From: a virus
IMG/VR virus record: IMGVR_UViG_3300028315_000508
Span: 82,092-146,091 of that record
DNA: 64,000 nt
Direction: 5' to 3' (one strand)
In this document: in pieces, positions 1-64,000 of the stretch
How the letters are laid out: each line of letters opens with the position of its first letter
Position numbering within the stretch: the first letter of the stretch is position 1
Notes under the pieces: model-generated
Seen by the model: only the letters and a program-made list of their open reading frames with translations
Database searches by the model: none
Told to the model about the DNA's origin: nothing
Made by a program: the position numbers and the translations under genes

Positions 1-1
1 T

Positions 2-130
2 AGGGGCCTGGTCGATTTCAGTTTGCGTGTCGAGCCAGGCGGGAATGTGAACTTGATTCAAGCGACACAATCTGGCACTCAGACTCAATCATCCACGCAG
101 ACTCAGACGACCACGGGAAGCGGGTATTAG
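2..130 (+). CDS. C-terminal fragment of an unidentified protein
   Basis: An open frame enters from the window edge and stops at 128-130. The 42 visible residues end in a low-complexity Gln/Thr/Ser stretch (TQTQSSTQTQTTTG), typical of flexible tails of virion or secreted proteins. The start lies outside the window, so family and function cannot be given. It converges on the next gene: its stop codon overlaps the last bases of the minus-strand gene ending at 127. Confidence 0.55.
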   Translation, partial: RGLVDFSLRVEPGGNVNLIQATQSGTQTQSSTQTQTTTGSGY

Positions 131-426
131 TCTATTCCGTGGTACTTTCTGTATGATAAGCATGCTTCGCAACCAACCTCGAAATCGCGGCATGTTGCCG
201 GTCGATGTTCGTAATGCTTGCATCGACCGTTTTCGAGCCAATAACAGGGCTGCATGCTTCCCTCACGATCCGGTTCTTTGATCTCTCGCTGTAAAACTTC
301 ATCCCTGAGATGTGGCGGTAGATCGTAGATCTCGTGGCGGACAAATGGTGGTGTGCCCATTTCGTTGCAGCATACGCCGCAACCATCACAGGTCACCACA
401 GGCAGTTGCCCATCAAATATTAACAT
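127..426 (-). CDS. YkgJ-type cysteine-cluster protein
   Basis: The 99-residue protein carries CDGCGVCC near residue 13 and later a C-x6-C-x-H, C-x5-C-x2-C pattern with a YRKYHG end. This is the layout of the small Zn/Fe-chelating CxxCxxCC family (YkgJ/Fli-like), whose biochemical role is unknown. Seen: at least eight conserved-spacing cysteines. Known: the family is predicted to bind metal. A second member of the same broad family lies at 42549-43010, so the phage carries two. It is transcribed away from the matrixin gene at 448, leaving a 21-bp divergent gap. Confidence 0.75.
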   Translation of the reverse strand: MLIFDGQLPVVTCDGCGVCCNEMGTPPFVRHEIYDLPPHLRDEVLQREIKEPDREGSMQPCYWLENGRCKHYEHRPATCRDFEVGCEACLSYRKYHGID

Positions 427-447
427 AGATCAAACCGGAGATCCAAA

Positions 448-1362
448 ATGCCACAGACTATCTCTCCTCAGCTCGTTCGTTCGATCGCAGAACAAATGGG
501 GCTGGTGCAGGCCGAGGCGAAGTTCGCCACACAGTATCTACAATATTACTACGAGCCTGACAAGAACAAGGTTCTGACCGAAACCGATATCGCGTCCCAC
601 ACGCGAAGCTTCCAAAAGATGTTTGGGCTTACCGCCAATGGTAAGCTCGATGGTAAGACACTCACAGCGATGGCATACCCACGATGTGGGTGCCCTGACT
701 TCATGATGATCAGCAATGATCAGCAGGCAGTCAAGTGGGGACCGAAGAACATCACGTACTTTGTCGAAAAGTACGTCAACGGCATCAACAAGTCCGATCA
801 GGACGACATTCTCGATCTAGCATTCGAGCAATGGGAAGAGCACATCGAGCTTGATATTCGCCGCACGAACACCAAGAATTCGGCGAATTTGATCCTTTCG
901 ACAGGCCAAGGGCGAGCAGACAACTTCGATGGCCCATCAGGGACTTTGGCATGGGCATACTTGCCGCCAAACAACAATTTCCAGGGCCAGTTGTTGATGC
1001 GTTTCGACCTAGACGAAACGTGGATCGTCAACGCTCGCGATAGGGGCATCCTGCTCCTAAATGTTGCGTGCCACGAATTCGGGCACATGCTTGGTCTCGA
1101 GCATTCGAGTATCCAGAGAGCATTGATGGCACCGTATTACTCGGCCGGTATCACCAAGCCGCAGTTCAACGATGACATCACCAGAATCCAGGCTCTGTAC
1201 GGCAAGAAGACGACACCGCCTTCACCACCGCCACCGCCTCCGCCTGGACCTACTCCTCCTCCGCCTCCGAGTGGCGGGAATCGCGTCGAGATTACGGGGA
1301 TCGATAGCCTCGATCAGGTGAAGATCAATGGCAAGCCAGTGGCCGATTTCACACTGATTTAG
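448..1362 (+). CDS. matrixin-type zinc metalloprotease with cysteine switch
   Basis: 304 residues laid out like a matrix metalloproteinase. A peptidoglycan-binding-like helical domain (about 10-75) is followed by PRCGCPD at 78-84, which matches the MMP cysteine-switch PRCGxPD. The catalytic domain has HEFGHMLGLEH at 209-219 (three zinc ligands, catalytic Glu) and a Met-turn ALMAPYY at 225-231. A proline-rich hinge (about 257-276) links to a short C-terminal segment. The family cleaves proteins after the propeptide Cys leaves the zinc. No signal peptide is visible, so export, if any, would be by lysis or on the virion. Putative roles are wall or surface-protein degradation or virion maturation (inference). 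ATG follows CCGGAGATCC, a good ribosome site. Confidence 0.9.
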   Translation: MPQTISPQLVRSIAEQMGLVQAEAKFATQYLQYYYEPDKNKVLTETDIASHTRSFQKMFGLTANGKLDGKTLTAMAYPRCGCPDFMMISNDQQAVKWGPKNITYFVEKYVNGINKSDQDDILDLAFEQWEEHIELDIRRTNTKNSANLILSTGQGRADNFDGPSGTLAWAYLPPNNNFQGQLLMRFDLDETWIVNARDRGILLLNVACHEFGHMLGLEHSSIQRALMAPYYSAGITKPQFNDDITRIQALYGKKTTPPSPPPPPPPGPTPPPPPSGGNRVEITGIDSLDQVKINGKPVADFTLI

Positions 1363-1700
1363 GGCATCTCTTCGATGTAGCACCCGAGCGGGTACTTCAC
1401 AGGTCCGGCTTCTGCGTAGAAGTCAGTGCCGCCACCCTTGATTTGGTCGCGTTTGAGTTCTGCGACCTCTTGCGAGCCGGACCATACCACGGCTCTGCCT
1501 GTCTTGTCGATCTCGTCGGCGAGCTTGAAGCACTTTGCGACGTCGTAATGGAACACCTTCTGGAATAATTCCATGACGTACTGGAAGGTGTGCTCATCGT
1601 CGTTCATGACGATGACCGCCCAGGGCTTCGCTTTCTTCGGCTTTTTCTCTTCCGGAGCTTTGGTTGTTACGGGCGGCTCCAGAACTGCTGTGTCGCTCAT
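1359..1700 (-). CDS. clpS: ClpS-like adaptor of the Clp protease
   Basis: 113 residues. After a Pro/Lys-rich leader of about 26 residues comes the ClpS core: VIVMNDDEHTFQYV, then the helix with FQKVFHYDV, then KTGRAVVW and EVAELKRDQI. NDD and the following hydrophobic pocket residues match the N-degron binding site of ClpS. ClpS docks on the ClpA/ClpC N-domain and delivers substrates with destabilising N-terminal residues. The phage copy could redirect host ClpCP/ClpAP or block it (inference). No clp ATPase or protease is present here, so it must use the host's. It follows the gene at 1703-2104 with a 2-bp gap, probably one transcript. Confidence 0.88.
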   Translation of the reverse strand: MSDTAVLEPPVTTKAPEEKKPKKAKPWAVIVMNDDEHTFQYVMELFQKVFHYDVAKCFKLADEIDKTGRAVVWSGSQEVAELKRDQIKGGGTDFYAEAGPVKYPLGCYIEEMP

Positions 1701-1702
1701 GA

Positions 1703-2104
1703 TTACTCCACTGGATCAATTCCGATCTTGAAAAGTAGGACAGTCCGCTTTTCGCCCGCGAGTTTGTTGCGAGCTGCTTTAGTCATGATAAATCCATCAA
1801 ACCAGTTGCGAGAGCGGACTTCTTTTCCATCTTTGTCGACGGCTACGCCCCAGCAGTGGTCGTTCCATAGAAAAATGTGCTCTCCGTTGATAACACATTC
1901 GGCGATCGTCTCGAACGTTGGATTCTCAATGTCGTCGGCCACGTCTACGGCATACATTTCGCCATCAGTGGTTTGTACACGTTGTTTGGCGACCACAGAC
2001 AAGAAATGAGGTTTGGTTTTGGTGAAATGCTCTTTGAGAAATATAAGGTACTTCTCAGGATTGTGCGGTGTGAAGTCATACCGTTTCCTGAATGCCTTTT
2101 TCAT
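1703..2104 (-). CDS. hypothetical protein upstream of clpS
   Basis: 133 residues, mixed alpha/beta composition, with a central segment FLWNDHCWGVAVDKDGKEVRSRNWFDG and no motif I can assign. The N-terminus is basic (KKAFRKRYDF). It is 2 bp upstream of clpS on the same strand, so the two are probably co-transcribed and perhaps translationally coupled. The region to its 5' side (2105-2215) is the likely divergent promoter space shared with the gene starting at 2216. Confidence 0.65.
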   Translation of the reverse strand: MKKAFRKRYDFTPHNPEKYLIFLKEHFTKTKPHFLSVVAKQRVQTTDGEMYAVDVADDIENPTFETIAECVINGEHIFLWNDHCWGVAVDKDGKEVRSRNWFDGFIMTKAARNKLAGEKRTVLLFKIGIDPVE

Positions 2105-2215
2105 CGCAACGCTGCCTTGACACCCCTGCCTGCCGTCACACTTGGGTCGACAAATGGTAGATAGGCAAAATTACAAATGTAGTCTTGCCAGACCGCAGCA
2201 GTGGAGGACTGAGCC

Positions 2216-3973
2216 ATTCCTACTATAACACCAGCCAGTGTCCCGACAAAAGCCCCTGGTACTCTATTCAGTGCATTCACTGGTGGGGATACCACGCTGA
2301 ATATTCGGTGGCTCGTCGCTACTGATCCTGTTTTCTTCGAGACTCTGAACAGGCCGACAGCCGACATCACCGTTCGGCAACTGGTGCTGGCGAAAGCAAT
2401 CGACAGCATCCAATTGAGCCTTGGGCATGCGGCACTGTACCCATACCTAATACAGCCGCGAGTATCGTCCGGGACTCAAGAAGTCGATGTTCCGCTCCGT
2501 TGGATCTGGGACATCCACGCCTCCCTACCGAAGAAATGGGAAAACCTGCGTCTCGCCAAAATCAAGAGAATTTCCGGCGAAAACAGCACCACCAGTGGCT
2601 ACGACGGTTGGCTCCGCTGCATCTTCACAGCCAACGTCGAAAACTCGGCTACCGAAGTATCGGTCTTCTACGCCGATTACCAAATCGACAGCAACCTCAC
2701 CTACCAACCAGTGCGAATGGGCGTCGTCGACTCGCTCGAAGAAGCGGTCTCACTGGACCCCGGCGAAGTCGAAACAGTCGCTGGGTTCCTGATCTTTCGA
2801 ACGCTCGACGATACACTGCAGGAAGTCCAGGACTTCTACGACCTCCTTGTACCTCCAACAGACACCACCGATTCTGACGCTGACGGATTTTATGACAACC
2901 CAGCGATCTACGAGATCGTTGATACTGTTGCCGGAGGGGTCGGTATCAGTGACGACTTCGCCACCGTTGCCCTCTCGCACGGAACGGGGCTCTTCACTGA
3001 CAGTGCCTGGAACGCGATCCCGCAGCTCGACAGCGATATCCAATCTTGGATTGTTTCGTTCAACTATCCGTTCGACTCCCTTGCGAACAGGACGTCCATC
3101 GACAATATCACAATCCCGAATGGATTGTTCAAAGAATTCGATATTGTCGCTCCAGCAGGTGACCAGCCGACTGGAGACACCAGCGGCCTGACGTACCCAG
3201 TGTGGCTGTCAAGGATTGAACGAATCGGGACCGGCTCGCAACAGCTTAGGCTGTATTTCTCGACGTTCAACGTCACGGACGCCGAATCCGGAGGAAATCC
3301 GAGCACCGCAGCAATCGAATTTGCGACTCTCGATTTGATCCGGTCTGCAACTCAAGGCGAAATCGTCGATATTGTCCCGATCGATAATCTGTTGCTCGAA
3401 ACCGGCAGCGATGCTGACGATTTCTATCAACACTTTGGCCGTGGCCATGTGGTGCTGTCAAGCTTGTGGGATAAGACGACATCCGAGGTCGACGACTTCT
3501 TTGATGCGTTCGACACGATCGTCGATGTGCCTCCTGACACCACTTTCTCGCAATCTTCGACGCGTCTCAGCTCATTTGGGATCAGTCGAGTACCGAAGTA
3601 CGTGCCGACAATCGGTCAGTCTCAAGCCCTCAAGGGAAGCACGTCTCGCAGGACTGCTCCGATTCACCCGAGTTACGACAACCGATACGTTACCGAACTC
3701 GACCAGGGTGTCGGCAATCAAGTGGACCTTGAGGCACAAGTTGGCATCACACCGAATACTGCCATCGACAGGTTCGGCTTCCAGGGTGCATTGGTCCACA
3801 AAGTGGTCAAACTCATCGTGGACGCAACAGCTGTTGGGAACGATCCAACGTTCTACGACGACGAAATCTTGCCGCGTCTACGGATTCTCTTCGGCCGCGA
3901 TCCTGCCTTTGGTGACTTCTGGTACAACGGTACCCGCTTGATGTTCCACAACGGGGACACCTGGCAAGGTTAG
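2216..3973 (+). CDS. probable virion protein, apparent ATT start
   Basis: A 585-residue reading if translation starts at ATT 2216. The first standard start is GTG 2384, but the frame between the stop at 2210-2212 and 2384 reads as convincing protein (for example FETLNRPTADITVRQLVLAK). It holds no ATG, GTG or TTG, and GGAGGA (2203-2208) sits 7 nt before ATT 2216. The protein is acidic, beta-rich and repeats DDFYQ/DDFYD-like helical segments (SDADGFYDN, SDADDFYQHFG, VDDFFDAFD). This suggests a baseplate or fibre-like protein; the family is not recognised. The 3' end overlaps a convergent small gene. Confidence 0.7.
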   Translation: MPTITPASVPTKAPGTLFSAFTGGDTTLNIRWLVATDPVFFETLNRPTADITVRQLVLAKAIDSIQLSLGHAALYPYLIQPRVSSGTQEVDVPLRWIWDIHASLPKKWENLRLAKIKRISGENSTTSGYDGWLRCIFTANVENSATEVSVFYADYQIDSNLTYQPVRMGVVDSLEEAVSLDPGEVETVAGFLIFRTLDDTLQEVQDFYDLLVPPTDTTDSDADGFYDNPAIYEIVDTVAGGVGISDDFATVALSHGTGLFTDSAWNAIPQLDSDIQSWIVSFNYPFDSLANRTSIDNITIPNGLFKEFDIVAPAGDQPTGDTSGLTYPVWLSRIERIGTGSQQLRLYFSTFNVTDAESGGNPSTAAIEFATLDLIRSATQGEIVDIVPIDNLLLETGSDADDFYQHFGRGHVVLSSLWDKTTSEVDDFFDAFDTIVDVPPDTTFSQSSTRLSSFGISRVPKYVPTIGQSQALKGSTSRRTAPIHPSYDNRYVTELDQGVGNQVDLEAQVGITPNTAIDRFGFQGALVHKVVKLIVDATAVGNDPTFYDDEILPRLRILFGRDPAFGDFWYNGTRLMFHNGDTWQG

Positions 3974-4108
3974 TACCAGAACGAGTCCTTCTATTCCATG
4001 CTCTGGGCATGCTATACCGTGTGTGGCATAGCCCCATTCGCATGTGCAGCAGAATCCTACTCCGTCATAGTGGCCATATTTGTGTTGGCCGATGACGTCG
4101 TATCTCAT
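3878..4108 (-). CDS. small Cys-rich protein coupled to the Acb2-like gene
   Basis: 76 residues from ATG 4108, which overlaps the stop of the upstream gene in an ATGA, so the two are probably translationally coupled. The N-terminal half (GFCCTCEWGYATHGIACPEHG) looks like a small zinc-binding finger. The C-terminal half lies antisense to the end of the 2216-3973 gene and may be only loosely constrained. The start at 4108 was preferred to 4135 because of the coupling. No family recognised. Confidence 0.5.
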   Translation of the reverse strand: MRYDVIGQHKYGHYDGVGFCCTCEWGYATHGIACPEHGIEGLVLVLTLPGVPVVEHQAGTVVPEVTKGRIAAEENP

Positions 4109-4311
4109 TCTCTTGCTACAGCTATTCTTGCCCACATCATTGCCTCTTCGAGCTTGGTGAATACCAGAGACTTTTCTCGTCCTGGTGCCAAAGATCGCTC
4201 CACTTCGTCACCGAGTCCAGCCATCATCTCGGCCATTCTGTCCAGCTTGTCGACTTTGTCGACTGTCGGTGCTGGATGTGAGAACCTTGCACGCATGGGG
4301 ATGCTAGCCAT
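4105..4311 (-). CDS. Acb2-like anti-CBASS cyclic-nucleotide sponge
   Basis: 68 residues with the hallmark layout of the Acb2/Tad1 hairpin-domain family (T4 Vs.4 and Pseudomonas phage Acb2). There is an N-terminal SHPAPT, a helical middle (KVDKLDRMAEMMAGL), then PGREKSLVFTKLEEAMMWA and a terminal IAVARE. Acb2 hexamers bind cyclic di- and trinucleotides made by CBASS enzymes and so stop effector activation. Seen: the motif order and the REKSL-TKLEEAMMWA core. Inferred: the same function here. It is the first gene of a two-gene unit with 3878-4108. A terminator-like hairpin and the DUF932 gene lie divergently upstream. Confidence 0.82.
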   Translation of the reverse strand: MASIPMRARFSHPAPTVDKVDKLDRMAEMMAGLGDEVERSLAPGREKSLVFTKLEEAMMWARIAVARE

Positions 4312-4391
4312 CTGGGAATCTCCAATGTATTTGAGGGAGGTTGGAACCTATTGGGGATTGAGAATCACCCGGATGTCCCAACCGGATAGTT

Positions 4392-4426
4392 GGCGGGACC
4401 AGCAATGGTCCCGCCGACTTTTATTT
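4392..4426 (+). terminator. strong hairpin plus T-rich tail
   Basis: GGCGGGACC (4392-4400) pairs with GGTCCCGCC (4407-4415) around a 6-nt loop and is followed by GACTTTTATTT. It lies upstream of the DUF932 gene, next to a TTATTTAACG motif (4421-4430) like those seen after other terminators. It could end leftward-to-rightward read-through or act as a leader attenuator. Confidence 0.75.
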
Positions 4427-4489
4427 AACGTCCGGCTCCGGCTCGCAACACCCCAATGTCAACACAACCTTCTTTTGGAGATCAGATCC

Positions 4490-5665
4490 ATGTCAGGCAA
4501 GCAGTTCGAATACAAGAATCTACAGGTCGGGAAGCTCGAACTCGATCTGGTCAAGCCGGAAGACGCAAAGGGAATCTCCCAAGGCACCGACTATTTGTTC
4601 CACGGCGGGACGATGGTTCGCGGCGTCGTGGTTGACGGCGAGTCGATCCGCCCCACGGATCGATTCTGGACGTCCCTCTACTCCCGATTCGGCCTGAACA
4701 AGGCGTTCTTCAAATTCTTCGACCACACCGAGGTCTTCCAGCGTGTGGCCGACGTCGACCCGACCGGAATGATCCGCATCTGTGTCGAGCGAGACACCGC
4801 GACCGGTGATGCTCGGCTGCTCGCGGCCACCGGCCTCAACAAGCCCGTCGTTGTCTACGACGACCTGCTGGAGTTGCTCGAGAACTTCAACGTGCAGGAA
4901 GGCATCAGCTACGACAATGGAATCGTGACGTCAACTCACGCTCCGCGTGTCGGCTCCAACCCGTTCTCGCTGGCCGGTGACAAGTTCTCCAACAAGTTCG
5001 TTCTGCACTGTCCGGTCGACGGCTTCGGCTCGCCGAACGTCTATCTGTCCCTGCTGCGATGGATCTGCGGCAACGGGATGGTCGGTTACGCCAATTCGTT
5101 CAAGACCGCGTTGAGCCTGGGTGCCGGTGGCGACAACATTCGCTACACCCTGGCTCGTACGCTGGATTCGTTCAACAACGATGAAGGTTATGCGGTTCTG
5201 CGAGATCGATTCGAGACGGCCGCGAACTCTCACGCGAGCCTCCGGGAACAGCAGCAACTCTACAAGGTTCTGCTGAACCTCCAGAACGACACCAAGCTGC
5301 GTCAGACCATCGGCGGAGGCAACGCGTCTCCGGCCGAAGTGCTGATGAAGCGATACGAGGACATGACGGGTCGCCCGTACGACATGTACTACCGCGATCC
5401 GAACATGCTGAGCGAGAAGCGTCAGCGATCTCTGCCGGTCGAGTGCCGTGTCTACGACATGATGAACTTCGCCACCGAACTCGCGACGCACAATCTGACG
5501 ACCCCGAGTGCCCGGCAACTCCAGGCATGGGTCGGGAACATGCTCAGCGGCGAGTACGATCTGGAAGATTCGTGCGATCAGTTTGATCAGTTCCGCGACT
5601 TCTTCGTGAAGGAGAAGGTCGGAGCACCGGAAGGCGGTAATTCCTTGGACGACTCCGAGGAATAA
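4490..5665 (+). CDS. DUF932-like phage/plasmid protein
   Basis: 391 residues from ATG 4490, preceded by GGAG at a 10-nt spacing. The frame is open back to 3998, but the upstream part overlaps two minus-strand genes and lacks a ribosome site. The central block SLLRWICGNGMVGYANSFKTAL resembles the 'ICSNG(M/L)' region of DUF932 (TIGR03299-like) proteins common on phages and plasmids, whose role is unknown. The C-terminus is acidic (NSLDDSEE). GC-rich, regular codon use resembles the genes at 48427 and 53490 and suggests high expression. Confidence 0.65.
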   Translation: MSGKQFEYKNLQVGKLELDLVKPEDAKGISQGTDYLFHGGTMVRGVVVDGESIRPTDRFWTSLYSRFGLNKAFFKFFDHTEVFQRVADVDPTGMIRICVERDTATGDARLLAATGLNKPVVVYDDLLELLENFNVQEGISYDNGIVTSTHAPRVGSNPFSLAGDKFSNKFVLHCPVDGFGSPNVYLSLLRWICGNGMVGYANSFKTALSLGAGGDNIRYTLARTLDSFNNDEGYAVLRDRFETAANSHASLREQQQLYKVLLNLQNDTKLRQTIGGGNASPAEVLMKRYEDMTGRPYDMYYRDPNMLSEKRQRSLPVECRVYDMMNFATELATHNLTTPSARQLQAWVGNMLSGEYDLEDSCDQFDQFRDFFVKEKVGAPEGGNSLDDSEE

Positions 5666-5716
5666 TGCCACCTGTATTTTGACCCTAACTCTACTTCTCT
5701 TTCGAGGAACCAAGCC

Positions 5717-6388
5717 ATGTCAGTCGAAACTCTCAGCTCCGCTCAACGCGATCTCTACCAAGCCATGCAGGCTGGTAAGGACAAGAACACCATCATTCGC
5801 GAACTCGGTCTTACGGAAGGCACGTTTGCGGCTCAATGCACCCGCATCAAGAACAAGGGGATTAGCCTCCCCAACTTCCCCGGCCACACCGGAACCAACC
5901 CGTCGTTCGGCCAGACACACCAGCCGTCACGTCAAGACGTGGCGTCGGGACGTGCGTCACGTCCGATGTCTACTGGCCCCGGTGAGAGCAAGTCTGTCCT
6001 CAACGAGGTCTCGGATGCCGGGCCTGCGGTCTATGATGTCGAGCGAACGATCAAGGAAGCCCAAGCACGCGGCGACATTCACGGAGAAATGCGTGATCTG
6101 CATCCGATGGCCATTCTTGGCGTCACGATCCAGTTCATGCGGCTCTGCGGCGGACGATTCCACGCTCACCAGATCATCGAAGATGTCTACGGAGCGGTTC
6201 GTCTGATGGCCGGTGATGGTCCGAAGGCGGATGATGTGGTTGCAGCTGCGACCAAGCCATTTACCGCCGGTCCGGAATCGCTGACGCATGAGGATCTCCA
6301 GGAATTCCTTGGCAAGGTCGAAGGCGTCAAGGGCGAGCTGGAGGACCTCTTCTCGAAGTTCCAACCGGTGGGGGCCTCTGGGCCGTAG
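5717..6388 (+). CDS. HTH-like N-terminal domain protein
   Basis: 223 residues. The first 50 (SSAQRDLYQAMQAGKDKNTIIRELGLTEGTFAAQCTRIKNKGI) read as a helix-turn-helix of the kind that binds DNA. A disordered Ser/Gly/Pro linker (60-105) follows, then a helical C-terminal half (DLHPMAILGVTIQFMRLCGGRFHAHQIIEDVYGAVRLM). AGGAACCAAGCCATG supplies the ribosome site. It lies 51 bp after the DUF932 gene, probably in the same transcript. A specific family is not recognised. Confidence 0.6.
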   Translation: MSVETLSSAQRDLYQAMQAGKDKNTIIRELGLTEGTFAAQCTRIKNKGISLPNFPGHTGTNPSFGQTHQPSRQDVASGRASRPMSTGPGESKSVLNEVSDAGPAVYDVERTIKEAQARGDIHGEMRDLHPMAILGVTIQFMRLCGGRFHAHQIIEDVYGAVRLMAGDGPKADDVVAAATKPFTAGPESLTHEDLQEFLGKVEGVKGELEDLFSKFQPVGASGP

Positions 6389-6431
6389 ACCATCATCGAA
6401 GTACGACGGAAGGCAAAGGAGAGGCTCGGAG

Positions 6432-6632
6432 ATGGCAAAGAAAGACCGAACCGAAAAGACGGCCCTCGAAATGGACTTTAACGAGTTCGTGACATGGGCT
6501 ACCGGATTTATTCTCTTCGGTATCGGGGAAGGCCGATCTCTCCGAGAATTAGTTCACACGGTGGTGGACCATGCAGCTCGTAATCCCAATTTCGGAGTGC
6601 CACGTAATGAGCAGAGAGAAAGTGAAGGCTGA
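6432..6632 (+). CDS. small hypothetical protein
   Basis: 66 residues starting at ATG 6432, preceded by GGAGAGGCTCGGAG. The charged N-terminus is followed by a partly hydrophobic segment (FNEFVTWATGFILFGIGEG). No family recognised. It overlaps the next gene by 26 bp, which supports co-expression. Confidence 0.6.
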   Translation: MAKKDRTEKTALEMDFNEFVTWATGFILFGIGEGRSLRELVHTVVDHAARNPNFGVPRNEQRESEG

Positions 6633-6858
6633 CATCCTCGAGGCCAAGCGGTGGGACGAACTCGTCGATCGCACCCGCAAAATGGTGGACCGCTACGGTG
6701 CACCAACCCTCCGGCAGATGTCAGAAGTATTTGGCTGTGGCCTGGATATCCTCCACAACATCGGCGACGCGGTGGACGGATTACAGATCGTCGGTGATCC
6801 ACACAATCAGGATCAGTTGAGAATCACCAGGGCACCAACAGAAGCAGAATTGAACTAG
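6607..6858 (+). CDS. small winged-helix-like protein
   Basis: 83 residues from ATG 6607 (GGAG ten bases upstream). The segment KMVDRYGAPTLRQMSEVFGCGLDILHNIGDAVDGLQIVG resembles a small HTH with a recognition helix, so a DNA-binding role is possible but not proven. Its end overlaps the convergent gene at 6855 by 4 bp. Confidence 0.6.
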   Translation: MSREKVKADILEAKRWDELVDRTRKMVDRYGAPTLRQMSEVFGCGLDILHNIGDAVDGLQIVGDPHNQDQLRITRAPTEAELN

Positions 6859-7325
6859 GCCATCGTCTTCTGTATGTTGGCGATGACCTGTTTGAGGGCA
6901 GCCATCTCCTTGTCCAGACCGCCGAATGCCTGCCCGGCATCTGCGGTCTGGGCCTGTCCTTGCTGGATGCCAGTTTGCAAAGCCCCAAGATTGGTATTCA
7001 GCTTGTCGATTTGGGGCTGCATCAGCTCCTGCCGCTCTTGCTGGGCTTGCATCTCTGCGTCTTGTTCAGCTTTCAGCTGGTTCGCTACCTCTTGATCTGA
7101 GTCACCGGCATCGTCACCGGCAATCTTGTCAGCCTCTTTCTCGATCTCAGTAGCGTTGAGAGGCTTGTCTTCTGCTCCAGGCATCTCCTGGTCTGCATCC
7201 ATCCCTGCACCGGCAGGACCGGTGGGAGCCTCCATTGACGGGTCCATCGAAGCATCCAGTTCCATAAAGATATCTGGATCTTCGGTGATGAGAGCAGCGA
7301 TGTATCTGACTTGGTTAGTTCGCAC
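6855..7325 (-). CDS. acidic coiled-coil protein (virion or scaffold-like)
   Basis: 156 residues if started at GTG 7325; ATG 7265 is the alternative, and the long frame back to 7397 lies inside the upstream gene. The N-terminus VRYIAALITEDPDIF closely matches N-termini of genes 47527 and 58752. An acidic, Met/Ala-rich region (about 20-75) and a Gln-rich coiled coil follow (QAQQERQELMQPQIDKLNTN). Composition fits a scaffold or internal virion protein. It overlaps the regulator gene upstream by 11 bp. Confidence 0.6.
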   Translation of the reverse strand: MRTNQVRYIAALITEDPDIFMELDASMDPSMEAPTGPAGAGMDADQEMPGAEDKPLNATEIEKEADKIAGDDAGDSDQEVANQLKAEQDAEMQAQQERQELMQPQIDKLNTNLGALQTGIQQGQAQTADAGQAFGGLDKEMAALKQVIANIQKTMA

Positions 7326-8193
7326 TTGGAGGTCCGCCGCCTTGGGTCCATTTCTGAGTGGCCTTTCCCTTCCGTGCCGATCCGTGGGCTGAACCACTCA
7401 TGCCGCTTCCACGGTTGCCTGGCTGATCCCGTGGACCAAGACCGGACTGCGGGACGCCGAAGATATCAGGGAATAGGGCCTCGACGTCCATACGAAGTTC
7501 GTTCGCGATTGCACTGGCGGTGCCAATGCTCGGGTTTCGGCCGCCTGGGTCGCCTTGCCGGTCTTTCGGCGTTCGGAGAAGCCTGGAGATAGCTGGGACG
7601 TCAACGCCGACAGCACGTGCGAGAGAGGTCACTGAGTGGCCTTGTTGCTCCATGGCTCGCAGCATCGGACTACGGTCCACGGTCGCCGGGTCAACCTTAG
7701 ACTTGAACTCGCCTTCTTTTTCGAATTCGTCTTCGTCCCCACCTTCGAATTCTGGCTGGTCTTGTGTGTTACCAGCAAATCCTCCACCACCTGGAGGCTG
7801 CTCTTCGGCGAGAACTCGCTCGACATTGTGCCAGTTGCCGAGAAGCCGTGGGGTCATGATTTCGAATTCGTCGCCCTTGCTCTCGAAGACTTCTTGGTCT
7901 TTGCTACCACCGATTGGGACAAGCATGGTGTGTCCGGCGTTTGTCGCCATCACCATGTATTCTCCGCACGGGATCGAGAGGGCATGAGAACCGACCGTTG
8001 TGACGTTCAGGAGAGCACCCTCAGATAGGTGCTGCTTGAGTTCAGAGACGCTTTTGAAGCGTCTCAGAGCGTCGAGGGCGGTGATAACTATATCCTGAGA
8101 CGCGTCAATCATCGCGTCGAGTTCGCCGACAATCGGGTCCTCGCGAAAGAGGGAATCCAGTTTGTCCTTGAACGGTACAGACTTTTTCGGCAT
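7315..8193 (-). CDS. protein with Xre-type HTH, possible regulator
   Basis: 292 residues. The N-terminal part (1-125) is an unknown helical/beta domain. A Gly-rich and very acidic linker (about 130-165) leads to a Cro/C1-like helix-turn-helix: MLRAMEQQGHSVTSLARAVGVDVPAISRLLR then IGTASAIANELRMDVEALFP. The last 40 residues are Gly/Ser/Lys-rich. The HTH suggests transcriptional control, but the size and linker also fit a virion-associated DNA-binding protein. A GTATCTTT (plus-strand) motif lies 28 bp upstream of the start. Confidence 0.7.
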   Translation of the reverse strand: MPKKSVPFKDKLDSLFREDPIVGELDAMIDASQDIVITALDALRRFKSVSELKQHLSEGALLNVTTVGSHALSIPCGEYMVMATNAGHTMLVPIGGSKDQEVFESKGDEFEIMTPRLLGNWHNVERVLAEEQPPGGGGFAGNTQDQPEFEGGDEDEFEKEGEFKSKVDPATVDRSPMLRAMEQQGHSVTSLARAVGVDVPAISRLLRTPKDRQGDPGGRNPSIGTASAIANELRMDVEALFPDIFGVPQSGLGPRDQPGNRGSGMSGSAHGSARKGKATQKWTQGGGPPSAN

Positions 8194-8246
8194 AGTTCAG
8201 TTCCTCTCGAATTTGGCATTGTATCTTTGCTTTTCAAAGATAGATT

Positions 8247-8690
8247 ATGAACGGTCTCCTGTTAGAGTTCGATGAGCGGCTTGATCTAATCCTTGAAGCG
8301 GAATTCAAGGAGAAGTACAAAGCTGCCGTAGCTATCGTCCAAGATCGTGATCGATGGCTGCTTGGGCTTGCCAAGAATACTCATGACGACAGGAACAACA
8401 AGTGGGTCCACCCAGGCGGCGGAATTAAGGGAAGGGAGACTCCAGCACAGGCGGCTGTTCGGGAGACGAAAGAAGAGACCGGTATCAGAGTTAAGGCCGT
8501 TGGGAAGCCTTTCAGTACGCTGAAGCACAAGGGCGTGGCTTTCGTCCATTGCAAAGTGACGAGCCATGGCCAAGACCCGGACCCAAATCACGAATTCGCT
8601 GCTCTTGGTTTCTTCACACTGCGGGAGATGCGATCTCTCAAGCTATATCACAATGTCAAATCGCTGATTGATCGCGTCAAAAGCTGCTAA
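8247..8690 (+). CDS. Nudix hydrolase
   Basis: 147 residues with a complete Nudix box at about 58-80 (G-x5-E-x7-REx2EE-x-G: GGIKGRE ... RETKEETG). Family members hydrolyse nucleoside diphosphates linked to another group (X), such as NDP-sugars, ADP-ribose, RNA caps or oxidised dNTPs. The substrate cannot be told from sequence. It is divergent from the HTH gene at 8193 and 27 bp before the next gene. Confidence 0.9.
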   Translation: MNGLLLEFDERLDLILEAEFKEKYKAAVAIVQDRDRWLLGLAKNTHDDRNNKWVHPGGGIKGRETPAQAAVRETKEETGIRVKAVGKPFSTLKHKGVAFVHCKVTSHGQDPDPNHEFAALGFFTLREMRSLKLYHNVKSLIDRVKSC

Positions 8691-8717
8691 TTGGTATTTA
8701 GGTGTGGAGGAACAGTT

Positions 8718-9071
8718 ATGCTCAAAGAAATGAGAGGTATGGAGTATACTCTAGAAATACTCCGTGCCCTACACCACAACGAAGGCCGCCATGACTCCGT
8801 GGCGATCTACAACTTCGTCCAGAATGCCGGTCGTGTCGAAGCTTCCAAAAGCTACGTCCAGAAAATTCTGCCACGCATGGTCAGGATCGGCCTTCTCGAA
8901 TCCAATGAAAACGGCTATACTCTGACAAAGCCGGTTGATGAGGTCACCGTCGATCAGGTCCTCGACATATGCGATATGCCGGACCGAGAGAGCCCCTTGT
9001 ATTCGTTGTGTGATGGAATGAAAAAGGGTGTCTCTCTGACAACGATTGACGAATTCTATGACTTCTCCTAA
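8718..9071 (+). CDS. winged-helix (Rrf2-like) DNA-binding protein
   Basis: 117 residues from ATG 8718, preceded by GGAGGA at 8 nt. It reads as a winged helix: YTLEILRALHHNEGRHDSVAIYNFVQNAG, then SKSYVQKILPRMVRIGLLESNENGYTLTKP, like Rrf2 or MarR-type domains. No cysteine cluster for Fe-S is seen. A putative promoter motif GTATTTAGGT is at 8694-8703. Probably a phage regulator. Confidence 0.65.
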   Translation: MLKEMRGMEYTLEILRALHHNEGRHDSVAIYNFVQNAGRVEASKSYVQKILPRMVRIGLLESNENGYTLTKPVDEVTVDQVLDICDMPDRESPLYSLCDGMKKGVSLTTIDEFYDFS

Positions 9072-9378
9072 TCTGAAATATCTCCCATTCTGGACCCTCT
9101 TCGAGTACATCGGCGACACTCCGCCGCATCCTTTCATACCCGTCTATGTGTTGGAAGAGTATGTCAGGAACGCTCGAGGCCCGCAAGGACCTGTCTCTTA
9201 CAACGCAGTCAACATCGCGATCTACAAGCCGGATTCTGAACTCGTAGCGACCGACATCCCGACAGAAATGTTAATCAGTCCGGAAGAGTTGGTTGATTGG
9301 GCCGACCGCATCGCTGGTTGGTTTAAGGACCACGCGGTCGAGCTTGTAACTACGAGGCCAGAAAATGAAGAAGGTTGA
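9058..9378 (+). CDS. hypothetical protein
   Basis: 106 residues from ATG 9058, overlapping the regulator's stop by 14 bp. Aromatic-rich start (LKYLPFWTLFEYIG) and acidic C-terminus. No recognisable family. It overlaps the following adenosine-deaminase-like gene by 14 bp, so it is part of the same transcript. Confidence 0.6.
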   Translation: MTSPNLKYLPFWTLFEYIGDTPPHPFIPVYVLEEYVRNARGPQGPVSYNAVNIAIYKPDSELVATDIPTEMLISPEELVDWADRIAGWFKDHAVELVTTRPENEEG

Positions 9379-10324
9379 TACCCACCGGCACCTAGGAGGA
9401 TCGATTTCGATTGACTGGGTGTGGCACACCGTCCGCCAGCTCGGACTCAAGCATCTGGCGGAAAGTCTAACGGACGTCACCGAAGCTATGACGTTCAACC
9501 ACGACGAACCACGTGAATTTCATCGCTTCTTGGACAAGTTCAGAATTCTGGACGATATCCCATGGACCGAAGATCTAATCGACGGCTCCATCAAATCCGT
9601 ATGCGACGGTCTCGAAAGGGAGAATATCGATTATTGCTGGCTCGACTTCTCCATCAACAAGTACATGGATGGACCCATGACTTGGCACAAACACGAAGCG
9701 ATCGACTTTATTCACAGCTCATTTGAGACGCATCGCCCCGGTGGGGTTGGGCTGGTGTTGTCTCTCAAGTACGAAGCCCATCGAGCTAGCCAGCGACAAT
9801 ATGCCGATCTCATCCACGACCCAAACGTCGCCGATAAGCTCGTCGGGATCGATCTAGTTGGTGATGAGGGATTCTTCGACTTCCGATTTTACGAGCCAAT
9901 CTTCCGCGAATGGAATGCTGCCGGAAAGATGACGAGGGCTCATGTCGCTGAGTCATGTGAAGCCGACAACGGCCTACATGCGATTGTCCACCTGAAAGTG
10001 ACAAATATAGCACATGGGCTGAAAATGGCGGCGTCGTCAGAAATGATGGCGATCGCAAAAGATCACGGCGTAACCTTCGATCTTGGAATTGGCAGCAATT
10101 ACCTCACCGGTGTCTGGAAAAGCCAGACTTATCACCCAGTCATGACTCTGCTCGAATCAGGGCAGAAAGTCACGCTTGGGACAGACGACCCCGTTCAATG
10201 CTCTACTACGCTCGACATCGAATTTCGTAATGTGCAACAGAACTACGGCGTCTCTGAAGAAGAATGTGATCGGATGAGGAGAACTGCCGTGGAGAATTGC
10301 CAGAAGTATGTTCGAGCACCTTAA
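9365..10324 (+). CDS. adenosine deaminase-like metal-dependent hydrolase
   Basis: 319 residues with the ADA metal and catalytic sites in order: HRH at 7-9, GDE near 167-169, HVAE at 193-196 (equivalent of HAGE), AHG at 217 (equivalent of GHG), SN at 244-245 and TDDP at 273-276. The family deaminates adenosine, adenine or modified purines to inosine/hypoxanthine forms. The substrate is uncertain because several second-shell residues differ. In a phage it could alter purine pools, degrade a nucleotide signal or be used in DNA hypermodification (inference). It begins the long plus-strand sugar module by overlap. Confidence 0.82.
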   Translation: MKKVDTHRHLGGSISIDWVWHTVRQLGLKHLAESLTDVTEAMTFNHDEPREFHRFLDKFRILDDIPWTEDLIDGSIKSVCDGLERENIDYCWLDFSINKYMDGPMTWHKHEAIDFIHSSFETHRPGGVGLVLSLKYEAHRASQRQYADLIHDPNVADKLVGIDLVGDEGFFDFRFYEPIFREWNAAGKMTRAHVAESCEADNGLHAIVHLKVTNIAHGLKMAASSEMMAIAKDHGVTFDLGIGSNYLTGVWKSQTYHPVMTLLESGQKVTLGTDDPVQCSTTLDIEFRNVQQNYGVSEEECDRMRRTAVENCQKYVRAP

Positions 10325-10871
10325 GCAGTTCAAGAAAATCCTTGTTTCCGGCCCACAGCGATCTGGTACGAGAATCTGCTCCGTAATGGTGTCAGAGGAC
10401 ACCGGAATCGAGCGAATCGATGAAGTACGAGCACCGCATATCTTCGTGCCTGGGCAGGAGCTGGCTTATGTGAAGTCACTTGTGCAGGAACGAGAAGAAT
10501 TCGTTCTTCACTGCCCACCGTTCAGCAGGTGGCTCCATGAAGTGTCAGGAGTAGCCGTCGTTCTGATGCGAAGAGCCATCGCGGACATCATAGAGTCGGA
10601 ACGGCGAATTAACTGGCGTAAGGGGCGTCAAGAACTGGAATATACCAAGTATGGATACTGGCGATGGAAGAAGCAGCCCGGCCTCACCAGGACGTTCAAA
10701 CCAATCTCACAAATCAAGTACGAGTATTGGGATAACGTACAAAAGGCACAAATAGAACACGCCTTTGAAGTGAGCTATGACGACTTGATGGGCCATCCAC
10801 TATGGGTTCCGAAGGAAGAACGAAAGAACTTCACATGGGGGCAAACCTCGCAGAACCCGCAACTACTGTGA
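10308..10871 (+). CDS. sulfotransferase-like P-loop protein 1
   Basis: 187 residues. KILVSGPQRSGTR near the N-terminus matches the 5'-phosphosulfate loop (PxRSGT) of PAPS-dependent sulfotransferases. VVLMRRAIADIIESERR matches the 3'-phosphate binding segment with its Arg/Ser. It is shorter than classical sulfotransferases (about 250-300), so the acceptor domain is reduced. Overlaps the genes on both sides. Acceptor presumably a sugar, given its neighbours. Confidence 0.7.
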   Translation: MFEHLKQFKKILVSGPQRSGTRICSVMVSEDTGIERIDEVRAPHIFVPGQELAYVKSLVQEREEFVLHCPPFSRWLHEVSGVAVVLMRRAIADIIESERRINWRKGRQELEYTKYGYWRWKKQPGLTRTFKPISQIKYEYWDNVQKAQIEHAFEVSYDDLMGHPLWVPKEERKNFTWGQTSQNPQLL

Positions 10872-11572
10872 ATTTCGTCATCCTCGGCCGCATCAGAACC
10901 GGCACTTCACAGCTCTGCTCGGCACTGGATTCACATAGCCAGATCCGTTGCAAACTAGAGCTGCTCAAGCACGGCAAATTCAACGTCGGCGTCGACAAAG
11001 TCGAATCGTATCTGACGGAGAAGATCTATACCCCACATACCGAGAAGCCGGTCCGTGGTTTCAAGATCATGTACCACCAAATGTGGGGCCGCGAGACGCC
11101 AGAGTTCTACTGGATCTGTAATGTCCTGCAGCAATTCAAAACGAAAGTGATCCACGTCAAACGGCGGAACTTTCTCGATCACTTTCTATCGATCATTCTG
11201 GCCAGAAACTGCGATATCTGGAATGCCTGGACCGATCGTAGAATCGACAAGCACTTCGTGATGCTCGGGGAGGACACTCTTGATCGCTACAATCAGCCGG
11301 TGCATTTAGACGTCAAATTGATGCTCAGGAAGCTGAAGAGCCAACAAAAATGGGAGCGATCAATCGACGCGATGTTCCCTGATTGTTTTGTCGCTCAATA
11401 TGGAGAGACGGACTTTGGTCTCATTCAGGAATGGCTCGGTGTAAAGCCAGAAGATATCAAGCCGTCAACGGTCAGAATGAGAACCAGGCCCAAGAGAGAA
11501 CTGATTTCTAATTATGATGAGGTCGTCGTCGCACTGCGAGAAATCGGGCGAGATTGGATGCTCGAAGATTAG
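10835..11572 (+). CDS. Stf0/sulfotransferase-like protein 2
   Basis: 245 residues from ATG 10835 (10802 is also possible). FVILGRIRTGTSQLCSALDSHSQIRC is the PAPS 5'-phosphosulfate loop followed by the Stf-type 'hp.i.c..E' segment. VIHVKRRNFLDHFLSIILAR is the 3'-phosphate site. The C-terminus MRTRPKRELISNYDEVVVAL...WMLED is nearly shared with the protein at 13369-14082, so the two are paralogues. Likely transfers sulfate to a glycan. Confidence 0.82.
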   Translation: MGANLAEPATTVNFVILGRIRTGTSQLCSALDSHSQIRCKLELLKHGKFNVGVDKVESYLTEKIYTPHTEKPVRGFKIMYHQMWGRETPEFYWICNVLQQFKTKVIHVKRRNFLDHFLSIILARNCDIWNAWTDRRIDKHFVMLGEDTLDRYNQPVHLDVKLMLRKLKSQQKWERSIDAMFPDCFVAQYGETDFGLIQEWLGVKPEDIKPSTVRMRTRPKRELISNYDEVVVALREIGRDWMLED

Positions 11573-11886
11573 TCGTCTTGTGCTTCGTGCTTGGCGATAT
11601 GTCCCTCGAGAGCCTGTAGCTGGATGAGGATTGGCTCAGCTCTGTCGAGGTAGATCGGTCCCCAATTGGAACGGATGTGGTCGCGGCGTTCTTCGATTCC
11701 CATCGTGTCCATCTGGTGGCACAGCAGTCGGACGTCGTTCGTTTTGAGGACGTTGGTTGATAGGAGTAATGTGTCGAGTTTGTTCCGCAAGTCTCGCCAT
11801 TGGCTGGACATTTCCACCCGTTGGCGGTTTTCCAATGCGGAGGCCACTTTCTCGACGCCAGTTTCGATATCGACTTGCTTTGCCAT
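11569..11886 (-). CDS. hypothetical helical protein
   Basis: 105 residues from ATG 11886, which overlaps the upstream gene's stop as TAATG. Helix-rich with alternating charges (RVEMSSQWRDLRNKLDTLLLS; ILIQLQALEGHIAKHEAQDD), probably coiled coil. Convergent with, and overlapping by 4 bp, sulfotransferase 2. No family recognised. Confidence 0.6.
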   Translation of the reverse strand: MAKQVDIETGVEKVASALENRQRVEMSSQWRDLRNKLDTLLLSTNVLKTNDVRLLCHQMDTMGIEERRDHIRSNWGPIYLDRAEPILIQLQALEGHIAKHEAQDD

Positions 11887-12260
11887 TAGACGCGTTGCCT
11901 TACAACTTGAACATCCTTGGCACCGCCCTTGAGAACAATTTCGCCTGTTTCGGCGACTTCGCATGTTTCGCGGACGACTTTGAGAAACTCTTCCTCAAAG
12001 ACGATATCGGCACCGATCTTGCCATGACGCATTGGAATCACGAAATGAATCCCACCCTCCGCCGGATTGTAGGTAGCATTCAATTCTTGGACCATCAGCT
12101 GAATGTTGGCTGGGGAGAGATCGCCGACTTCGATGAAGTGAACCGTACGTAGAGTAGCACCCGGTCTCACAGTCGGAGGAGGGGCAACTTTGGGTTTCTT
12201 GTCACTGAGGACAACGGTTTGTTTCTTCTGCGGCTGCTTCTTAATTGGCTGAGATTGCAT
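11886..12260 (-). CDS. hypothetical protein with basic Gln/Lys N-terminus
   Basis: 124 residues. A disordered Lys/Gln/Pro-rich tail (1-35) precedes a folded part (LRTVHFIEVGDLSPANIQLMVQELNATYNPAEGGIHFVIPMRHGKIGADIVFEEEFLK) without recognisable motif. GGAGGACTCCAATG gives a strong ribosome site. Upstream lies GCGTATATACG (palindromic), a possible promoter or operator facing the divergent gene at 12318. Confidence 0.6.
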   Translation of the reverse strand: MQSQPIKKQPQKKQTVVLSDKKPKVAPPPTVRPGATLRTVHFIEVGDLSPANIQLMVQELNATYNPAEGGIHFVIPMRHGKIGADIVFEEEFLKVVRETCEVAETGEIVLKGGAKDVQVVRQRV

Positions 12261-12317
12261 TGGAGTCCTCCACCCCGTATATACGCAAGGCGTTCACGAA
12301 CAAGACAGGAGCGAAAA

Positions 12318-12629
12318 GTGAAATCGATTCTTATTACCTTTGCCGATGATGTCGAGCGAGACCAATTCCTGGAGCAAGTCCGGACCGTCAAGGCAGACGT
12401 GGTGACCAAGGCACTTGGCACCATCAAGCTCGACCCGCCGATCAAGGAGGATCACGAACGACAATGTGCCTTGTTCATCTCCGGTCAGAAGATGATGGAA
12501 GGTAGTCTGACGGAACTAAACCGTCGATTTGACCAAGAAGTCGGCAGCCACTCAGGTTCCGTCATCATCAAAGAACTGCGTGGTGGAGAATGGCACGAGA
12601 TCAGGGCACGCCGCCTGCAGAGGACGTAG
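12318..12629 (+). CDS. hypothetical protein, GTG start
   Basis: 103 residues from GTG 12318, with AGGA seven bases upstream. The earlier in-frame region is antisense to the 12260 gene. The segment VKSILITFADDVERDQFLEQVRTVKADVVTKALGTIKLD has a beta-alpha-beta feel but no motif. It overlaps the methyltransferase at 12590 by 40 bp. Confidence 0.6.
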   Translation: MKSILITFADDVERDQFLEQVRTVKADVVTKALGTIKLDPPIKEDHERQCALFISGQKMMEGSLTELNRRFDQEVGSHSGSVIIKELRGGEWHEIRARRLQRT

Positions 12630-13369
12630 ACAAGTTCAGAGACGCGGTACAGCGTCGGATCTCGTACCGTCTCGAGCATGACGAAACTCCTGTCGGAGGT
12701 CTGAATCCGTATCACAGATACTACACAGAAAGCGGCATTGCAGCCTTCCGCCTGATACTCGACCATCTGCATCTCACGAAGACCGACAAGGTTCTGGAAG
12801 TGGGATGCGGAACCGGTCGAGTATCGGTTCCTTTCATCAAGCACCTCGACAAAAATTACCACGCTTTCGACAACAATCTCTGCTTCATTGAGTATTGCCG
12901 AACGCTCGGTGGTAATTTTACATATTTAGATGTGTTTCATGACGATTGGAACCCAGCGGGAACGATAGACCCGCTACAGGTAGAATTCCCGTACCGAAGC
13001 AGACAATTCTCAGCTGTCTTCTCGATGGTGGTGTTCAACCATTTTAGATATACCTGGTTCGAACACTATTGTTCGGAGATCTCACGGGTCCTGACAAAGG
13101 GCGGAAAATTCTTCACCACCTTGATCGTCGCTAAAGAACCGCAAGAAGAGAAACAGCCACCATTCCAATTCAAACACCGCACTGATACCGAATGGTATGA
13201 CTACCGGGACGCCCCGTTGTATAATATTGCGTTTCCCGAGATCTTGATTCGGCGGGCTTTGATCAAGCACGGTCTGATGATTGCCGAGCCCATCAGATAT
13301 GGGAGTTGGAATAAATCGCCATTGGCTTTGTCAGGGTTCGATGTGGTGATGGCACACAAAAGGAAGTAA
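12590..13369 (+). CDS. class I SAM-dependent methyltransferase
   Basis: 259 residues with motif I VLEVGCGTGRVSVP at about 68-81, an acidic residue after beta-2 (YHAFDNN) and FSAVFSMVVFNHFRY as motif II/III. This is the Rossmann methyltransferase fold; the acceptor is not evident, but a sugar or lipid-linked glycan is likely from context. Ends in ATG/TAA overlap with the next sulfotransferase. Confidence 0.85.
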   Translation: MARDQGTPPAEDVDKFRDAVQRRISYRLEHDETPVGGLNPYHRYYTESGIAAFRLILDHLHLTKTDKVLEVGCGTGRVSVPFIKHLDKNYHAFDNNLCFIEYCRTLGGNFTYLDVFHDDWNPAGTIDPLQVEFPYRSRQFSAVFSMVVFNHFRYTWFEHYCSEISRVLTKGGKFFTTLIVAKEPQEEKQPPFQFKHRTDTEWYDYRDAPLYNIAFPEILIRRALIKHGLMIAEPIRYGSWNKSPLALSGFDVVMAHKRK

Positions 13370-14082
13370 TGCTCTATCATCGGCCCATACATTTTGTTAT
13401 TCTGTCCTGGGGCAGGTGCGGCACTGAATGGCTGGTCCAAAGACTCAATTCTCATCCGGAAGTGCGGTGCCTATCGGAGTTCTTCGGTCTAGTCAAGAGC
13501 GAAAATGGCTGGATACCACCGGTCCTTGAACCTATGCTTCCACTATTTTACCAGACGATGGCGACACACCAGGTCCATGGTGTCAAAATCCTGTATACCC
13601 AATTGCAACGAGAAGGTGAAGACCTGGATCTGTTTCTAAAGAGCGTGTTTGGCCGTGGTTCGGTCAATGAGAGGCTTGTGATCCATCTTCTACGCCGCAA
13701 CTATCTTGACCTACTCGTGTCACAAACACTGGCACACACGACTCGTATAATGCACTTCACTAAAGATCAGACAAAGTACCGAGAAGTTTACAATTCCAAG
13801 ATCGTCGTCGATCTGAATTACTTCAGGCATTTCGTTGATCGCTATGAAAGGCTACAAGAATGGGCAGAAAAGATGGTTCCGAGAACCAGACGCTTCTGGT
13901 ACGAAGATCTACAACGGGACGGATTGCAGAGCGTCTTGGATTTCTTGAATCTTCCACAAGCCGACTTATCCGATAGATATTGCAAGATGCGTACAAGACC
14001 AAAGTCGGAACTGATATCCAACTTCGATCAGCTGGTTGGTGCACTTAGCGGTACGCAGTACGAATGGATGCTGGACGGATAA
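13369..14082 (+). CDS. Stf0/sulfotransferase-like protein 3
   Basis: 237 residues. FVILSWGRCGTEWLVQRLNSHPEVRCLSEFF is the PAPS loop and substrate segment; LVIHLLRRNYLDLLVSQTLA is the 3'-phosphate region. C-terminus MRTRPKSELISNFDQLVGAL...EWMLDG parallels the protein at 10835-11572, a duplicated pair with diverged N-termini, which suggests two different acceptor positions. TAATG overlap with the next gene. Confidence 0.82.
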   Translation: MLYHRPIHFVILSWGRCGTEWLVQRLNSHPEVRCLSEFFGLVKSENGWIPPVLEPMLPLFYQTMATHQVHGVKILYTQLQREGEDLDLFLKSVFGRGSVNERLVIHLLRRNYLDLLVSQTLAHTTRIMHFTKDQTKYREVYNSKIVVDLNYFRHFVDRYERLQEWAEKMVPRTRRFWYEDLQRDGLQSVLDFLNLPQADLSDRYCKMRTRPKSELISNFDQLVGALSGTQYEWMLDG

Positions 14083-14690
14083 TGTTAGCACACATGCACA
14101 AACTGGCAATCAAAGGGCGAAGAGGGTTTCCCAAGCTCCTGAAAGAAATCGGTGCAAAAAGAATTGCCGAAATTGGGGTGGCCGATGGTGAAAACATTCA
14201 AACCCTGTGTGAATGCGACCCAGATATCATTGTCGCTATCGATGATTGGGCACAACCATCAAGAAGCACCGAGTTCGTCCATCGAACTGGCATCGTGAAT
14301 GGATTTCATCCTGTTGTTAAGATGGCACTGCAAAACAGGGCCATACTTCCAATCAGATTAGAATCTGAAATAGCGGTCAAGATCTTTGACGACGGTTTCT
14401 TTGACTTTGTCTACATTGACGCCAACCATACCTACAAATACGTGAAACGCGACATTGGTATCTGGTGGGACAAGGTTGCAGAGAATGGCATGCTCGCAGG
14501 GCATGACTACAATCTATGCGAATTACGTGGCCCACAGGTCTCTGGCGTCAAAAGAGCCGTTCACGAATTTGCATCAGAACGTGGCCTCTTGGTAACTATA
14601 GTCGAGGAAGAATCTCCTTATTCATTTGATAGTTGGGTTCTGGTAAAAAGCGAATTCAACTACATGCTTGATCCATGGAAAAGACCATGA
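14082..14690 (+). CDS. class I SAM-dependent methyltransferase
   Basis: 202 residues. AKRIAEIGVADGENIQTL is motif I (G-V-A-D-G), and FFDFVYIDANHTYKYVKRDIGIWWDKV is the 'FVYIDAxHxY' signature of the Methyltransf_24 group, followed by GMLAGHDYN. Many such enzymes methylate hydroxyls of sugars in surface glycans. ATGA overlap with the next methyltransferase. Confidence 0.82.
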   Translation: MLAHMHKLAIKGRRGFPKLLKEIGAKRIAEIGVADGENIQTLCECDPDIIVAIDDWAQPSRSTEFVHRTGIVNGFHPVVKMALQNRAILPIRLESEIAVKIFDDGFFDFVYIDANHTYKYVKRDIGIWWDKVAENGMLAGHDYNLCELRGPQVSGVKRAVHEFASERGLLVTIVEEESPYSFDSWVLVKSEFNYMLDPWKRP

Positions 14691-15490
14691 AAGAAATCCT
14701 TGAATTCGCCTTGCAAAACCCAGACGCCGTCGAACATGTCGATATCAAGCTCAAAGCTGGAGCTATTCCTAAGTTGTTCGAATCTCAGCTTTGGCCTCGG
14801 GCTGTCAATCCATCATTGATCATCGACGAGAGCGACGAAAAACAGGTGGCGACTCGTGCCAAATCGATCGTTCGAACATTCTTGCCGGATCTCTCTGGCA
14901 AGAAATTCTTGGACTTTGGCTCCGGTACGTCTAAAATAGCCGATCATGTCGAAAACGCGGCCGTCGCGGTGTCGTACGATGTGGCTGAATCGCTAGGAGT
15001 GCTTACCGACTGGAATGTAGTGATCGAGCACAAGTATGACGTCATCCTGATGTACGATGTCATCGACCACATGACCAGCGATGGAAAGCTGGTTGGATGG
15101 AACGGGGTCATCGAAATCCTCAAACAACTGGTAGAAGATGCCCTCGCTACTGACGGTGTGATCTACTGCCGCTTGCACCCTTGGACATCCAGACACGGAA
15201 CTCACAACTATCTTCTCGACAACAAAGCATACGGGCATTTTGTAAACGGACAGAATATCGGCATGCCTACCATCGTCACAAAAGAACCGGTCAACCAGTA
15301 CAAAGACATTTTCGCCAAATCCGGTTTGAACATGACGAAAACAAACCTTTTCAGACAACCAATTCCGCCAATATTCAATGATCCAGTATTCGACAGCTGG
15401 TCGAGAGAGATATTCACCTGGCGAAACTCGAAGATCTTCCGCGAAGTGATGAATATCAATTTTGTCGATTGTGTTTTAGAGCGATGCTGA
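14687..15490 (+). CDS. SAM-dependent methyltransferase-like protein
   Basis: 267 residues from ATG 14687 in an ATGA overlap. KKFLDFGSGTSKIADHV is a class I motif I, then KYDVILMYDVIDHM as motif II/III; HPWTSRHGTHNY is a distinctive segment I cannot assign. A methyltransferase fold is likely, acceptor unknown. Third methyltransferase in the operon. Confidence 0.75.
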   Translation: MKEILEFALQNPDAVEHVDIKLKAGAIPKLFESQLWPRAVNPSLIIDESDEKQVATRAKSIVRTFLPDLSGKKFLDFGSGTSKIADHVENAAVAVSYDVAESLGVLTDWNVVIEHKYDVILMYDVIDHMTSDGKLVGWNGVIEILKQLVEDALATDGVIYCRLHPWTSRHGTHNYLLDNKAYGHFVNGQNIGMPTIVTKEPVNQYKDIFAKSGLNMTKTNLFRQPIPPIFNDPVFDSWSREIFTWRNSKIFREVMNINFVDCVLERC

Positions 15491-16242
15491 CCCATGTACC
15501 GGCACCTAGATGGCACTCGGATGGCCAACTGCACGTCGCCACGGTCTATTTTGGCGATTCTCCATTAAACTCGCTGTGGCTTCGTCTACAGCAAGAGTTT
15601 CTCAAACGCACCACGACCAACTATCGCTTTAGCGTATATCTGAATAATTGTGATCAGTCATTATTCAAAGACGTGGACATTCTGGGTGTAGCACCAAAAG
15701 GACTACCATCAAGTCCGTCCCAGAACCACCTATGCTGTCTTCGAGAGCTAGTCAAGCTTATTGATTGCAGCAAGGATCTTTTGATACTGGATAGTGACTG
15801 CTTCCCGATCCTCGAAGGATGGCGACCAATCTTGCAAACCGCCATGGCGGACAGAGGATTTCAAGCGGCTGCCCCGGTCAGAGTGGAGAACCTGGATCTA
15901 TTTCCACACCCTTGTGCGATGTTCGTTACTAGCCAAGGTAGGGAAGATTTCGAAATAATCTCTTCGAATTCTGACAATTTATTGGGCGTTAGGCGACAAG
16001 AACCGACATGCTCCGTTCCGGTTTTCCCTTTGATCAGGACTAACAGGATTAATATTCACCCGATCGGAGCAGCAATCTATTACGACATGTTCTATCATCA
16101 CGGAGCCGGATCGAGACCGGCGATCTTCCACAACATCGATCAAGACCCATACTTTACCGGTAACTATAGCTGGGAGTACTCGATAGATCGCTTGAATCAA
16201 GACCCAACAGGATTCGTCAATTGGTTAATGCGAAAAGAATAA
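15484..16242 (+). CDS. GT-A-like glycosyltransferase
   Basis: 252 residues from ATG 15484, overlapping the previous stop. LHVATVYFGDSPLNSLWLRLQQEF begins a GT-A nucleotide-binding fold, and DLLILDSDCFPIL supplies the DxD metal/nucleotide-sugar motif (DSD). Near the C-terminus HPIGAAIYYDMFYHHGAG could carry acceptor or metal residues. Donor and linkage unknown. Overlaps the next gene by 22 bp. Confidence 0.68.
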   Translation: MLTHVPAPRWHSDGQLHVATVYFGDSPLNSLWLRLQQEFLKRTTTNYRFSVYLNNCDQSLFKDVDILGVAPKGLPSSPSQNHLCCLRELVKLIDCSKDLLILDSDCFPILEGWRPILQTAMADRGFQAAAPVRVENLDLFPHPCAMFVTSQGREDFEIISSNSDNLLGVRRQEPTCSVPVFPLIRTNRINIHPIGAAIYYDMFYHHGAGSRPAIFHNIDQDPYFTGNYSWEYSIDRLNQDPTGFVNWLMRKE

Positions 16243-16916
16243 ACGCCGAAATCCAGAAATTGCGTTCTGGAGTCGATTTCTCCGGCATCGTGCTGGAAAG
16301 AATCATTGACTGGACACCAACCGAATCGGATACCAGTTGGAGACCATTCCAACGACCGAAACTGTTGCGACTTGTGTCGAAGTTCGTGACAGTTAACGGA
16401 CTTTGGCTCGAGTTCGGTGTCGCAGCCGGATTTAGTATCAAAACGATAGCACAGTGCTGTGACCATGCATATGGCTTTGACACGTTTACCGGTCTACCGG
16501 AAGAATGGAAGAAAGGAGAAGCCACATTGCCGGTTGGGCAGTTCAGCCAAAATGGACAACTGCCAGCTGTCCCGTCAAACGTCACTTTGATTAAGGGCCT
16601 TTTCGAACAGACTCTGCCGCCATTCTTGAAGGCACATTCGGAACCGATAGCTTTCGTCCACATCGATTCTGACATCTACTCATCGTGTAAGTGCATTCTG
16701 CAGGCTTTGAAAGATCGGTTTGTCCCTGGAACAATCATCTGCTTTGATGAATTTACCGGCTACCAGAACTTCGCAGAACATGAAATACGTGCTTGGATTG
16801 AGACTATGGACGACTCGGAGTATCAATGGGTTGGATACTTGGGACAAACTGCGATAGTCTCAATAGGCGATTCTGAGCTGGTCACAGCTATGATGAGTCG
16901 ATGTCTGGTGCCGTGA
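16221..16916 (+). CDS. TylF/MycF-like sugar O-methyltransferase
   Basis: 231 residues if TTG 16221 is used; no better start is seen and the frame overlaps the previous gene. LWLEFGVAAGFSIKTIA, YGFDTFTGLPEEW, GLFEQTLPPFL and FVHIDSDIYSSCKCILQAL are characteristic of the TylF family of Mg-dependent macrolide/sugar O-methyltransferases. Supports methylated sugars as the product of this module. Overlaps the next glycosyltransferase as TGATG. Confidence 0.82.
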   Translation: MVNAKRINAEIQKLRSGVDFSGIVLERIIDWTPTESDTSWRPFQRPKLLRLVSKFVTVNGLWLEFGVAAGFSIKTIAQCCDHAYGFDTFTGLPEEWKKGEATLPVGQFSQNGQLPAVPSNVTLIKGLFEQTLPPFLKAHSEPIAFVHIDSDIYSSCKCILQALKDRFVPGTIICFDEFTGYQNFAEHEIRAWIETMDDSEYQWVGYLGQTAIVSIGDSELVTAMMSRCLVP

Positions 16917-17875
16917 TGTTGTTTCACTCGCACGTCACCACTCGGATCTTGATCCAAAATGATGGTTCCGACATCTATGGATCAGGTATGCAGATCCAAT
17001 TGTTGATGGACGGATTGCGAGAGCTAGGACTCAGTGTCGATTACAGCAATGACCCAGATATCGATCTTCGTCCATACAGCGTCGTGCATTTGAACCATTT
17101 GAGGCAGGAATGGACTGCTAAGCAATATCTGAATTGCCTGGCACAAAAGACACCATACACTGTCAAATGCATCTGGGTCAGCGGCAGAGCCCATTCACAA
17201 AAAGATCTACCGACAATTCGAGATATCGCTAAAAACGCTTTTGCTCTGACTTATGAAGCCAAATGCAATGAGCAGAGACTAATCAACCTCACTGGTAATA
17301 AGTCTAAATTGTTCTACATGCTACCCGCAATCCACCCAACTTTTCGAAATGAAAAACCGTTGGAAGAAAGAAAGCTGGTGCACATTAACGGCAGGTATAG
17401 TAGGATCAAAGGGCATCTGGAAGTCATCAAAGCCTGCAAAGAGCTTCAAGTCCCTGTTGTGACCGCTGGCTGGATCACTGACGAAGCGTACTATCAAACT
17501 TGCAGAAATGAAGAGTACGGAGACGTCAAGTCACGGCTGGACCATGAGGCCCTGAATTCGATATTGAACGATACGAGGGTCTATGTCTGTGCGAGCCAAT
17601 ACGAATTGGCGGCAACCAGTGTCGGCGAGGCTTTGGAATGTGGATGTCTTTGCCTTGCGTCGACCGGGTATGCTGCCGGTCCTGATTTCAATTTGCCAAC
17701 ATACGAGTATGGCAACCAAAAAGACCTCGTTGCCAAGCTCAAGACCATCTATGAATCAGATCGATCTCCAACCGTACGCATGTGGTCCGTGCGTCGTTTA
17801 GCTGTAGAGTATTTGCGGATTTGGGTTAAAGCTGCCCCTGAGTTGAATTGGGCATTGCAAGATGTTGATGGATAA
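16916..17875 (+). CDS. GT-B glycosyltransferase (family 4-like)
   Basis: 319 residues from ATG 16916 in a TGATG overlap (ATG 16901 is an alternative). N-terminal ILIQNDGSDIYGSGMQIQLLMDGL is a GT-B donor/acceptor loop. KLVHINGRYSRIKGHLEVIKACKEL starts the C-terminal Rossmann domain, and VYVCASQYELAATSVGEALECGCLCLAS is the conserved E-x7-E nucleotide-sugar binding segment of GT4. Short but complete. Confidence 0.82.
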   Translation: MLFHSHVTTRILIQNDGSDIYGSGMQIQLLMDGLRELGLSVDYSNDPDIDLRPYSVVHLNHLRQEWTAKQYLNCLAQKTPYTVKCIWVSGRAHSQKDLPTIRDIAKNAFALTYEAKCNEQRLINLTGNKSKLFYMLPAIHPTFRNEKPLEERKLVHINGRYSRIKGHLEVIKACKELQVPVVTAGWITDEAYYQTCRNEEYGDVKSRLDHEALNSILNDTRVYVCASQYELAATSVGEALECGCLCLASTGYAAGPDFNLPTYEYGNQKDLVAKLKTIYESDRSPTVRMWSVRRLAVEYLRIWVKAAPELNWALQDVDG

Positions 17876-18656
17876 TCCGACAATTGGATTGATGATGATC
17901 CGTGATGAGCAAGACATGCTTCGTGAGGCTCTAGACAATCACACGAAGTTTTGTGATCTCATATTCGTTCTCGACGGGACAGAAGGCCCAGATGGAGAGT
18001 TATCAGAATCAATTTGTAGGTCATACTCGCAGGTGGTTGGATACTGGAGAGACAGAGACACCGGCTATGACAAAATCGTTTGTGGATCTCGTCAGTTTTT
18101 GCTGGAAAGAGCCAGAGAAACAGTTGGACTGAACCATTGGTGTGTGATCTTGCATGGAGATGAGATCTGGGGTACAAGCCCACTCGATTTGATGACACCT
18201 ACAAATGAGCCATTGGCTTATCGAGTGCGGTTTTATCACTTCTTCCCGCACGTGTCACAACGAGAATCGTGGGATTTTGGCGAGAAGACAATCGAAGAAT
18301 GCAGTAAATGGTACATGCTGCCAGCCACGCTTGAGAAGCGTGTTTTCTTCGATATCGGGCTTGATTATAACCCAAATCTGCATTTGAATCCTTTCCCGAT
18401 TGATGTTGACGTCCGGCAATCTGAGCTTGTCGTAAAATCGTACAATTACAGAACACCAGAGCAAGCACACAAACGGGCCGTCAGTAGAAAAGAAACTGGA
18501 TGGCAGACCAACCATTACGCTCATCTGTTGGCTGGGCCAGACGAATTCTTCGTTGCCTCTTTGGCCCAAGACGGCATGAAGTGGAGTGGTTGGTCCAAGC
18601 CGGGTGAAGGTGAGGCGGTAAACACTGACGATGTGCCGCTACCTATGATGGTGTAA
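17862..18656 (+). CDS. glycosyltransferase-like protein (GT2-related)
   Basis: 264 residues (ATG 17868 is an alternative start). TIGLMMIRDEQDMLREALDNHTKFCDLIFVLDGTEGPD has the start of a GT2-type sugar transferase, and WCVILHGDEIWGT provides the acidic metal site (DE). The C-terminal half is unlike typical GT2 enzymes. Last gene of the plus-strand sugar operon; its end overlaps the minus-strand sulfotransferase by 18 bp. Confidence 0.68.
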   Translation: MLMDNPTIGLMMIRDEQDMLREALDNHTKFCDLIFVLDGTEGPDGELSESICRSYSQVVGYWRDRDTGYDKIVCGSRQFLLERARETVGLNHWCVILHGDEIWGTSPLDLMTPTNEPLAYRVRFYHFFPHVSQRESWDFGEKTIEECSKWYMLPATLEKRVFFDIGLDYNPNLHLNPFPIDVDVRQSELVVKSYNYRTPEQAHKRAVSRKETGWQTNHYAHLLAGPDEFFVASLAQDGMKWSGWSKPGEGEAVNTDDVPLPMMV

Positions 18657-19289
18657 GCCACGATCGACTAACCCGACAGCCTCAGCTGTGTCTGGCCAAT
18701 ACCCGATGAAATCGCAAATCTTTGCTATTTCTCTCTCCGGGCTGTTCAAGATATCTTGATATTCGATCTTCAACATGTCGATGTCGACACTTTCAATCGA
18801 TCTGAGTCTCGCTGATTCGTATCTTTCACAGATTTCTTTTGCCAATTCTCGCGAAGAAGGCATGCCAAAGCTTGGGAGCGTACTGGAAACGACGCTCGCG
18901 ATTGATTCTTCGATGTCTCTATCGACCCAAATCAATTTGCGGTTGCAGGTCAAACAGCTCAAGAAATGCGGTAACAAGAAACACAGCCGTGGATCTTTGA
19001 CGCCCCATAAACTTTGGTTGCATTTTGAGTTGACAAGATTGCGGTACTGCGGGAGGTGCTTCTCAATTTCACTCAGATCTGGGTCGAACCATTTATTGCC
19101 TGTCATCTTGACGTGCAAGTTTAAAAACTCAGTATCTTCGAAGAATCCTTTTTCATTTGATGGCATGGGCCGTAAGAGACTGTTGCCCATGTTGACACCA
19201 AGAAGGTGCAAAATACCGGCAGTTAAGCTGGTGCCGCTTCTGAGGCGTCCAAGGACGATGATGCAGGTCGATTGTTCATGCTTTAGCAT
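18639..19289 (-). CDS. sulfotransferase-like P-loop protein 4
   Basis: 216 residues. CIIVLGRLRSGTSLTAGILHLLGVNMG plus NEKGFFEDTEFLNLH is typical of a bacterial sulfotransferase subgroup with the (G/S)xxRSGTS loop. KLIWVDRDIEESIASVVSS is the 3'-phosphate segment. Last gene of the minus-strand part of the sugar cluster. Acceptor unknown. Confidence 0.78.
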   Translation of the reverse strand: MLKHEQSTCIIVLGRLRSGTSLTAGILHLLGVNMGNSLLRPMPSNEKGFFEDTEFLNLHVKMTGNKWFDPDLSEIEKHLPQYRNLVNSKCNQSLWGVKDPRLCFLLPHFLSCLTCNRKLIWVDRDIEESIASVVSSTLPSFGMPSSRELAKEICERYESARLRSIESVDIDMLKIEYQDILNSPEREIAKICDFIGYWPDTAEAVGLVDRGLHHHR

Positions 19290-20008
19290 AGACTCATCCC
19301 GAATATCTCTTTGGCCTGTTTCATGACTTCGGGATGAGACAAAGCTCTACGGAATTCCTCGTTGTCAGCATAGTTACGCCATCGATTGAAGACATCCATT
19401 TTGGAAGCTTTCCCTTCGAAACTGGCACCATCGAAGCTGGACCATCGACCAAATGGTGAAACTGTCTCTAGATGCTTGGTAGAGTACGGCCTCTCACATA
19501 ATTCCAGTGAGATCTTGCGGCGGTACTCTTCGTCGATAAACCAACTATTGTAGAGGATTGGGTAGATGTTTGGGCGATTTATCGAGTGAGCATGGTCTAG
19601 CCATAGCTCGACGGCACGATTATTAGCGGCGTCGGCATGCTTGTGACAGCCCTGGAAGTTGAAACATGCCCGTAGTCTGCTAGCAAAGCAATTGAAGGGA
19701 TCACGAATGATCAGAACAACTTTGTTTTTGGCTATCTTGAGTGCATCGTCGACGAAGTGGTCTTCGTAATTTGTGATGACGCACTCACCGGTCCCTTCGT
19801 CTTCATATTTGTAGATTCCTGCTATCCCGAAATCACCGACCCCCAATTCTCTGTATTCGTCGTGGCCTTCCTCACCAAAATCGTTGTTGAATGTAGTGCT
19901 TTGGAAGTGACCGGCGATCCATCGAATTATGGGATGATGCCCGGATCGACGCATTGCGATTACGTCAAAATAGGCCGTGGTTTCGTTCCAGTTCAGCATC
20001 TGGATCAT
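19283..20008 (-). CDS. sulfotransferase-like protein 5
   Basis: 241 residues. FDVIAMRRSGHHPIIRWIAGHF is a divergent 5'-phosphosulfate loop (RRSGHH in place of RSGTT), and KVVLIIRDPFNCFASRLRAC is a good 3'-phosphate motif (R-D-P...S-R). Overlaps its neighbours on both sides. Fifth P-loop sulfotransferase candidate in 10 kb. Confidence 0.75.
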   Translation of the reverse strand: MIQMLNWNETTAYFDVIAMRRSGHHPIIRWIAGHFQSTTFNNDFGEEGHDEYRELGVGDFGIAGIYKYEDEGTGECVITNYEDHFVDDALKIAKNKVVLIIRDPFNCFASRLRACFNFQGCHKHADAANNRAVELWLDHAHSINRPNIYPILYNSWFIDEEYRRKISLELCERPYSTKHLETVSPFGRWSSFDGASFEGKASKMDVFNRWRNYADNEEFRRALSHPEVMKQAKEIFGMSLC

Positions 20009-20786
20009 TCCACAAAGTTGTCAATTTATTCTCGAATGACTCCCAACCGGGAGCGGCTCTCAATTGGTGGTTGAGATGGTATCCGATAGTATCGTACAAA
20101 CAAGCTACTAATTGGCCGCTTTTGATCAAGCGGATCGCGAGTTCTGTATCCTCGCCACCCCAGATTCCATCAAGTTCAATTGAGAAACCGCCAAGTCGTT
20201 TTAAGATGGTTGTTTGATAGCTGATATTGCAGGACCAGCAGTCCCAAGCTATCGGACTGTTCATGTCATCGAACTCTGCATCCCAAGAGCAAGCGGTGAA
20301 TCGCAGCCACGGTCGCTTAGTTCTGATTCTGTAATCTTCTTCGATTACGTTGAGGTCGTCGTAACTGAGAGTACCGGCTTCGAATTGCTTCAAGAGCCTT
20401 GGGATAGAATCTTCCGCGATGCAACTCCTACGACCAACAACCACAATTCCGTCATCACCAAAACGAAGATGAGACTCAACCAGATTGTTTGACGGGATGA
20501 TGTCAGTATCTGTACAAATCACTCGCGGCGATTTGACCTCTCCTATCGCCACATTCCTGGCTTGGCTTGGCCGATATTTTGATGTCTTCGGTGGCAGGAA
20601 GTGATACTTGATATGCAAATCAGGAAATTTAGCTAGGACATCATCAAGACCGTCTCCGCCATCGTCCACGATGTGAATCAAGAAGTCTTTGGTGGTTTGC
20701 TGGGTGTAGCCCCATAACGCCAACGACAATCTATCCGTGTCGTTATAAGTTGGGATGATCACCTCTATCGGAAACCGGCGGTGCAT
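19965..20786 (-). CDS. GT2 family glycosyltransferase
   Basis: 273 residues from ATG 20786 in TGATG overlap with the upstream gene. PIEVIIPTYNDTDRLSLALWGYTQQ starts the GT-A fold; IVDDGGD and VICTDTDIIPS give the two Asp motifs (DD and DxD); GGFSIELDGIWGGEDTELAIRL is the ED motif region typical of processive or chondroitin-like GT2 enzymes. Clear GT2; donor sugar unknown. Confidence 0.9.
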   Translation of the reverse strand: MHRRFPIEVIIPTYNDTDRLSLALWGYTQQTTKDFLIHIVDDGGDGLDDVLAKFPDLHIKYHFLPPKTSKYRPSQARNVAIGEVKSPRVICTDTDIIPSNNLVESHLRFGDDGIVVVGRRSCIAEDSIPRLLKQFEAGTLSYDDLNVIEEDYRIRTKRPWLRFTACSWDAEFDDMNSPIAWDCWSCNISYQTTILKRLGGFSIELDGIWGGEDTELAIRLIKSGQLVACLYDTIGYHLNHQLRAAPGWESFENKLTTLWNDPDAELERNHGLF

Positions 20787-21922
20787 CAGCACCTCCACGC
20801 TATCTGTAGGAAGTGCTCCATCGCTTCTTCCGCTGTGGAGTTGATTACTATATCACCTGTTTGTGGTGATTCGAGAGGGTATGAAGCACCAGTGTCAAGA
20901 TATCCCTCTGGATCGATAAAGATGATCTGTTTGCCCTGTGTTCTTGCTTGACTGATAACGTTGCGTCTGTCTGCGTGGCAACCAATCACCAACAAGGTTT
21001 TCGTATCTTCACGGAATTCGATCTCCGGATAAATCGCAGTTCCGTCGAACCGTCTGCGATAATGTTCCGGTAGGCCAACTGAGGCTGGTAATCTATCGAA
21101 ATTGCTTGTGATGATCTCACCGACAATATGCCCAGAGTCATGCAGCTGCTTCAAACCGTGATAGAATGGTGTCGGCTCGGCGATGAGACACGCATGGTGA
21201 ATCTTGCTAGTCTTTCTCAACGTCCCTTCAAAATCCGAAAGGAAAGACCCTATCACATCGGTTTCAGCTTCAAACAAAAACTGTTTGTGATGCTGGACTC
21301 CATAGTGTTGATGCAGATAATTTAATGGCGGAATTCCGGCAGCTAGCGATGGACCACATCCAAGCTCCACGTGTGCTGGAAAAATCTCACTGGTGAGTTC
21401 GGAAATCGGCAAATACGTTGGGTTTCCTCGTGGTGTAATCTTCCGAATTCCGACTTTCTCGATCAGGTACCACGGTCTGTTGAGTGTTTCTGCCGATGGT
21501 GGGTTGTGATAGATCATCAACTCGAAGCAATGGTATCCGTTGCCGAATTCGAATGATCGGGTGTCGCAGTTGAGATCGCCCAAGACATGGGAATGCCCGT
21601 TGCTCTTCCATCCACCTTCTTTCATCGAATCTGAGACGAGCTGTCGGTACTTCTCGGTTTCGTCCCCACAATTTCTGATGTGGAAGAACAAATATGGTTC
21701 TACCACGCAGAAGCAATTGTCGATCAATCCATACCGGTCTCGATGGTGAATGACTCGTCTTTTTAGCGAATTCTGTCCTGACCATCCGGATAGGTCTTGG
21801 TTCAACTCTGACTGGTGTCGCCGCCATACCGTCTCCCTAACCTCGTATCCTCTGAATCTGATATCGAAGTTTGCCCTTTCCCGTTCCGTCAGGTTCTCCT
21901 GCAGTTTGATAGGTAACCGCAT
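20786..21922 (-). CDS. divergent sirtuin (SIR2)-like protein
   Basis: 378 residues. The first 170 form an unknown beta-rich domain. The rest tracks a SIR2 fold: ELGCGPSLAAGIPPLNYL (NAD Rossmann loop), PTPFYHGLKQLHDSGHIVGEIITSNFDRLPASVGL (matches the 'aH..L..L...g......TQNID.L...aG' region), LLVIGCHADRRN and IIFIDPEGY. The catalytic His usually following the TQNID segment is not obvious, so activity may be NADase-like rather than deacylase. Its place between a glycosyltransferase and UGDH is unusual. Confidence 0.68.
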   Translation of the reverse strand: MRLPIKLQENLTERERANFDIRFRGYEVRETVWRRHQSELNQDLSGWSGQNSLKRRVIHHRDRYGLIDNCFCVVEPYLFFHIRNCGDETEKYRQLVSDSMKEGGWKSNGHSHVLGDLNCDTRSFEFGNGYHCFELMIYHNPPSAETLNRPWYLIEKVGIRKITPRGNPTYLPISELTSEIFPAHVELGCGPSLAAGIPPLNYLHQHYGVQHHKQFLFEAETDVIGSFLSDFEGTLRKTSKIHHACLIAEPTPFYHGLKQLHDSGHIVGEIITSNFDRLPASVGLPEHYRRRFDGTAIYPEIEFREDTKTLLVIGCHADRRNVISQARTQGKQIIFIDPEGYLDTGASYPLESPQTGDIVINSTAEEAMEHFLQIAWRC

Positions 21923-22734
21923 TACTTATTGGATCTCCATTCTTCGTTGGCACGCTGAGCAGAAAAACCGATATACGGGTTGATCCCTTGCTTATTAGCG
22001 AGTGCGATGAAGGCATTGAGATCTTTGGGTAGACAAGCTCCACCAAAGCCTCTTTCGCCATCGTGTCCAGGAACGTTAGTGTGATTCGCAGTGACCCGGC
22101 CGTCTCCTATCATAGCACAACGAACATTTTCCCAATCGTCGTCGGTGAAACCGAGAGTATCGCAAATTGATCTCAATTCATTGAAGAATGCGATCTTTAC
22201 GGCGAAGAATGAATTAAGGGCGAGCTTACTTATTTCTGTTTGCTCGCTCTTCATCATGCTGATTGCTATACCAGGCCACCGTTTTTTGTAGAGCGTGGCG
22301 AGAATGCGACCAGCCCATTCGCTCCGCTCTGTTACGCCGATCAAATGCCTGCTTGGATTCAAAGCATCTTCGTAGGAGCAGCGGGCAGTCAAGAATTCAG
22401 GCGAATGTACAAGCCCAGTTAGGTTATACTTTCTAGATAGTTGTTCGGTCGAGCCTGGGAGAAGCGTTGATTTTAGAACAACTACGCCATTCCATCCTTG
22501 GATTTCAGCACAGAAGCTGTTGATGGCTGTTAGATCGTAGCCATCATCTGACGGCGGAGTCGGCAAACAGACAAAGACAAGATCACTCTGCTCCATACAA
22601 TGACCAAAGTCACAATTGCTTCTCTCTTGGACGAGATCATACATCCAGACTTTGTCGGCGTACTCGAGGTAGGATCTGGCTGTCGCTGACCCAACGACAC
22701 CCATTCCGACCACTCCAATTTTTCGTACTTCCAT
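21922..22734 (-). CDS. ugd: UDP-glucose/UDP-sugar 6-dehydrogenase
   Basis: 270 residues. KIGVVGMGVVGSATA is the NAD-binding loop, LVFVCLPTPP and VVLKSTLLPGST follow, then LVHSPEFL, EISKLALNSFFAVKIAFFNELRSIC and GFGGACLPKD with the catalytic Cys. It is much shorter than cellular Ugd (about 390-450) because the C-terminal UDP-sugar domain is almost absent. It may act on a sugar nucleotide as a minimal form. The product would be a UDP-uronic acid feeding the adjacent glycosyltransferases. Confidence 0.88.
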   Translation of the reverse strand: MEVRKIGVVGMGVVGSATARSYLEYADKVWMYDLVQERSNCDFGHCMEQSDLVFVCLPTPPSDDGYDLTAINSFCAEIQGWNGVVVLKSTLLPGSTEQLSRKYNLTGLVHSPEFLTARCSYEDALNPSRHLIGVTERSEWAGRILATLYKKRWPGIAISMMKSEQTEISKLALNSFFAVKIAFFNELRSICDTLGFTDDDWENVRCAMIGDGRVTANHTNVPGHDGERGFGGACLPKDLNAFIALANKQGINPYIGFSAQRANEEWRSNK

Positions 22735-25700
22735 TAAGCGAGTTCCAGCATCGTGGGAATAGTTGCATCCAGGACTGTTGAGCAGGTCCCGTATTTCTCT
22801 TCCCCTATCAGCCGTAACTCCAACCTGAGATGATCACATTCCCAGTCATACTGGTTGTTCTCGTCCAGAAATGTTTCGGCACTGCAAATGGTCTCTCCTT
22901 CTTCGGTCATATCACAACCGATAAGCAGACAACCACAATCGAGACGAAGACCTGCCTCATTTAATATACCAGAGCCACACTGGAAGAGAAGCGTGGATGG
23001 TTGGCCTGTCGTGCCAAGTCCGGGGACGCCGAGGGCAGCGAGAATGTCGTCGTAAAGGCCACTCTGCCCCAAGTCTTCACCAGCATATGGCTGGAATCCT
23101 GACACACAGGCGTAGCCATCGGCATAATCTGTGAATAGATTAGGGTCCGTCCCGCATACTTGATGGCTTGTGAACAATGGGGTGGTGACGTCAAGCTCAC
23201 CGTCGCCATCGGCCTGGACTTCGACGGCGGAGTCGTAATCGCAAACTTGGTCAAGTGTGACATATGGGCTTGAATTCGCGTTTTTCATGTAGACGCTGTG
23301 AACAACGTCGTCGTCTCCGAACAAGGCGTTTGTTCCGAGAGAGTGATCTCCGAGTGATGTGATGTCTGGGGTGAGTCCATTTCCGGCTGCCGTGTAAGGG
23401 ACGTCGTCAAATACGAGGTATTCATTACCGTCCGTGCCGACGATCTTCGTAACATTCAGTTGTGTTGGCTCGTTGTCCCCGCAGACGTACTTTGGGCCGC
23501 AAAATGTGCTATGTGGATCGTCCCATGGCCTTGCCCTCCAAGTTGTGCTTGTGAAATCTTCTTCGAGTGCGTTCATCCTGGCAAACCGACATCCCGGTAG
23601 ATGAAGAGTCGGCTTGTCAATGTTTAGCGACGGACGCTGCAAAGCTAGATGCTTGAGCTGGTCGCCATCGAATCCTTTCACCCGATTGGTAAAATGAAGA
23701 GTCTGGTTCTTGGGCGTATCGTAGTCTCGATATAACCTCCCCAGATAACTGTCGTTCTTGAACGGGAGCTTTTGATCATACGGTGCAGTGAGGTACTCAC
23801 TTTGCTCGTCGGTCAAGAAATGCTGTATTGTTGACTGTTTTGCCTTGCCTGAGAAGATGGGTCTTTGACTGCGGCTGTGAGGACAAGGCTTCATAGTGCC
23901 GGGTGCCGCCATAACGCTGTAGGATGGGAATGTCCAGTAGACACCCATGCCCATGCCTATGCTACACGGCCTGCACTGCCACCACTCATCGCCCACAACC
24001 GTTGGACGGTAAAGAAGCTCGTCGTCAACACGGCCCTTGTAACAATAATCGTTGACATCATCGAGTTCACAGAATGGAACACGAATTTCAGTGAATTCTC
24101 TCGTGAACGAACCGTAAGAACTTCCATCACTGTTGGTAGTGACGGCAGGTCCGGTCTCATCGAATTTGCCATTAAGGATCGAGTCTCCAGGCGAGATATC
24201 AGGATTGCTGAAGAAACCTGCATCTCCATTGCCAGCAGCAGGGCTTGGGCCGTACTCCGTTGAACGCGATTCAACACGCTCCGCTGTTGTGATCCTATCT
24301 TGGCCGAGATAAGTGAACTTACACTCAGATCTGCCTGTGGCCGGTTGGGCAAGTCCTAATCGCTCGTTTGTTGGAATCTGGTCGACTCGATCGTCCAAAG
24401 TCTTCCAGGCAGCGTGCTCTTCTGGCAGATTCGCAAGCTTACGCAACCGTAAAGTAATGTCTTCTTCTTTGTACCCAAGACTGACCGGATCGAGGAGCGT
24501 GCAATCGTTAAGATTTTCCGGCAAATTCGGAATGATGGCTGGCGGAACTTGCAGCATACCAATCGCAGTGTCATATCGCTGCTCGATATCTCCACCAACA
24601 CAGAGATCGGTCACCTCGTACGTCTCCGTCAAATCGATTCGCAGGACGACGCGATTCAAGAGACTGTGAAATGCTTTCAACCTGAAAAGGAACTCGACTG
24701 CGAATTCAAGTGTCACTGGGTCCGCATATTCGTTGAGCGTCTCCGTGAGAACTTGAATATCAAACCGATTGCTTTGTAGGTCTGCGATCAGATCTGGGAC
24801 GACAATTGTCTGTTTCAGATAGGTCACAAACATGTAAAGGACTCGGGGTTTGTCGTTGCTACCCTCGATGTCCAATGAACCGTTCAGACTGATATTGAGG
24901 TTGTTAGTCTCACGGTTGAGCTTTACTCCATCTGCTCGTAGTGGGATTTCAGGCCCGACCAAGACTTCGTCCATCGCTTTGCCGAGTTTACCGCTGATCA
25001 GAACTTGGCTGTAACCAATGACGGCCAATCCATTCAGTTTGCTATGGATTTCTGTTGGGTTCAAGAATCCTTCGGCGTCGGCAGTGCAGCCCGCGTTGTT
25101 TCCGTAATTGACTGGGTCTGCTTTGATGGACGTTGAGATTTCTTTTAGCTGTGCTTCGGCAGGGCTACCTACTTCGACGAAATAGGCATCGACGGTGACG
25201 TTTCCGCCGTCCCTTGCTGAGTTGAAGTCGTCGAGACCAGCGGCTATCTGTGGTCGAAACATCAGCGGGATTGTGAAAACGCCGAATCCAGTAGCTGTAC
25301 TTGATTCTCCTGCCCAGGAATCGAGAATAATGTCTGTTTGACACTGTTCTTCGATCGTGATTTCTTCTTGCTGATACGGAGATGGCAACCTTTCTCCGGG
25401 GCGAATGAAGCGTTTGCCATCGCTTGACCACCAGAGATTGCTAATTAGAATTTCGAACCCGAATAGTCTGAATAGATTGACGATCGCTCTTCGCGATCCA
25501 GCCAGATTTTGGAATTCGACGGTTCGGCGTAGCACAGCACGTCGTAATTCGTCGAGTGACTCGGGGAAATACGGCAGGTCCCAGCCAAGGAGCTGTGATA
25601 AGTATGGAATAGCTTCGGCCGGGACGTTGAACACCCAGTTGATCGATTCAAGCAGATCTTGCTCGTCTTGAATGTCTTGTAGCGAATCGGTGAATGGTCG

Positions 25701-26399
25701 GTAGAGTGCGACCGTTGTGTCTTGTGCTTTTGTAGCGTTTGTGAGATATGGTGGAGGTGTCAGACGATAAAATTCGTCCATCACCGGTCCGGGGTGCTTG
25801 ATCGGGAACCGTAGCAGTGCCAACGCAATGCTTGTCGCGTCGATGCAAAGAAAGTCTTTGCGATCGTCTTTTGAGACGACCCTGGTGAAATATTCAGTTT
25901 GATAGACGAAGTTGTAGTTATCTGATGGCAGAAGTTCGAGTTCGACGAGAATGTCGGAGAGGTCGTAATAAACGGCACCAACGAGGTAGGGAATGGTGTC
26001 GGTGACGCCCGATGCTGTTGTGTAAGTCATGATGTCGCCATTCTTGGCGTTGGCAAGACTTACGGGCTCCCCGGTGCTTTTCTTGGCGATTTCGAGATTG
26101 CCTAGCTCGATGACTCTATCGGCTAGTTCAATTGAATCGACATTTTCTGAGTAAATCTCATGGTCCGGGAACCTTTTGCCGATGTTCTGGTGTCCAGCTA
26201 CTCTGGCTTCTGATGGGACGTCTTCGATAAAGATCTTGACGTTGAAGACCGAGCTGTTCTCAATACCGGCTCCGCTCGGAGTTCTTTTGTGCGGGACGAC
26301 AAGGATGACCGGGAGTCCAAATGGTCTCCAGGCGGTCCTGTCGTTGTTGACGGGAAAGAGAACGAAGTTGGGGTTGTTCTGGTCTTTGAGTGATGCCAT
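22734..26399 (-). CDS. large baseplate/tail protein with gpI-like region
   Basis: 1221 residues. Residues about 235-320 (PFTDSLQDIQDEQDLLESINWVFNVPAEAIPYLSQLLGWD then RRAVLRRTVEFQNLAGSRRAIVNLFRLFGF) match the phage tail protein I / TIGR02242 pattern found in baseplates. The remainder is a long beta-rich body, ending with Cys-rich stretches (CGSGILNEAGLRLDCGCLLIGC). It heads the minus-strand operon with ugd and the sugar genes directly downstream by 1-bp overlaps, linking virion assembly to the glycan module. A GTATCTTT (plus) motif is 20 bp upstream. Confidence 0.8.
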   Translation of the reverse strand: MASLKDQNNPNFVLFPVNNDRTAWRPFGLPVILVVPHKRTPSGAGIENSSVFNVKIFIEDVPSEARVAGHQNIGKRFPDHEIYSENVDSIELADRVIELGNLEIAKKSTGEPVSLANAKNGDIMTYTTASGVTDTIPYLVGAVYYDLSDILVELELLPSDNYNFVYQTEYFTRVVSKDDRKDFLCIDATSIALALLRFPIKHPGPVMDEFYRLTPPPYLTNATKAQDTTVALYRPFTDSLQDIQDEQDLLESINWVFNVPAEAIPYLSQLLGWDLPYFPESLDELRRAVLRRTVEFQNLAGSRRAIVNLFRLFGFEILISNLWWSSDGKRFIRPGERLPSPYQQEEITIEEQCQTDIILDSWAGESSTATGFGVFTIPLMFRPQIAAGLDDFNSARDGGNVTVDAYFVEVGSPAEAQLKEISTSIKADPVNYGNNAGCTADAEGFLNPTEIHSKLNGLAVIGYSQVLISGKLGKAMDEVLVGPEIPLRADGVKLNRETNNLNISLNGSLDIEGSNDKPRVLYMFVTYLKQTIVVPDLIADLQSNRFDIQVLTETLNEYADPVTLEFAVEFLFRLKAFHSLLNRVVLRIDLTETYEVTDLCVGGDIEQRYDTAIGMLQVPPAIIPNLPENLNDCTLLDPVSLGYKEEDITLRLRKLANLPEEHAAWKTLDDRVDQIPTNERLGLAQPATGRSECKFTYLGQDRITTAERVESRSTEYGPSPAAGNGDAGFFSNPDISPGDSILNGKFDETGPAVTTNSDGSSYGSFTREFTEIRVPFCELDDVNDYCYKGRVDDELLYRPTVVGDEWWQCRPCSIGMGMGVYWTFPSYSVMAAPGTMKPCPHSRSQRPIFSGKAKQSTIQHFLTDEQSEYLTAPYDQKLPFKNDSYLGRLYRDYDTPKNQTLHFTNRVKGFDGDQLKHLALQRPSLNIDKPTLHLPGCRFARMNALEEDFTSTTWRARPWDDPHSTFCGPKYVCGDNEPTQLNVTKIVGTDGNEYLVFDDVPYTAAGNGLTPDITSLGDHSLGTNALFGDDDVVHSVYMKNANSSPYVTLDQVCDYDSAVEVQADGDGELDVTTPLFTSHQVCGTDPNLFTDYADGYACVSGFQPYAGEDLGQSGLYDDILAALGVPGLGTTGQPSTLLFQCGSGILNEAGLRLDCGCLLIGCDMTEEGETICSAETFLDENNQYDWECDHLRLELRLIGEEKYGTCSTVLDATIPTMLELA

Positions 26400-26521
26400 G
26401 TAGCATTCTCCATTTCAGGTATCTTTATTTACGGGATCTATGGGAATCGCTACGGTGCCGCAAAGATAGGAAGCATACGGCAGTCACGTACATATTCGTG
26501 ATTGCCCAGTGAGGACGATGA

Positions 26522-27022
26522 ATGATTGCTGAATCTGGCCACATCTTCACAAAAGACGAGTATGACGCCCAGTACGAAGTGGACTGGGAGACCGTTGGCG
26601 TAGATCTCGACATCACAACGATTACGAAAATCCCCTACGTTTGGGGAGAAGCACCGTCAGGTTTCGTCAAGAACGGCATTCTCTTTAGACGTGGGATGGT
26701 CACTGTCCAACGCCAGATTATTCGAGTCCTCACGAACGGATACGAGATCATCGCGGAGGGTAACTCGAGCTTTGAGGACCTGATCCAGATGAATTTCCCT
26801 TGTGAGGAGGGACCCACAGATCCTTTTGCGTACCATTTGGATTGCGGTATTCTCGATGAACCTTATATCAAGATTCTTGAGGGGCCGCATTGGGCAGATC
26901 CAGATGATCCAGACGATGTAGATGCCATCTGGGGCGATCTACAAGCTGACGGGTCGCCGGTGGAAGAAGTTACCGTCACCGGTGGTGCCGATATTCTCGA
27001 GTGGGTAGATGTCTGGGCCTGA
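26522..27022 (+). CDS. hypothetical, probably virion-associated
   Basis: 166 residues, strongly acidic (DPDDPDDVDAIWGDLQADG) with a beta-rich middle. ATG 26522 follows GAGGACG. Divergent from the baseplate gene. No family recognised. Confidence 0.6.
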   Translation: MIAESGHIFTKDEYDAQYEVDWETVGVDLDITTITKIPYVWGEAPSGFVKNGILFRRGMVTVQRQIIRVLTNGYEIIAEGNSSFEDLIQMNFPCEEGPTDPFAYHLDCGILDEPYIKILEGPHWADPDDPDDVDAIWGDLQADGSPVEEVTVTGGADILEWVDVWA

Positions 27023-27064
27023 TACCAGGCAAGGACGCCCATGAACCAGATCAGAGATTAAGAT

Positions 27065-28915
27065 ATGTCATTTTCGAAGACACTCGCACTTTTGATCGCT
27101 GTCGCAAGTGTGGGTTGGATCGCGGTGTCTAACGCTCAGCAGCCGCCAAACTTCCAACTCGTATCATCGGGCAGAGTCGCACCAGCTAGCGGCTACAATG
27201 GGGCAACCCCGAATTTCGGGCTTCTTACACCCGGTCAATCGCAACTTCCCCAGCTCGTGCAGGTCAATCAACTCAATGCCGCTCCACATCCACGTGACGC
27301 CGTTGCCTATGCTCTGGCCGACTGCCAGAGCCTACCGGCAGATTCCAGACCGTTCCAACGATACATCTGGATTCCGGATGGAGACCGCAAAAAGGCAGCA
27401 GCACTGAATTTTGCCGTAAACACGGCTGTCTCAAGAGCTACAACCATCGTTACACCGGTGCCGGTCGCCAATGGCAAGCTAATGCGATATGACTTGAGGG
27501 CTCTTGCTCCTCGTGAATCGCAGTATGCGGCACTGCACGCCAATTGGGAGAAGCTGGCATTCGAGCCATACTTCCATCTGACGAAGTCGGCGACCGACGC
27601 TCTTCCGTCGAACGCCATTACTATCGCATCGCGAGACGATGACCCGGTGGGTTCCGTGCGTTTCAAAGTCGGAGACGTCATTTGGTACAGATCGCCGACT
27701 CACACTTTCTTTATTCTTGAGAATAATCGATGGGTACAACGATCGCGTCCAACTACCGTCCAATTGGTGGCAGCTCCCGCAGCCCACACGAATCTGACAA
27801 GTGCTGTGCTTCTACAGGGTCTTACTCAATCTGGGGCGGCACTGGTTCGATACGACTTCTTCATGACGCGAGTCCTGTCGTCCATCGACGGCGGCCTTTA
27901 TTATGACTTCAGCGGAATCAATGGAACCATCGCCGCCGCCAGAAAAGGAGGAAGCACTAAGACAGATCAACAGATCATCTTAGAGGCACTGGGAGCAAAC
28001 GAGCAAATCATCTCTTCGTTGCGATCTGACCAAAGGGCCGCGATGTTCAGATCTAATGTCACTGGTAAACCTCGCCAGATCGAGGTCTTTCAGGGACAGG
28101 GTGTCCGTCCGGGGTCCGGTACCGGCTTGGTCACTATGACACACGATGTCTTTGACAATGATGTTGATCCGGCCCGCGATCCGATTCGCAACTTGCTGAA
28201 CTTCCAGGATCGTGCAAGAGAACTGATTGCTGAACGCGGTGGTACGTTTGGTGCCAACGGAATGCATCTGTTTGCGTTGTTCGACAGCACGGGCAAGTTG
28301 CAGGCGGAAGCTCCACCGAATGTCGTCGTGGACCATACGATTCCACGTCCGCATACTGGCCGTTTGCAAGCTGCTATTAGCTGCATTCGGTGCCATGGTC
28401 CGCAGGAGGGATTCCAGCCGTTCAATAATGAAGTTCAGACGATGCTCGCCGGTTACTTGAACATCTTCGGTGATGTTTCAAGTAGAGACACGGTCCCAGA
28501 CCAATTGGATCGCTTGGCTGGTCTCTACTCTGGCGACCTATCTAAGCCGATCAGACGTGGAAGAGATGACTATACCGATGCGATTTACAGGGCTACAGGT
28601 GGTATGCAGGTACCTGAAGCATCGCTATTGGTGGCAAACATCTATCAGGCGTACGTCTATGATACCGTGGACGCTCAGAAAGCCTGTTTGGAACTCGGAT
28701 ACGTCGTCCCAGCAGCCCAAGCAGTCTATTACTTGAACCAGATCCTGCCACCGTTAAATCGAGATGTTCTCGGTATCAGCCCAGAAGATCCCATCATTGG
28801 TGCACTCAAGGCTGGCCTCTCAGTCAACCGATACCAGTGGGAACAAGTCTACCCCGACGCTGCCTTCAGGGCGATGAAGACGTATGAATCGTCTCAGGAA
28901 AATATAGGGCAGTGA
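27065..28915 (+). CDS. exported c-type cytochrome, large
   Basis: 616 residues. Residues 1-24 are a Sec signal peptide (KTLALLIAVASVGWIAVSNAQ, cleavage after SNA). A single CIRCH haem-attachment motif sits at about 440-444 in SCIRCHGPQEGF. The protein has no recognisable catalytic domain around it. c-type haem attachment requires the host Ccm system outside the cytoplasmic membrane. It stands 10 bp upstream of a second CxxCH protein and between baseplate and tail-fibre genes. Role in infection unknown. Confidence 0.75.
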   Translation: MSFSKTLALLIAVASVGWIAVSNAQQPPNFQLVSSGRVAPASGYNGATPNFGLLTPGQSQLPQLVQVNQLNAAPHPRDAVAYALADCQSLPADSRPFQRYIWIPDGDRKKAAALNFAVNTAVSRATTIVTPVPVANGKLMRYDLRALAPRESQYAALHANWEKLAFEPYFHLTKSATDALPSNAITIASRDDDPVGSVRFKVGDVIWYRSPTHTFFILENNRWVQRSRPTTVQLVAAPAAHTNLTSAVLLQGLTQSGAALVRYDFFMTRVLSSIDGGLYYDFSGINGTIAAARKGGSTKTDQQIILEALGANEQIISSLRSDQRAAMFRSNVTGKPRQIEVFQGQGVRPGSGTGLVTMTHDVFDNDVDPARDPIRNLLNFQDRARELIAERGGTFGANGMHLFALFDSTGKLQAEAPPNVVVDHTIPRPHTGRLQAAISCIRCHGPQEGFQPFNNEVQTMLAGYLNIFGDVSSRDTVPDQLDRLAGLYSGDLSKPIRRGRDDYTDAIYRATGGMQVPEASLLVANIYQAYVYDTVDAQKACLELGYVVPAAQAVYYLNQILPPLNRDVLGISPEDPIIGALKAGLSVNRYQWEQVYPDAAFRAMKTYESSQENIGQ

Positions 28916-28925
28916 GGAGATCCCA

Positions 28926-29783
28926 ATGAAAAAGATCGCTTTTTTGATCGCTGTTTGTGCGTCTGTCTTGGCCATCTTGCCATCCTCCGCCAACGCTGGT
29001 TGGAAATGGCGAAGAGTCCAGACGAACTGCGGCTACACGTACCAGAGATACTACGTCCAAGAAGTCGCTCAGCCGCAAGTTCAGAACACGACGACAGTCG
29101 TCAACAACCTCATCGGTATTCCCGTGCCGGTGAACTACACCGAACCAATTACAGCACAGGGTTCGACGGTCTACGGCTACTCTTCCGTGACACAAGCTCA
29201 GGGTGCCCTCGACATGGGCCTGTTGTATAATCAGGCCGCACGTTTGACGGATCAAGCCCAACAACTCGCAGGACAAGCGGCAACCGATTTTGCGGCCCTT
29301 GTACAAGCTGAAGGGCAGAACAGGGCGGAAGTTGCGAAGATCATCGCCCAAGGACAGGCGGCCCGGATGGCTCTGGAGGCGACTCAAGGGCATCCACCAC
29401 AACTGATTCAAAGGACCTTCGCGTTCAGAGTGACGCAGGGTGCCGATGGTCAGATGAAAGTCGAACAGATCCAGTCACAGCAGCCACAGGACTTCAGTTT
29501 GATGTCCTCGTCTGCGACGAATGTCTCGGATCTATTGAAGCAGCGTTGTGTCAGTTGCCATGGTAACGCCAAAGCCAGTGGCAATTTGAATCTGGAAGTG
29601 GCTATCTCCGATGCACAACAGAGGGCGATTCTCGAAAGAGTAACGACCGAAGACCATGCTCGAAGAATGCCGCGTAATCCGGACGGAACAGCTGGTGCCA
29701 AGCTCTCTATTGATGAGCTACGCTTGCTGTTCAATGCAATGGCCCCCGCAACCAGTGGAAATACCTCTGGTAGTAGTCAGTAG
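28926..29783 (+). CDS. exported c-type cytochrome, planctomycete-like
   Basis: 285 residues with a signal peptide (KKIAFLIAVCASVLAILPSSANA). The middle is a Gln/Ala-rich helical segment (110-150). The C-terminus is a monohaem domain: LLKQRCVSCHGNAKASGNLNL with CVSCH at 208-212, then RVTTEDHARRMPRNPDG, where the RMP Met is the likely distal ligand. This CxxCHG...GNLNL...RMP layout resembles planctomycete PSCyt-type domains. GAGGAGATCCCAATG gives the start. Probably an operon with the gene upstream. Confidence 0.8.
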   Translation: MKKIAFLIAVCASVLAILPSSANAGWKWRRVQTNCGYTYQRYYVQEVAQPQVQNTTTVVNNLIGIPVPVNYTEPITAQGSTVYGYSSVTQAQGALDMGLLYNQAARLTDQAQQLAGQAATDFAALVQAEGQNRAEVAKIIAQGQAARMALEATQGHPPQLIQRTFAFRVTQGADGQMKVEQIQSQQPQDFSLMSSSATNVSDLLKQRCVSCHGNAKASGNLNLEVAISDAQQRAILERVTTEDHARRMPRNPDGTAGAKLSIDELRLLFNAMAPATSGNTSGSSQ

Positions 29784-29843
29784 CAGAGGAGGACGGCCTT
29801 CGGCCACACCACCAAAGCGTACCATCCGAACAGGAGAAAAGAG

Positions 29844-30245
29844 ATGAAGTACCTCGCATCGATTTTGGCAGTTCTCGCCCTCGTTTTTGTAGCCACCAAC
29901 GACGCCAACGCCCAGTGCTTCCGCAACAATGTTGTGGCAGTCAACGGCTTTTCGCAGTGTGTTGGTGGCTCGTGCTTTGTCCAGCAGCAGGTGTTGGTCC
30001 CGCAGTCCACCGCGTTCTTCACTGGTGGCCGATCTGTCGCATTCATCAACCAGCCTGCATTCGTCAACGTCGGAGTGCCGGTCGTTTCGCCGGTGGTCCA
30101 GCAAGTCAACATTCGACGTGGCTTGTTCGGCAACGTGCGACGAGTACAGGTGAGGAATTTCGCGGCGGTCCCGGCGGTGAACGTGATTACTCCTGGTGTC
30201 AACGTCGCTGTCGGACGCAGAAATGTGTTCGTCAGCGGGTTCTAA
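29844..30245 (+). CDS. small secreted protein, Val/Phe-rich
   Basis: 133 residues with a clear signal peptide (KYLASILAVLALVFVATNDANAQ). The mature part is Val/Asn/Phe-rich with repeated VxVPVVSP/VNVITPGVNVAVG segments and two Cys (CVGGSC) that could form a disulfide. Family not recognised. Followed 26 bp later by a strong terminator. Confidence 0.65.
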   Translation: MKYLASILAVLALVFVATNDANAQCFRNNVVAVNGFSQCVGGSCFVQQQVLVPQSTAFFTGGRSVAFINQPAFVNVGVPVVSPVVQQVNIRRGLFGNVRRVQVRNFAAVPAVNVITPGVNVAVGRRNVFVSGF

Positions 30246-30271
30246 CGGTCCGCAAGGACAACAGTAGTATT

Positions 30272-30299
30272 CCGAGAGCCCGGTTCGCCGGGCTCTCGG
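30272..30299 (+). terminator. intrinsic terminator, UUCG loop
   Basis: CCGAGAGCCCGG (30272-30283) pairs perfectly with CCGGGCTCTCGG (30288-30299) around TTCG. It closes the exported cassette at 27065-30245 and is directly followed by GTATTTGAAC, a motif that recurs after other terminators. Confidence 0.9.
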
Positions 30300-30342
30300 C
30301 GTATTTGAACATTCCAAGAGGGTATTCTTGGTGGGGGTTCAA

Positions 30343-30660
30343 ATGCGACACACTATCGCTGCATTCTGTTTGGCATTCATTGCCGCTTCATGTTCGACCC
30401 AATCGTTCGAAGACGCAACCGATTCAGTCGACAAGTCAGTGCTTCAACAGACGATGCTACAGCACCCTCCTCCAAAAACAAGAGAGGAACCTGTGGTGGG
30501 GCCGGTTGCGAAAGGGCCGGTTGCGAAAGAGCCGGTCGTGGAAGAACCGGTCGAAGTCCCAATTGAAGCACCACTTCCCCCACCGCCGCCACAGCCAGTT
30601 CAACCGGCTCCGGAGCCAGAGCCAGAACCAGTCAAACAGTTCAGATTGGTCCCAGATTAA
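30343..30660 (+). CDS. Pro-rich lipoprotein
   Basis: 105 residues from ATG 30343 (GGGGG upstream). RHTIAAFCLAFIAASC is a type II signal with the lipobox IAAS-C17. The mature part has PVAKGPVAKEPVVEEPVEVP repeats and a long Pro/Glu run, typical of envelope-spanning, TonB-like or spanin-like rods. It could be an outer-membrane spanin partner, but no inner-membrane spanin is adjacent. ATG/TAA overlap with the next gene. Confidence 0.7.
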   Translation: MRHTIAAFCLAFIAASCSTQSFEDATDSVDKSVLQQTMLQHPPPKTREEPVVGPVAKGPVAKEPVVEEPVEVPIEAPLPPPPPQPVQPAPEPEPEPVKQFRLVPD

Positions 30661-31019
30661 TGAAGAGAACTGTCGAACAAGAGAAGATCTGGCTCGACGA
30701 AAAGACCAACTTCCACTATATTCGACGAGGCGTCGAACGGACCCCTCCCGGCACCAAAGTCAAAATCGTCGAATGTAACAGTGGCCTGTGCACGAGCGAA
30801 GGCACTCTCAAAGGCACCGTGGCGTTAGGGCTACTGAATGTCGACGGACACTTCGCCGGACAAATGATTGCCTGGAGCTACGATGCGGACGATCTGGTTC
30901 TATTTGCAATCGAGCACCATTGGGATATGGACGACGATACCTTTCGCATCCTCACGGAGAACCTCTACGGCGAGACGGCGTCTGAGCCGTCCACCAAAAG
31001 AGAGGACGAGGGAAGCTAA
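30660..31019 (+). CDS. hypothetical protein
   Basis: 119 residues, TAATG overlap with the lipoprotein gene. Contains CNSGLC and an acidic C-terminal half. No signal peptide or family recognised; soluble and probably cytoplasmic. Confidence 0.55.
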   Translation: MKRTVEQEKIWLDEKTNFHYIRRGVERTPPGTKVKIVECNSGLCTSEGTLKGTVALGLLNVDGHFAGQMIAWSYDADDLVLFAIEHHWDMDDDTFRILTENLYGETASEPSTKREDEGS

Positions 31020-31039
31020 AGGAGAGGCCGGGAGGCGTG

Positions 31040-31717
31040 TCAGATCATCCGTATTTCATGAAGGCGGGAAAGATCGACTTCTGGCAGCCGCCCGTACAAC
31101 CTTCCCATTCGCCCAGCATACATCGATCTGACCCATCCCAATGGGAAGTCATTGACGACGATGTGCATTGGTACCCCCACTGACGTGCACACTTCAGCCA
31201 AACCGCTGACAGCTCCGATAAACGCATAGGATACCGAAGCGAGTTTGACACATTCTTTTAATGGCCTCTCGCCGCCAAGATTCTCCAATCTCCATCCGGC
31301 ATCGATCGCACGCTTCGTAAATTCCTCGATCTCATCTTTAGTCGGCCGACGCTGTGCTTTGTCGCCGGTCATAGCATCGAACTGATAGCAAATCAATTTG
31401 GAATGCGGGCGTTTCTTCCAGACCCATAAGGTCCGAAAATAATCGTTACCGAAGTAGTATGGTAATTTCTGGCGATTTGCTCTCTGTGGCACGATCTCAA
31501 GCCAGCCGGGATCAGACAACACTTCCAGACATTCAACGATCTTGTTCTTGACATTTTGATTGAGATCACCGACGAATTCGGAGATGTAGACTGTCCTATC
31601 AGACTTGATCGAGAGATGGTAGAAGAAATTGAGAGAAGACCAGACGTCGCCCAAACACGGGCTACTTACTGAGTGAATACTTCCAAGTGGGTTGTCATAG
31701 TTGCTCAGGGTCTGCAT
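31040..31717 (-). CDS. GT-B-like glycosyltransferase or related protein
   Basis: 225 residues. KLICYQFDAMTGDKAQRRPTKDEIEEFTKRAIDAGWRLENLGGERPLKECVKLASVSYAFIGAVSGLAEVCTSVGVPMHIVVND looks like the C-terminal half of a GT9-like heptosyltransferase (G-G-E, then a 'xSGxAExCxxxGxPxxxV' loop). The N-terminal half is short. A phage sugar-transfer role is plausible but unproven. Confidence 0.5.
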   Translation of the reverse strand: MQTLSNYDNPLGSIHSVSSPCLGDVWSSLNFFYHLSIKSDRTVYISEFVGDLNQNVKNKIVECLEVLSDPGWLEIVPQRANRQKLPYYFGNDYFRTLWVWKKRPHSKLICYQFDAMTGDKAQRRPTKDEIEEFTKRAIDAGWRLENLGGERPLKECVKLASVSYAFIGAVSGLAEVCTSVGVPMHIVVNDFPLGWVRSMYAGRMGRLYGRLPEVDLSRLHEIRMI

Positions 31718-31939
31718 TTAGCATTCTACAGCCTTAAAGCTACCGCCAATATCGACGACGGCAACATTCGAGTCCCATTCTTTCAGCTCGCCAATGAATT
31801 TCTCGCCGCCGATAGCCTCCCAGTGAACGATTTCACCGGGCTGACAGGTCCGATCCAGCTGCTTCGATGGCGGTGGTCTGAACCCGCCAGAACCCTGGAG
31901 TTTGATTTTCGGCAATCCTGCGACGTTTGGCTTACCCAT
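31718..31939 (-). CDS. small hypothetical virion-region protein
   Basis: 73 residues. Ends EWDSNVAVVDIGGSFKAVEC; the rest is Gly/Pro-rich. It abuts both neighbours in a minus-strand run from 36733 to 31040. Probably virion-associated by position only. Confidence 0.5.
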   Translation of the reverse strand: MGKPNVAGLPKIKLQGSGGFRPPPSKQLDRTCQPGEIVHWEAIGGEKFIGELKEWDSNVAVVDIGGSFKAVEC

Positions 31940-32355
31940 TATTGTGGCATCACGGCCTGCAGATTGGTGATCGTGACAGTGCCGCCTTTGATGAAGTTGA
32001 TGTTGTCGAATTCGATGTCGCCGCCGCCACCAGTTGCCGTGACGTCTCCGTCGATGACAGCCCCGTTGTCTCTGTCATAAATACGGAACCATCCACAGAC
32101 ACCAGTCGCATCGACGTTGGTATCGTCAGCGATGGAGTTGGCAAATGCCTGTCCGTTGCTGAAATTCCCGAACGCCGGGTTCGAGAAATTGTTGGTCGCC
32201 AGAAGAGTACCGGTAGCAGCTACTTGCGGACTAGCCGGTTTGCTACCTGTCCGGAATTCAATGAGACCGTTCGGGTTGGTGGAGCCAACATCGATGAGAT
32301 CAACGATGGCGTCACCGGCGTCGTTCCGTGCTTGTGTCGATATGTTGACTGTCAT
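31939..32355 (-). CDS. putative virion decoration/tail protein
   Basis: 138 residues from ATG 32355, TGATG overlap with the repeat gene. MTVNISTQARNDAGDAIVDLIDVGSTNPNGLIEFRTG resembles the short beta-sandwich phage proteins with an 'RNxxADAVVDxLDxGS' start. The start at ATG was chosen over TTG 32358. Confidence 0.7.
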   Translation of the reverse strand: MTVNISTQARNDAGDAIVDLIDVGSTNPNGLIEFRTGSKPASPQVAATGTLLATNNFSNPAFGNFSNGQAFANSIADDTNVDATGVCGWFRIYDRDNGAVIDGDVTATGGGGDIEFDNINFIKGGTVTITNLQAVMPQ

Positions 32356-33479
32356 CAATGTCTCCGTTTCCGGCGTCTGGATCTATCTACTTGGGTGATT
32401 AGACTATCTTTAATTAGCGGGTCTATTCGCCGCAACCTTCTCGGCAGGAATTGTGGCCGTATCTTTTGGTGATGCTCAACGACAGCGTTCTGTGGTGCTT
32501 GCACGTCTGCAAGCGTGATTTCGACAGCTGGTTGGACGATGCTCGGTGCTCTGACTGTTCCAGACTCCTTTAGCACCGAAGTGACTCTGATAGGAGTATG
32601 GAATGTCTCGAGAACACGAGGCGGTTCCGTTGTAGATTCAATCTTCGGATGCTTGACTTTAGCATCACCAGGCGGCTGAACCACTTCTTGCTTCGTGGCA
32701 GCTGTCGCCTTCGGCGGCAATTGTCGTGGTAAGGATACGCACGGGCAAGGATCAAATGAAAATGGTTCGAATCTGTCGACAACACCCCAACCCCATAAAG
32801 CATACAGAATTCTTCTATTACTGCCAATAGCCGCCAAGATCTGACCGGCCGGATCGAACGCTTCTGGTAATATGAATTCTCCAGAACCGATCAGCTCAAA
32901 GGCTGTCAAGAACATCGGCCCGCCAGCACCACGATATTCTTCGTATAGCAGAGCTGACGTCGTGTGGTAGACGCTGAATTCAGGCGGCTCGAACAAGAGA
33001 GCGTCTGTGGTGTGTAATTGCCTGCCAGCACTCAGTGCCGCATCTGTAGAATGTGAGATGTCAAAGACAAACGCAATTTTGGCATCTGTCGAATGCGTTA
33101 ACGAAACCTCTCCCTGCAGTAATGCATCTGTACTGTGCGTTAGCGAATTTTCGGCCTGAAGCAAGGCATCCGTGGTGTGAGTTCTTGGTAGAACAAACAA
33201 AGCGTCCGTCGTATGAGTTCTGCTAATCTCGGCCTGGAGTAAAGCATCTGTGGTGTGTGTGAGACTGTTCTCGGCCAGTAGCAGGGCGTCTGTGGTATGA
33301 CTGAGGCTTGATCCACTGCTAAGCGACGCGTCTGTAGTATGCGTAAGTGACGACGTTCCTTGATTGAGGGCGTCGGTTGTATGGGTCCGCGATTCTTCCG
33401 CCAACAGTAGGGCGTCGGTCGTCTGAATCCGTGAATTTGCACCCGCCAGGGCGTCGGTTGTGTGGACAAGACTCGGCAT
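32355..33479 (-). CDS. HTTDA-repeat virion protein, short paralogue
   Basis: 374 residues. Residues 1-180 are about 13 copies of a roughly 14-residue repeat centred on HTTDALLxxE. A Gly-rich beta segment (FLTAFELIGSGEFILPEAFDP), a WGWG linker and a Pro/Lys-rich basic end (RRRKRRH) follow. The C-terminal FDP and PPRV(L) blocks parallel the 1084-residue neighbour. Likely a tail-fibre or whisker protein; repeats may trimerise. Confidence 0.75.
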   Translation of the reverse strand: MPSLVHTTDALAGANSRIQTTDALLLAEESRTHTTDALNQGTSSLTHTTDASLSSGSSLSHTTDALLLAENSLTHTTDALLQAEISRTHTTDALFVLPRTHTTDALLQAENSLTHSTDALLQGEVSLTHSTDAKIAFVFDISHSTDAALSAGRQLHTTDALLFEPPEFSVYHTTSALLYEEYRGAGGPMFLTAFELIGSGEFILPEAFDPAGQILAAIGSNRRILYALWGWGVVDRFEPFSFDPCPCVSLPRQLPPKATAATKQEVVQPPGDAKVKHPKIESTTEPPRVLETFHTPIRVTSVLKESGTVRAPSIVQPAVEITLADVQAPQNAVVEHHQKIRPQFLPRRLRRIDPLIKDSLITQVDRSRRRKRRH

Positions 33480-36400
33480 TATCCTCTCCTTCTCCTACGC
33501 TGACCTACGGAGAATGAGGATAACATTCGCGGTGGTTCTTGTACCGCAATCGTTGATTCGTGAGTCACGTGTGCATTTTGCGGTGGCATGATCGCTGCTT
33601 CTTCTTTTATGGCGATGCTGCTCACCAGGCTCTTGATTGTACCAGCTTTCTTGTTTGGTCTTAATTTCGCCAAGGATTTGTGGAAGTCGCTCTTTGGAAT
33701 CGGCTTTGGTATGCGTGATGTAGCCTGTCTCGGTACGACAGATCGTGGCCTTGGTGCCTCTACGGGTTCAATCTCGACCTGTAGCGGTTCCGATGCCGCC
33801 AGTTGCTTGATGGTGCCAGCTGGCTTACTACTCTTTGTCAGTAATAGAGAGACATCGAAGCTTGTCAGGAATCGAAGAAGCGGTGGCTCTTGCTCTTCTG
33901 TTGATTGAACCGGTGCGATATAGCTTGGGTCTAGCGACCTTGCCAAGCGTCTCGCCTCGGCTTTCTGAGCCGCTGGTGCGTCAGATTCCTGGAATTTCTG
34001 TAAGTCAAATGCTGTTGGCCCTGATCCTGTCTCGATTGAGACCAGTGTTGGACGATCAGCATTGAGCGGATCGAGTTCGCCGAGAAGAAGCTTACCAGCC
34101 ACAACTATGCAGCGGAACGGCTTAAGCGGTCTGTCGCATGCAAGGACACCGTCTTTGCCCCAACGATAAATCTGTTCGAGGCGTCGTCTGTTCTGGTAGA
34201 AAATCTCGACTTCGATCTCTTTTGGATCGAATGGCTCTGGCAGCGTGAACGTTCCTTCGCCGACAATCTCGAACTTGGGAAATTCGAATCCATCGTTGGT
34301 CGGGCGGAAGAACGGAACAAAGACACCAAATCCGCTCAGCTCGAACTTGTTGAAATTCAGGACGCCAAGGCCAGGGCCTTCGAAAAGTCCAGAACCGCTG
34401 AGCGAGAACTCAGAGAAGACGAGCGATCCAGAACCGGTGAAGACTGCCTGTAGTAAAGCGTCTGTCGAGTGGACCAACGTGTTGACTTGAGCCAACTTCG
34501 CGTCGGTGGTGTGTGTCCTAGTATTGTCGACGGCCTGCAACAAAGCGTCTGTTGTATGCAGTCGCGATGTTTCGCCAAGCAGCAAAGCGTCGGTAGTGTG
34601 TGATCTGCTTTCTTCGGCTTGGAGTAAGCTGTCCGTTGTGTGAGTCAGCTGCTGATCTGCAAGCTGTAACAAAGCATCGGTGGTGTGAGTTCTTTCCACA
34701 TCGACCGATTGCAGTAATGCGTTGGTGAAGTGGAACCTTTGTCCGGCTCCCTCCATCAGTGCGTCAGTAGAATGTGTGAGTTGACTTGTCGCCTGGAGGA
34801 GAGCGTCTGTGGTGTGACTTAGGCTTCCTTCGGAGAACAATAAAGCATCGGTAGTCTGAGTCAATGACCCTTCGCTGAATAATAGCGAATCAGTCGTATG
34901 CGTCAGACTGACGACGGCCTGCAAAAGAGCATCGGTGGTGTGGATCGCGGATCGTTCGCCGAATAGCAAAGCGTCCGTTGTATGGGTTCTTGACTCTTCG
35001 GCCTGAAGAAGAGCGTCGGTCGTGTGAGTCGTTGATCCTTCGCTCGACAAAAATGCGTCTGTCGTGTGTGTCCGAGATTCCTCAGACAGCAATAGAGCAT
35101 CTGTCGTGTGTTCTTCAGATCCTTCACTGAAGAGAAAGGCGTCAGTCGTGTGTGTCCGAGATTCTGCCGTGAACAAGAGAGCGTCAGTGGTGTGAACCCT
35201 CTCGTTGTTGACTGCCTGTAGTAAGGCGTCAGTCGTGTGGACAATGGCTCCTTGGCTCGATAGGAAGGCATCGGTGGTGTGGGTCCGACTTTCTTCGGCG
35301 AAGAGCAACGCGTCGGTGGTGTGGGTCCGACTTTCTTCGGCGAAGAGCAACGCGTCGGTGGTGTGGGTCCGACTCTCCTCGGCCAATAAGAGAGCATCAG
35401 TTGTGTGGGTTCGGCTCTCCTCCGCCAGCAACAGGGCGTCAGTGGTGTGAGTCAGCGACCTTTCGCTGAATAATAACGCATCGGTGGTGTGGGTCCGACT
35501 CTCCTCGGCCAGCAACAGAGCGTCTGTTGTGTGAGTCGTGGTGCCAGCTCCTGAGAGAAGAGCGTCGGTGGTGTGGGTCCGACTCTCTTCGGCAAACAGG
35601 AGAGCATCAGTGGTATGCGTGAGCGATCGCTCACTGAAGAGCAGAGCATCGGTGGTGTGAGTCCGCGATCCCTCACTTAGCAGCAAGGCATCGGTGGTAT
35701 GCGTTCTCGCTCCGGCCCCTTCTAGCAACGTATCAGTAGTGTGGGTCAGACTATTTTCAGCCTGAAGCAAGGCATCGGTTGAGTGTGTCAACGACCCTTC
35801 ACTGAATAGAAGGGCGTCTGTGGTGTGGGTCAGGCTATTTTCAGAAAATAAGAGAGCGTCGGTGGTATGAACCCGGCTCTCTTCCGCCAGTAGGAGGGCG
35901 TCTGTTGTGTGGGTCAGGCTATTTTCAGCCTGCAACAAAGCATCGGTCGTATGGGTCCGAGACTGTTCGCTCAGGAGTAAAGCGTCTGTTGTGTGAGTCC
36001 GAGATTCTTCCGCCAGTAGGAGGGCGTCAGTGGTGTGTGTCCTCGATTCTTCAGCAAGCAAAAGAGCGTCGGTGGTGTGGGTTCGGCTCTCTTCCGCCAA
36101 CAACAGAGCGTCAGTTGTGTGAGTTCGAGATTCTTCACTGAAGAGCAACGCATCGGTGGTGTGCGTTCTTGATCCTTCACTGAAGAGTAATGCGTCAGTG
36201 GTGTGCGTCCTTGACACATTGACGGCTTGAAGCAAAGCATCTGTCGTATGCGTTAATGCTCCCTGACTGGTCAGGAACGCGTCGGTTGTGTGCGTTCTCG
36301 ACTCTTCCGACAACAGAAGGGCGTCGGTGGTATGGGATAAAGTACGCTCGAAGAATAATGACGCATCTGTGGTGTGCGTGAGCGATCGCTCTGTGAATAA

Positions 36401-36733
36401 CAGAGCATCCGTAGTATGGGATAGGGTGCCTTCGGAGAGCAGTAACGCGTCAGTTGTGTGCGTTCTCGACTCTTCGCTGAGGAGTAGAGCGTCGGTGGTG
36501 TGAGTCCGACTCACCTCAGCCTGAAGCAAGGCATCGGTAGTGTGGGTCCTGGACTGCTCGCTCAGGAGTAGGGCGTCGGTAGTGTGAGTCCTGGACTGCT
36601 CTGTCGCTTGGCTTTGGAGACTTGAGTCTGTGGTGTGGGTAAGCGACTGCTCAGCGAGGTTCAGACCGTCCGTAGTGTGGGTACGGGAATTCGCACCGGC
36701 TAGAGCATCAGTTGTATGGTCAAGACTTGGCAT
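33479..36733 (-). CDS. giant HTTDA-repeat virion/fibre protein
   Basis: 1084 residues, of which about 1-750 are roughly fifty tandem copies of a 14-residue unit (SRTHTTDALLLAEE consensus). The HTTDA core is almost invariant and the LLxxE part variable. The C-terminal third has FELSGxGxF blocks, a 'PEPFDPKEIEVEIFYQNRRRLEQIYRWGKDGVLACD' region and an Arg-rich tail. It shares this plan with 32355-33479, so the genes are a tandem duplication with large repeat-copy difference. Starts 21 bp downstream (on its strand) of a GTATCTTT motif within a palindrome. Confidence 0.8.
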   Translation of the reverse strand: MPSLDHTTDALAGANSRTHTTDGLNLAEQSLTHTTDSSLQSQATEQSRTHTTDALLLSEQSRTHTTDALLQAEVSRTHTTDALLLSEESRTHTTDALLLSEGTLSHTTDALLFTERSLTHTTDASLFFERTLSHTTDALLLSEESRTHTTDAFLTSQGALTHTTDALLQAVNVSRTHTTDALLFSEGSRTHTTDALLFSEESRTHTTDALLLAEESRTHTTDALLLAEESRTHTTDALLLAEESRTHTTDALLLSEQSRTHTTDALLQAENSLTHTTDALLLAEESRVHTTDALLFSENSLTHTTDALLFSEGSLTHSTDALLQAENSLTHTTDTLLEGAGARTHTTDALLLSEGSRTHTTDALLFSERSLTHTTDALLFAEESRTHTTDALLSGAGTTTHTTDALLLAEESRTHTTDALLFSERSLTHTTDALLLAEESRTHTTDALLLAEESRTHTTDALLFAEESRTHTTDALLFAEESRTHTTDAFLSSQGAIVHTTDALLQAVNNERVHTTDALLFTAESRTHTTDAFLFSEGSEEHTTDALLLSEESRTHTTDAFLSSEGSTTHTTDALLQAEESRTHTTDALLFGERSAIHTTDALLQAVVSLTHTTDSLLFSEGSLTQTTDALLFSEGSLSHTTDALLQATSQLTHSTDALMEGAGQRFHFTNALLQSVDVERTHTTDALLQLADQQLTHTTDSLLQAEESRSHTTDALLLGETSRLHTTDALLQAVDNTRTHTTDAKLAQVNTLVHSTDALLQAVFTGSGSLVFSEFSLSGSGLFEGPGLGVLNFNKFELSGFGVFVPFFRPTNDGFEFPKFEIVGEGTFTLPEPFDPKEIEVEIFYQNRRRLEQIYRWGKDGVLACDRPLKPFRCIVVAGKLLLGELDPLNADRPTLVSIETGSGPTAFDLQKFQESDAPAAQKAEARRLARSLDPSYIAPVQSTEEQEPPLLRFLTSFDVSLLLTKSSKPAGTIKQLAASEPLQVEIEPVEAPRPRSVVPRQATSRIPKPIPKSDFHKSLAKLRPNKKAGTIKSLVSSIAIKEEAAIMPPQNAHVTHESTIAVQEPPRMLSSFSVGQRRRRRG

Positions 36734-36738
36734 ACATC

Positions 36739-36763
36739 GTCCCCAAAGTTACTGTATCTTTGG
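36739..36763. promoter_or_regulatory. palindrome before the giant repeat gene
   Basis: CCAAAG at 36743-36748 and CTTTGG at 36758-36763 are inverted around TTACTGTAT; CCCC/GGGG extends the arms. It overlaps a GTATCTTT motif that is also upstream of genes 8193 and 26399. It could be a promoter with operator or an mRNA leader hairpin. Confidence 0.5.
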
Positions 36764-36774
36764 GGTCTGATGTG

Positions 36775-37035
36775 TCAATTGCTGACTTTTTGCCAGTAAG
36801 CGTGAATTACCCCAGGTTCAGATCTGGTAATGATCTTTTTGTAGAGCACATTCAGACGAGCGTTGTAATAGTAGTCCCCTCGGTAGGTAGCGGGGTCTGG
36901 TTCGAACGCCGTTGGCTCAATTACAGTTGCCCCGTCCAGCTCGAGGAACCACACTGTATTGTTGTTCCCGACGCTGCGTTTCCCGCGACGCTCGTAGAGG
37001 TCATCCAGAAATGCTTGTGTTTGTTCGCTTGACAT
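36775..37035 (-). CDS. small hypothetical virion-region protein
   Basis: 86 residues from ATG 37035, preceded by GGAGGATTCC. The longer frame to 37572 lies under the lipoprotein gene and is rejected. Contains Asp/Tyr-rich TYRGDYYYNARLNVLYKK. No family recognised. Confidence 0.6.
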   Translation of the reverse strand: MSSEQTQAFLDDLYERRGKRSVGNNNTVWFLELDGATVIEPTAFEPDPATYRGDYYYNARLNVLYKKIITRSEPGVIHAYWQKVSN

Positions 37036-37098
37036 TGGAATCCTCCAATGGTATGTTCGACTCACACGGTATGTATTTCTGAAATGGGAGATCGTGTC

Positions 37099-37605
37099 AT
37101 GAAACAAATCGTCTTTATCACCGCTGTCACTCTGATGTTTTGTGGATGCCCGAAGAGGCCATACGCTCAAGACCTTGAGGGGCTCACCGGTCCTGCATAC
37201 GCTGCGGCGATGAATGAGAGGTTGCATCGATTGCAAGAAAGGAACGCGGCGAGAGCTGCGACGGCCCCTGCTCCTACAAGGAGGGTAAAGGAGCCTGCGA
37301 GAGCAGTTCAAAGACCCGTGCTTACTGGTCCAGCTTATGCGGCGGCCAGAAGTCAAATGCTGTATCAGTGGCAGCGTAGGAATGCTGCCACTGGCTTTCA
37401 TGGTCAAGGTCTTACCGGCCCGTATTATGCAGCTTACGAGGCCAACGTCAAAGCTAACCAGAGGCTTTGGAACGGCACTTGGCCGAACAACTTCTACTAC
37501 CCCTACTACACCCCTCCTAGAAAGCCAGGAAGCGTCAGTCGTCTCAATGATCCCTGGCTCTGGTACAGTCAACAGCCGTATGGCTGGTTTCAGTGGCGTT
37601 ACTAA
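37099..37605 (+). CDS. secreted lipoprotein with LTGPxYAA repeats
   Basis: 168 residues from ATG 37099. KQIVFITAVTLMFCGC carries a lipobox-like FCG-C (two Cys in the vicinity). The mature part has three copies of LTGP(A/Y)YAA (about residues 30, 77, 113), each followed by a charged helix with W/Q (RLQERNAA, YQWQRRNAA), and an aromatic C-terminus (WPNNFYYPYYTPP). TAATG overlap with the next gene. Confidence 0.62.
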   Translation: MKQIVFITAVTLMFCGCPKRPYAQDLEGLTGPAYAAAMNERLHRLQERNAARAATAPAPTRRVKEPARAVQRPVLTGPAYAAARSQMLYQWQRRNAATGFHGQGLTGPYYAAYEANVKANQRLWNGTWPNNFYYPYYTPPRKPGSVSRLNDPWLWYSQQPYGWFQWRY

Positions 37606-37982
37606 TGCATTTCTCAGAATTTCTGAATCGCGTCATCGATGACGGGATCGCAGCCGCTCGTGAGGACTATGCTAAACCGGCCCAAAAGCGTAAGCTTGAA
37701 GGCTCGATCGCCGGTTTTGAGGCATGTCGGAACGTCCGCCCTTTGCATGCTCATCAGGATCTCACGGAACTTTTGGATGCGGCGAGAACTTCTACTCATG
37801 CCGCTTCGCTCGGTGACGAACGTGAGGACTATTGGTGGTTCAGATGCTACGAACTCGAGGTCGAGTGGATTTGCAACTGCGTTTCTGCGGTGCTTATCAA
37901 CGAAGGCAAACCTCCAATAATTACTCCTACAGCTCGTGGAGTATTAAAAGCTGCAGATATCATCGGTGTTCGTGCTTCTTAA
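37605..37982 (+). CDS. hypothetical helical protein
   Basis: 125 residues from ATG 37605 (TAATG). Helical, with HFSEFLNRVIDDGIAAAREDYA and ELEVEWICNCVSAVL. No family recognised. Last normal gene before the hairpin array. Confidence 0.6.
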   Translation: MHFSEFLNRVIDDGIAAAREDYAKPAQKRKLEGSIAGFEACRNVRPLHAHQDLTELLDAARTSTHAASLGDEREDYWWFRCYELEVEWICNCVSAVLINEGKPPIITPTARGVLKAADIIGVRAS

Positions 37983-38608
37983 TGGACCTGTCCGGCACGG
38001 TTAGGTCCGGTACGTTGCGGAGCGGCCCGTTGAGCAAATGCTTGGTAGTCCATGACTTTTCATGGAGTGTCTTGCCCCGGTGCAGCCCGGAACGGCTCGT
38101 GATCGTCGCGGAAGTGCAGTGTAAGGTGACCAATGGTTTCCAAGCGGCTCGGAGGGTAAAGCGAGTCGTGGATTGTACCGGAGCTGCCCGTCTTGAGTAG
38201 AGTCCGGCCCGGCACTGTGAGGAAGCCGATGGCTTTTTCAAGGATGGGTGAGTTTTGTCCCGGTCTCGCCCGGTAAGGTAAGAACCGTTGTGGAACGCAC
38301 AGGTGGCCGATGGCCTTTCTTGGATCGTCGCGTCAAGCGAGGGTTCGGAATGGTAGGCATAGTTTCGGCTAGCGTACGGCTCAGCCCGGAATGTCATGCT
38401 TCGGTGGCCAATGGCTTTACAAGGATAGTCTAGGTGCTGTAATGCTGGTTCGGGATTGGTGCGTAGTGAATCGGTGGTGTATGGTAGCCAACGGCTTTTC
38501 GGGGCTAGTCCAGGCTCGGCGTAGCAGGTCCCGGCAAAGCAGGTGACCGGTTGGCGGGTCAGAGCTTGTCTGGGCAAGGGAGTCCATGACCTTCAACAAG
38601 GCAGAAAG

Positions 38609-38875
38609 ATGGCAAAGCGTCAGCAGAAGTTCCAGCGGCCGAAGTTCACTGTCGACGAGTCGTTTCTCGGCGTGACGGTTGTCAAGATGAATGATGCGAT
38701 GAGAGAATTGCTGTCGCAATTCATCGACGATGTCAATGATGTGGAACCAGAGATTCTGGCTCTCAGCAAGGCACTCATCGACCCCGTCAAGAGCCGTGAA
38801 CTGCGAGACGAGAAGAACAGACGCAACCATCGTCGCAACAGACAAGTATTTGATGAGGAAGAAGCTGTAGCCTAA
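38609..38875 (+). CDS. small charged protein inside the hairpin array
   Basis: 88 residues from ATG 38609 with AAGG upstream. Sequence is Lys/Arg-rich at both ends (AKRQQKFQRPKF; RRNHRRNRQ) and contains an acidic helical middle (SQFIDDVNDVEPEILALSKALIDP). Being the only plausible gene in the array makes it a candidate binding partner of the hairpins, though this is speculation. Confidence 0.65.
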   Translation: MAKRQQKFQRPKFTVDESFLGVTVVKMNDAMRELLSQFIDDVNDVEPEILALSKALIDPVKSRELRDEKNRRNHRRNRQVFDEEEAVA

Positions 38876-40519
38876 TCGGCTAGGCTTTGCCATACCAATC
38901 GATACGAGCGATGGGTGTGGAGCGGTTGGGTTCACTTTGGCAGTCTGCGGGTGCCCAGTGCACTTTCCGGGACCGGCTCGTCCAGGTTAATGTAGGGCCG
39001 GGAAAGTCTCGATACGGAAAGTCTCTGTAGGGGTGCCCAGTGCACATCACACGGCACGTTTGGGTGCGGAATACCTCGTCTGGTAGCGGCACTGCGTGCT
39101 AAGGCCGGAGCCGGGGAGTCAATGGCTCTTTTATGGTTCGGCACGTAGGGGCACGTTTAGGATGGCCCGGTTAGCTGGGGTCCGGTACTCACCGGCGGGT
39201 TTAGGGAGCCAATGGCTTCACCGGGCACGTACCGGAAGGTCACGCTCGGGTTGGGCTGCCACCGGCTCGTCATAGAGCGGTTAGGAAGTCCACGACTTCA
39301 CAGGGACCGGATAGGTGAGTCTTGTCCCGGTCTGGTCCGCACGGGATTGATCCGGCAATGAATAGCAGGTCATGCTACGGTAAGTTTCGGAAGCCAACGG
39401 CTTTACTGGGAGCGGTATGCTCGGGTGTTGCAGAGTGTGCAGAGAAGCGGTCTGACATGGAGATCAACGGTCTATCACAGACGTGGCATGAATCGGACAG
39501 CTCCGCCTTGGCGGCCAAGGGCCGCCACACGGCTAGATGCGGAAGTGTCGGCATTGGCAAGAGCGGGGTGCGTCCAGGTATCGTACGGGAACCAATGGTT
39601 TATTACCAGGTGCGGCCAGGAGCGGCTGTGCCCGGTAGGGCTGGGTCCGGAAAACCCCGGCATAGCAGGGTCAGGGAGTCCACGACTCACTCAATGGCTA
39701 GGGAAGGATGGTCCCGGCAGAGTTCGGTTGCGTGCGGCACAGCGTGGAAAGAGCCGGGAAGCCAACGGCTTCTTTTGAGGCAGGGCATGGTGCTGTTTGG
39801 TACGCCAGTGATCGGCGTGGTGGTAACGGACCGGTTTGGTAGCCAATGGCTTTTATTTAGGGCCGGTACCGGAAGGTGCGGACCGGCATGCTGTAGTCCG
39901 GTGCGGTACGGTGTGGAAGTCCATGACTTCACTTGGATTGGTCCTGCTTGTTTCGGTAGTGTTCGGCGAGGAAGTGCTAGGTGTGATTTGTTGAGGCACT
40001 GCCCGGAGGCCAATGGCCGCTTTTGAGGCTTGGATGAGCACGTAGTGGCACGGCACTGTAGGCTGTGGAGTGGTTTACCTCGGTGTTGCGGGGATCGGCA
40101 GGGTTGGGGAGCCAACGGCTTCTAACGGGCAAGGTCCGCCGCGTCTCGATGCGGAGCGTATTGGACTGGTACCCAATGGGTTTTATTGGATTGGTCCGCC
40201 ATGGTAGAGCTAGGCTCGGTCGGGAACGTTTGGGATTGTCTCGCACTGGACTGGCTTGCACAGGTAGGCAATGGGAGTCGACGACTCTTTCAAGGCCCGT
40301 TTCGGAGCTGCCATGCCAGTTTTGGTACGCTCGGCAGCGGTTCGGAGTCCAATGGACTTTCAAGGCGAAACCAGGCACGGTTTGGTGCGTCTTGGACCGG
40401 CTACCATCGGAGGTCAACGGCCTTTTTCGGGCAAGGCAAAACGAGTTGCTGCCAGGCACGAGTGCTGCTGGGTACGGCAAGTCTCGGGACTCCATGAGTT
40501 TCCACCTAGGAAATCAAAC

Positions 40520-40655
40520 GGGAGCGTAGCTCAAAATGGACAGAGCCGATTTTCGAAAATCGAGTATCGACTGCTACCGTGGGCAGGAGGTTATTTTTCC
40601 TCCTAGCAGCGGGTGTGGAAGATGCGACATGCGGGTTCGAGCCCCGTCGCTCCTA
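40520..40655 (+). tRNA. tRNA-like gene with 61-nt expansion before the T arm
   Basis: Acceptor G-GGAGCG (40520-40526) pairs with CGCTCCT (40648-40654), D arm GCTC/GAGC, T arm GCGGG-TTCGAGC-CCCGT. These are canonical. Between D and T arms are 84 nt rather than 23. They include a perfect palindrome CGATTTTCGAAAATCG (40547-40562; anticodon would read CGA or TCG), a CTGC/GCAG hairpin and AGGAGG/CCTCCT (40585-40606, T-rich loop). CCA not encoded. It may be a tRNA with an insertion or processing element. Confidence 0.62.
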
Positions 40656-41677
40656 CTACTGGTTGGTTTAGACGTGCATAACATAGGCGTGTCTGAGCCC
40701 GGCCCGTGATTGGTAGTGTATAGTCCGGTCGGGAGGGGAGGCCAATGGCCTTTATTGGTCCGGAGAGGCATAGCGTGTCACAGTTCGGCTCGAGCACGGT
40801 AATGTCGGGAGTGGTTAGGTGTCCAATGGACTTTCCTACGAGGAAATCACATGGATTGCGTAGGCTATGCAAGCCAAGAACAGAACCGGAGGGTCTGGTA
40901 TTGGAAGCCTACGGCTTTTCCTGGAATGGCTCGGATGGTCTAGAGTAGACCCAGGTGGAGCTGGGTTCGGAAATGTTGGGTTAGGGAGCCAAAGGCTTTA
41001 AGTGGATTGTCGCGTCTAGTCTAGGTGGTCTCGTCGTGGTGTGAGCGTAGCACGGTTTGTAGAGACTGGGACCGGCACGGTCAGCTTCGGACTGCAACGG
41101 GAGCCGATGGCTTCACAAGGATTGGACGGGAAAGGACAGCAATGCAGAGGTTAGGTATGCTCGGGTCCGGGAGCCCACGGCTTTATGTATGAATCGGCAG
41201 GGCTGGGCAGATTTCGGAGCGTCGCTGCTGGCAATGCCAAGAGCTTGGGATTCCATGAATCTCAATTGGATAGTCTAGGCTCGGTGCGGTAGTGTTCGGA
41301 ATAGTGCGGCAGGCAAAGGGACTCAAAGAGTCTTCCAAAGGCTAGGTTGGCTGAGGCCGATCCAGGTGGTGCAGTAGCTCGTCCAGGATTGTTCCGGCAT
41401 TGCGAGGAAGCCAATGGCTTTTCGAGGCTAGTTGCCCGGAGACCAATGGTCTTTCATGGATCGGCAGGGCTGGGTAAGTTTCAGCCCGGTGCCCCTAGGA
41501 TCGTCAAGGAGACCAATGGTCACTCAAGGTTTGTCACGGATAGTCGTGGTTCGGTCATACTGGTTAGGGACCGGCGAGCCGGGGTAAAGCACGGCTAGGC
41601 TCGGGGACCAATGGTCATTTAACGTCGCACGTATTTCAGCAACACGGCACCGGTAAAATTCACCCACGGAGATTTCC

Positions 41678-42160
41678 ATGCACATCATTAAGCTGATTCG
41701 CTGGTCCAGTGAAGAGATCAAAATCTTCAAGGAATTGGAGCGATGGCTCACACTGCACGAACGAGCAAATCTCATTGACGACGAGGTCAAGGCAGCCTGC
41801 AGATTGGCACGCGACCCCGGCAGTCCTGTACCAGAAGCGAAATTGCTCGAATCTATTGCAGCCTGGGAGAAAATCAAGGCTGTCATGGAGCAACAGAGCG
41901 AAGATGCCGCCAAAATCGCACCCAATTTGCCAGAGGACGTCGGCGGCGTAGGAATTATCTCCAAGCCACGCATGGCCTACCAGCTACTCGAAGAGGTCGG
42001 CCTGACCTGCATCACCGACATCGAGCGAGCATTGCATCTCGCCAGATTTGGACTCGGCTTTCTTCGCGGCGATCTCAAAGCTGCGTCTCTGCTTGACGTA
42101 CGTCCCGAAGATGGGGCCTACATTCTTCAATTCGAGAACGTCGATCCGGAAGAACTCTGA
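41678..42160 (+). CDS. hypothetical helical protein
   Basis: 160 residues, ATG 41678 after GGAG. Helical with charged heptads (SSEEIKIFKELERWLTLHERANLIDDEVKAACRLARD). No family recognised. First gene after the hairpin array; GTATTTCAGC promoter-like motif at 41631. Confidence 0.6.
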   Translation: MHIIKLIRWSSEEIKIFKELERWLTLHERANLIDDEVKAACRLARDPGSPVPEAKLLESIAAWEKIKAVMEQQSEDAAKIAPNLPEDVGGVGIISKPRMAYQLLEEVGLTCITDIERALHLARFGLGFLRGDLKAASLLDVRPEDGAYILQFENVDPEEL

Positions 42161-42178
42161 TCGGGACAAAGGTAAAAT

Positions 42179-42586
42179 ATGTCCGATCTCTTCCAATTAC
42201 TATTTCTCGACGACTGCCCGAACAGATGCAAGAAGTTTCGCAGCAGTTGCCCCTATGCAACCATTGTGCACACTGCGGTCGACGCGATCGCCAGAATCGA
42301 AGCACAACATTGGGATATCGTCTCCCTCGACCACGATCTCGGCGGCGAAGCATACGTAGACAGCAAACGTGAAGATTGCGGGATGGAGGTTGTGCGATTC
42401 ATCGTTGCAAATCAGCCGAAGATCCACAAAGTCATAGTGCACTCGTCCAACGGACCGGCTCGTCTGAACATGGTCTCTCTGTTGAAACAAGCTGGATACG
42501 TAGTTCAAGACGCCAGCTTTCTCAATTTCTGGACGAGCGGGATAGTCGATGGAATCAACAGAGCGAGAGACAATCACGGTAGCTGA
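42179..42586 (+). CDS. cREC (cyclic-phosphate processing receiver) domain
   Basis: 135 residues. LLFLDDCPNRCKKF supplies the acidic D-D of a receiver fold, WDIVSLDHDLGG the central D-H-D motif and KVIVHSSNGPARLNMVSLL the S-N segment. This matches the predicted cyclic-phosphate processing receiver family (PF20274-like), often next to RNA repair enzymes. In this phage it could process 2',3'-cyclic phosphates on tRNA ends (inference). The next gene starts within its 3' end. Confidence 0.7.
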   Translation: MSDLFQLLFLDDCPNRCKKFRSSCPYATIVHTAVDAIARIEAQHWDIVSLDHDLGGEAYVDSKREDCGMEVVRFIVANQPKIHKVIVHSSNGPARLNMVSLLKQAGYVVQDASFLNFWTSGIVDGINRARDNHGS

Positions 42587-43010
42587 AGTATCGTCAGGCA
42601 AGATAGAACTCGTCTTTGTCGACCAACTGCCGGTGCTACAGTTTAATTGCTCTTGTGAAGATGCTCTCCCTTATTGCAATGCTCTTTGCTGCCGTCGCCG
42701 CCCAGACTACAACATGGCTCTCGAGGGCGTGGACGAGATGAAGCGGTTCGCCGACTCGTCGATACGGCACCCAACTCTCCCACTAGTCCGCTTGATGGCC
42801 TACAAAGATGGTGCCTGCATTCATCTTGATGGGTGCAAATGTGCCGTCCATGCTCAAAAACCGTCGATCTGTAAACGATGGCATTGCAGTCCAGGCGGAA
42901 TTGGCGAAGGTATTGAAATAAGAGACGGTGGTTTCAGCTTCGTGACCGTACATGGCGATTTGCAGCATGAGATGATCAATGGCTTACAGAGAGATTCCGG
43001 CACACCTTGA
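42549..43010 (+). CDS. second YkgJ-type cysteine-cluster protein
   Basis: 153 residues with CSCEDALPYCNALCC near residue 35, then DGACIHLDGCKCAVHAQKPSICKRWHCSPGG. The Cys count and order fit the Zn/Fe-chelating CxxCxxCC family like the protein at 127-426, though with wider spacing. Starts inside the cREC gene; overlaps the zinc ribbon gene downstream by 32 bp. Confidence 0.7.
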   Translation: MESTERETITVAEVSSGKIELVFVDQLPVLQFNCSCEDALPYCNALCCRRRPDYNMALEGVDEMKRFADSSIRHPTLPLVRLMAYKDGACIHLDGCKCAVHAQKPSICKRWHCSPGGIGEGIEIRDGGFSFVTVHGDLQHEMINGLQRDSGTP

Positions 43011-43299
43011 GTGTCCTTGTGCGAAACTGAAAGATCCACCACCGCCGACAAAGCTCGAAATGCGAGCGTTACCGCTCGAGACTGAGCCGAAGCCAACTAA
43101 CGTCTGCACCGAATGCGGATATGCAAGATCTGGTGACATCCCTGAAAGCTGCTGGAATCAGAATGCAAAGTTGGTGCTCGACGAGAAGTATAAGTGCCAT
43201 TACTGCGGATCACCGATCTTCTCCGATGAAGTCGCAGTGTGGTGCATCCACTCAACCATGGAAGGCGGGACATGTGAATACCGCCTAATGTCAGGGTAA
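42979..43299 (+). CDS. small zinc-ribbon protein
   Basis: 106 residues. Cys pairs: CPC (12-14), CTEC at 43-46, CHYC at 73-76 and WCIH plus CEYR. YKCHYCGSPIFSDEVAVWC resembles a rubredoxin-type zinc ribbon. Function unknown. The gene is separated from HAD by only 1 bp. Confidence 0.65.
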   Translation: MAYREIPAHLECPCAKLKDPPPPTKLEMRALPLETEPKPTNVCTECGYARSGDIPESCWNQNAKLVLDEKYKCHYCGSPIFSDEVAVWCIHSTMEGGTCEYRLMSG

Positions 43300-43300
43300 C

Positions 43301-43912
43301 ATGCCAAGCAAAATCATTCTATTCGATCTTGATGGTACTCTCGCCAACTATGATGAGGCTTTGCTTCGCGACCTGAAAGCGATGGAATCGCCGGGAGAAG
43401 CCGGACTCATCGAGAAATACGGCATCCACGAAGATGGCCCAGCGTGGCTTTGTCATCGCATCAAGCTGATCAGAAAGCAGCCTGGATGGTGGCGTGATTT
43501 GGACCGTCTCAAGATCGGCTTTGAGTTACTTGATGAAGCCATTGATATCGGGTTTGAGGTCCATGTTCTGACAAAAGGCCCAAAGAAATCGTCAAATGCT
43601 TGGACCGAGAAATTCGAATGGTGCCAAGAACATTTACCAGCGGCGGTAAATGTCACAGTTACCCGTGACAAAAGCACGACCTACGGGTTGGCTCTCGTTG
43701 ACGATTACAAGCCGTTCCTGCAGGGTTGGCTCGATCATCGATCTCGGGGATATGGGATTCAACCAGTGAACCCTGGGACGAAACTTACTGATTGGCACCC
43801 ACGAGTTGTGCAGTACGACGGCACGGCAGTCCAGATGTCACGGGCACGCCGGGTAATGAGAGCTGTCTACAGCCGAGAACCGGGTGAAGAGGCCGTACTT
43901 GCCACAGGATGA
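43301..43912 (+). CDS. HAD-superfamily 5'(3')-nucleotidase-like phosphatase
   Basis: 203 residues. ILFDLDGTLANYDEALLRDL is HAD motif I (DxDGT), VHVLTKGP motif II (T), ALVDDYKPFLQGWL motif IV (DD) and SNAWTEKFEWCQ the cap region. Similar phage proteins are nucleotidases. Would salvage dNMPs or remove 5'-phosphates (inference). Overlaps the next gene by 29 bp. Confidence 0.78.
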   Translation: MPSKIILFDLDGTLANYDEALLRDLKAMESPGEAGLIEKYGIHEDGPAWLCHRIKLIRKQPGWWRDLDRLKIGFELLDEAIDIGFEVHVLTKGPKKSSNAWTEKFEWCQEHLPAAVNVTVTRDKSTTYGLALVDDYKPFLQGWLDHRSRGYGIQPVNPGTKLTDWHPRVVQYDGTAVQMSRARRVMRAVYSREPGEEAVLATG

Positions 43913-44243
43913 TGTCGAATTCATAGCGGCGGCGATTCATGACCGCCTATTCGAGATCTTTCCAGATCCGACGCAAGGGGCACACCGTAGTTTCGATTTT
44001 GGCTACACTGTGATAGCCATCCCGAATTGCAAAGTGTTCTACAAGAATGCCCATCTTGAGGCGAGATGCTGGATCTATGGCGAAGGAGTCAAGCCACGCG
44101 AATTTCGCTGCGAATACGCCAATCCCAGATTGATCGAACTGCTTGAGGCGAAATTGCAAGAATGGTTTGAGACGGAGATAACTGTTACGGAACAGTCACA
44201 TTTCCGGCACCAACCAGTGCCTCGAACCAATTTCGCAGCGTAG
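43884..44243 (+). CDS. hypothetical protein
   Basis: 119 residues starting inside the HAD gene. Alpha/beta composition with KVFYKNAHLEARCWIYGEG and WFETEITVTEQ. No family recognised. Its 3' end overlaps 59 bp of the convergent virion-like gene. Confidence 0.55.
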   Translation: MKRPYLPQDDVEFIAAAIHDRLFEIFPDPTQGAHRSFDFGYTVIAIPNCKVFYKNAHLEARCWIYGEGVKPREFRCEYANPRLIELLEAKLQEWFETEITVTEQSHFRHQPVPRTNFAA

Positions 44244-44664
44244 TGATGGAGAACTCGTTGTAGGCTGCGACGGTCGGCGATGCTCCGCCAGCCCCGCTGC
44301 TGTTGAGGACAAATTGTCCTCCGGCTTTCCGGTCATATTGGACCGCGAAATCTTCCCAAGTGTCGTTGATTCTCGCAACGCGTCCTGAGAAGTGCATCGT
44401 GGCGTCTTTGACCGTCTTGACGGCTCCGCCAGCTGGCGTCAGTGTGAGTGTTCCACTGACGAGGGCCAGCATGTTTTCGAGCCAGTTATTCCCGGCCTGG
44501 ACTTCGACGATGGCCTGGTTGCTGGAATTTGGAGTATCACCAACTCCGGCGTTCACGGAGATGTTGCCGCGTTCGTCGATGTGGGCAGCAAATTGGTCGT
44601 GTGTGTCATCGTCATAAGCGATGATACCAGAAAATCTACCGACGAATCGCAGTTCAGTGCTCAT
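44185..44664 (-). CDS. probable virion protein (beta-sandwich)
   Basis: 159 residues: STELRFVGRFSGIIAYDDDTHDQF, VNAGVGDTPNSSNQAIVEVQAGNNWLENMLALVSGTLTLTPAGGAVKTV and NEFSITTLRNWFEALVGAG. Gly/Thr/Asn-rich, typical of phage decoration or tail proteins, but no named family recognised. Isolated minus-strand gene among plus-strand genes. Confidence 0.6.
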   Translation of the reverse strand: MSTELRFVGRFSGIIAYDDDTHDQFAAHIDERGNISVNAGVGDTPNSSNQAIVEVQAGNNWLENMLALVSGTLTLTPAGGAVKTVKDATMHFSGRVARINDTWEDFAVQYDRKAGGQFVLNSSGAGGASPTVAAYNEFSITTLRNWFEALVGAGNVTVP

Positions 44665-44725
44665 GACAAGTCTCCGTTAAAGCTCGGCTTGTATAGTATT
44701 TTTGATCAGCCTGAGAGTATTGAAA

Positions 44726-44836
44726 ATGGACGAATACGATCGGCCTACACGAATCGCAGTATATTTGTTTGTGCTGGGTGCCCTGGTCTTCGGTGAACTT
44801 GCAGCACGCGTCGTGTATTCCTGGCTCGGATGGTAA
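44726..44836 (+). CDS. 36-residue membrane peptide
   Basis: ATG 44726 to TAA 44834-44836. One predicted transmembrane helix (ALVFGELAARVVYSWLGW preceded by VYLFVLG), an acidic N-terminus (MDEYDRPT), GAG about 11 bases upstream. Small phage membrane peptides can be holin or envelope-modifying proteins; no family proof. Confidence 0.45.
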   Translation: MDEYDRPTRIAVYLFVLGALVFGELAARVVYSWLGW

Positions 44837-44905
44837 AGCATCGGCCGGGAGTGTCCCGCTGGGGCGTGCCCAGTCATGGTGGCCTCTGGCCAAGGTAGAT
44901 AGCGA

Positions 44906-45163
44906 ATGGACGACGTATTGGTAAAAAGACGGCTGATGGCCAGAACAGCCGAAGTGATGGGCCGTCAGTACGACAGAGAATTCCAATCTTGGGTCATCAA
45001 TCTGATACACGACCCACAATTCCAACGTCGGAACAAGCAACACGACTGGCGAAATTACATCGACAGTGAAGTCCAGCTCATCTGGAATCATTTGCCAGAA
45101 TCGTCACGGCTTGCCCTGGTCATCAATGCTGAAACTCAAGCCGGGAAAGAAGAATGGGAATAA
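44906..45163 (+). CDS. small hypothetical protein
   Basis: 85 residues. Lys/Arg-rich N-terminus and WVINLIHDPQFQRR; contains DWRNYIDSEVQLIWNHLP. No family recognised. Starts after a lone GGCC-TCT-GGCC hairpin (44880) like those in the 38-41.6 kb array. Overlaps the CAP gene by 10 bp. Confidence 0.55.
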   Translation: MDDVLVKRRLMARTAEVMGRQYDREFQSWVINLIHDPQFQRRNKQHDWRNYIDSEVQLIWNHLPESSRLALVINAETQAGKEEWE

Positions 45164-45711
45164 TCGCAATCGCAATCATATTGCTGGTTCCCACAGTCTG
45201 CTTTTCACAAGAGTTACACGAACATCCGACAATCGTCCGGATGCATCACGTCAATAACTCGATTCGCCAAAGATTTAGTCTGCCGACGCAGAGCCTGTCG
45301 CCACGGCTCACCAGAGCGGCCCAGTACCAAGCTGAGTACATGGCCAAAACTCACGAATTTTCACATTATGTTAACGGCAGCCCTGGCATCCGGGCCGGGA
45401 AGTACGGCTACGATGGGGTCGTGGTCGAGAATATAGCCCGCTCCTATTTCAGCGTTGAGGAGACTTTTTACGCCTGGGTCGACAGTCCTGAGCACTGGCA
45501 CGCCTTATCAGGTTCTGATGCCGAAGTTGGCTATGGGTATTCGATCGCAGCTGACGGAACTACGTATTGGGTTGCTCTGTACGGAACTCCTGGAAACAGG
45601 TTGGCATGGACAAAAGATTCAGACAACTCGCCAACACCATCCAAAGTGCTAGTAAAGCCCTCAGCGGCTTCGCTTCGGCAGCAAAACGCCTTTCTGCTCA
45701 TTGGTTTGTGA
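45154..45711 (+). CDS. secreted CAP/SCP-domain protein
   Basis: 185 residues. Signal peptide GIIAIAIILLVPTVCFSQ then a CAP domain: HVNNSIRQRFSLPTQSLSPRLTRAAQYQAEYMA (first signature), FSHY, PGIRAGKYGY, ENIARSYFSVEETFYAWVDSPEHWHAL (ENIA and H of the cavity), YWVALYG. CAP proteins bind lipids or act as allergen-like proteases; in phages the role is unknown. The 3' end overlaps the next ORF. Confidence 0.85.
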   Translation: MGIIAIAIILLVPTVCFSQELHEHPTIVRMHHVNNSIRQRFSLPTQSLSPRLTRAAQYQAEYMAKTHEFSHYVNGSPGIRAGKYGYDGVVVENIARSYFSVEETFYAWVDSPEHWHALSGSDAEVGYGYSIAADGTTYWVALYGTPGNRLAWTKDSDNSPTPSKVLVKPSAASLRQQNAFLLIGL

Positions 45712-46502
45712 GATATCCGTTGCATCCTGTGTATCCCTCCCCTCGTCAGACTCCTGCACCTGACGAGATCATCGGAGGTATCAAGATCTGGCTTAACGAA
45801 ACGTACCCGCAGATCCATGTGACTGTTGGGGTCGAACGCATCCGGCCAGTTGCAACATACCCAAATACTGATCTCACCAAGGGCGATCTCAAACTTTCTT
45901 TCAATTGCCCTGACCGCAGCCATCCGAAGCCCCGGCCGACCATTAGGTCAGAGGCTCTGGTCCATTGCTATGCCGAATGCTTGACCATTGGCAGGTTCAC
46001 CACCGGCTACGATGACCCAGATTTCTTTGATAAGATCGCCGGTGTCCTTGATTGGCTTCTCGAGGGCAAGTCTTTGAGCGAATTGTTCTTCGACCCATGG
46101 GATGCCTGCGAAGAACCGCCATATATTCCACCACGAGGTGACGTATTGGAGAAAGTGACACCACGACGAGCCACAACGTCGTGGGTGGTGCCAATAAGAT
46201 GCCGTGGCCCGCCTGGTAGCAAGGCGGGGACTCGGCATGACGGCGAACTGCCAATAGGAGTTACGAACCTATTGGTGAGGGGAGCCCGACCGGGAAGCCG
46301 CCCGTTCGGCGAAGCTCTCGGCCACCACTCACGCAAGTGGCCGGGAGCTTGTTTTATGCCTAAGACGCAGTGTGATCGATGTCTTCAAGATGATTGTCGC
46401 GGTGATTGTCTAGCGAGGTTTGGCGATTGGCTTGACCAACTTCTCAAGGCCAAACGAACGAACAGACACGGTTATTCGTGTATTTCGTGCTTGCGGTGTT
46501 GA
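45606..46502 (+). CDS. ORF running through an inverted-repeat zone
   Basis: 298 residues from ATG 45606. Residues 1-180 look like a real soluble protein (EIIGGIKIWLNETYPQIHVTVGVERI; VHCYAECLTIGRFTTGYDDPDFFDKIAGVL). The frame then enters a region of strong hairpins (46158-46352) with low-complexity reading, and re-emerges as a Cys-rich segment (QCDRCLQDDCRGDC) that could be its own protein from ATG 46356. Whether one or two genes exist cannot be settled here. Confidence 0.5.
   Translation: MDKRFRQLANTIQSASKALSGFASAAKRLSAHWFVRYPLHPVYPSPRQTPAPDEIIGGIKIWLNETYPQIHVTVGVERIRPVATYPNTDLTKGDLKLSFNCPDRSHPKPRPTIRSEALVHCYAECLTIGRFTTGYDDPDFFDKIAGVLDWLLEGKSLSELFFDPWDACEEPPYIPPRGDVLEKVTPRRATTSWVVPIRCRGPPGSKAGTRHDGELPIGVTNLLVRGARPGSRPFGEALGHHSRKWPGACFMPKTQCDRCLQDDCRGDCLARFGDWLDQLLKAKRTNRHGYSCISCLRC
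46158..46352 (+). ncRNA. four successive hairpins, last one terminator-like
   Basis: CACCACGACG...CGTCGTGG (46160-46190), CCCGCC...GGCGGG (about 46207-46228), CCAATAGG...CCTATTGG (46248-46272) and a GCTCTCGGCCAC/GTGGCCGGGAGC stem (46314-46350) followed by TTGTTTT. Individually strong and consecutive, they suggest a structured RNA ended by a terminator, or a hairpin-rich intergenic region kept open as a frame by chance. Confidence 0.55.
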
Positions 46503-46524
46503 CACCATCGTTTTTGGCGGGCGA

Positions 46525-46641
46525 GTGATTCCACAGACGCGAACTAACTGCTGCCAGTGCGGCAACGAGATTCCGCCAGGAAAACCGGGGCGACGATGCA
46601 GGAAATGCAGAGCGATAACCGCCAAGGAGTTGCGAGGATGA
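46525..46641 (+). CDS. small zinc-ribbon protein, uncertain start
   Basis: 38 residues from GTG 46525: VIPQTRTNCCQCGNEIPPGKPGRRCRKCRAITAKELRG. Two CxxC knuckles (CQCG, CRKC) make a zinc ribbon. The frame is open back to 46420 but overlaps the previous ORF. The stop overlaps the next gene's ATG. Confidence 0.5.
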   Translation: MIPQTRTNCCQCGNEIPPGKPGRRCRKCRAITAKELRG

Positions 46642-46730
46642 TTGAGGCTGCCATTAGCGAGTCAGCATCGGCTGGTTTAGTAGCAATCGCGTTGGCCATC
46701 GGATTTTTAATCGTGTGTTGTTCAAGATAA
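46638..46730 (+). CDS. 30-residue membrane peptide
   Basis: ATG 46638 with AAGGAG eight to nine bases upstream, overlapping the preceding TGA. Sequence AGLVAIALAIGFLIVCCSR is a single transmembrane helix after an acidic start (IEAAISESAS). Coupled translation likely. Function unknown. Confidence 0.5.
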   Translation: MIEAAISESASAGLVAIALAIGFLIVCCSR

Positions 46731-46770
46731 TAGACACCCCCTAACCGCCGAGAGTTGAGTCGTGTACGAG

Positions 46771-46866
46771 ATGCTTTTCGTCAAGCTACCGCTATTCATA
46801 CTTGCATGGTTGGGCTGCTCGGCGTTTGCCGCATTCATTACGTGGATTGCATATAGAAACAAGTGA
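46771..46866 (+). CDS. 31-residue membrane peptide
   Basis: ATG 46771; FVKLPLFILAWLGCSAFAAFITWIAYRNK, one transmembrane helix with a positive C-terminus. Preceded at 46741 by CTAACCGCCG, repeated at 46871 before the next mini-ORF. Confidence 0.45.
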   Translation: MLFVKLPLFILAWLGCSAFAAFITWIAYRNK

Positions 46867-46914
46867 ACCACTAACCGCCGTCGAATTTGCGGCAACTTAG
46901 AGGGGATTTGAGTG

Positions 46915-47001
46915 ATGATAGATCCGTGCTCATCTAATCGGGACGTGGTCCGTACCATTAATAGTGTGGGAGGCGTACACCAGTTCCGATATCTTGAATG
47001 A
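46915..47001 (+). CDS. possible 28-residue peptide
   Basis: ATG 46915 to TGA; AGAGGGG is 10 bases upstream. Sequence IDPCSSNRDVVRTINSVGG has no clear feature. Listed because it is the second mini-ORF after CTAACCGCCG; translation is uncertain. Confidence 0.25.
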   Translation: MIDPCSSNRDVVRTINSVGGVHQFRYLE

Positions 47002-47025
47002 GCGTACCGGAGCTGTAGAGATGAT

Positions 47026-47487
47026 TCAGGCAGTCGCAGATGCGAGACCAGCCTGCTGATTGACCTCTTGCGGAGGTCCAACTCGATCCTCGATAGGTTC
47101 CGGATCTTTGTATTCTCCGGACAGGATCTTACGCACGATCTCATCTAGTTTGTTGACAAAGGGACGCCATGCTTTCAGCTGCTTTATCCCTTTGACGATT
47201 TTCGGCCAATACTTTGCGACTGTCGGGCCGTGCTTGGCGATGAGCTTCGCAATAAAGCTGCTCGACTTCCCAAGGTATTTTGTGCCTTTTCCGAGTGCAT
47301 CGCCGATTTCAGGAATCAATGAGATCAAGGAGAGAGCTGAGTTCAGGTATTGCCCTTTCTTGGCATACCATAGAGCGTTTGCAAGGTCAGCTGGTTCACC
47401 ATAGCCAGGAATGAGTCCGGCCACGTCGAGAGCCACATGACCCACGGTATCAATCGCACTATCTTCGGCAATTGCTCTCAATTTCAT
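47026..47487 (-). CDS. phage protein with pre-toxin-like hydrophobic motif
   Basis: 153 residues. VALDVAGLIPGYGEPADLANALWYAKKGQYLNSALSLISLIPEIGDALGKG matches the hydrophobic, glycine-hinge 'pre-toxin TG'-like segment seen in polymorphic toxins and in structural proteins of large phages. A Lys-rich end follows. It may interact with membranes during DNA entry (inference). Confidence 0.62.
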   Translation of the reverse strand: MKLRAIAEDSAIDTVGHVALDVAGLIPGYGEPADLANALWYAKKGQYLNSALSLISLIPEIGDALGKGTKYLGKSSSFIAKLIAKHGPTVAKYWPKIVKGIKQLKAWRPFVNKLDEIVRKILSGEYKDPEPIEDRVGPPQEVNQQAGLASATA

Positions 47488-47526
47488 ACTCTATGTTTTC
47501 TCCAAAAATACGGCTGGAGAGGAACT

Positions 47527-48087
47527 ATGGACAGAAAACACATCTATCGGCTTGCCTCGTTGATCACCGAAGACGAGTACGAGGGGCTCGAGGACGCTGA
47601 TGAATTCAAGCAGCCAGAAGTTCATGGGTATGGCTGCGGTCGTGGATGTTGGGAATACGAGGAATTTCCATTCAATCTGAATGGCCAACACTGGCTCGGG
47701 AATGCCACCGTCGACTACGACGCTCACACCCAATTCTACAAAGGCAGCCGTCCTACAAGGTACGATCCAGGCGAGTCGGATTATCTCGAAGCTTACGTCG
47801 AAGGCCACTCCGTCGAACATTTCGAAATTTTCGACAATAATGGCGAGACGATCGTCAAATGGAACAAAAAAGCTGGCAGAAAATGGGGCCATAAATGGAA
47901 CGCTGGCCGTAAAGTCGAGCAGGAGATAGTGTGGCCAGCTGGGTTTGAGCAAGGTCAACTGACAGACGAGCAACTAGAAAACGTATTGTCACAGATAAGC
48001 CAGCAGTTCCAACAGGATGAAGACAGAGTCATCGAGTACATTCAGGAGAATTATGACGAGGGTCACGATTATGGAGGAAGTTGGTGA
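47527..48087 (+). CDS. hypothetical protein with LITED N-terminus
   Basis: 186 residues from ATG 47527 (GGAGAGGAAC upstream). The first residues DRKHIYRLASLITEDEYEGLED match the N-termini of genes 6855 and 58752. The rest is acidic, Tyr/Trp-rich (YGCGRGCWEYEEFPFNLNGQHW). No family recognised. Overlaps the next gene. Confidence 0.62.
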   Translation: MDRKHIYRLASLITEDEYEGLEDADEFKQPEVHGYGCGRGCWEYEEFPFNLNGQHWLGNATVDYDAHTQFYKGSRPTRYDPGESDYLEAYVEGHSVEHFEIFDNNGETIVKWNKKAGRKWGHKWNAGRKVEQEIVWPAGFEQGQLTDEQLENVLSQISQQFQQDEDRVIEYIQENYDEGHDYGGSW

Positions 48088-48283
48088 TCTTGATCGCAAG
48101 GAAGGTGACCCGACTCCAGAGGACATCAAGCTGCAGACAGAGCTGATCAGAGAAGACTGGTCAGACGCTAAGCACGAATCCCGTTGGCAGCTACAACAGC
48201 GGGTTGAATGGGTCCTACCAACCACGTCGGCTTGGAACGTCGAACAGGCCGAAAGAGTGTCTGAGGTAAAGGATCGAAACTAG
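48071..48283 (+). CDS. small acidic hypothetical protein
   Basis: 70 residues from ATG 48071 inside the end of the previous gene. EEVGDLDRKEGDPTPEDIKLQTELIREDW then WQLQQRVEWVL. Acidic and helical. Family unknown. Confidence 0.5.
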   Translation: MEEVGDLDRKEGDPTPEDIKLQTELIREDWSDAKHESRWQLQQRVEWVLPTTSAWNVEQAERVSEVKDRN

Positions 48284-48426
48284 GTTTCCACCCTGGAAAT
48301 CGTTTGCATGGAATTATCGAGGAATATTGCACGTATTTGATTCCTCGAACGGGATATTCCTCCTCTGGCAAGGGTCAAAGCGAGCGAATCCCACCACTGT
48401 GATCGGTCAATCCAAGGAGACCGCAA

Positions 48427-49266
48427 ATGTCTGACTCTTTCGTGCCCAAAAGCTATGCTTTCAAGTTCACGGGCACCACGGCGATGCTGATGCACGCCGA
48501 CGACGTCGAAGCCGCCGACCGCCTGCAAGCCTGGCGGAAGGACCCGAGTAACAACGAACTGTCTGTCCCCGGCGACGATCGGTCGCCACCGTGGACATGG
48601 CGGACCTACCTCTACGCCGGAGAGATCGATGGCGTTCGGCAGGTCGTGATTCCGTCCTCGAACGTGATGGCCGCCCTCCGCTACGCTGGCTCCCAGATGA
48701 CCTTGAAGGGCAACAAGACCTTCAAGAAGCTGTCGCAGTCCGGCATCGCCATCCTCGACGAGTTCTGTGCCCTCAAAGTCGGCCTCGGCCCCATCGAACA
48801 CGCTCCCGTGATCGACGCCGAATACGCCCGGCTGGCCGGACTCATGCCGAACGAAGGCGAGAGCTACGAAGCCCTCGCCGCCCGCCATGCCGCTGAGCTT
48901 GGCGTCGACGTCGGCAAGCCCCATCCCGGATTCGGACTGCGTCCGATCCTCGCATCGGACATCGATGCGATTCCGGAGATGATGAAGTACCGAGACCAAG
49001 TGACGCAGTGTCGCAAGCTCGGCTTCAACCTCTACGCCAAGCGTGCCCCGGTCGGCAAGTCCAAGCACGTCCGCTGCCGTCCTCGCTTCGAGGTCTGGGA
49101 AGTCACCGGGACTCTCAAGGTCACGCAGGAAGCGATCGACGACAAGATCCTCACCACGATGCTCAACATCGCTGGCGAGCAGTCCGGCCTGGGTGACTGG
49201 CGTCCCTCAAGCCCGCTGTCTCCTGGACCTTTCGGTCAGTTCACCGTCGATCTGAAAGCCGTCTGA
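48427..49266 (+). CDS. abundant-type phage protein with GLGDWRP motif
   Basis: 279 residues. YAFKFTGTTAMLMHADDVEAADRL at the start and GLGDWRPSSPLSPGPFGQFTVDL at the end, where a Gly-rich loop before a final strand recalls RAMP-type or phage beta-fold proteins; no family assigned. Very GC-rich, regular codons suggest high expression. Own promoter-like GTATTTGATT at 48333 and terminator downstream make it a single-gene unit. Confidence 0.65.
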   Translation: MSDSFVPKSYAFKFTGTTAMLMHADDVEAADRLQAWRKDPSNNELSVPGDDRSPPWTWRTYLYAGEIDGVRQVVIPSSNVMAALRYAGSQMTLKGNKTFKKLSQSGIAILDEFCALKVGLGPIEHAPVIDAEYARLAGLMPNEGESYEALAARHAAELGVDVGKPHPGFGLRPILASDIDAIPEMMKYRDQVTQCRKLGFNLYAKRAPVGKSKHVRCRPRFEVWEVTGTLKVTQEAIDDKILTTMLNIAGEQSGLGDWRPSSPLSPGPFGQFTVDLKAV

Positions 49267-49290
49267 TCGGCAACAGTCGCGATTCCAACA

Positions 49291-49319
49291 AGGGCCGGGG
49301 GTCAATAGCCTCCGGCCCT
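49291..49319 (+). terminator. intrinsic terminator
   Basis: AGGGCCGG (49291-49298) pairs with CCGGCCCT (49312-49319); tail TGTCGTATTTAACC includes the promoter-like motif for the following operon. Confidence 0.85.
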
Positions 49320-49373
49320 TGTCGTATTTAACCACCATCACTGGCTGGCAACAGATTGGCGGAGGAAAGACCT

Positions 49374-49676
49374 ATGACCAGAAAAGATCGCATCGTTCGC
49401 CAAATCCTCGACCAACTCAAGTGGATCGAGCAATGCGGTGGAACTCTGCTTGGCTACATCGCCAAGTACGGCGATCCTGGCGTCCCTCCGCTCGACGAGA
49501 ACGGTCAGCCGAAGATTCTAACTCTCGGCCCGAATCAAGCCCATCTACGGCCTTGTTTTGTCCCGGTCCCCGGCACAACGGACCGCTTCTATCATCCCCA
49601 TTCTGGCAATGGCGGCACTGCGATCTATCGTGCTGACATGGCTGAGTTGCACAAACTGGAGACTCAGCTACGATGA
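49374..49676 (+). CDS. hypothetical protein
   Basis: 100 residues from ATG 49374, GGAGG at 49361. RKDRIVRQILDQLKWIEQCGGTLLGYIAKYGDPGVPPLDENGQP. First gene of a ten-gene operon to 53411 with small overlaps. No family recognised. Confidence 0.6.
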   Translation: MTRKDRIVRQILDQLKWIEQCGGTLLGYIAKYGDPGVPPLDENGQPKILTLGPNQAHLRPCFVPVPGTTDRFYHPHSGNGGTAIYRADMAELHKLETQLR

Positions 49677-50107
49677 AGGAACAGGACACAAAGTATCTGA
49701 CGATCCGGAAGCAAGAACTAAAGTTTCGAGAGGGTGGTTCCGATCAGTTCCAACCGGCAGGCGATTACAAATCCGCCTTGCAGCAGTACCTCAACGATCC
49801 AAGCGATGACCCGATTGATGTTCAATCCGTCTCGATCGTCGTCGTTACGCAAGAATCTAAGAAATTCTTCGAATGTCAGCTGATGCATGACAACATCGTC
49901 GTGCCTGACGCACAGTGCATGTTCTACATCCGCATCGTCTATCCGTGGCACATCAAGTCTGGTGCACGAGACGCCGACGAGATTCTCACGGACGGAGAAC
50001 GCTTCTACCTCGTAACTCGTAACCTTGCGAAGACGCCGTTCAAACTGAACGACTACAGCAGGGATAAACTGAACGCTGCCATCACAAAATTCGTGGAGAC
50101 AATCTGA
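49673..50107 (+). CDS. hypothetical protein
   Basis: 144 residues, ATGA overlap with the previous gene. Beta-rich (IVVVTQESKKFFECQLMHDNIVV; CMFYIRIVYPWHIKS). No family recognised. Confidence 0.6.
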   Translation: MKEQDTKYLTIRKQELKFREGGSDQFQPAGDYKSALQQYLNDPSDDPIDVQSVSIVVVTQESKKFFECQLMHDNIVVPDAQCMFYIRIVYPWHIKSGARDADEILTDGERFYLVTRNLAKTPFKLNDYSRDKLNAAITKFVETI

Positions 50108-50547
50108 TGCCAAAGCTCTGTGTTCCGTCAGTCGGCGACAAGATTCGTTTGACGCGTGAGTGGGAATTCCCACTCCATTTCGAACATCGCAACAGTTCAC
50201 TGATCCACCGGATTCGCCCCGGTTTGGAATTCGGTTGGCGTGACAAAGGGTCGATTATCGCGACTCTGGAGAAAGGCACGGTCCTTCGCGTCGATCGCAT
50301 CTACATTCGCAAAGGCAAAGGCGAATGGGACAGCATCACGTTCATCATCAACGAGGCTCCGAAAGACGACAAGCGAGCCAAGGCGACCAAGCAGCCGTCG
50401 CGGTGGAACACACAGGCGAACGCCAACGGGACGGAAGACAAAGGCCAACAGCCCGAACAGAAGTACAAAGGTGCTCGGTTCTGGGCCAAGCTGGACGACG
50501 TCAACGAGATCTACTTCGAGAAGGTCGAGGAACCAGTCGAGGCATGA
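50107..50547 (+). CDS. hypothetical protein
   Basis: 146 residues, TGATG overlap. LCVPSVGDKIRLTREWEFPLHFEHRN then FEFGWRDKGSIIATLEKGTVLRVDRIYIRKGKGEWDSITF; a Lys/Gln-rich linker follows. Beta-barrel like, no family. Confidence 0.6.
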   Translation: MPKLCVPSVGDKIRLTREWEFPLHFEHRNSSLIHRIRPGLEFGWRDKGSIIATLEKGTVLRVDRIYIRKGKGEWDSITFIINEAPKDDKRAKATKQPSRWNTQANANGTEDKGQQPEQKYKGARFWAKLDDVNEIYFEKVEEPVEA

Positions 50548-50840
50548 AGTTCTTTCAGCGAAACAGACAGGTGATTTTCAAGCAGCGGACCGCACGGCAT
50601 CTTGCTGTGCGGTCTAATCTTGCGTGGGAATACGAAATGGGGAACGTAATCACTTGCGATCCCCACAAGAAAATCGTAGTTGTCTGTTGGTTGCAAGGAC
50701 ACCACAGCAGGACCGACGACGTCCCGTATGCCGACATTGTTGCCGTGAACGATAACCGCTGCCGCATGCACCAAATCGGTGGATGGAAGGGGCGGAGCCG
50801 ATTACTTCAAGAGATCGTAGAGGAAGGCCATGAAGGTTGA
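50544..50840 (+). CDS. hypothetical protein
   Basis: 98 residues from ATG 50544 (ATGA). Basic (MKFFQRNRQVIFKQRTARHL) with HKKIVVVCWLQGHHS. No family recognised. Confidence 0.6.
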   Translation: MKFFQRNRQVIFKQRTARHLAVRSNLAWEYEMGNVITCDPHKKIVVVCWLQGHHSRTDDVPYADIVAVNDNRCRMHQIGGWKGRSRLLQEIVEEGHEG

Positions 50841-51168
50841 ACTGACGCAGGAAGAACAATCGGAATTCACCCCGATCAACCGTGCCGCCCTTGACTTACT
50901 TCTGCAGAAGCAGCGAGAAGGCGGTTCGATCAACCCGTGTTGGCTGTGTATGTCCGAAGATGCCCGCCAGAAGGCTCGGGAAGACCTCATCTCGTACTTG
51001 AATGAGCAAAAGCGGCCCATCGTGCCTATGACAATCGAGACCGCGACGAAGGCCATCGAGAGGCTCCCGAACATGCAGGAAGCGATTGATGGCTGGAAGC
51101 GGGCCGAACTCTCACTCAAGAAAGAAAGGGAAGCGGGCAACCCACGAGCCTACTTCATGGAAGTATGA
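50830..51168 (+). CDS. hypothetical helical protein
   Basis: 112 residues, overlapping the previous gene. KVELTQEEQSEFTPINRAALDLLLQKQREGGSINPCWLCMSEDA: CxxC near residue 46; helical C-terminus. Family unknown. Confidence 0.6.
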   Translation: MKVELTQEEQSEFTPINRAALDLLLQKQREGGSINPCWLCMSEDARQKAREDLISYLNEQKRPIVPMTIETATKAIERLPNMQEAIDGWKRAELSLKKEREAGNPRAYFMEV

Positions 51169-51383
51169 GATTATTCCGCGACTTCTGGCGTTGGCTGGTG
51201 AAACAATGCGACAAGCTTGAAACCAGCCCTGGACTGGTGCGTACAGGGCATTGGCGTGTCAGGTACTCAGATGGCCAGTACGCCCGCAAATCCACTTACG
51301 ACGTCGCTTGTGACTATGCCGATATGTTCGGCGGCGAGGTCGTCTACACCCGATTTCACGATCCCTACCAACGAGAAAAATAA
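51165..51383 (+). CDS. small hypothetical protein
   Basis: 72 residues, ATGA overlap. RLFRDFWRWLVKQCDKLE (Trp-rich basic start), then GHWRVRYSDGQYARKSTYDVACDYADMFGGEV. No family recognised. Confidence 0.55.
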   Translation: MRLFRDFWRWLVKQCDKLETSPGLVRTGHWRVRYSDGQYARKSTYDVACDYADMFGGEVVYTRFHDPYQREK

Positions 51384-51604
51384 TGGCCCTACCAGCATCG
51401 CGTTCGCCGGATGAATTGGCGGAAATGACAGACGAGCAGTTACAGAAGTATTTCGAAGATCATGCGAGATACTTCCGCGAAAATCCGCCAGATTCTCAAT
51501 ACGCTATCCGACTTGGGGCCAGTTCATTGTTCAGCCATGACACACTCGACCTTCGCGAACAATTCATCGCAACAGTCAGAGACTATGCTGCCTCTGAGCG
51601 ATGA
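51383..51604 (+). CDS. small hypothetical protein
   Basis: 73 residues, TAATG overlap. ALPASRSPDELAEMTDEQLQKYFEDHARYF, acidic helical. No family recognised. The next gene starts within its end. Confidence 0.55.
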   Translation: MALPASRSPDELAEMTDEQLQKYFEDHARYFRENPPDSQYAIRLGASSLFSHDTLDLREQFIATVRDYAASER

Positions 51605-52127
51605 AGTCCTAGCAGTGCGTGTCCACTTTGAGTTTCTCCGGAAACGCAATCGTGGGCTGGTCACTATCCTGTGTATGTCGGACTCGATCGTCGCCGGAAT
51701 CGGCAAAGTTGGCTTCATGGAAGTCAAGTTTCTCTACGATCGTATCAAGATTTCGGCGGCGATGCCGATCTTGCCGTCGAATCCGAGCGATTCGTCTGCC
51801 TACTGCATCAAGCTGCACAAGCACAGAAAAAAGACGAGTATCGCAAGAGAAGAGTTGGTGCAAGGGCTCGCGGAAACAAACGGGAAGCTTGGGCCACGGC
51901 ATCTGCATGATCATCATGTCTCGCAGATTGGCTTCGAGTATGCCAGACCTTATAGTCTCCATGCCGCTGAATACTTTGCCAACAAGATCATATCGGTAGT
52001 TCGCCGTAAGGTATATCGGGTAGGGCATAACGTATTGTTGAAAGACCCGGCGGATAAAACGGACCTTATTGCCCTTGTAACAGCGGAATGGGAAGCCAAT
52101 CAACCACGTTTCTTGAGGAAGCTCTAA
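51585..52127 (+). CDS. hypothetical protein
   Basis: 180 residues from ATG 51585. LAVRVHFEFLRKRNRGLVTILCMSDSIVAGIGKVGFMEVKFLYDRIKISAAMPILPSN then HHVSQIGFEYARPYSLHAAEYFANKIISVVRRKVYRVG. Basic, alpha/beta. No family. Confidence 0.6.
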   Translation: MLPLSDEVLAVRVHFEFLRKRNRGLVTILCMSDSIVAGIGKVGFMEVKFLYDRIKISAAMPILPSNPSDSSAYCIKLHKHRKKTSIAREELVQGLAETNGKLGPRHLHDHHVSQIGFEYARPYSLHAAEYFANKIISVVRRKVYRVGHNVLLKDPADKTDLIALVTAEWEANQPRFLRKL

Positions 52128-52699
52128 TGTGCGAAACCACTGAACTGACTGTTGCTGACGCCAAATCGACTCCGGAGCGAACCCGGTTCCAGCTGTATCA
52201 CATTCCGACCGGCGAAAGCACGGCGGTTGTCGAGCTTGACGAAGCGTTGCTCGGCGATCCGAAGTTCATCGATCCTGAGCGGATGACGTTCCCGAACATT
52301 CCCCACGGCGGCCAATACACGTTGATCCCGCTGGAGGACCCGACCGTGGTCATTCTGTCGCGGGTGATGGACGTCCACAGGCGAATCACCACCACTCCGT
52401 GCCAGCTTCCGTCACAGATGATGCATCGGATGGATGAACTGGTGCAGATCGTCGGCCTCATGTTCGGTGAGGTTGAGGCATACCTCGTCGAGAATGTCGA
52501 AGACATCGGCAAGCTGACCCAAACGAACATCGCGGAAGACCACAAAAGGCCACCAATCATCAAGCGGACTATTCTCGGCAATCTCCTGGATGAGGTCAAG
52601 GCGAAGCTGGCCGAGACTGAGGGAACAGCCGGGACGCCCGAGACGTCTGACAAGCCGGAAGAGGCTGCGGAAGACGACGACGATGTTCAAGGAAGTTAG
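52127..52699 (+). CDS. hypothetical protein
   Basis: 190 residues from ATG 52127 (TAATG). FQLYHIPTGESTAVVELDEALLGDPKFIDPERMTFPN then a helical middle, ending with DKPEEAAEDDDDVQGS. Acidic tail. Overlaps the next gene by 17 bp. No family recognised. Confidence 0.6.
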   Translation: MCETTELTVADAKSTPERTRFQLYHIPTGESTAVVELDEALLGDPKFIDPERMTFPNIPHGGQYTLIPLEDPTVVILSRVMDVHRRITTTPCQLPSQMMHRMDELVQIVGLMFGEVEAYLVENVEDIGKLTQTNIAEDHKRPPIIKRTILGNLLDEVKAKLAETEGTAGTPETSDKPEEAAEDDDDVQGS

Positions 52700-53411
52700 C
52701 GGCCAAGGTGCCGATCAGCTTTATTACTGCGACGTTTGCAGTAACTGCGAGATCGACTCTGGATCACATACTCCAGAGTATATGGCGATCTACGAGATTC
52801 CAGATTTCGTAGCTGGCGTCGATTGCAGTATGCACCTTTGCGGCTCTTGTTTGAGGGACTATTACAAAGTGGACGATATCGTACTCGCGTTCTACCCTGA
52901 ATTGGCCGAAGTCCTCAATCAAGACCCGGACTTGGCGGCCACTGCACGTTCTGTTGAACTTCCGTTCGACGAACTGCAGTCGGTTGTGGTGATTCGTGAG
53001 TACGAAGACTACTCGAAGATTCCTGAACAGGATATTCTGCCGCAAAAGGGAGAGGGCAGCGGACTAACCAAGCCGCGTGTGAAAGTGGTGACGATCCAAG
53101 GGCGAATCGATGAGAGGAAGCCAGAGTCAATCATCTTCGAAATCCACGCTGGCTTCGCTCCGCTTACTGAGTCGCCACCGTCGATGTCTAGAATGCGACC
53201 TCGGGTCCACATGAAGGGAGCAAAGTGGATCGCTCTCGAGAATTACGCCAGGACTGCCGGAGTTCGGGCGGTGTTCGAGTACAATCTATATGATGTTGCC
53301 GGGTTTGAGTTTCTCTGCGAGTGGGCGAAGGCTCAAGCGAAGGAGTGGCTTTGTAAGTGGCATCTGGATATGATCAAAAAGGCGGGTCTGATCGACCTGA
53401 CCCGTATTTAA
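52683..53411 (+). CDS. zinc-binding hypothetical protein
   Basis: 242 residues from ATG 52683. DQLYYCDVCSNCEIDSGSH then MHLCGSCLRDYYKVDDIVLAFYP: two paired knuckles, probably one zinc ribbon. The rest is alpha/beta. Ends the ten-gene operon; GTATTTAACC at 53404 follows. Confidence 0.6.
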   Translation: MFKEVSGQGADQLYYCDVCSNCEIDSGSHTPEYMAIYEIPDFVAGVDCSMHLCGSCLRDYYKVDDIVLAFYPELAEVLNQDPDLAATARSVELPFDELQSVVVIREYEDYSKIPEQDILPQKGEGSGLTKPRVKVVTIQGRIDERKPESIIFEIHAGFAPLTESPPSMSRMRPRVHMKGAKWIALENYARTAGVRAVFEYNLYDVAGFEFLCEWAKAQAKEWLCKWHLDMIKKAGLIDLTRI

Positions 53412-53489
53412 CCAGTATGCCAGCCCTGCAACACCCATCTATCACGACGCGAGGCGTCACACCAAACCACTAGCCTTTGGAGGCCAATC

Positions 53490-54107
53490 ATGAGTTGGGC
53501 TGATCGCTACAAAGAAGAGAAGATTGTCGTCCAGCAGGCAGGCAATCACAACAAGTTCTGGGCCGCGTATTGGGACGAGACGTCCGGCAACGTGTACGTC
53601 CGGTGGGGTCGCCTCGGCACGAAGGGCCAATCGCAAGTCAAGCATTTCGGCAGCAATTACGCTGCCGCGAATTTCATCGACGGCAAGTATCACGAGAAGC
53701 GTCGCAAGGGCTACCGCGACACGGATGAGGCGGGCCAGAAGATCACCCACGCTCGCTTCGACGAAATGTGCACCGAAGCCGCGATCGTCGGGACCTCGAA
53801 CAAGTGCCACAAGCTGCAGTGGGTTGAGTTGACCGAGACGGGGGTCAACACCTACGAGTTCACGCCGATCAACGAGGATCGGCTCTATGCTCCCGACTGC
53901 AACCCCGGTCTGCTCGTCGAGTTGGAGACGAAGAAAGAGCACGACAACCGCAACCGGTTCAAATTGCTCTTCACCTTCGAAGAGACGTTCGACGTTCGCG
54001 ATGCGAACCGGGCGGCTCCGAATCAGCTGGTCGATTCAAGCCACCCGCTCCATGACATGACGGAGAAGGTCGAAGAGGCCATCGGTCGTCGTCTGTCTGC
54101 GGCGTAA
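53490..54107 (+). CDS. WGR-domain protein
   Basis: 205 residues. NHNKFWAAYWDETSGNVYVRWGRLGTKGQSQVKHFGSNYAAANFIDGKYHEKRRKGYRD is the WGR domain (W-G-R then K-G, L-G-T-K-G). WGR occurs in PARPs and in bacterial/phage proteins and is thought to bind nucleic acid. The C-terminal half is unknown, with no ADP-ribosyltransferase core seen. GC-rich, regular codons suggest high expression. Confidence 0.85.
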   Translation: MSWADRYKEEKIVVQQAGNHNKFWAAYWDETSGNVYVRWGRLGTKGQSQVKHFGSNYAAANFIDGKYHEKRRKGYRDTDEAGQKITHARFDEMCTEAAIVGTSNKCHKLQWVELTETGVNTYEFTPINEDRLYAPDCNPGLLVELETKKEHDNRNRFKLLFTFEETFDVRDANRAAPNQLVDSSHPLHDMTEKVEEAIGRRLSAA

Positions 54108-54195
54108 ACTCTGGTCATGCGAAATTGAACCTCACCAAAGGCGAGATTTAGCCGACGCCGGGCAGGATAGAAGCCTCTGAACCAGAATACGCAAA

Positions 54196-54223
54196 AGGCC
54201 GGACGGGGAAACCCGCCCGGCCT
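54196..54223. terminator. bidirectional terminator
   Basis: AGGCCGG-a-CGGG / CCCG-c-CCGGCCT with GAAA loop, A-rich left and T-rich right flanks (GCAAAA; GCTTGCGTTT). It separates the convergent WGR and 54251 genes. Confidence 0.88.
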
Positions 54224-54250
54224 GCTTGCGTTTACAACACTGGTTCAGAC

Positions 54251-54790
54251 TTAGGCGTCAGCCTTTGCCAGCTTGATGCCTTCTGCAACCGCCTTGGCGA
54301 GCAACACAACCATCGCGTCGGACTGGACACCGGTCTTGGCCGCGAGGTCCGCGACTTCGTCGATGTTCCACTGACGGTCGATTGCGAGATCGCTGTGACG
54401 CACCGCCTGCTTCGACACCATGTTCGCGGTCTCAACCGCGTTTTGCAGTGCCTGCGTGGCGATGTTCTGCTTCGCATTGTCGTGCTGCTGAGCGTCGCTC
54501 AGCACCTTGTCGACGTACGAGCGGTTGCGTCGGACGGATTCCAGCGATTCACCGTTCATCGATTCGACGTGACGGCGAGCCTGTCGGAGAGTTTCGAAGC
54601 TCTCGTTCTGGTACTCATCGTACGTCCTCTTACGATTGGTGAAGTACAGGGAATCCTTCTCGAACATTTCCGAAGACCAGGCTTCATCCTTGCCGATCTC
54701 GAATTCACGTTCCACATGGCGATCCTTGCCTTGGGCAGTTGCGGCCTGATCGGTACTTGGATCACGGCCGACTTCGTCTGGAGCTGCCAT
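54251..54790 (-). CDS. helical, probably virion-associated protein
   Basis: 179 residues from ATG 54790 with AGGGAGA upstream. Long charged helix (FETLRQARRHVESMNGESLESVRRNRSYVDKVLSDAQQHDNAKQNIATQALQNAVETANMVSKQAVRH), probable coiled coil. Composition fits a scaffold or capsid-associated protein. TTATCTTT motif at 54927. Confidence 0.6.
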   Translation of the reverse strand: MAAPDEVGRDPSTDQAATAQGKDRHVEREFEIGKDEAWSSEMFEKDSLYFTNRKRTYDEYQNESFETLRQARRHVESMNGESLESVRRNRSYVDKVLSDAQQHDNAKQNIATQALQNAVETANMVSKQAVRHSDLAIDRQWNIDEVADLAAKTGVQSDAMVVLLAKAVAEGIKLAKADA

Positions 54791-54935
54791 GGAAAATCTC
54801 CCTCTGGCCACAATGTGGCCTCTAGTGTGACAGGGAGCACCATCCTCGGTTGTTTGGGAACTCTTCCTTGAGGGATCGCCCAGCAGAGGGCATGATGAGT
54901 GGAACGAGCGATTTGCCCCGTTCGCTTTATCTTTG

Positions 54936-55496
54936 CTAGATACGATCTAGACGTCTAAGATACGATTCCGTGACGCCCGAAACTCTCCAAAATTCGAGAG
55001 TGACCGGACTCAACACGTTGAGCTTACCAGCATTCTCTTCGAAATCATCCAAACGTTCGTCGATGCTAGAAGGGTCTGGCTCTGCCTCTCTCGGACGCTT
55101 TGGAGCTTTGATAAACTGTTGATATTGATCAAGCACAACAGCGTACTCCCACCATGGCGAGTTGCTGTACTGCCATAACGGGCTTCGCGGGGTGTGCGGG
55201 AGCAAGATGTATTCCCCGGTGGCCAGAAATTTCTCAACATCGGTCTCCGTCAGGTTCACTTCGTCGATTGTGTTAAAGTGTGAAATGAAGTACCGCCCAA
55301 GCTGATTGTGCTCAGGTACGTCAGGCAGCTTGCCGATCACATTGAGAGCGAAATTTTCAACCAGGATGTCCTGTGGAACAAAATCCTCGATGCGGATATC
55401 AACGAAATGACCAAGGATCGGCCTGGTATATTCACCGTCCTTTCTGGCGAGCATCGCCACTCGTTGACTGGACCATGGGCGTTCGCAAATCAGCAT
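54936..55496 (-). CDS. hypothetical protein
   Basis: 186 residues from ATG 55496 with AGAGGTGG upstream. ARKDGEYTRPILGHFVDIRIEDFVPQDILVENFALNVIGKLPD. No family recognised. Confidence 0.55.
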   Translation of the reverse strand: MLICERPWSSQRVAMLARKDGEYTRPILGHFVDIRIEDFVPQDILVENFALNVIGKLPDVPEHNQLGRYFISHFNTIDEVNLTETDVEKFLATGEYILLPHTPRSPLWQYSNSPWWEYAVVLDQYQQFIKAPKRPREAEPDPSSIDERLDDFEENAGKLNVLSPVTLEFWRVSGVTESYLRRLDRI

Positions 55497-55535
55497 TCAC
55501 CACCTCTTCTGTATTAAGTTTGGTGGGAACCAATT

Positions 55536-56201
55536 ATGGATATCGATGACCAAGTCAATATCGTGGACATGATCGCAGACGAGTTTGAAAAGCTCGTCAA
55601 GGGCATCTACGAAGACGTGCGTGTCTTATCCAGCCAACAAAACCCAACCGTCAGATGGCCCCTACGAGTATCATCAGACCTATCTGAGAAAGGATCGCGG
55701 GCCGATGCCTGCTCTGACGTGTGGGGAATCTCGGTGATTGCAAACGGCGACTGGTGCCACTCAAATCCAGAACCGACAAGCAACCGAATAGGCAGGTTAT
55801 TGATCGATCACGAACGCATTCGCGTCGGTCGCCTCGGCACTCAATACGCCATAGCTCTAGCGGAGCCACGTTTAGAACAAGAAGTGCTCACAGTCCTGCA
55901 CGAAGACATCACCTCATACCTTCTCGGGCAAGCCGAAGTCATGGAACGGAACGGCAATCTCTGTCGTACCAGCATCAGAACCAGAGACGTCGACGATTGC
56001 TATAAAGCCGTTGGACTCCTCGATTTACGTTATCTCGCACACATGTACAAGTCTGCGTATCTAGGGTGGGAATCAATTCCTGACCTAGTGGTGGTCGGCT
56101 CAGAGCGAGACTACGGTGCTCCGCCAGTCGATCGCAGACCTTATCGACGCGAGCAAATCGAGCATGAAATGCATGATCCTGGCCGGTGGAAAGGGCACTA
56201 G
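55536..56201 (+). CDS. hypothetical protein
   Basis: 221 residues; VNIVDMIADEFEKLVKGIYEDVRVL helical start, acidic middle. Overlaps rmlA by 38 bp. GTATTAAGTT-like promoter motif 20 bp upstream. No family recognised. Confidence 0.55.
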   Translation: MDIDDQVNIVDMIADEFEKLVKGIYEDVRVLSSQQNPTVRWPLRVSSDLSEKGSRADACSDVWGISVIANGDWCHSNPEPTSNRIGRLLIDHERIRVGRLGTQYAIALAEPRLEQEVLTVLHEDITSYLLGQAEVMERNGNLCRTSIRTRDVDDCYKAVGLLDLRYLAHMYKSAYLGWESIPDLVVVGSERDYGAPPVDRRPYRREQIEHEMHDPGRWKGH

Positions 56202-56895
56202 ACTTGGCTCATTAACGGTAGCTGTCAACAAGCACTTGCTGCCAGTCGGTCCAAAGCCGATGATCATGCACTCTTTCGAGTTGCTCTATCGGGCGGGCTT
56301 CAAAGACGTCCTGCTCGTCACTAACGCCGAGAATGTCGGCGACTTCATGAAGCTCATCTCGGGTCGAATCCATCCACTCGAGAAATTCAATCATCTCTAC
56401 GTCACGCCACAGTTTGAACCAGCCGGAATCGCGGATGCTATCCGTTATGGCGAAGGATTCTGCCAAAGAGGACCTGTGCTGGCTTTGCTCGGAGACAATG
56501 TCTTCGAGCCAAAAGACATGGAAATGTTCCGGCAGGTCGTAGAGGGATTCCAGAAAAATCCAGTCGGGGCACATATCTGGACGATTCAAGTCGAGGACCC
56601 AAGCGACTACGGCGTTCTGATTCTTGATGAACAATACAAACCACACGGAATCGTAGAAAAGCCAAAGGAGTACGTTGGCAATCATGCAGTAGTCGGTGCT
56701 TACCTCTTTGACGGCCGAGTGTGGGACATCATTCCGACGCTCGTTAAGTCCGACAGAGGAGAGTACGAAATTACTGAGATCATCTGGGAGTACTTAAAAG
56801 ACGGTTCACTCACTCACCATGAGCTGCTGGGTGAGTGGTACGACCTCGGTCGTTCTGTTGAATCGTATTACAAGGTCGCTTCTAGGGTCTCATGA
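56164..56895 (+). CDS. rmlA: glucose-1-phosphate thymidylyltransferase-like
   Basis: 243 residues from ATG 56164. MILAGGKGTRLG (nucleotidyltransferase G-x-G-T-R loop), PVGPKPMIMHSFELL, LLGDNVFEP (metal Asp), YGVLILDEQYKPHGIVEKP, VGAYLFD, GEYEITEIIWEYL and WYDLG all match RmlA. Shorter than cellular RmlA (about 290), lacking the C-terminal tail. Makes dTDP-glucose. First of three overlapping rml genes. Confidence 0.88.
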   Translation: MKCMILAGGKGTRLGSLTVAVNKHLLPVGPKPMIMHSFELLYRAGFKDVLLVTNAENVGDFMKLISGRIHPLEKFNHLYVTPQFEPAGIADAIRYGEGFCQRGPVLALLGDNVFEPKDMEMFRQVVEGFQKNPVGAHIWTIQVEDPSDYGVLILDEQYKPHGIVEKPKEYVGNHAVVGAYLFDGRVWDIIPTLVKSDRGEYEITEIIWEYLKDGSLTHHELLGEWYDLGRSVESYYKVASRVS

Positions 56896-57752
56896 TAGCA
56901 ATACTAGGTGCCAGCGGATACATCGGACAAGCATTCGTAAGGTTTTTCGACAAGCACGGAATCGCCTATCGCTCAGTCTCACGCAGAGAGTGTGACTATT
57001 ATTGTCCGAGCGAACTTGGATTCCTTCTCAGCTTCCTGAAGCCGAAATTCCTCATCAACTGTGCTGGTTATACTGGCAAGCCAAACGTAGACGCCTGCGA
57101 GGATCACAAGGCCGAATGTCTATCTGCCAACGTCTATTTGCCTTTGGCCATCAACGAGGCGTGCGAAAAGCACGGCATACCGTGGGGCCACGTCGCTTCC
57201 GGCTGCATCTATCAAGGCAATAACGGTGGGGTTGGCTTCGCGGAGGATGACCCGCCGAATTTCAGCTTCCGGCAGAACAATTGCAGCTTTTACTCTGGCA
57301 CCAAAGCTCTCGCTGAAGAGGCGATGAAAGATGCCAAGTGCTGGCAATGGCGTCTTCGAATCCCATTTGATGCCAATGTTCACAACAGGAACTACATCAC
57401 CAAAGTCCTGACGTACAAGACGCTTCTTGATGTGGAGAACAGCCTCTCGCATCTTGATCAGTTTGTAGAGTGCTGTTACTACTGCCTGGAGCATGATGTG
57501 CCGTTCGGCGTCTACAACATGACGAATGGAGGTAGTGTCACTACCCTTGACGTGGCGAATCTACTGAAGGAACGATTTCCGCACCAACAATTCCAGTTCT
57601 TCAAGGACGAAGACGAGTTCATGCGGCTGGCCGCCAAGGCACCGAGATCGAGTTGTGTCTTGGATAACTCTAAAGCTCTCTCTGCTGGTATCCCTCTAGA
57701 TCACGTTACAGACGCGTTGGCCGCCGCTATCCGAGACTACGGAGCGGCATGA
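56892..57752 (+). CDS. rmlD: dTDP-4-dehydrorhamnose reductase-like
   Basis: 286 residues. [17 protein letters not shown] (NAD(P) loop), [34 protein letters not shown] (Y-x3-K catalytic). Extended SDR fold of RmlD type, the last step of dTDP-rhamnose synthesis, or reduction of a related 4-keto sugar. ATGA overlaps on both sides. Confidence 0.78.
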
Positions 57753-58762
57753 TGAAAATTCTTGTAACTGGCGGGGCTGGCTTCATTGGCGGCCATTTCG
57801 CGAAGATGTATGCCGGTAAGCACCGGATCATCAATTATGACAAATTGACCTACGCCGCGAATCCGCTTTTCATTCCGGACCCTGACACCGACGAGCATAC
57901 TTTCGTCAACGGCGATATCTGCGACAAAAAGCAGCTGATGAACACATTTTGCAGGTTCATCCCAGACTGGGTCGTCAATTTCGCTGCAGAGACTCATGTT
58001 GATCGGTCGATCGATGGTCCGATCGATTTTGTGCAGACCAATGTGCTTGGGACGTTCCAGCTGTTGGAGGTTGCCCGTTGGTACTGGGAGACGATGCTTA
58101 ACGAAGTCGGTCAACGCCGTTTCCGTTTGTTGCATGTGTCGACAGACGAGGTCTATGGCTCGCTTGGCAAGACTGGGAAGTTCACCGAGAAGACGCCGTA
58201 TGCCCCGAATTCTCCGTATTCAGCGTCGAAGGCAAGTGCTGATCATTTTGTTCGTGCTTACCATCAGACATATGGTCTTCCGGTCATCACAACCAATTGC
58301 TCAAACAATTACGGCCCTCATCAGTTCCCGGAGAAGCTGATTCCGTTGATGATTTTGAACGCTCTCAACGGAAAGGAGTTACCGGTCTACGGTGACGGTA
58401 AGCAAATCCGTGATTGGTTGTTTGTAGAGGATCACTGCCGGGCAATCGAGACTATTCTCGAGAATGGCAAGCTTGGCGAGACTTACAACATTGGCGGTGA
58501 TTGCGAGATGGCCAACATCTCGATTGTGAAGCTTATCCAGGAAAAGGTTGGTGGCGGAACGATCAAGTTTGTGGAGGATCGTCCTGGTCACGATCGCCGG
58601 TATGCGATCGATTGCACCAAGCTGAAAAAAGATCTGCTGTGGGCTCCTCTTGAGACATTCGAGTCGGGTCTTGATTACACGATCGAATGGTACAAGGAGA
58701 ACAAGAGGTGGGTCGAGGAATCGACGGCTTACAGGCAGCAGAGGTTGGGGCTTAGCCGGTGA
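57749..58762 (+). CDS. rmlB: dTDP-glucose 4,6-dehydratase
   Basis: 337 residues, the usual RmlB length. [37 protein letters not shown] (T-D-E catalytic), [22 protein letters not shown] (Y-x3-K), [29 protein letters not shown]. Converts dTDP-glucose to the 4-keto-6-deoxy sugar. No rmlC epimerase is visible here. Confidence 0.93.
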
Positions 58763-59045
58763 TCAGGGTATCCAGGTCGTGGAGAAGGCTGTCGCCGAAT
58801 GGGTTTCTGTTGCGGCCTTGCTTTTCGCGGGCCTTTTGATCGGCGTTTTTGGCTTCTCGTGCCTTGTTGGCTTGGTCCTGGGGAGAGCCTGGGTAGACTG
58901 GTTTGGGGAGAGGGTGCCGACTTTTCTTTCGCGGCGGGGGCGGCGGTTCGGGGTACCCTGGTTGCTTTTCGAACTCCAACACGATGTCGGGGTCGTCGGT
59001 GAGCATGCCAGCCACTTGGTTGACAAGGTTTTGGTCGATCGCCAT
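58752..59045 (-). CDS. small protein with LTDDPDI N-terminus
   Basis: 97 residues from ATG 59045 (AAGGAGA upstream; ATG 59054 also possible). [25 protein letters not shown] resembles the N-termini of genes 6855 and 47527; a Pro/Lys/Arg-rich tail follows. Convergent with rmlB (11-bp overlap). Confidence 0.62.
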
Positions 59046-59199
59046 TGGTGGCATCTCCTTTGGTGGATGTATTGGTATTTTTGAATGGCACTGCTTGGCT
59101 CGGTGCGGCAGGGTAAGGACGAGACCGGCACGGAATGGGGGCCGATGGCCGATGGGAATACCCTCGTGTGCTTTTTGCTGGGCAAACGTATTTAAGGTT

Positions 59200-59242
59200 G
59201 TCGAAAGAACACGAACCTTGATTTAACGGGTTGTGTCCTTTC
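59200..59242 (+). promoter_or_regulatory. ACACGAACC hairpin, copy 1
   Basis: CGAAAG-a-ACAC-g-AACC pairs with GGTT-GTGT-c-CTTTCG around a T-rich loop. Related hairpins occur at 60725 and 60890. Upstream lies GTATTTAAGG (59188). Could be a terminator or RNase site at the start of the tRNA locus. Confidence 0.6.
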
Positions 59243-59284
59243 GGTAAGAAGCTCTTTGACAACACAATCGGTGGACTCAGGTCT

Positions 59285-59409
59285 GGAGGACTTGGTAGAA
59301 GTTCAGAGTACGGGTTCGATTCCCGTTATCGCTACCAACTGCGATATGTGCCGAATGGTAAGGCACCACACTTTTCAATGTGGCATTACACTTTTGCCGA
59401 CTTTCCTCC
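59285..59409 (+). ncRNA. structured insert E1 enclosing a permuted tRNA
   Basis: GGAGGA (59285) pairs with TCCTCC (59404-59409). Inside that GGTAGAAGT (59294-59302) pairs with ACTTTTGCC (59390-59398) with two wobbles. Conserved CTT and GACT internal bases and a TTCAGAG segment follow. The cavity holds a tRNA in permuted order. Confidence 0.75.
59303..59389 (+). tRNA. permuted tRNA-Glu(UUC)-like
   Basis: The 3' half comes first: AGAGT, T arm ACGGG-TTCGATT-CCCGT (59310-59326), TATCGCT, A, CCA (to 59337). It is followed by the 5' half: TGCGATA (six of seven pair with TATCGCT), D arm TGCC/GGCA, anticodon arm CCACA/TGTGG (59366-59383) with an 8-nt loop CTTTTCAA, which would read UUC. The join would fall in the variable loop. 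CCA is encoded. A recombination remnant is the alternative. Confidence 0.6.
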
Positions 59410-59432
59410 AAACCTGATTGCACCGATTCAAT

Positions 59433-59528
59433 CGCCTGTTCGTCCAGTGGTAGGACAGAAGGGGAACGCTGCAGACTTCGGTCGCAGATATGACCCGCCA
59501 GACCTCGGTTCGATTCCGAGATGGGCGA
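59433..59528 (+). tRNA. tRNA-like gene with expanded central region
   Basis: Acceptor CGCCTGT/ATGGGCG (two wobbles), D arm GTCC-AGTGGTA-GGAC, T arm CTCGG-TTCGATT-CCGAG are good. The D-to-T interval is 47 nt instead of 23 and contains GACTTCGGTC and GGTC-GCAGATAT-GACC structure. Anticodon cannot be assigned. No CCA; followed by CTTGG then insert E2. Confidence 0.6.
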
Positions 59529-59531
59529 CTT

Positions 59532-59650
59532 GGAGGACTCTGGTAGCAGTTTAGAGATTTAGCTCAATTGGCAGAGCATCGGTCTATGGAACCGAGAGTT
59601 GCGGGTTCGATTCCCGTGATCTTAACCAACACTGTTGCTGACTTTCCTCC
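59532..59650 (+). ncRNA. structured insert E2 enclosing a linear tRNA
   Basis: GGAGGA (59532-59537)/TCCTCC (59645-59650) and GGTAGCAGT/ACTGTTGCT (59542-59550; 59631-59639, wobbles) with CTCT and GACTT internal bases. Contains the tRNA at 59553-59628 and is followed by ATTTTTTT, so may also terminate. Confidence 0.72.
59553..59628 (+). tRNA. tRNA with CCA and AUG anticodon
   Basis: AGAGATT/GATCTTA acceptor (A1-A72 mismatch), GCTC/GAGC D arm, TCGGT-CTATGGA-ACCGA anticodon arm, GCGGG-TTCGATT-CCCGT T arm, A73, CCA encoded. Anticodon ATG would read CAU (His); A34 is rare in bacteria. Confidence 0.7.
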
Positions 59651-59686
59651 ATTTTTTTCAACAACGCAAAGGACGCTACAGCTACA

Positions 59687-59887
59687 ATGAGTGAAGGTAC
59701 GATCAAGAAGAAAGTGGAAGACAAGGGATTCGGCTTCATCAAGCGAGGAGAGGGTCAGTCGGATCTGTTCTTCCACGCAACTGCTTGCAACGGTCAGTTC
59801 GAGCAGCTTCAAGAGGGACAAAAGGTGAAGTTCGATGAGGGTCGCGGCGAAAAGGGGCCGCGAGCAGAGAACGTTCAACTTGTTTGA
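59687..59887 (+). CDS. cold-shock domain protein
   Basis: 66 residues. GTIKKKVEDKGFGFIKRGEGQSDLFFHATACNG carries the RNP1 (KGFGFI) and RNP2 (DLFFH) motifs of CspA-type single-strand nucleic-acid chaperones. Lies between tRNA genes; may help RNA folding or anti-termination (inference). AAGGA upstream. Confidence 0.92.
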   Translation: MSEGTIKKKVEDKGFGFIKRGEGQSDLFFHATACNGQFEQLQEGQKVKFDEGRGEKGPRAENVQLV

Positions 59888-60012
59888 TACATGCGGTCCT
59901 GGCCTTCTGGCAACGGAAGGAGGACACCGGTGCTGTCACTCACCCCGGTGAGGGAAGCTCTGGTGGGCTAAAGAACAGTAGGTGAAAGTCCTGCGGACCG
60001 TGCCAATATAAT
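59888..60012 (+). ncRNA. possible structured RNA between csp and tRNA-Ser
   Basis: GCGGTCC (59894) pairs with GGACCG (59995-60000); inside are CCGG-type hairpins (ACACCGG/CCGGTG) and a GGTGAAAGTCC stretch. No ORF. Fold suggests an RNA of about 110 nt; no known family recognised. Confidence 0.4.
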
Positions 60013-60099
60013 GGATGGGCAAGCCAATTGGTGATGGCACCCGGTTTGAACCCGGACGAGCTGTTAAAAGCCTTGGGAGTTCGACTCTCCCCCCTTCCG
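60013..60099 (+). tRNA. tRNA-Ser(UGA)
   Basis: Class II tRNA: acceptor GGATGGG/CCCTTCC (one T-T mismatch), D arm GCC/GGC, anticodon loop TTTGAAC, long variable arm, T arm GGGAG-TTCGACT-CTCCC, G73. CCA not encoded; followed by CTCGG and insert E3. Confidence 0.85.
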
Positions 60100-60102
60100 C
60101 TC

Positions 60103-60163
60103 GGTGGACTAGAGAACGATTCAGAGAACTGGTTTTTCAAAAGGTCGTTTTCGCCTTTCCGCC
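60103..60163 (+). ncRNA. structured insert E3, short
   Basis: GGTGGA/TCCGCC (60103-60108; 60158-60163) and GAGAACGA/TCGTTTTC (60112-60119; 60145-60152), TTCAGAG, then only 18 nt in the cavity. Followed by ACC TTTTTT. Same plan as E1/E2 with different base pairs. Confidence 0.7.
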
Positions 60164-60261
60164 ACCTTTTTTCAGGTGAGGCATGGTGCTGTTAAAAAAA
60201 CAGACCTACGTGCCAAAGACCCTGTACTGAAATGCTGAAATGCTGAGTTACGAGGATAACG

Positions 60262-60456
60262 ATGGACGCTCACTTGCATGATTCCAATGGCAACCTAGTT
60301 GCAACTGTGCAAGTGCCGGTCCAGCGTGCTTACCCGCCGTTTGTCGCATACGATGGTGCTGTGTACCAGTGCCGGAACGTGGCGAGTGCGGCTGGTGACT
60401 ACGACTTGGTCGGTCGCGTTCACGTTGTCGAAGTTTCTCCAACCTCTGGATCATGA
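60262..60456 (+). CDS. small hypothetical protein
   Basis: 64 residues from ATG 60262 (GAGGATAACG upstream). DAHLHDSNGNLVATVQVPVQRAYPPFVAYDGAVYQCRN, beta-rich. No family recognised. Confidence 0.6.
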   Translation: MDAHLHDSNGNLVATVQVPVQRAYPPFVAYDGAVYQCRNVASAAGDYDLVGRVHVVEVSPTSGS

Positions 60457-60769
60457 AGGGACTACTATCATTCTGATTAAGAATGATGGGGTGCAGCGAT
60501 GCTGTCAAGCCGGTAAGTTGATGAATCCGCAAGAGCGGTCGGCAACCCGGAGTTCAGACGTTGAGAGATTTTTACTGGAACCCCTCTCCTGCAACACAAC
60601 AATAACCCCGAGGATTCAATGACCAGAAGCCTAACCAGGATTTCCAGGTAAGACTCTGCGAGAATTCCGAAGTTACGGGTCACATGCCGTAACACGCCGG
60701 GAAGGCCATCCGGCAGCAGGAGATAGAAAAGAAACACGAACCTCATGGCTGTGGTTTTGTGTCTTTAAT
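60457..60769 (+). other. intergenic stretch with hairpins, no gene seen
   Basis: 313 bp holding ATCATTCT/AGAATGAT (about 60469), CCGC-AAGA-GCGG (60526), GTTACGG/CCGTAAC with an 8-nt loop (about 60672) and the second ACACGAACC hairpin (60725-60766). No ORF of interest; some pieces look tRNA-derived. Confidence 0.5.
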
Positions 60770-60930
60770 ATGACGGATCTTGACCGACGCATCGAACAAC
60801 TGGACAGAGAAGCCGACAAGCTGATCGATCAGGGGTTGAACGAACGAGCGGCCGAGAAAACGGAAGAACGATTGAGACTGGAAGCACTGAGAAAACACGA
60901 ACCTCAAGACGACGGTTTGTGTCAAAAATA
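60770..60930 (+). CDS. 53-residue coiled-coil peptide
   Basis: ATG 60770 to TAG. TDLDRRIEQLDREADKLIDQGLNE then KTEERLRLEALRKHE: strongly helical, charged heptads. The ACACGAACC hairpin is directly upstream and its third copy is inside the 3' end. No Shine-Dalgarno. Confidence 0.5.
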
Positions 60931-60941
60931 GAGAACACTTG

Positions 60942-61016
60942 ACGCGGAGTGGAGCAGTCCGGCAGCTCGCGAGGCTCATAACCTCGAGGTCGTGGGTTCG
61001 AATCCCATCTCCGCCA
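60942..61016 (+). tRNA. initiator tRNA-fMet(CAU)
   Basis: CGCGGAG/CTCCGCC with C1-C72 mismatch, GTGGAGCAG...AGCTC D arm, GAGG-CTCATAA-CCTC anticodon arm and T arm GTGGG-TTCGAAT-CCCAT. Mismatched 1-72 and the D arm match bacterial initiators. CCA not encoded; insert E4 starts 4 nt downstream. Confidence 0.9.
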
Positions 61017-61019
61017 CTT

Positions 61020-61104
61020 GAAGGACTCTGAGAACAAGTCAGATATCTTCGGTTATCGACGCCCGCCCATCAAGCGGCGGGCACCTTGCTCTCGACTTTC
61101 CTTC
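61020..61104 (+). ncRNA. structured insert E4 with two hairpins
   Basis: GAAGGA/TCCTTC and GAGAACAAG/CTTGCTCTC (one mismatch), CTCT and GACTT internal bases, TCAGAT. The cavity contains GCCCGCC/GGCGGGC (61060-61082). Confidence 0.68.
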
Positions 61105-61219
61105 TCATTTTCTACCACTACCAACGACCTCCAGAGATTGGAGGAGATCATGACTCACCGCACCACACAATTGAAACGCAAGAGGTTGAAACGCTGGTCG
61201 AGTACCAGTTGTTATTCAT

Positions 61220-61292
61220 GCCCTTGTGACGCAATTGGTAGCGTAGCTGACTTTTAATCAGCAGGTTGCAGGTTCGAGTCCTGCCGGGGGCA
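61220..61292 (+). tRNA. tRNA-Lys(UUU)
   Basis: Normal cloverleaf: GCCCTTG/CGGGGGC, GCTGA-CTTTTAA-TCAGC, GCAGG-TTCGAGT-CCTGC, A73. CCA absent. Confidence 0.93.
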
Positions 61293-61311
61293 CTTGGCGA
61301 AAGCCATCCCC

Positions 61312-61385
61312 GGACCCTTAGCTCAGTTGGTAGTAGCAATCGGCTCTTAACCGATAGGTCCTCGGTTCGAACCCGAGAGGGTCCA
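61312..61385 (+). tRNA. tRNA-Lys(CUU)
   Basis: GGACCCT/AGGGTCC, ATCGG-CTCTTAA-CCGAT, CTCGG-TTCGAAC-CCGAG, A73. D arm has one extra nucleotide. CCA absent. Two Lys isoacceptors in tandem. Confidence 0.93.
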
Positions 61386-61397
61386 CTTTGACAATTT

Positions 61398-61525
61398 GGG
61401 TCTTCTGGTCTGATAACTACGCGACCTAACCGCTCACGAAATCGACATTCTGGTGCACCAGGGTGAAGACGAGGCGGGTCGAAGCAATGGCGGTAGGGAT
61501 TCGGGTTCGATTCCCGTGAGATCCA
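61398..61525 (+). tRNA. tRNA-Val(CAC)-like with 51-nt anticodon-loop insertion
   Basis: GGGTCTT/GAGATCC acceptor (wobbles), GGTC/GACC D arm, T arm before A525. Anticodon stem (A)ACCG(C)/(G)CGGT (429-433; 490-494) encloses CTCACGA plus about 51 extra nt, which fold as CTGGTG/CACCAG and TCGAC/GTCGA. Position is like an intron at 37/38. No CCA. Confidence 0.6.
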
Positions 61526-61680
61526 CTTGGTGTTTCAAGTCATTCAAGACGGCGAAAGCTTCCTGAGGCAGACGCCCGAGACGATCACGAGACAAGGTGT
61601 TTCAGAAGTAAAGTGAGCAGGCACGCAGGATAAGGAGATACTCCGATGCGAGACTAACAATCAACGATGCCAAGGATAAG

Positions 61681-62154
61681 ATGGAGAAAGCCATCGACTT
61701 TCTCGCAGACCAACTCCAGGGCATCACAAAACTTGGCGGCGGTGGTGAAGCGTCGCTTATTGGGTCTGTCAAGGCACAATACTACAGCCAGACAACGCCA
61801 ATCAGCCACTTCGCACACGTCACCAGGACAGGCAACAGGGTCTCCGTCACCCCGCACGAACCAACCTTCGTGCCAACCGTAGTGAAGGCACTCCAGCAAG
61901 CAGGATTCAACGCCTACCAATTTTCGAAAGATACAGCGGTAGTCGAGGTTCAGCCGCCGAGTGGTGATACCAAACGGGAGAAAGGGCAGCGAATCAGGAC
62001 GATCGGCGAAGAGACTAAGGTCGCAATCAGAAACATACGAAAACGATGCAAGAAAAGCATCGAGAAGGAGGAGATCAAGGAGCTTCAAGATTTGACAGAT
62101 AAGGCGATTTCGGCGGTTGACGAGATCATTGAGCGAAAGCTTTCTTACCTGTAA
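61681..62154 (+). CDS. frr: ribosome recycling factor
   Basis: 157 residues. The middle (VTRTGNRVSVTPHEPTFVPTVVKALQQAGFNAYQFSKDTAVVEVQPPSGDTKREKGQ) is domain II, and EETKVAIRNIRKRCKKSIEKEEIKELQDLTDKAISAVDEIIERK is the C-terminal helix with VAIRN-R of RRF. Slightly shorter than cellular RRF (about 185), with an abbreviated N-terminal helix. RRF plus EF-G splits post-termination ribosomes. AAGGA before ATG. Confidence 0.9.
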   Translation: MEKAIDFLADQLQGITKLGGGGEASLIGSVKAQYYSQTTPISHFAHVTRTGNRVSVTPHEPTFVPTVVKALQQAGFNAYQFSKDTAVVEVQPPSGDTKREKGQRIRTIGEETKVAIRNIRKRCKKSIEKEEIKELQDLTDKAISAVDEIIERKLSYL

Positions 62155-62188
62155 CGAACCTTGAAGCCATGAGACGTGTCCTTTTTAC

Positions 62189-62275
62189 GGAGGGACAAGC
62201 CAATTGGCGATGGCACCCCGCTCGAACCGGGACGAGGATTAAGCCCCCTTAGGAGTTCGACTCTCCTTCCCTCCG
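62189..62275 (+). tRNA. tRNA-Ser(CGA)
   Basis: GGAGGGA/TCCCTCC, GCC/GGC D arm, CCCG-CTCGAAC-CGGG anticodon arm, long variable arm, AGGAG-TTCGACT-CTCCT, G73. No CCA. Closely related to the UGA isoacceptor at 60013. Confidence 0.92.
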
Positions 62276-62392
62276 CTTGGGCCTTTGGTCCGCCAAAGAC
62301 AGCACTGCGTAAACACGCGGAAGTAAGACGATGATCTGAACTCGTCGTCACGCTTGAGGCACAAGGTCCACCATACAATTCAGAAATCCTGA

Positions 62393-62465
62393 TCCAAGAA
62401 GGCAGCCCTGATAAGGCGTGACGGCACCAGCCTCAGAAGCTGGCGGCCAAGCTGGAGATTGGTCT
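62393..62465 (+). tRNA. tRNA-Leu(CAG)-like fragment without T arm
   Basis: GCC...GGC D-like arm, then CCAGC-CTCAGAA-GCTGG (perfect anticodon arm, CAG), then GGCC. No T arm consensus follows within 60 nt. Could be a degenerate or split gene. Confidence 0.35.
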
Positions 62466-62508
62466 TTCTGATCGTTCTTTGACAATTCGAAACAACTGTA
62501 GTCCAAGT

Positions 62509-62582
62509 GGCGATGTAGCTCAACCGGCGAGAGCGGCTGTTTCATACGCAGCAGGTTACTGGTTCAAGTCCAGTCATCGCTA
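62509..62582 (+). tRNA. tRNA-Met(CAU) or Ile2
   Basis: GGCGATG/CATCGCT, GCTC/GAGC, GCTGT-TTCATAC-GCAGC, ACTGG-TTCAAGT-CCAGT, A73. No CCA; insert E5 follows after CTCG. C34 could be lysidine-modified for Ile. Confidence 0.88.
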
Positions 62583-62586
62583 CTCG

Positions 62587-62713
62587 GGAGGACTAGATAG
62601 AGATTCAGGTAAGCATCACTCTCATAAAGTGAAGACTGCTGGTTCGAATCCAGCCTCCGCCACCATCCATGGCGGAGAAGCTAAACGGTAAACATCTTTG
62701 TCGTCTTTCCTCC
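62587..62713 (+). ncRNA. structured insert E5 enclosing a permuted tRNA
   Basis: GGAGGA (62587-62592)/TCCTCC (62708-62713), GATAGAGAT/ATCTTTGTC (62596-62604; 62694-62702, wobbles), CTA and GTCTT internal bases, TTCAGG. Encloses the permuted tRNA-Met. Confidence 0.78.
62605..62693 (+). tRNA. permuted tRNA-Met(CAU)
   Basis: 3' half first: GTAAGC, TCACT-CTCATAA-AGTGA (62616-62632), AGACT, GCTGG-TTCGAAT-CCAGC, CTCCGCC, A, CCA (62665). Then TCCAT and the 5' half: GGCGGAG (62671-62677, seven perfect pairs with CTCCGCC), AA, GCTAAACGGTA. Joining in the D loop (repeated GGTA) gives a complete tRNA. Encoded CCA lies in the interior. Linear recombination remnant is possible. Confidence 0.72.
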
Positions 62714-63120
62714 CACCTTACAAAATCCCGATAGGCCCAAGAAGGTTGCGGGCCACCAGCCCGCCCCGAACGGTTCGATTCCGGCACTCAAGTGGAGCTA
62801 GGGTCTGAGGCTGACATCGGGACCATACAAGTACCAAACGGTGTCCATGACGATTCGTGGTGCAATTGCCGTAAAGCATTCTGGGTATTCAACCCAGCGA
62901 TACGATGTGGCGACTCGTCGAATCCGAGAGCTGTGAGGTATTTAACCAGCGGAAGCTGGAACACCTGCCCTTGTGGCTGAGGGGATCGGTCGGATCAAAG
63001 AAGGAGGAGCGATGCCTGCTTGCAGGACGGTTCGCTGGACCTGAGATTCGCCCCAAGAGAACAGAAGTCAAGTGCACAAAGCCGATTTGACTGAAACAGA
63101 AAGGTGCCTAGCTTCCATTC
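62714..63120 (+). other. unassigned 400 bp upstream of tmRNA
   Basis: No ORF. Contains a T-loop-like GGTTCGATTCC (62774), a GCGGG-CCACCAG-CCCGC hairpin (62757), CTGGG-TATTCAA-CCCAG (62881) and a promoter-like GTATTTAACC (62938-62947). May hold further odd tRNAs or the tmRNA promoter. Confidence 0.45.
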
Positions 63121-63460
63121 GGGGGCGATCGGATTCGACTGGTTGTCGGAAGATTGCACCGCGTGCCGTGGTTGGTCAGCAGGCCACGTAAAAAGCCGAC
63201 CAAAACATAATTGCCAAGCACAGCTTCGCAATGGCCGCCTAAAGCGGCCTTGGGTCACCAACTCGCCCTGAGGTGAAGTGACCGACATGCATCGGGGAAA
63301 GAAAGCGGTAGACTCCCATAAGCCGCTGGTTCAACCCATGGGATGCTGGCCCGCGATTCCGTCGCCGGAAGCAACGGCCTCAAGATAAAGCGGCGACTAC
63401 GCACGTAGAGGTGTTATCGGAAGCATTCCCAGGACGAGGGTTCAATTCCCTCCGCCTCCA
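63121..63460 (+). ncRNA. ssrA: tmRNA
   Basis: 340 nt. The 5' GGGGGCGATCGGATTCGAC and 3' GAGGG-TTCAATT-CCCTC-CGCCTCC-A form a tRNA-Ala-like domain with the G3-U70 alanine identity pair. ACGTAAAAAGCCG precedes the message as in E. coli. After ATAATT the frame reads GCC AAG CAC AGC TTC GCA ATG GCC GCC TAA (63213-63242), tag AKHSFAMAA, ending in Ala-Ala like protease tags. Pseudoknots include CCCAT/ATGGG. CCA not encoded. Rescues stalled ribosomes with SmpB, not seen here. Confidence 0.93.
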
Positions 63461-63517
63461 CTCAGTTCCTGCCGCCTCCACCACATTCCGCTCAAACATA
63501 TGGGTGGAGGTGGAGCG

Positions 63518-64000
63518 ATGCCGAACTACGTTGAAGTGGTTTGTGAAGGATGTCAGAAACCGTTCAGGAAAGAACGAAAGGAATTCAACAGGAGTGAAAA
63601 GCTCGGGAGGAAACATTTTTGTTCCCGAACTTGCTGCGGTAGACACTCTGGCATCCAAAACATTCCGAAGGTGAAAAGAGAGGATACAAGGGTCACAGTT
63701 CATTGTGCGTCATGCGGCAAAGAGCTAAAGAGGAAGAAATCACAAGCAAAGCGATCGAAAAACTTCTTCTGTGACAGGAAATGCAAACGAAAGTTTGAGT
63801 ACGTCGGGCTGGACAGAGAAAAGAGAAAGTCCAAGACCAGACGTGATCATCTAGAGCAAAAACAAGCATTGCTGGATGAAGTTGGCATTATTTGTCAACA
63901 CCCAGGGTGTGAATTGGACCTCATGGATGATCGAAGAATGGTGGATCTACACCATTTCGGAGATAGTTTGGACCACGACAGGACGAAATTGTTGTGTCCA
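63518..64000 (+). CDS. zinc-finger HNH endonuclease, 3' end outside window
   Basis: 161 residues visible from ATG 63518 (GGAGGTGGAGCG upstream). Starts VCEGCQKPFRK with later CSRTC, CASCGK and CDRKCKRKF zinc knuckles, followed by a helix and IICQHPGCELDLMDDRRMVDLHHFGDSLDHD. The LHHxG segment is HNH-like. Such genes are usually homing nucleases in phage tRNA or intron loci. Confidence 0.78.
   Translation, partial: MPNYVEVVCEGCQKPFRKERKEFNRSEKLGRKHFCSRTCCGRHSGIQNIPKVKREDTRVTVHCASCGKELKRKKSQAKRSKNFFCDRKCKRKFEYVGLDREKRKSKTRRDHLEQKQALLDEVGIICQHPGCELDLMDDRRMVDLHHFGDSLDHDRTKLLCP

Follow-up and report, generated by a model that had tools for sequence, protein, structure and literature searches.

What is the long series of small hairpins that a large virus carries at positions 37983-41660 of a 64,000-nucleotide stretch of its DNA (the window, bases 82092-146091 of a linear IMG/VR virus record with a total of 146,091 bases)? 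An initial annotation described about 36 micro-hairpins with covarying stems and considered that they fit no known family. The hairpins are confirmed by the present analysis, and the statement about families no longer holds. The region is very probably an array of the guide RNAs (vrRNAs) of the VIPR system (PMC13142463), and the micro-hairpins are then the 3' tails of these guides. The element is under strong selection and, for a system that is known but very recently described, unusually large and divergent. The annotation was correct on the hairpins but saw half of the element, missing the (GG-H-NN)n repeats that fill the spacers, an 88-aa ORF, a tRNA gene, and three variant tails (38951, 39033, and 39510).

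Judging from its sequence, the source virus is a large T4-like tailed phage. Its PHROGs matches include a baseplate wedge protein, portal, terminase, ribonucleotide reductase, and clamp loader. The top GenBank matches of the terminase are merely ~25-28% identical, and its IMG/VR relatives reach 85% identity.

Hairpin tails and pentamer repeats

The array contains 36 hairpins on the + strand, each with a NAY triloop (AAA in two cases) that is closed by a C-G pair. A strict search for a C-NAY-G loop with a stem of at least 4 bp and a GG 7 nt upstream of the loop returns 33 hairpins on the + strand and none on the - strand, compared with a mean of 0.17 and a maximum of 3 in 1000 dinucleotide-like shuffles. 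When the 36 array units are aligned with an outlier at 59134, only five columns are invariant across the 37 units: the GG at columns 4-5, C10, A12, and G14. The constancy of A12 agrees with the earlier report that the middle A of the triloop is kept. Stems vary between units. In the inner 4-bp stem, all but one of the 148 cells are paired, and 32 double changes are seen. If the 3' partner is slid by 1-3 bases, 0-3 double changes remain, and column shuffles average 8.8. These counts are drawn from copies in one array, most of them first found by their pairing, and differ in kind from a phylogenetic R-scape test. Stronger evidence comes from other viruses, in which the paired motif recurs (below). 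Wobbles in the inner stem (five G.U or U.G cells versus one A.C) moderately favor a + strand RNA over a DNA cruciform.

Between the hairpins, the DNA repeats the pentanucleotide GG-H-NN at a strict period of 5 nt. GG autocorrelation across the spacers peaks at 5, 10, 15, 20, and so on, and a cyclic HMM gains 406 nats with a period of 5 and almost none with periods of 3 and 4. A scan of all 146 kb for GG periodicity gives a comparable score only around a lone unit at 59.1 kb. This periodicity through the spacers indicates that each unit consists of a run of pentamers (8-19, median 12) followed by a hairpin, whose own GG keeps the pentamer register. The CAAGGAT-like stretch that had been noticed after the hairpins does exist, but it opens the next unit as that unit's first pentamer.

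The NN letters of the pentamers are variable, and GG-H is near-constant. GG is intact in 227 of 437 pentamers (52%), most of the others have one G, and 17 have neither. The third base is C in 40%, T in 33%, A in 25%, and G in 2% (9/437). The constant triplet of the array therefore departs from a strict GGY and is better written in a relaxed form, G-B-H. Strong and weak GG tend to alternate, with non-GG neighbors disfavored (lag-1 r = -0.21, to which the parsing may contribute). The unit at 41445 has almost no repeat.

The array is divided into three blocks (Table 1). A GG precedes both copies of the pentaloop variant tail, as it does the CGGCC-AAG-GGCCG tail. The 88-aa ORF may have been inserted without any relation to the array, or it may be an accessory gene. 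In the tRNA gene, which ARAGORN missed and Rfam found, the long insert lies between the D arm and the T arm. An Rfam scan of 37900-41700 returns this tRNA as its sole match and no described RNA family for the array, which is also unmatched in Pfam and NCBIfam. The ORFs adjoining the array have no family match, no cas genes were seen next to it, and the region has a strong strand skew.

Table 1. Positions of the array, its parts, and associated genes in the window
Feature	Position	Strand	Evidence or remark
Very probable VIPR vrRNA array: 36 canonical units (pentamer run + NAY-triloop tail) and 3 variant-tail units	37983..41660	+	5-nt GG periodicity, hairpins, pentamer parsing
Array block 1, 7 units	37983..38608	+	Starts at stop codon of gene 37605-37982
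88-aa ORF interrupting the array, without family match	38609..38875	+	
Array block 2, 17 canonical units (tails 39121-40493) and three variant tails	38876..40510	+	
Variant tail GTGC-CCAGT-GCAC (pentaloop)	38951..38963; second copy 39033-39045	+	
Variant tail CGGCC-AAG-GGCCG, with GG before it	39510..39526	+	
Example unit: 12 pentamers, then tail GGTAGCC-AAT-GGCTTTT	39779..39856	+	Pentamer parsing
tRNA gene with long insert, within array, same strand	40520..40655	+	Rfam tRNA, 29.8 bits
Array block 3, 12 units	40660..41640	+	Pentamer parsing
vipr gene, 279 aa, RAMP/Cas7-like	48427..49266	+	Family A HMM, E = 1.7e-75
Lone unit (tail 59134), upstream of tRNA/tmRNA cluster	59087..59157	+	

Related arrays and the Vipr protein

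Relatives of the phage terminase (53 loci, some on whole contigs, up to 408 kb) have no array by hairpin model R1 and no GG periodicity, and their best periodic windows are in-frame coding repeats. The proteins flanking the array, used as bait, found no relatives. A three-unit DNA pattern led to a smaller, unrelated phage in which (GGCNN)n runs end in the hairpin type of the array and lie directly after one stop codon and before the next gene. With wider DNA patterns, the pentamer-hairpin unit turned up in dozens of unrelated viruses, where it neighbors a single conserved protein family. Detected in other viruses were 117 units (including a few chance matches and some from duplicate contigs). 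Relatives with unconserved stems had been named in the initial annotation as evidence that would count against it. The opposite is seen: unrelated viruses keep the hairpin with stems that are different yet paired (such as GAGCC/GGCTC, GCGCC/GGCGC, GCACC/GGTGC, GTCCC/GGGAC, GATTC/GAATC, and GCTGC/GCAGC). With ~39 vrRNAs in one block, the array in the window is the largest among the loci compared; the next has 24 pentamer tracts.

Matches to a two-hairpin pattern are mostly coding repeats (AAANGFIGT-like by eye) and hence not relatives. An AGYC-stem pattern gave 10 matches in prokaryote genome contigs, all of them single chance ones. This pattern is narrow, so VIPR may still occur in genomes, and some has been reported there (PMC13142463).

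The genes that flank these elements belong largely to two families, A (~220 aa) and B (~165 aa). Family A is present in 53 of the collected loci and in none of the array-less terminase relatives fetched. A search with the protein only added 33 loci, of which 11 lie on contigs that the DNA patterns had already picked up. Among the remaining 22 contigs, 17 have a 5-nt array beside the family A gene, and three of the five array-less exceptions end in this gene or within ~100 nt of it. The array and the family A protein, Vipr, co-occur both ways, whether the search starts from DNA or from protein.

Family A is phrog_4652 (function unknown) and has no match in Pfam or NCBIfam. Its profile has a single sequence match in the PDB, the 'SUSP1 Vipr protein' 36pp (E = 1e-37), and the window protein alone matches the same entry with E = 4.5e-6. 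The window Vipr, encoded by an intact gene, has a ~50-aa insert relative to other Viprs. Its AlphaFold model has a pLDDT of 87, and Foldseek matches to this model with E <= 0.001 are all CRISPR-Cas chains (RAMPs), though the TM-scores are low (0.1-0.5). In the GenBank phages examined that encode a Vipr homologue (LESphi2, VpaE1, and Medea1), GG-Y-NN runs lie near the gene. Family B usually adjoins Vipr and is flanked by vrRNAs; it has homologues in 33 loci (e.g., L164:6083-6541) and weak PHROG matches (phrog_5926). Its position suggests that it is probably an accessory vap gene. The family B HMM found no member in the window phage.

Some of the collected loci depart from the common layout. VIPR arrays with other tails occur at L290:9300-10000 (GGCC-GTAT-GGCC) and on a 195-kb virus contig at L283:10180-11700 (GCAC-TAA-GTGC). 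Another locus (L233:3500-4900) lacks the triloop hairpin; its 24 GGCNN tracts are separated by GGCGGTC, and a distant Vipr homologue (E = 1e-9) lies beside them. In Pseudomonas phage LESphi2 (P. aeruginosa), vrRNA-like GGCNN runs lie just upstream of the Vipr homologue (L272:4590-4910), which is annotated as hypothetical.

Comparison with VIPR and other repeat systems

VIPR, first described in 2026 (preprint April-June 2026) and thought to be older than CRISPR, consists of a phage RAMP homologue, Vipr, and vrRNAs in which GGY/NN repeats precede a structured 3' tail (PMC13142463; bioRxiv 2026.04.26.720920). Published vrRNAs have 9-16 YNNGG repeats, are transcribed, and bind Vipr (PMC13142463). 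The NN letters pair with double-stranded DNA in a noncontiguous manner, with one base skipped between pairs, and the Vipr-vrRNA complex represses transcription and has a role in phage-phage conflict (PMC13142463). In two clades, comprising 137 vrRNAs, GGY is kept throughout, and some types have 'a related consensus' (PMC13142463). Phage SUSP1 has four vrRNAs with a pseudoknot tail (PMC13142463).

We assign the array to VIPR because the phage has a Vipr that matches 36pp, because the VIPR architecture has been published (PMC13142463), and because GenBank phages with Vipr have GG-Y-NN runs. The anatomy of the array, the stem covariation, the two-way co-occurrence with Vipr, and the prediction of a RAMP-like fold come from the present analysis. 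Like VIPR, the system is phage-encoded, with a Vipr homologue and tandem pentamers of a constant triplet and variable NN. The 8-19 repeats per unit compare with the 9-16 published, and both have a structured 3' tail. The differences are that there are ~39 units here versus the four of SUSP1 in the main text of the preprint, that the repeat is a relaxed G-B-H rather than GGY, that vipr is not adjacent but sits 6.8 kb from the array, and that the family B gene was not found in the window phage. The tail is a plain NAY triloop and not a pseudoknot as in SUSP1; it may already be catalogued among types I-VII of the preprint. The points against the VIPR assignment are the GG in only 52% of pentamers, the A at 25% of third bases, the non-adjacent vipr, the null result for family B in this phage, the lack of a target in ~3 Mb (below), and the low TM-scores.

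The array also resembles CRISPR and its Class 1 effectors with Cas7/Csm3 RAMPs, in that guide units with a hairpin handle are arrayed in a genome with a protein of predicted RAMP fold. It differs in that guide letters are interleaved with the repeat. CRISPR arrays have near-identical direct repeats with unique contiguous spacers, whereas here the stems vary and the spacers have a 5-nt periodicity.

Binding sites of the trp RNA-binding attenuation protein (TRAP) are triplets separated by 2-nt spacers. A TRAP-like ring was considered for the 5-nt period and rejected because the co-occurring protein matches Vipr. The triplet and the partner protein are different here, the variable bases would bear information, and the association is with phages.

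Guides, targets, and competing explanations

As a vrRNA array, the region would be transcribed from the + strand and processed into predicted units of ~80 nt, each with ~12 GG-H-NN pentamers ending in the short triloop hairpin as its 3' tail. Vipr (48427-49266) would bind a vrRNA in 5-nt steps, holding the constant GG-H bases and presenting the NN dinucleotides, which would base-pair with double-stranded DNA, skipping one base from each dinucleotide to the next. Genes would thereby be silenced in competing phages or satellites. RNP formation, the 1-nt skip code, transcriptional repression, and the inter-phage role are carried over from the preprint on related systems, and we infer by analogy that the array is expressed and would work like published VIPR despite its relaxed repeat.

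Under the 1-nt skip rule, no guide targets were found in ~3 Mb of collected loci, with no excess over shuffled guides. The search was run with skips of 0-3 nt, and the 3-nt skip scored high because the array matches itself by construction. In a codon-phase test of the NN letters, antisense codon positions 1-2 are the best fit for the window guides (20/35), and sense positions 1-2 for other VIPR tracts (107/223); a control register is also biased, so the fit is only suggestive.

The relaxed repeat can be read in two ways. It is possible, although we hold this view tentatively and with less than even confidence, that one large T4-like virus stores ~40 VIPR guides at the scale of a CRISPR array. 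Its Vipr, with the ~50-aa insert, would accept G-B-H with strong and weak GG alternating, and this divergent noncontiguous code would let one phage silence many rivals. Alternatively, a large inherited array may be decaying, with eroding repeats and many units that no longer guide. The loss of GG from almost half of the pentamers, the almost repeat-less unit at 41445, the single tail with an A.C mismatch, and the absence of a target in ~3 Mb are all compatible with erosion. Set against these observations are nearly perfect tails (147/148 cells paired, five invariant columns), the rarity of pentamers with neither G (17/437) or with G as third base (9/437), the tendency of non-GG repeats not to adjoin (with the same caveat about parsing), and the intact vipr gene, and we consider decay unlikely.

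Two further explanations would dispense with guides altogether. The initial annotation had proposed an RNA sponge for a GGA-binding regulator such as CsrA, here taken as a host protein; a similar partner would be a TRAP-like ring protein, which recognizes triplets at regular intervals. CsrA/RsmA sponge RNAs such as CsrB and RsmZ carry many small hairpins with GG motifs per RNA, and the array likewise is made of many copies, each with an RNA hairpin, and its G-containing motifs are regularly spaced. However, the loops are NAY without GGA, the motif is GG-H in a 5-nt register, and a sponge would not need the variable NN letters. Also against a sponge is the two-way co-occurrence with a Cas7-like RAMP protein, for which the structure of a Vipr relative has been solved. 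The sponge proposal finds no support, and we regard it as very improbable. Equally improbable is a DNA-level element (a cruciform, replication origin, or protein-binding array), to which the palindromes and the strand skew could belong. The period is 5 nt rather than 10.5, a tRNA gene lies inside the array on the same strand, the wobbles favor + strand RNA, and published vrRNAs with the same architecture are transcribed and bound by Vipr (PMC13142463). The initial annotation had allowed selection on pairing in either RNA or cruciform DNA; the wobbles and the recurrence of the hairpin in other viruses support the former, and the cruciform is disfavored.

If the array is a set of VIPR guides, a phage with ~40 of them stores guides on the scale of a CRISPR array with no adaptation genes known to be involved, far more than the four guides of the example in the main text of the preprint. 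Its relaxed repeat would show, in a natural setting, how much strictness the GGY/NN code requires, and decoded guides would record the mobile elements that the virus has fought. Further VIPR loci can readily be sought with the triloop tail, which covaries in the array and is shared by many viruses.

Elsewhere in the window, eight tRNA genes and a tmRNA (tag AKHSFAMAA) are clustered at 59250-63470, together with what appear to be extra tRNA-like stretches that ARAGORN does not call.
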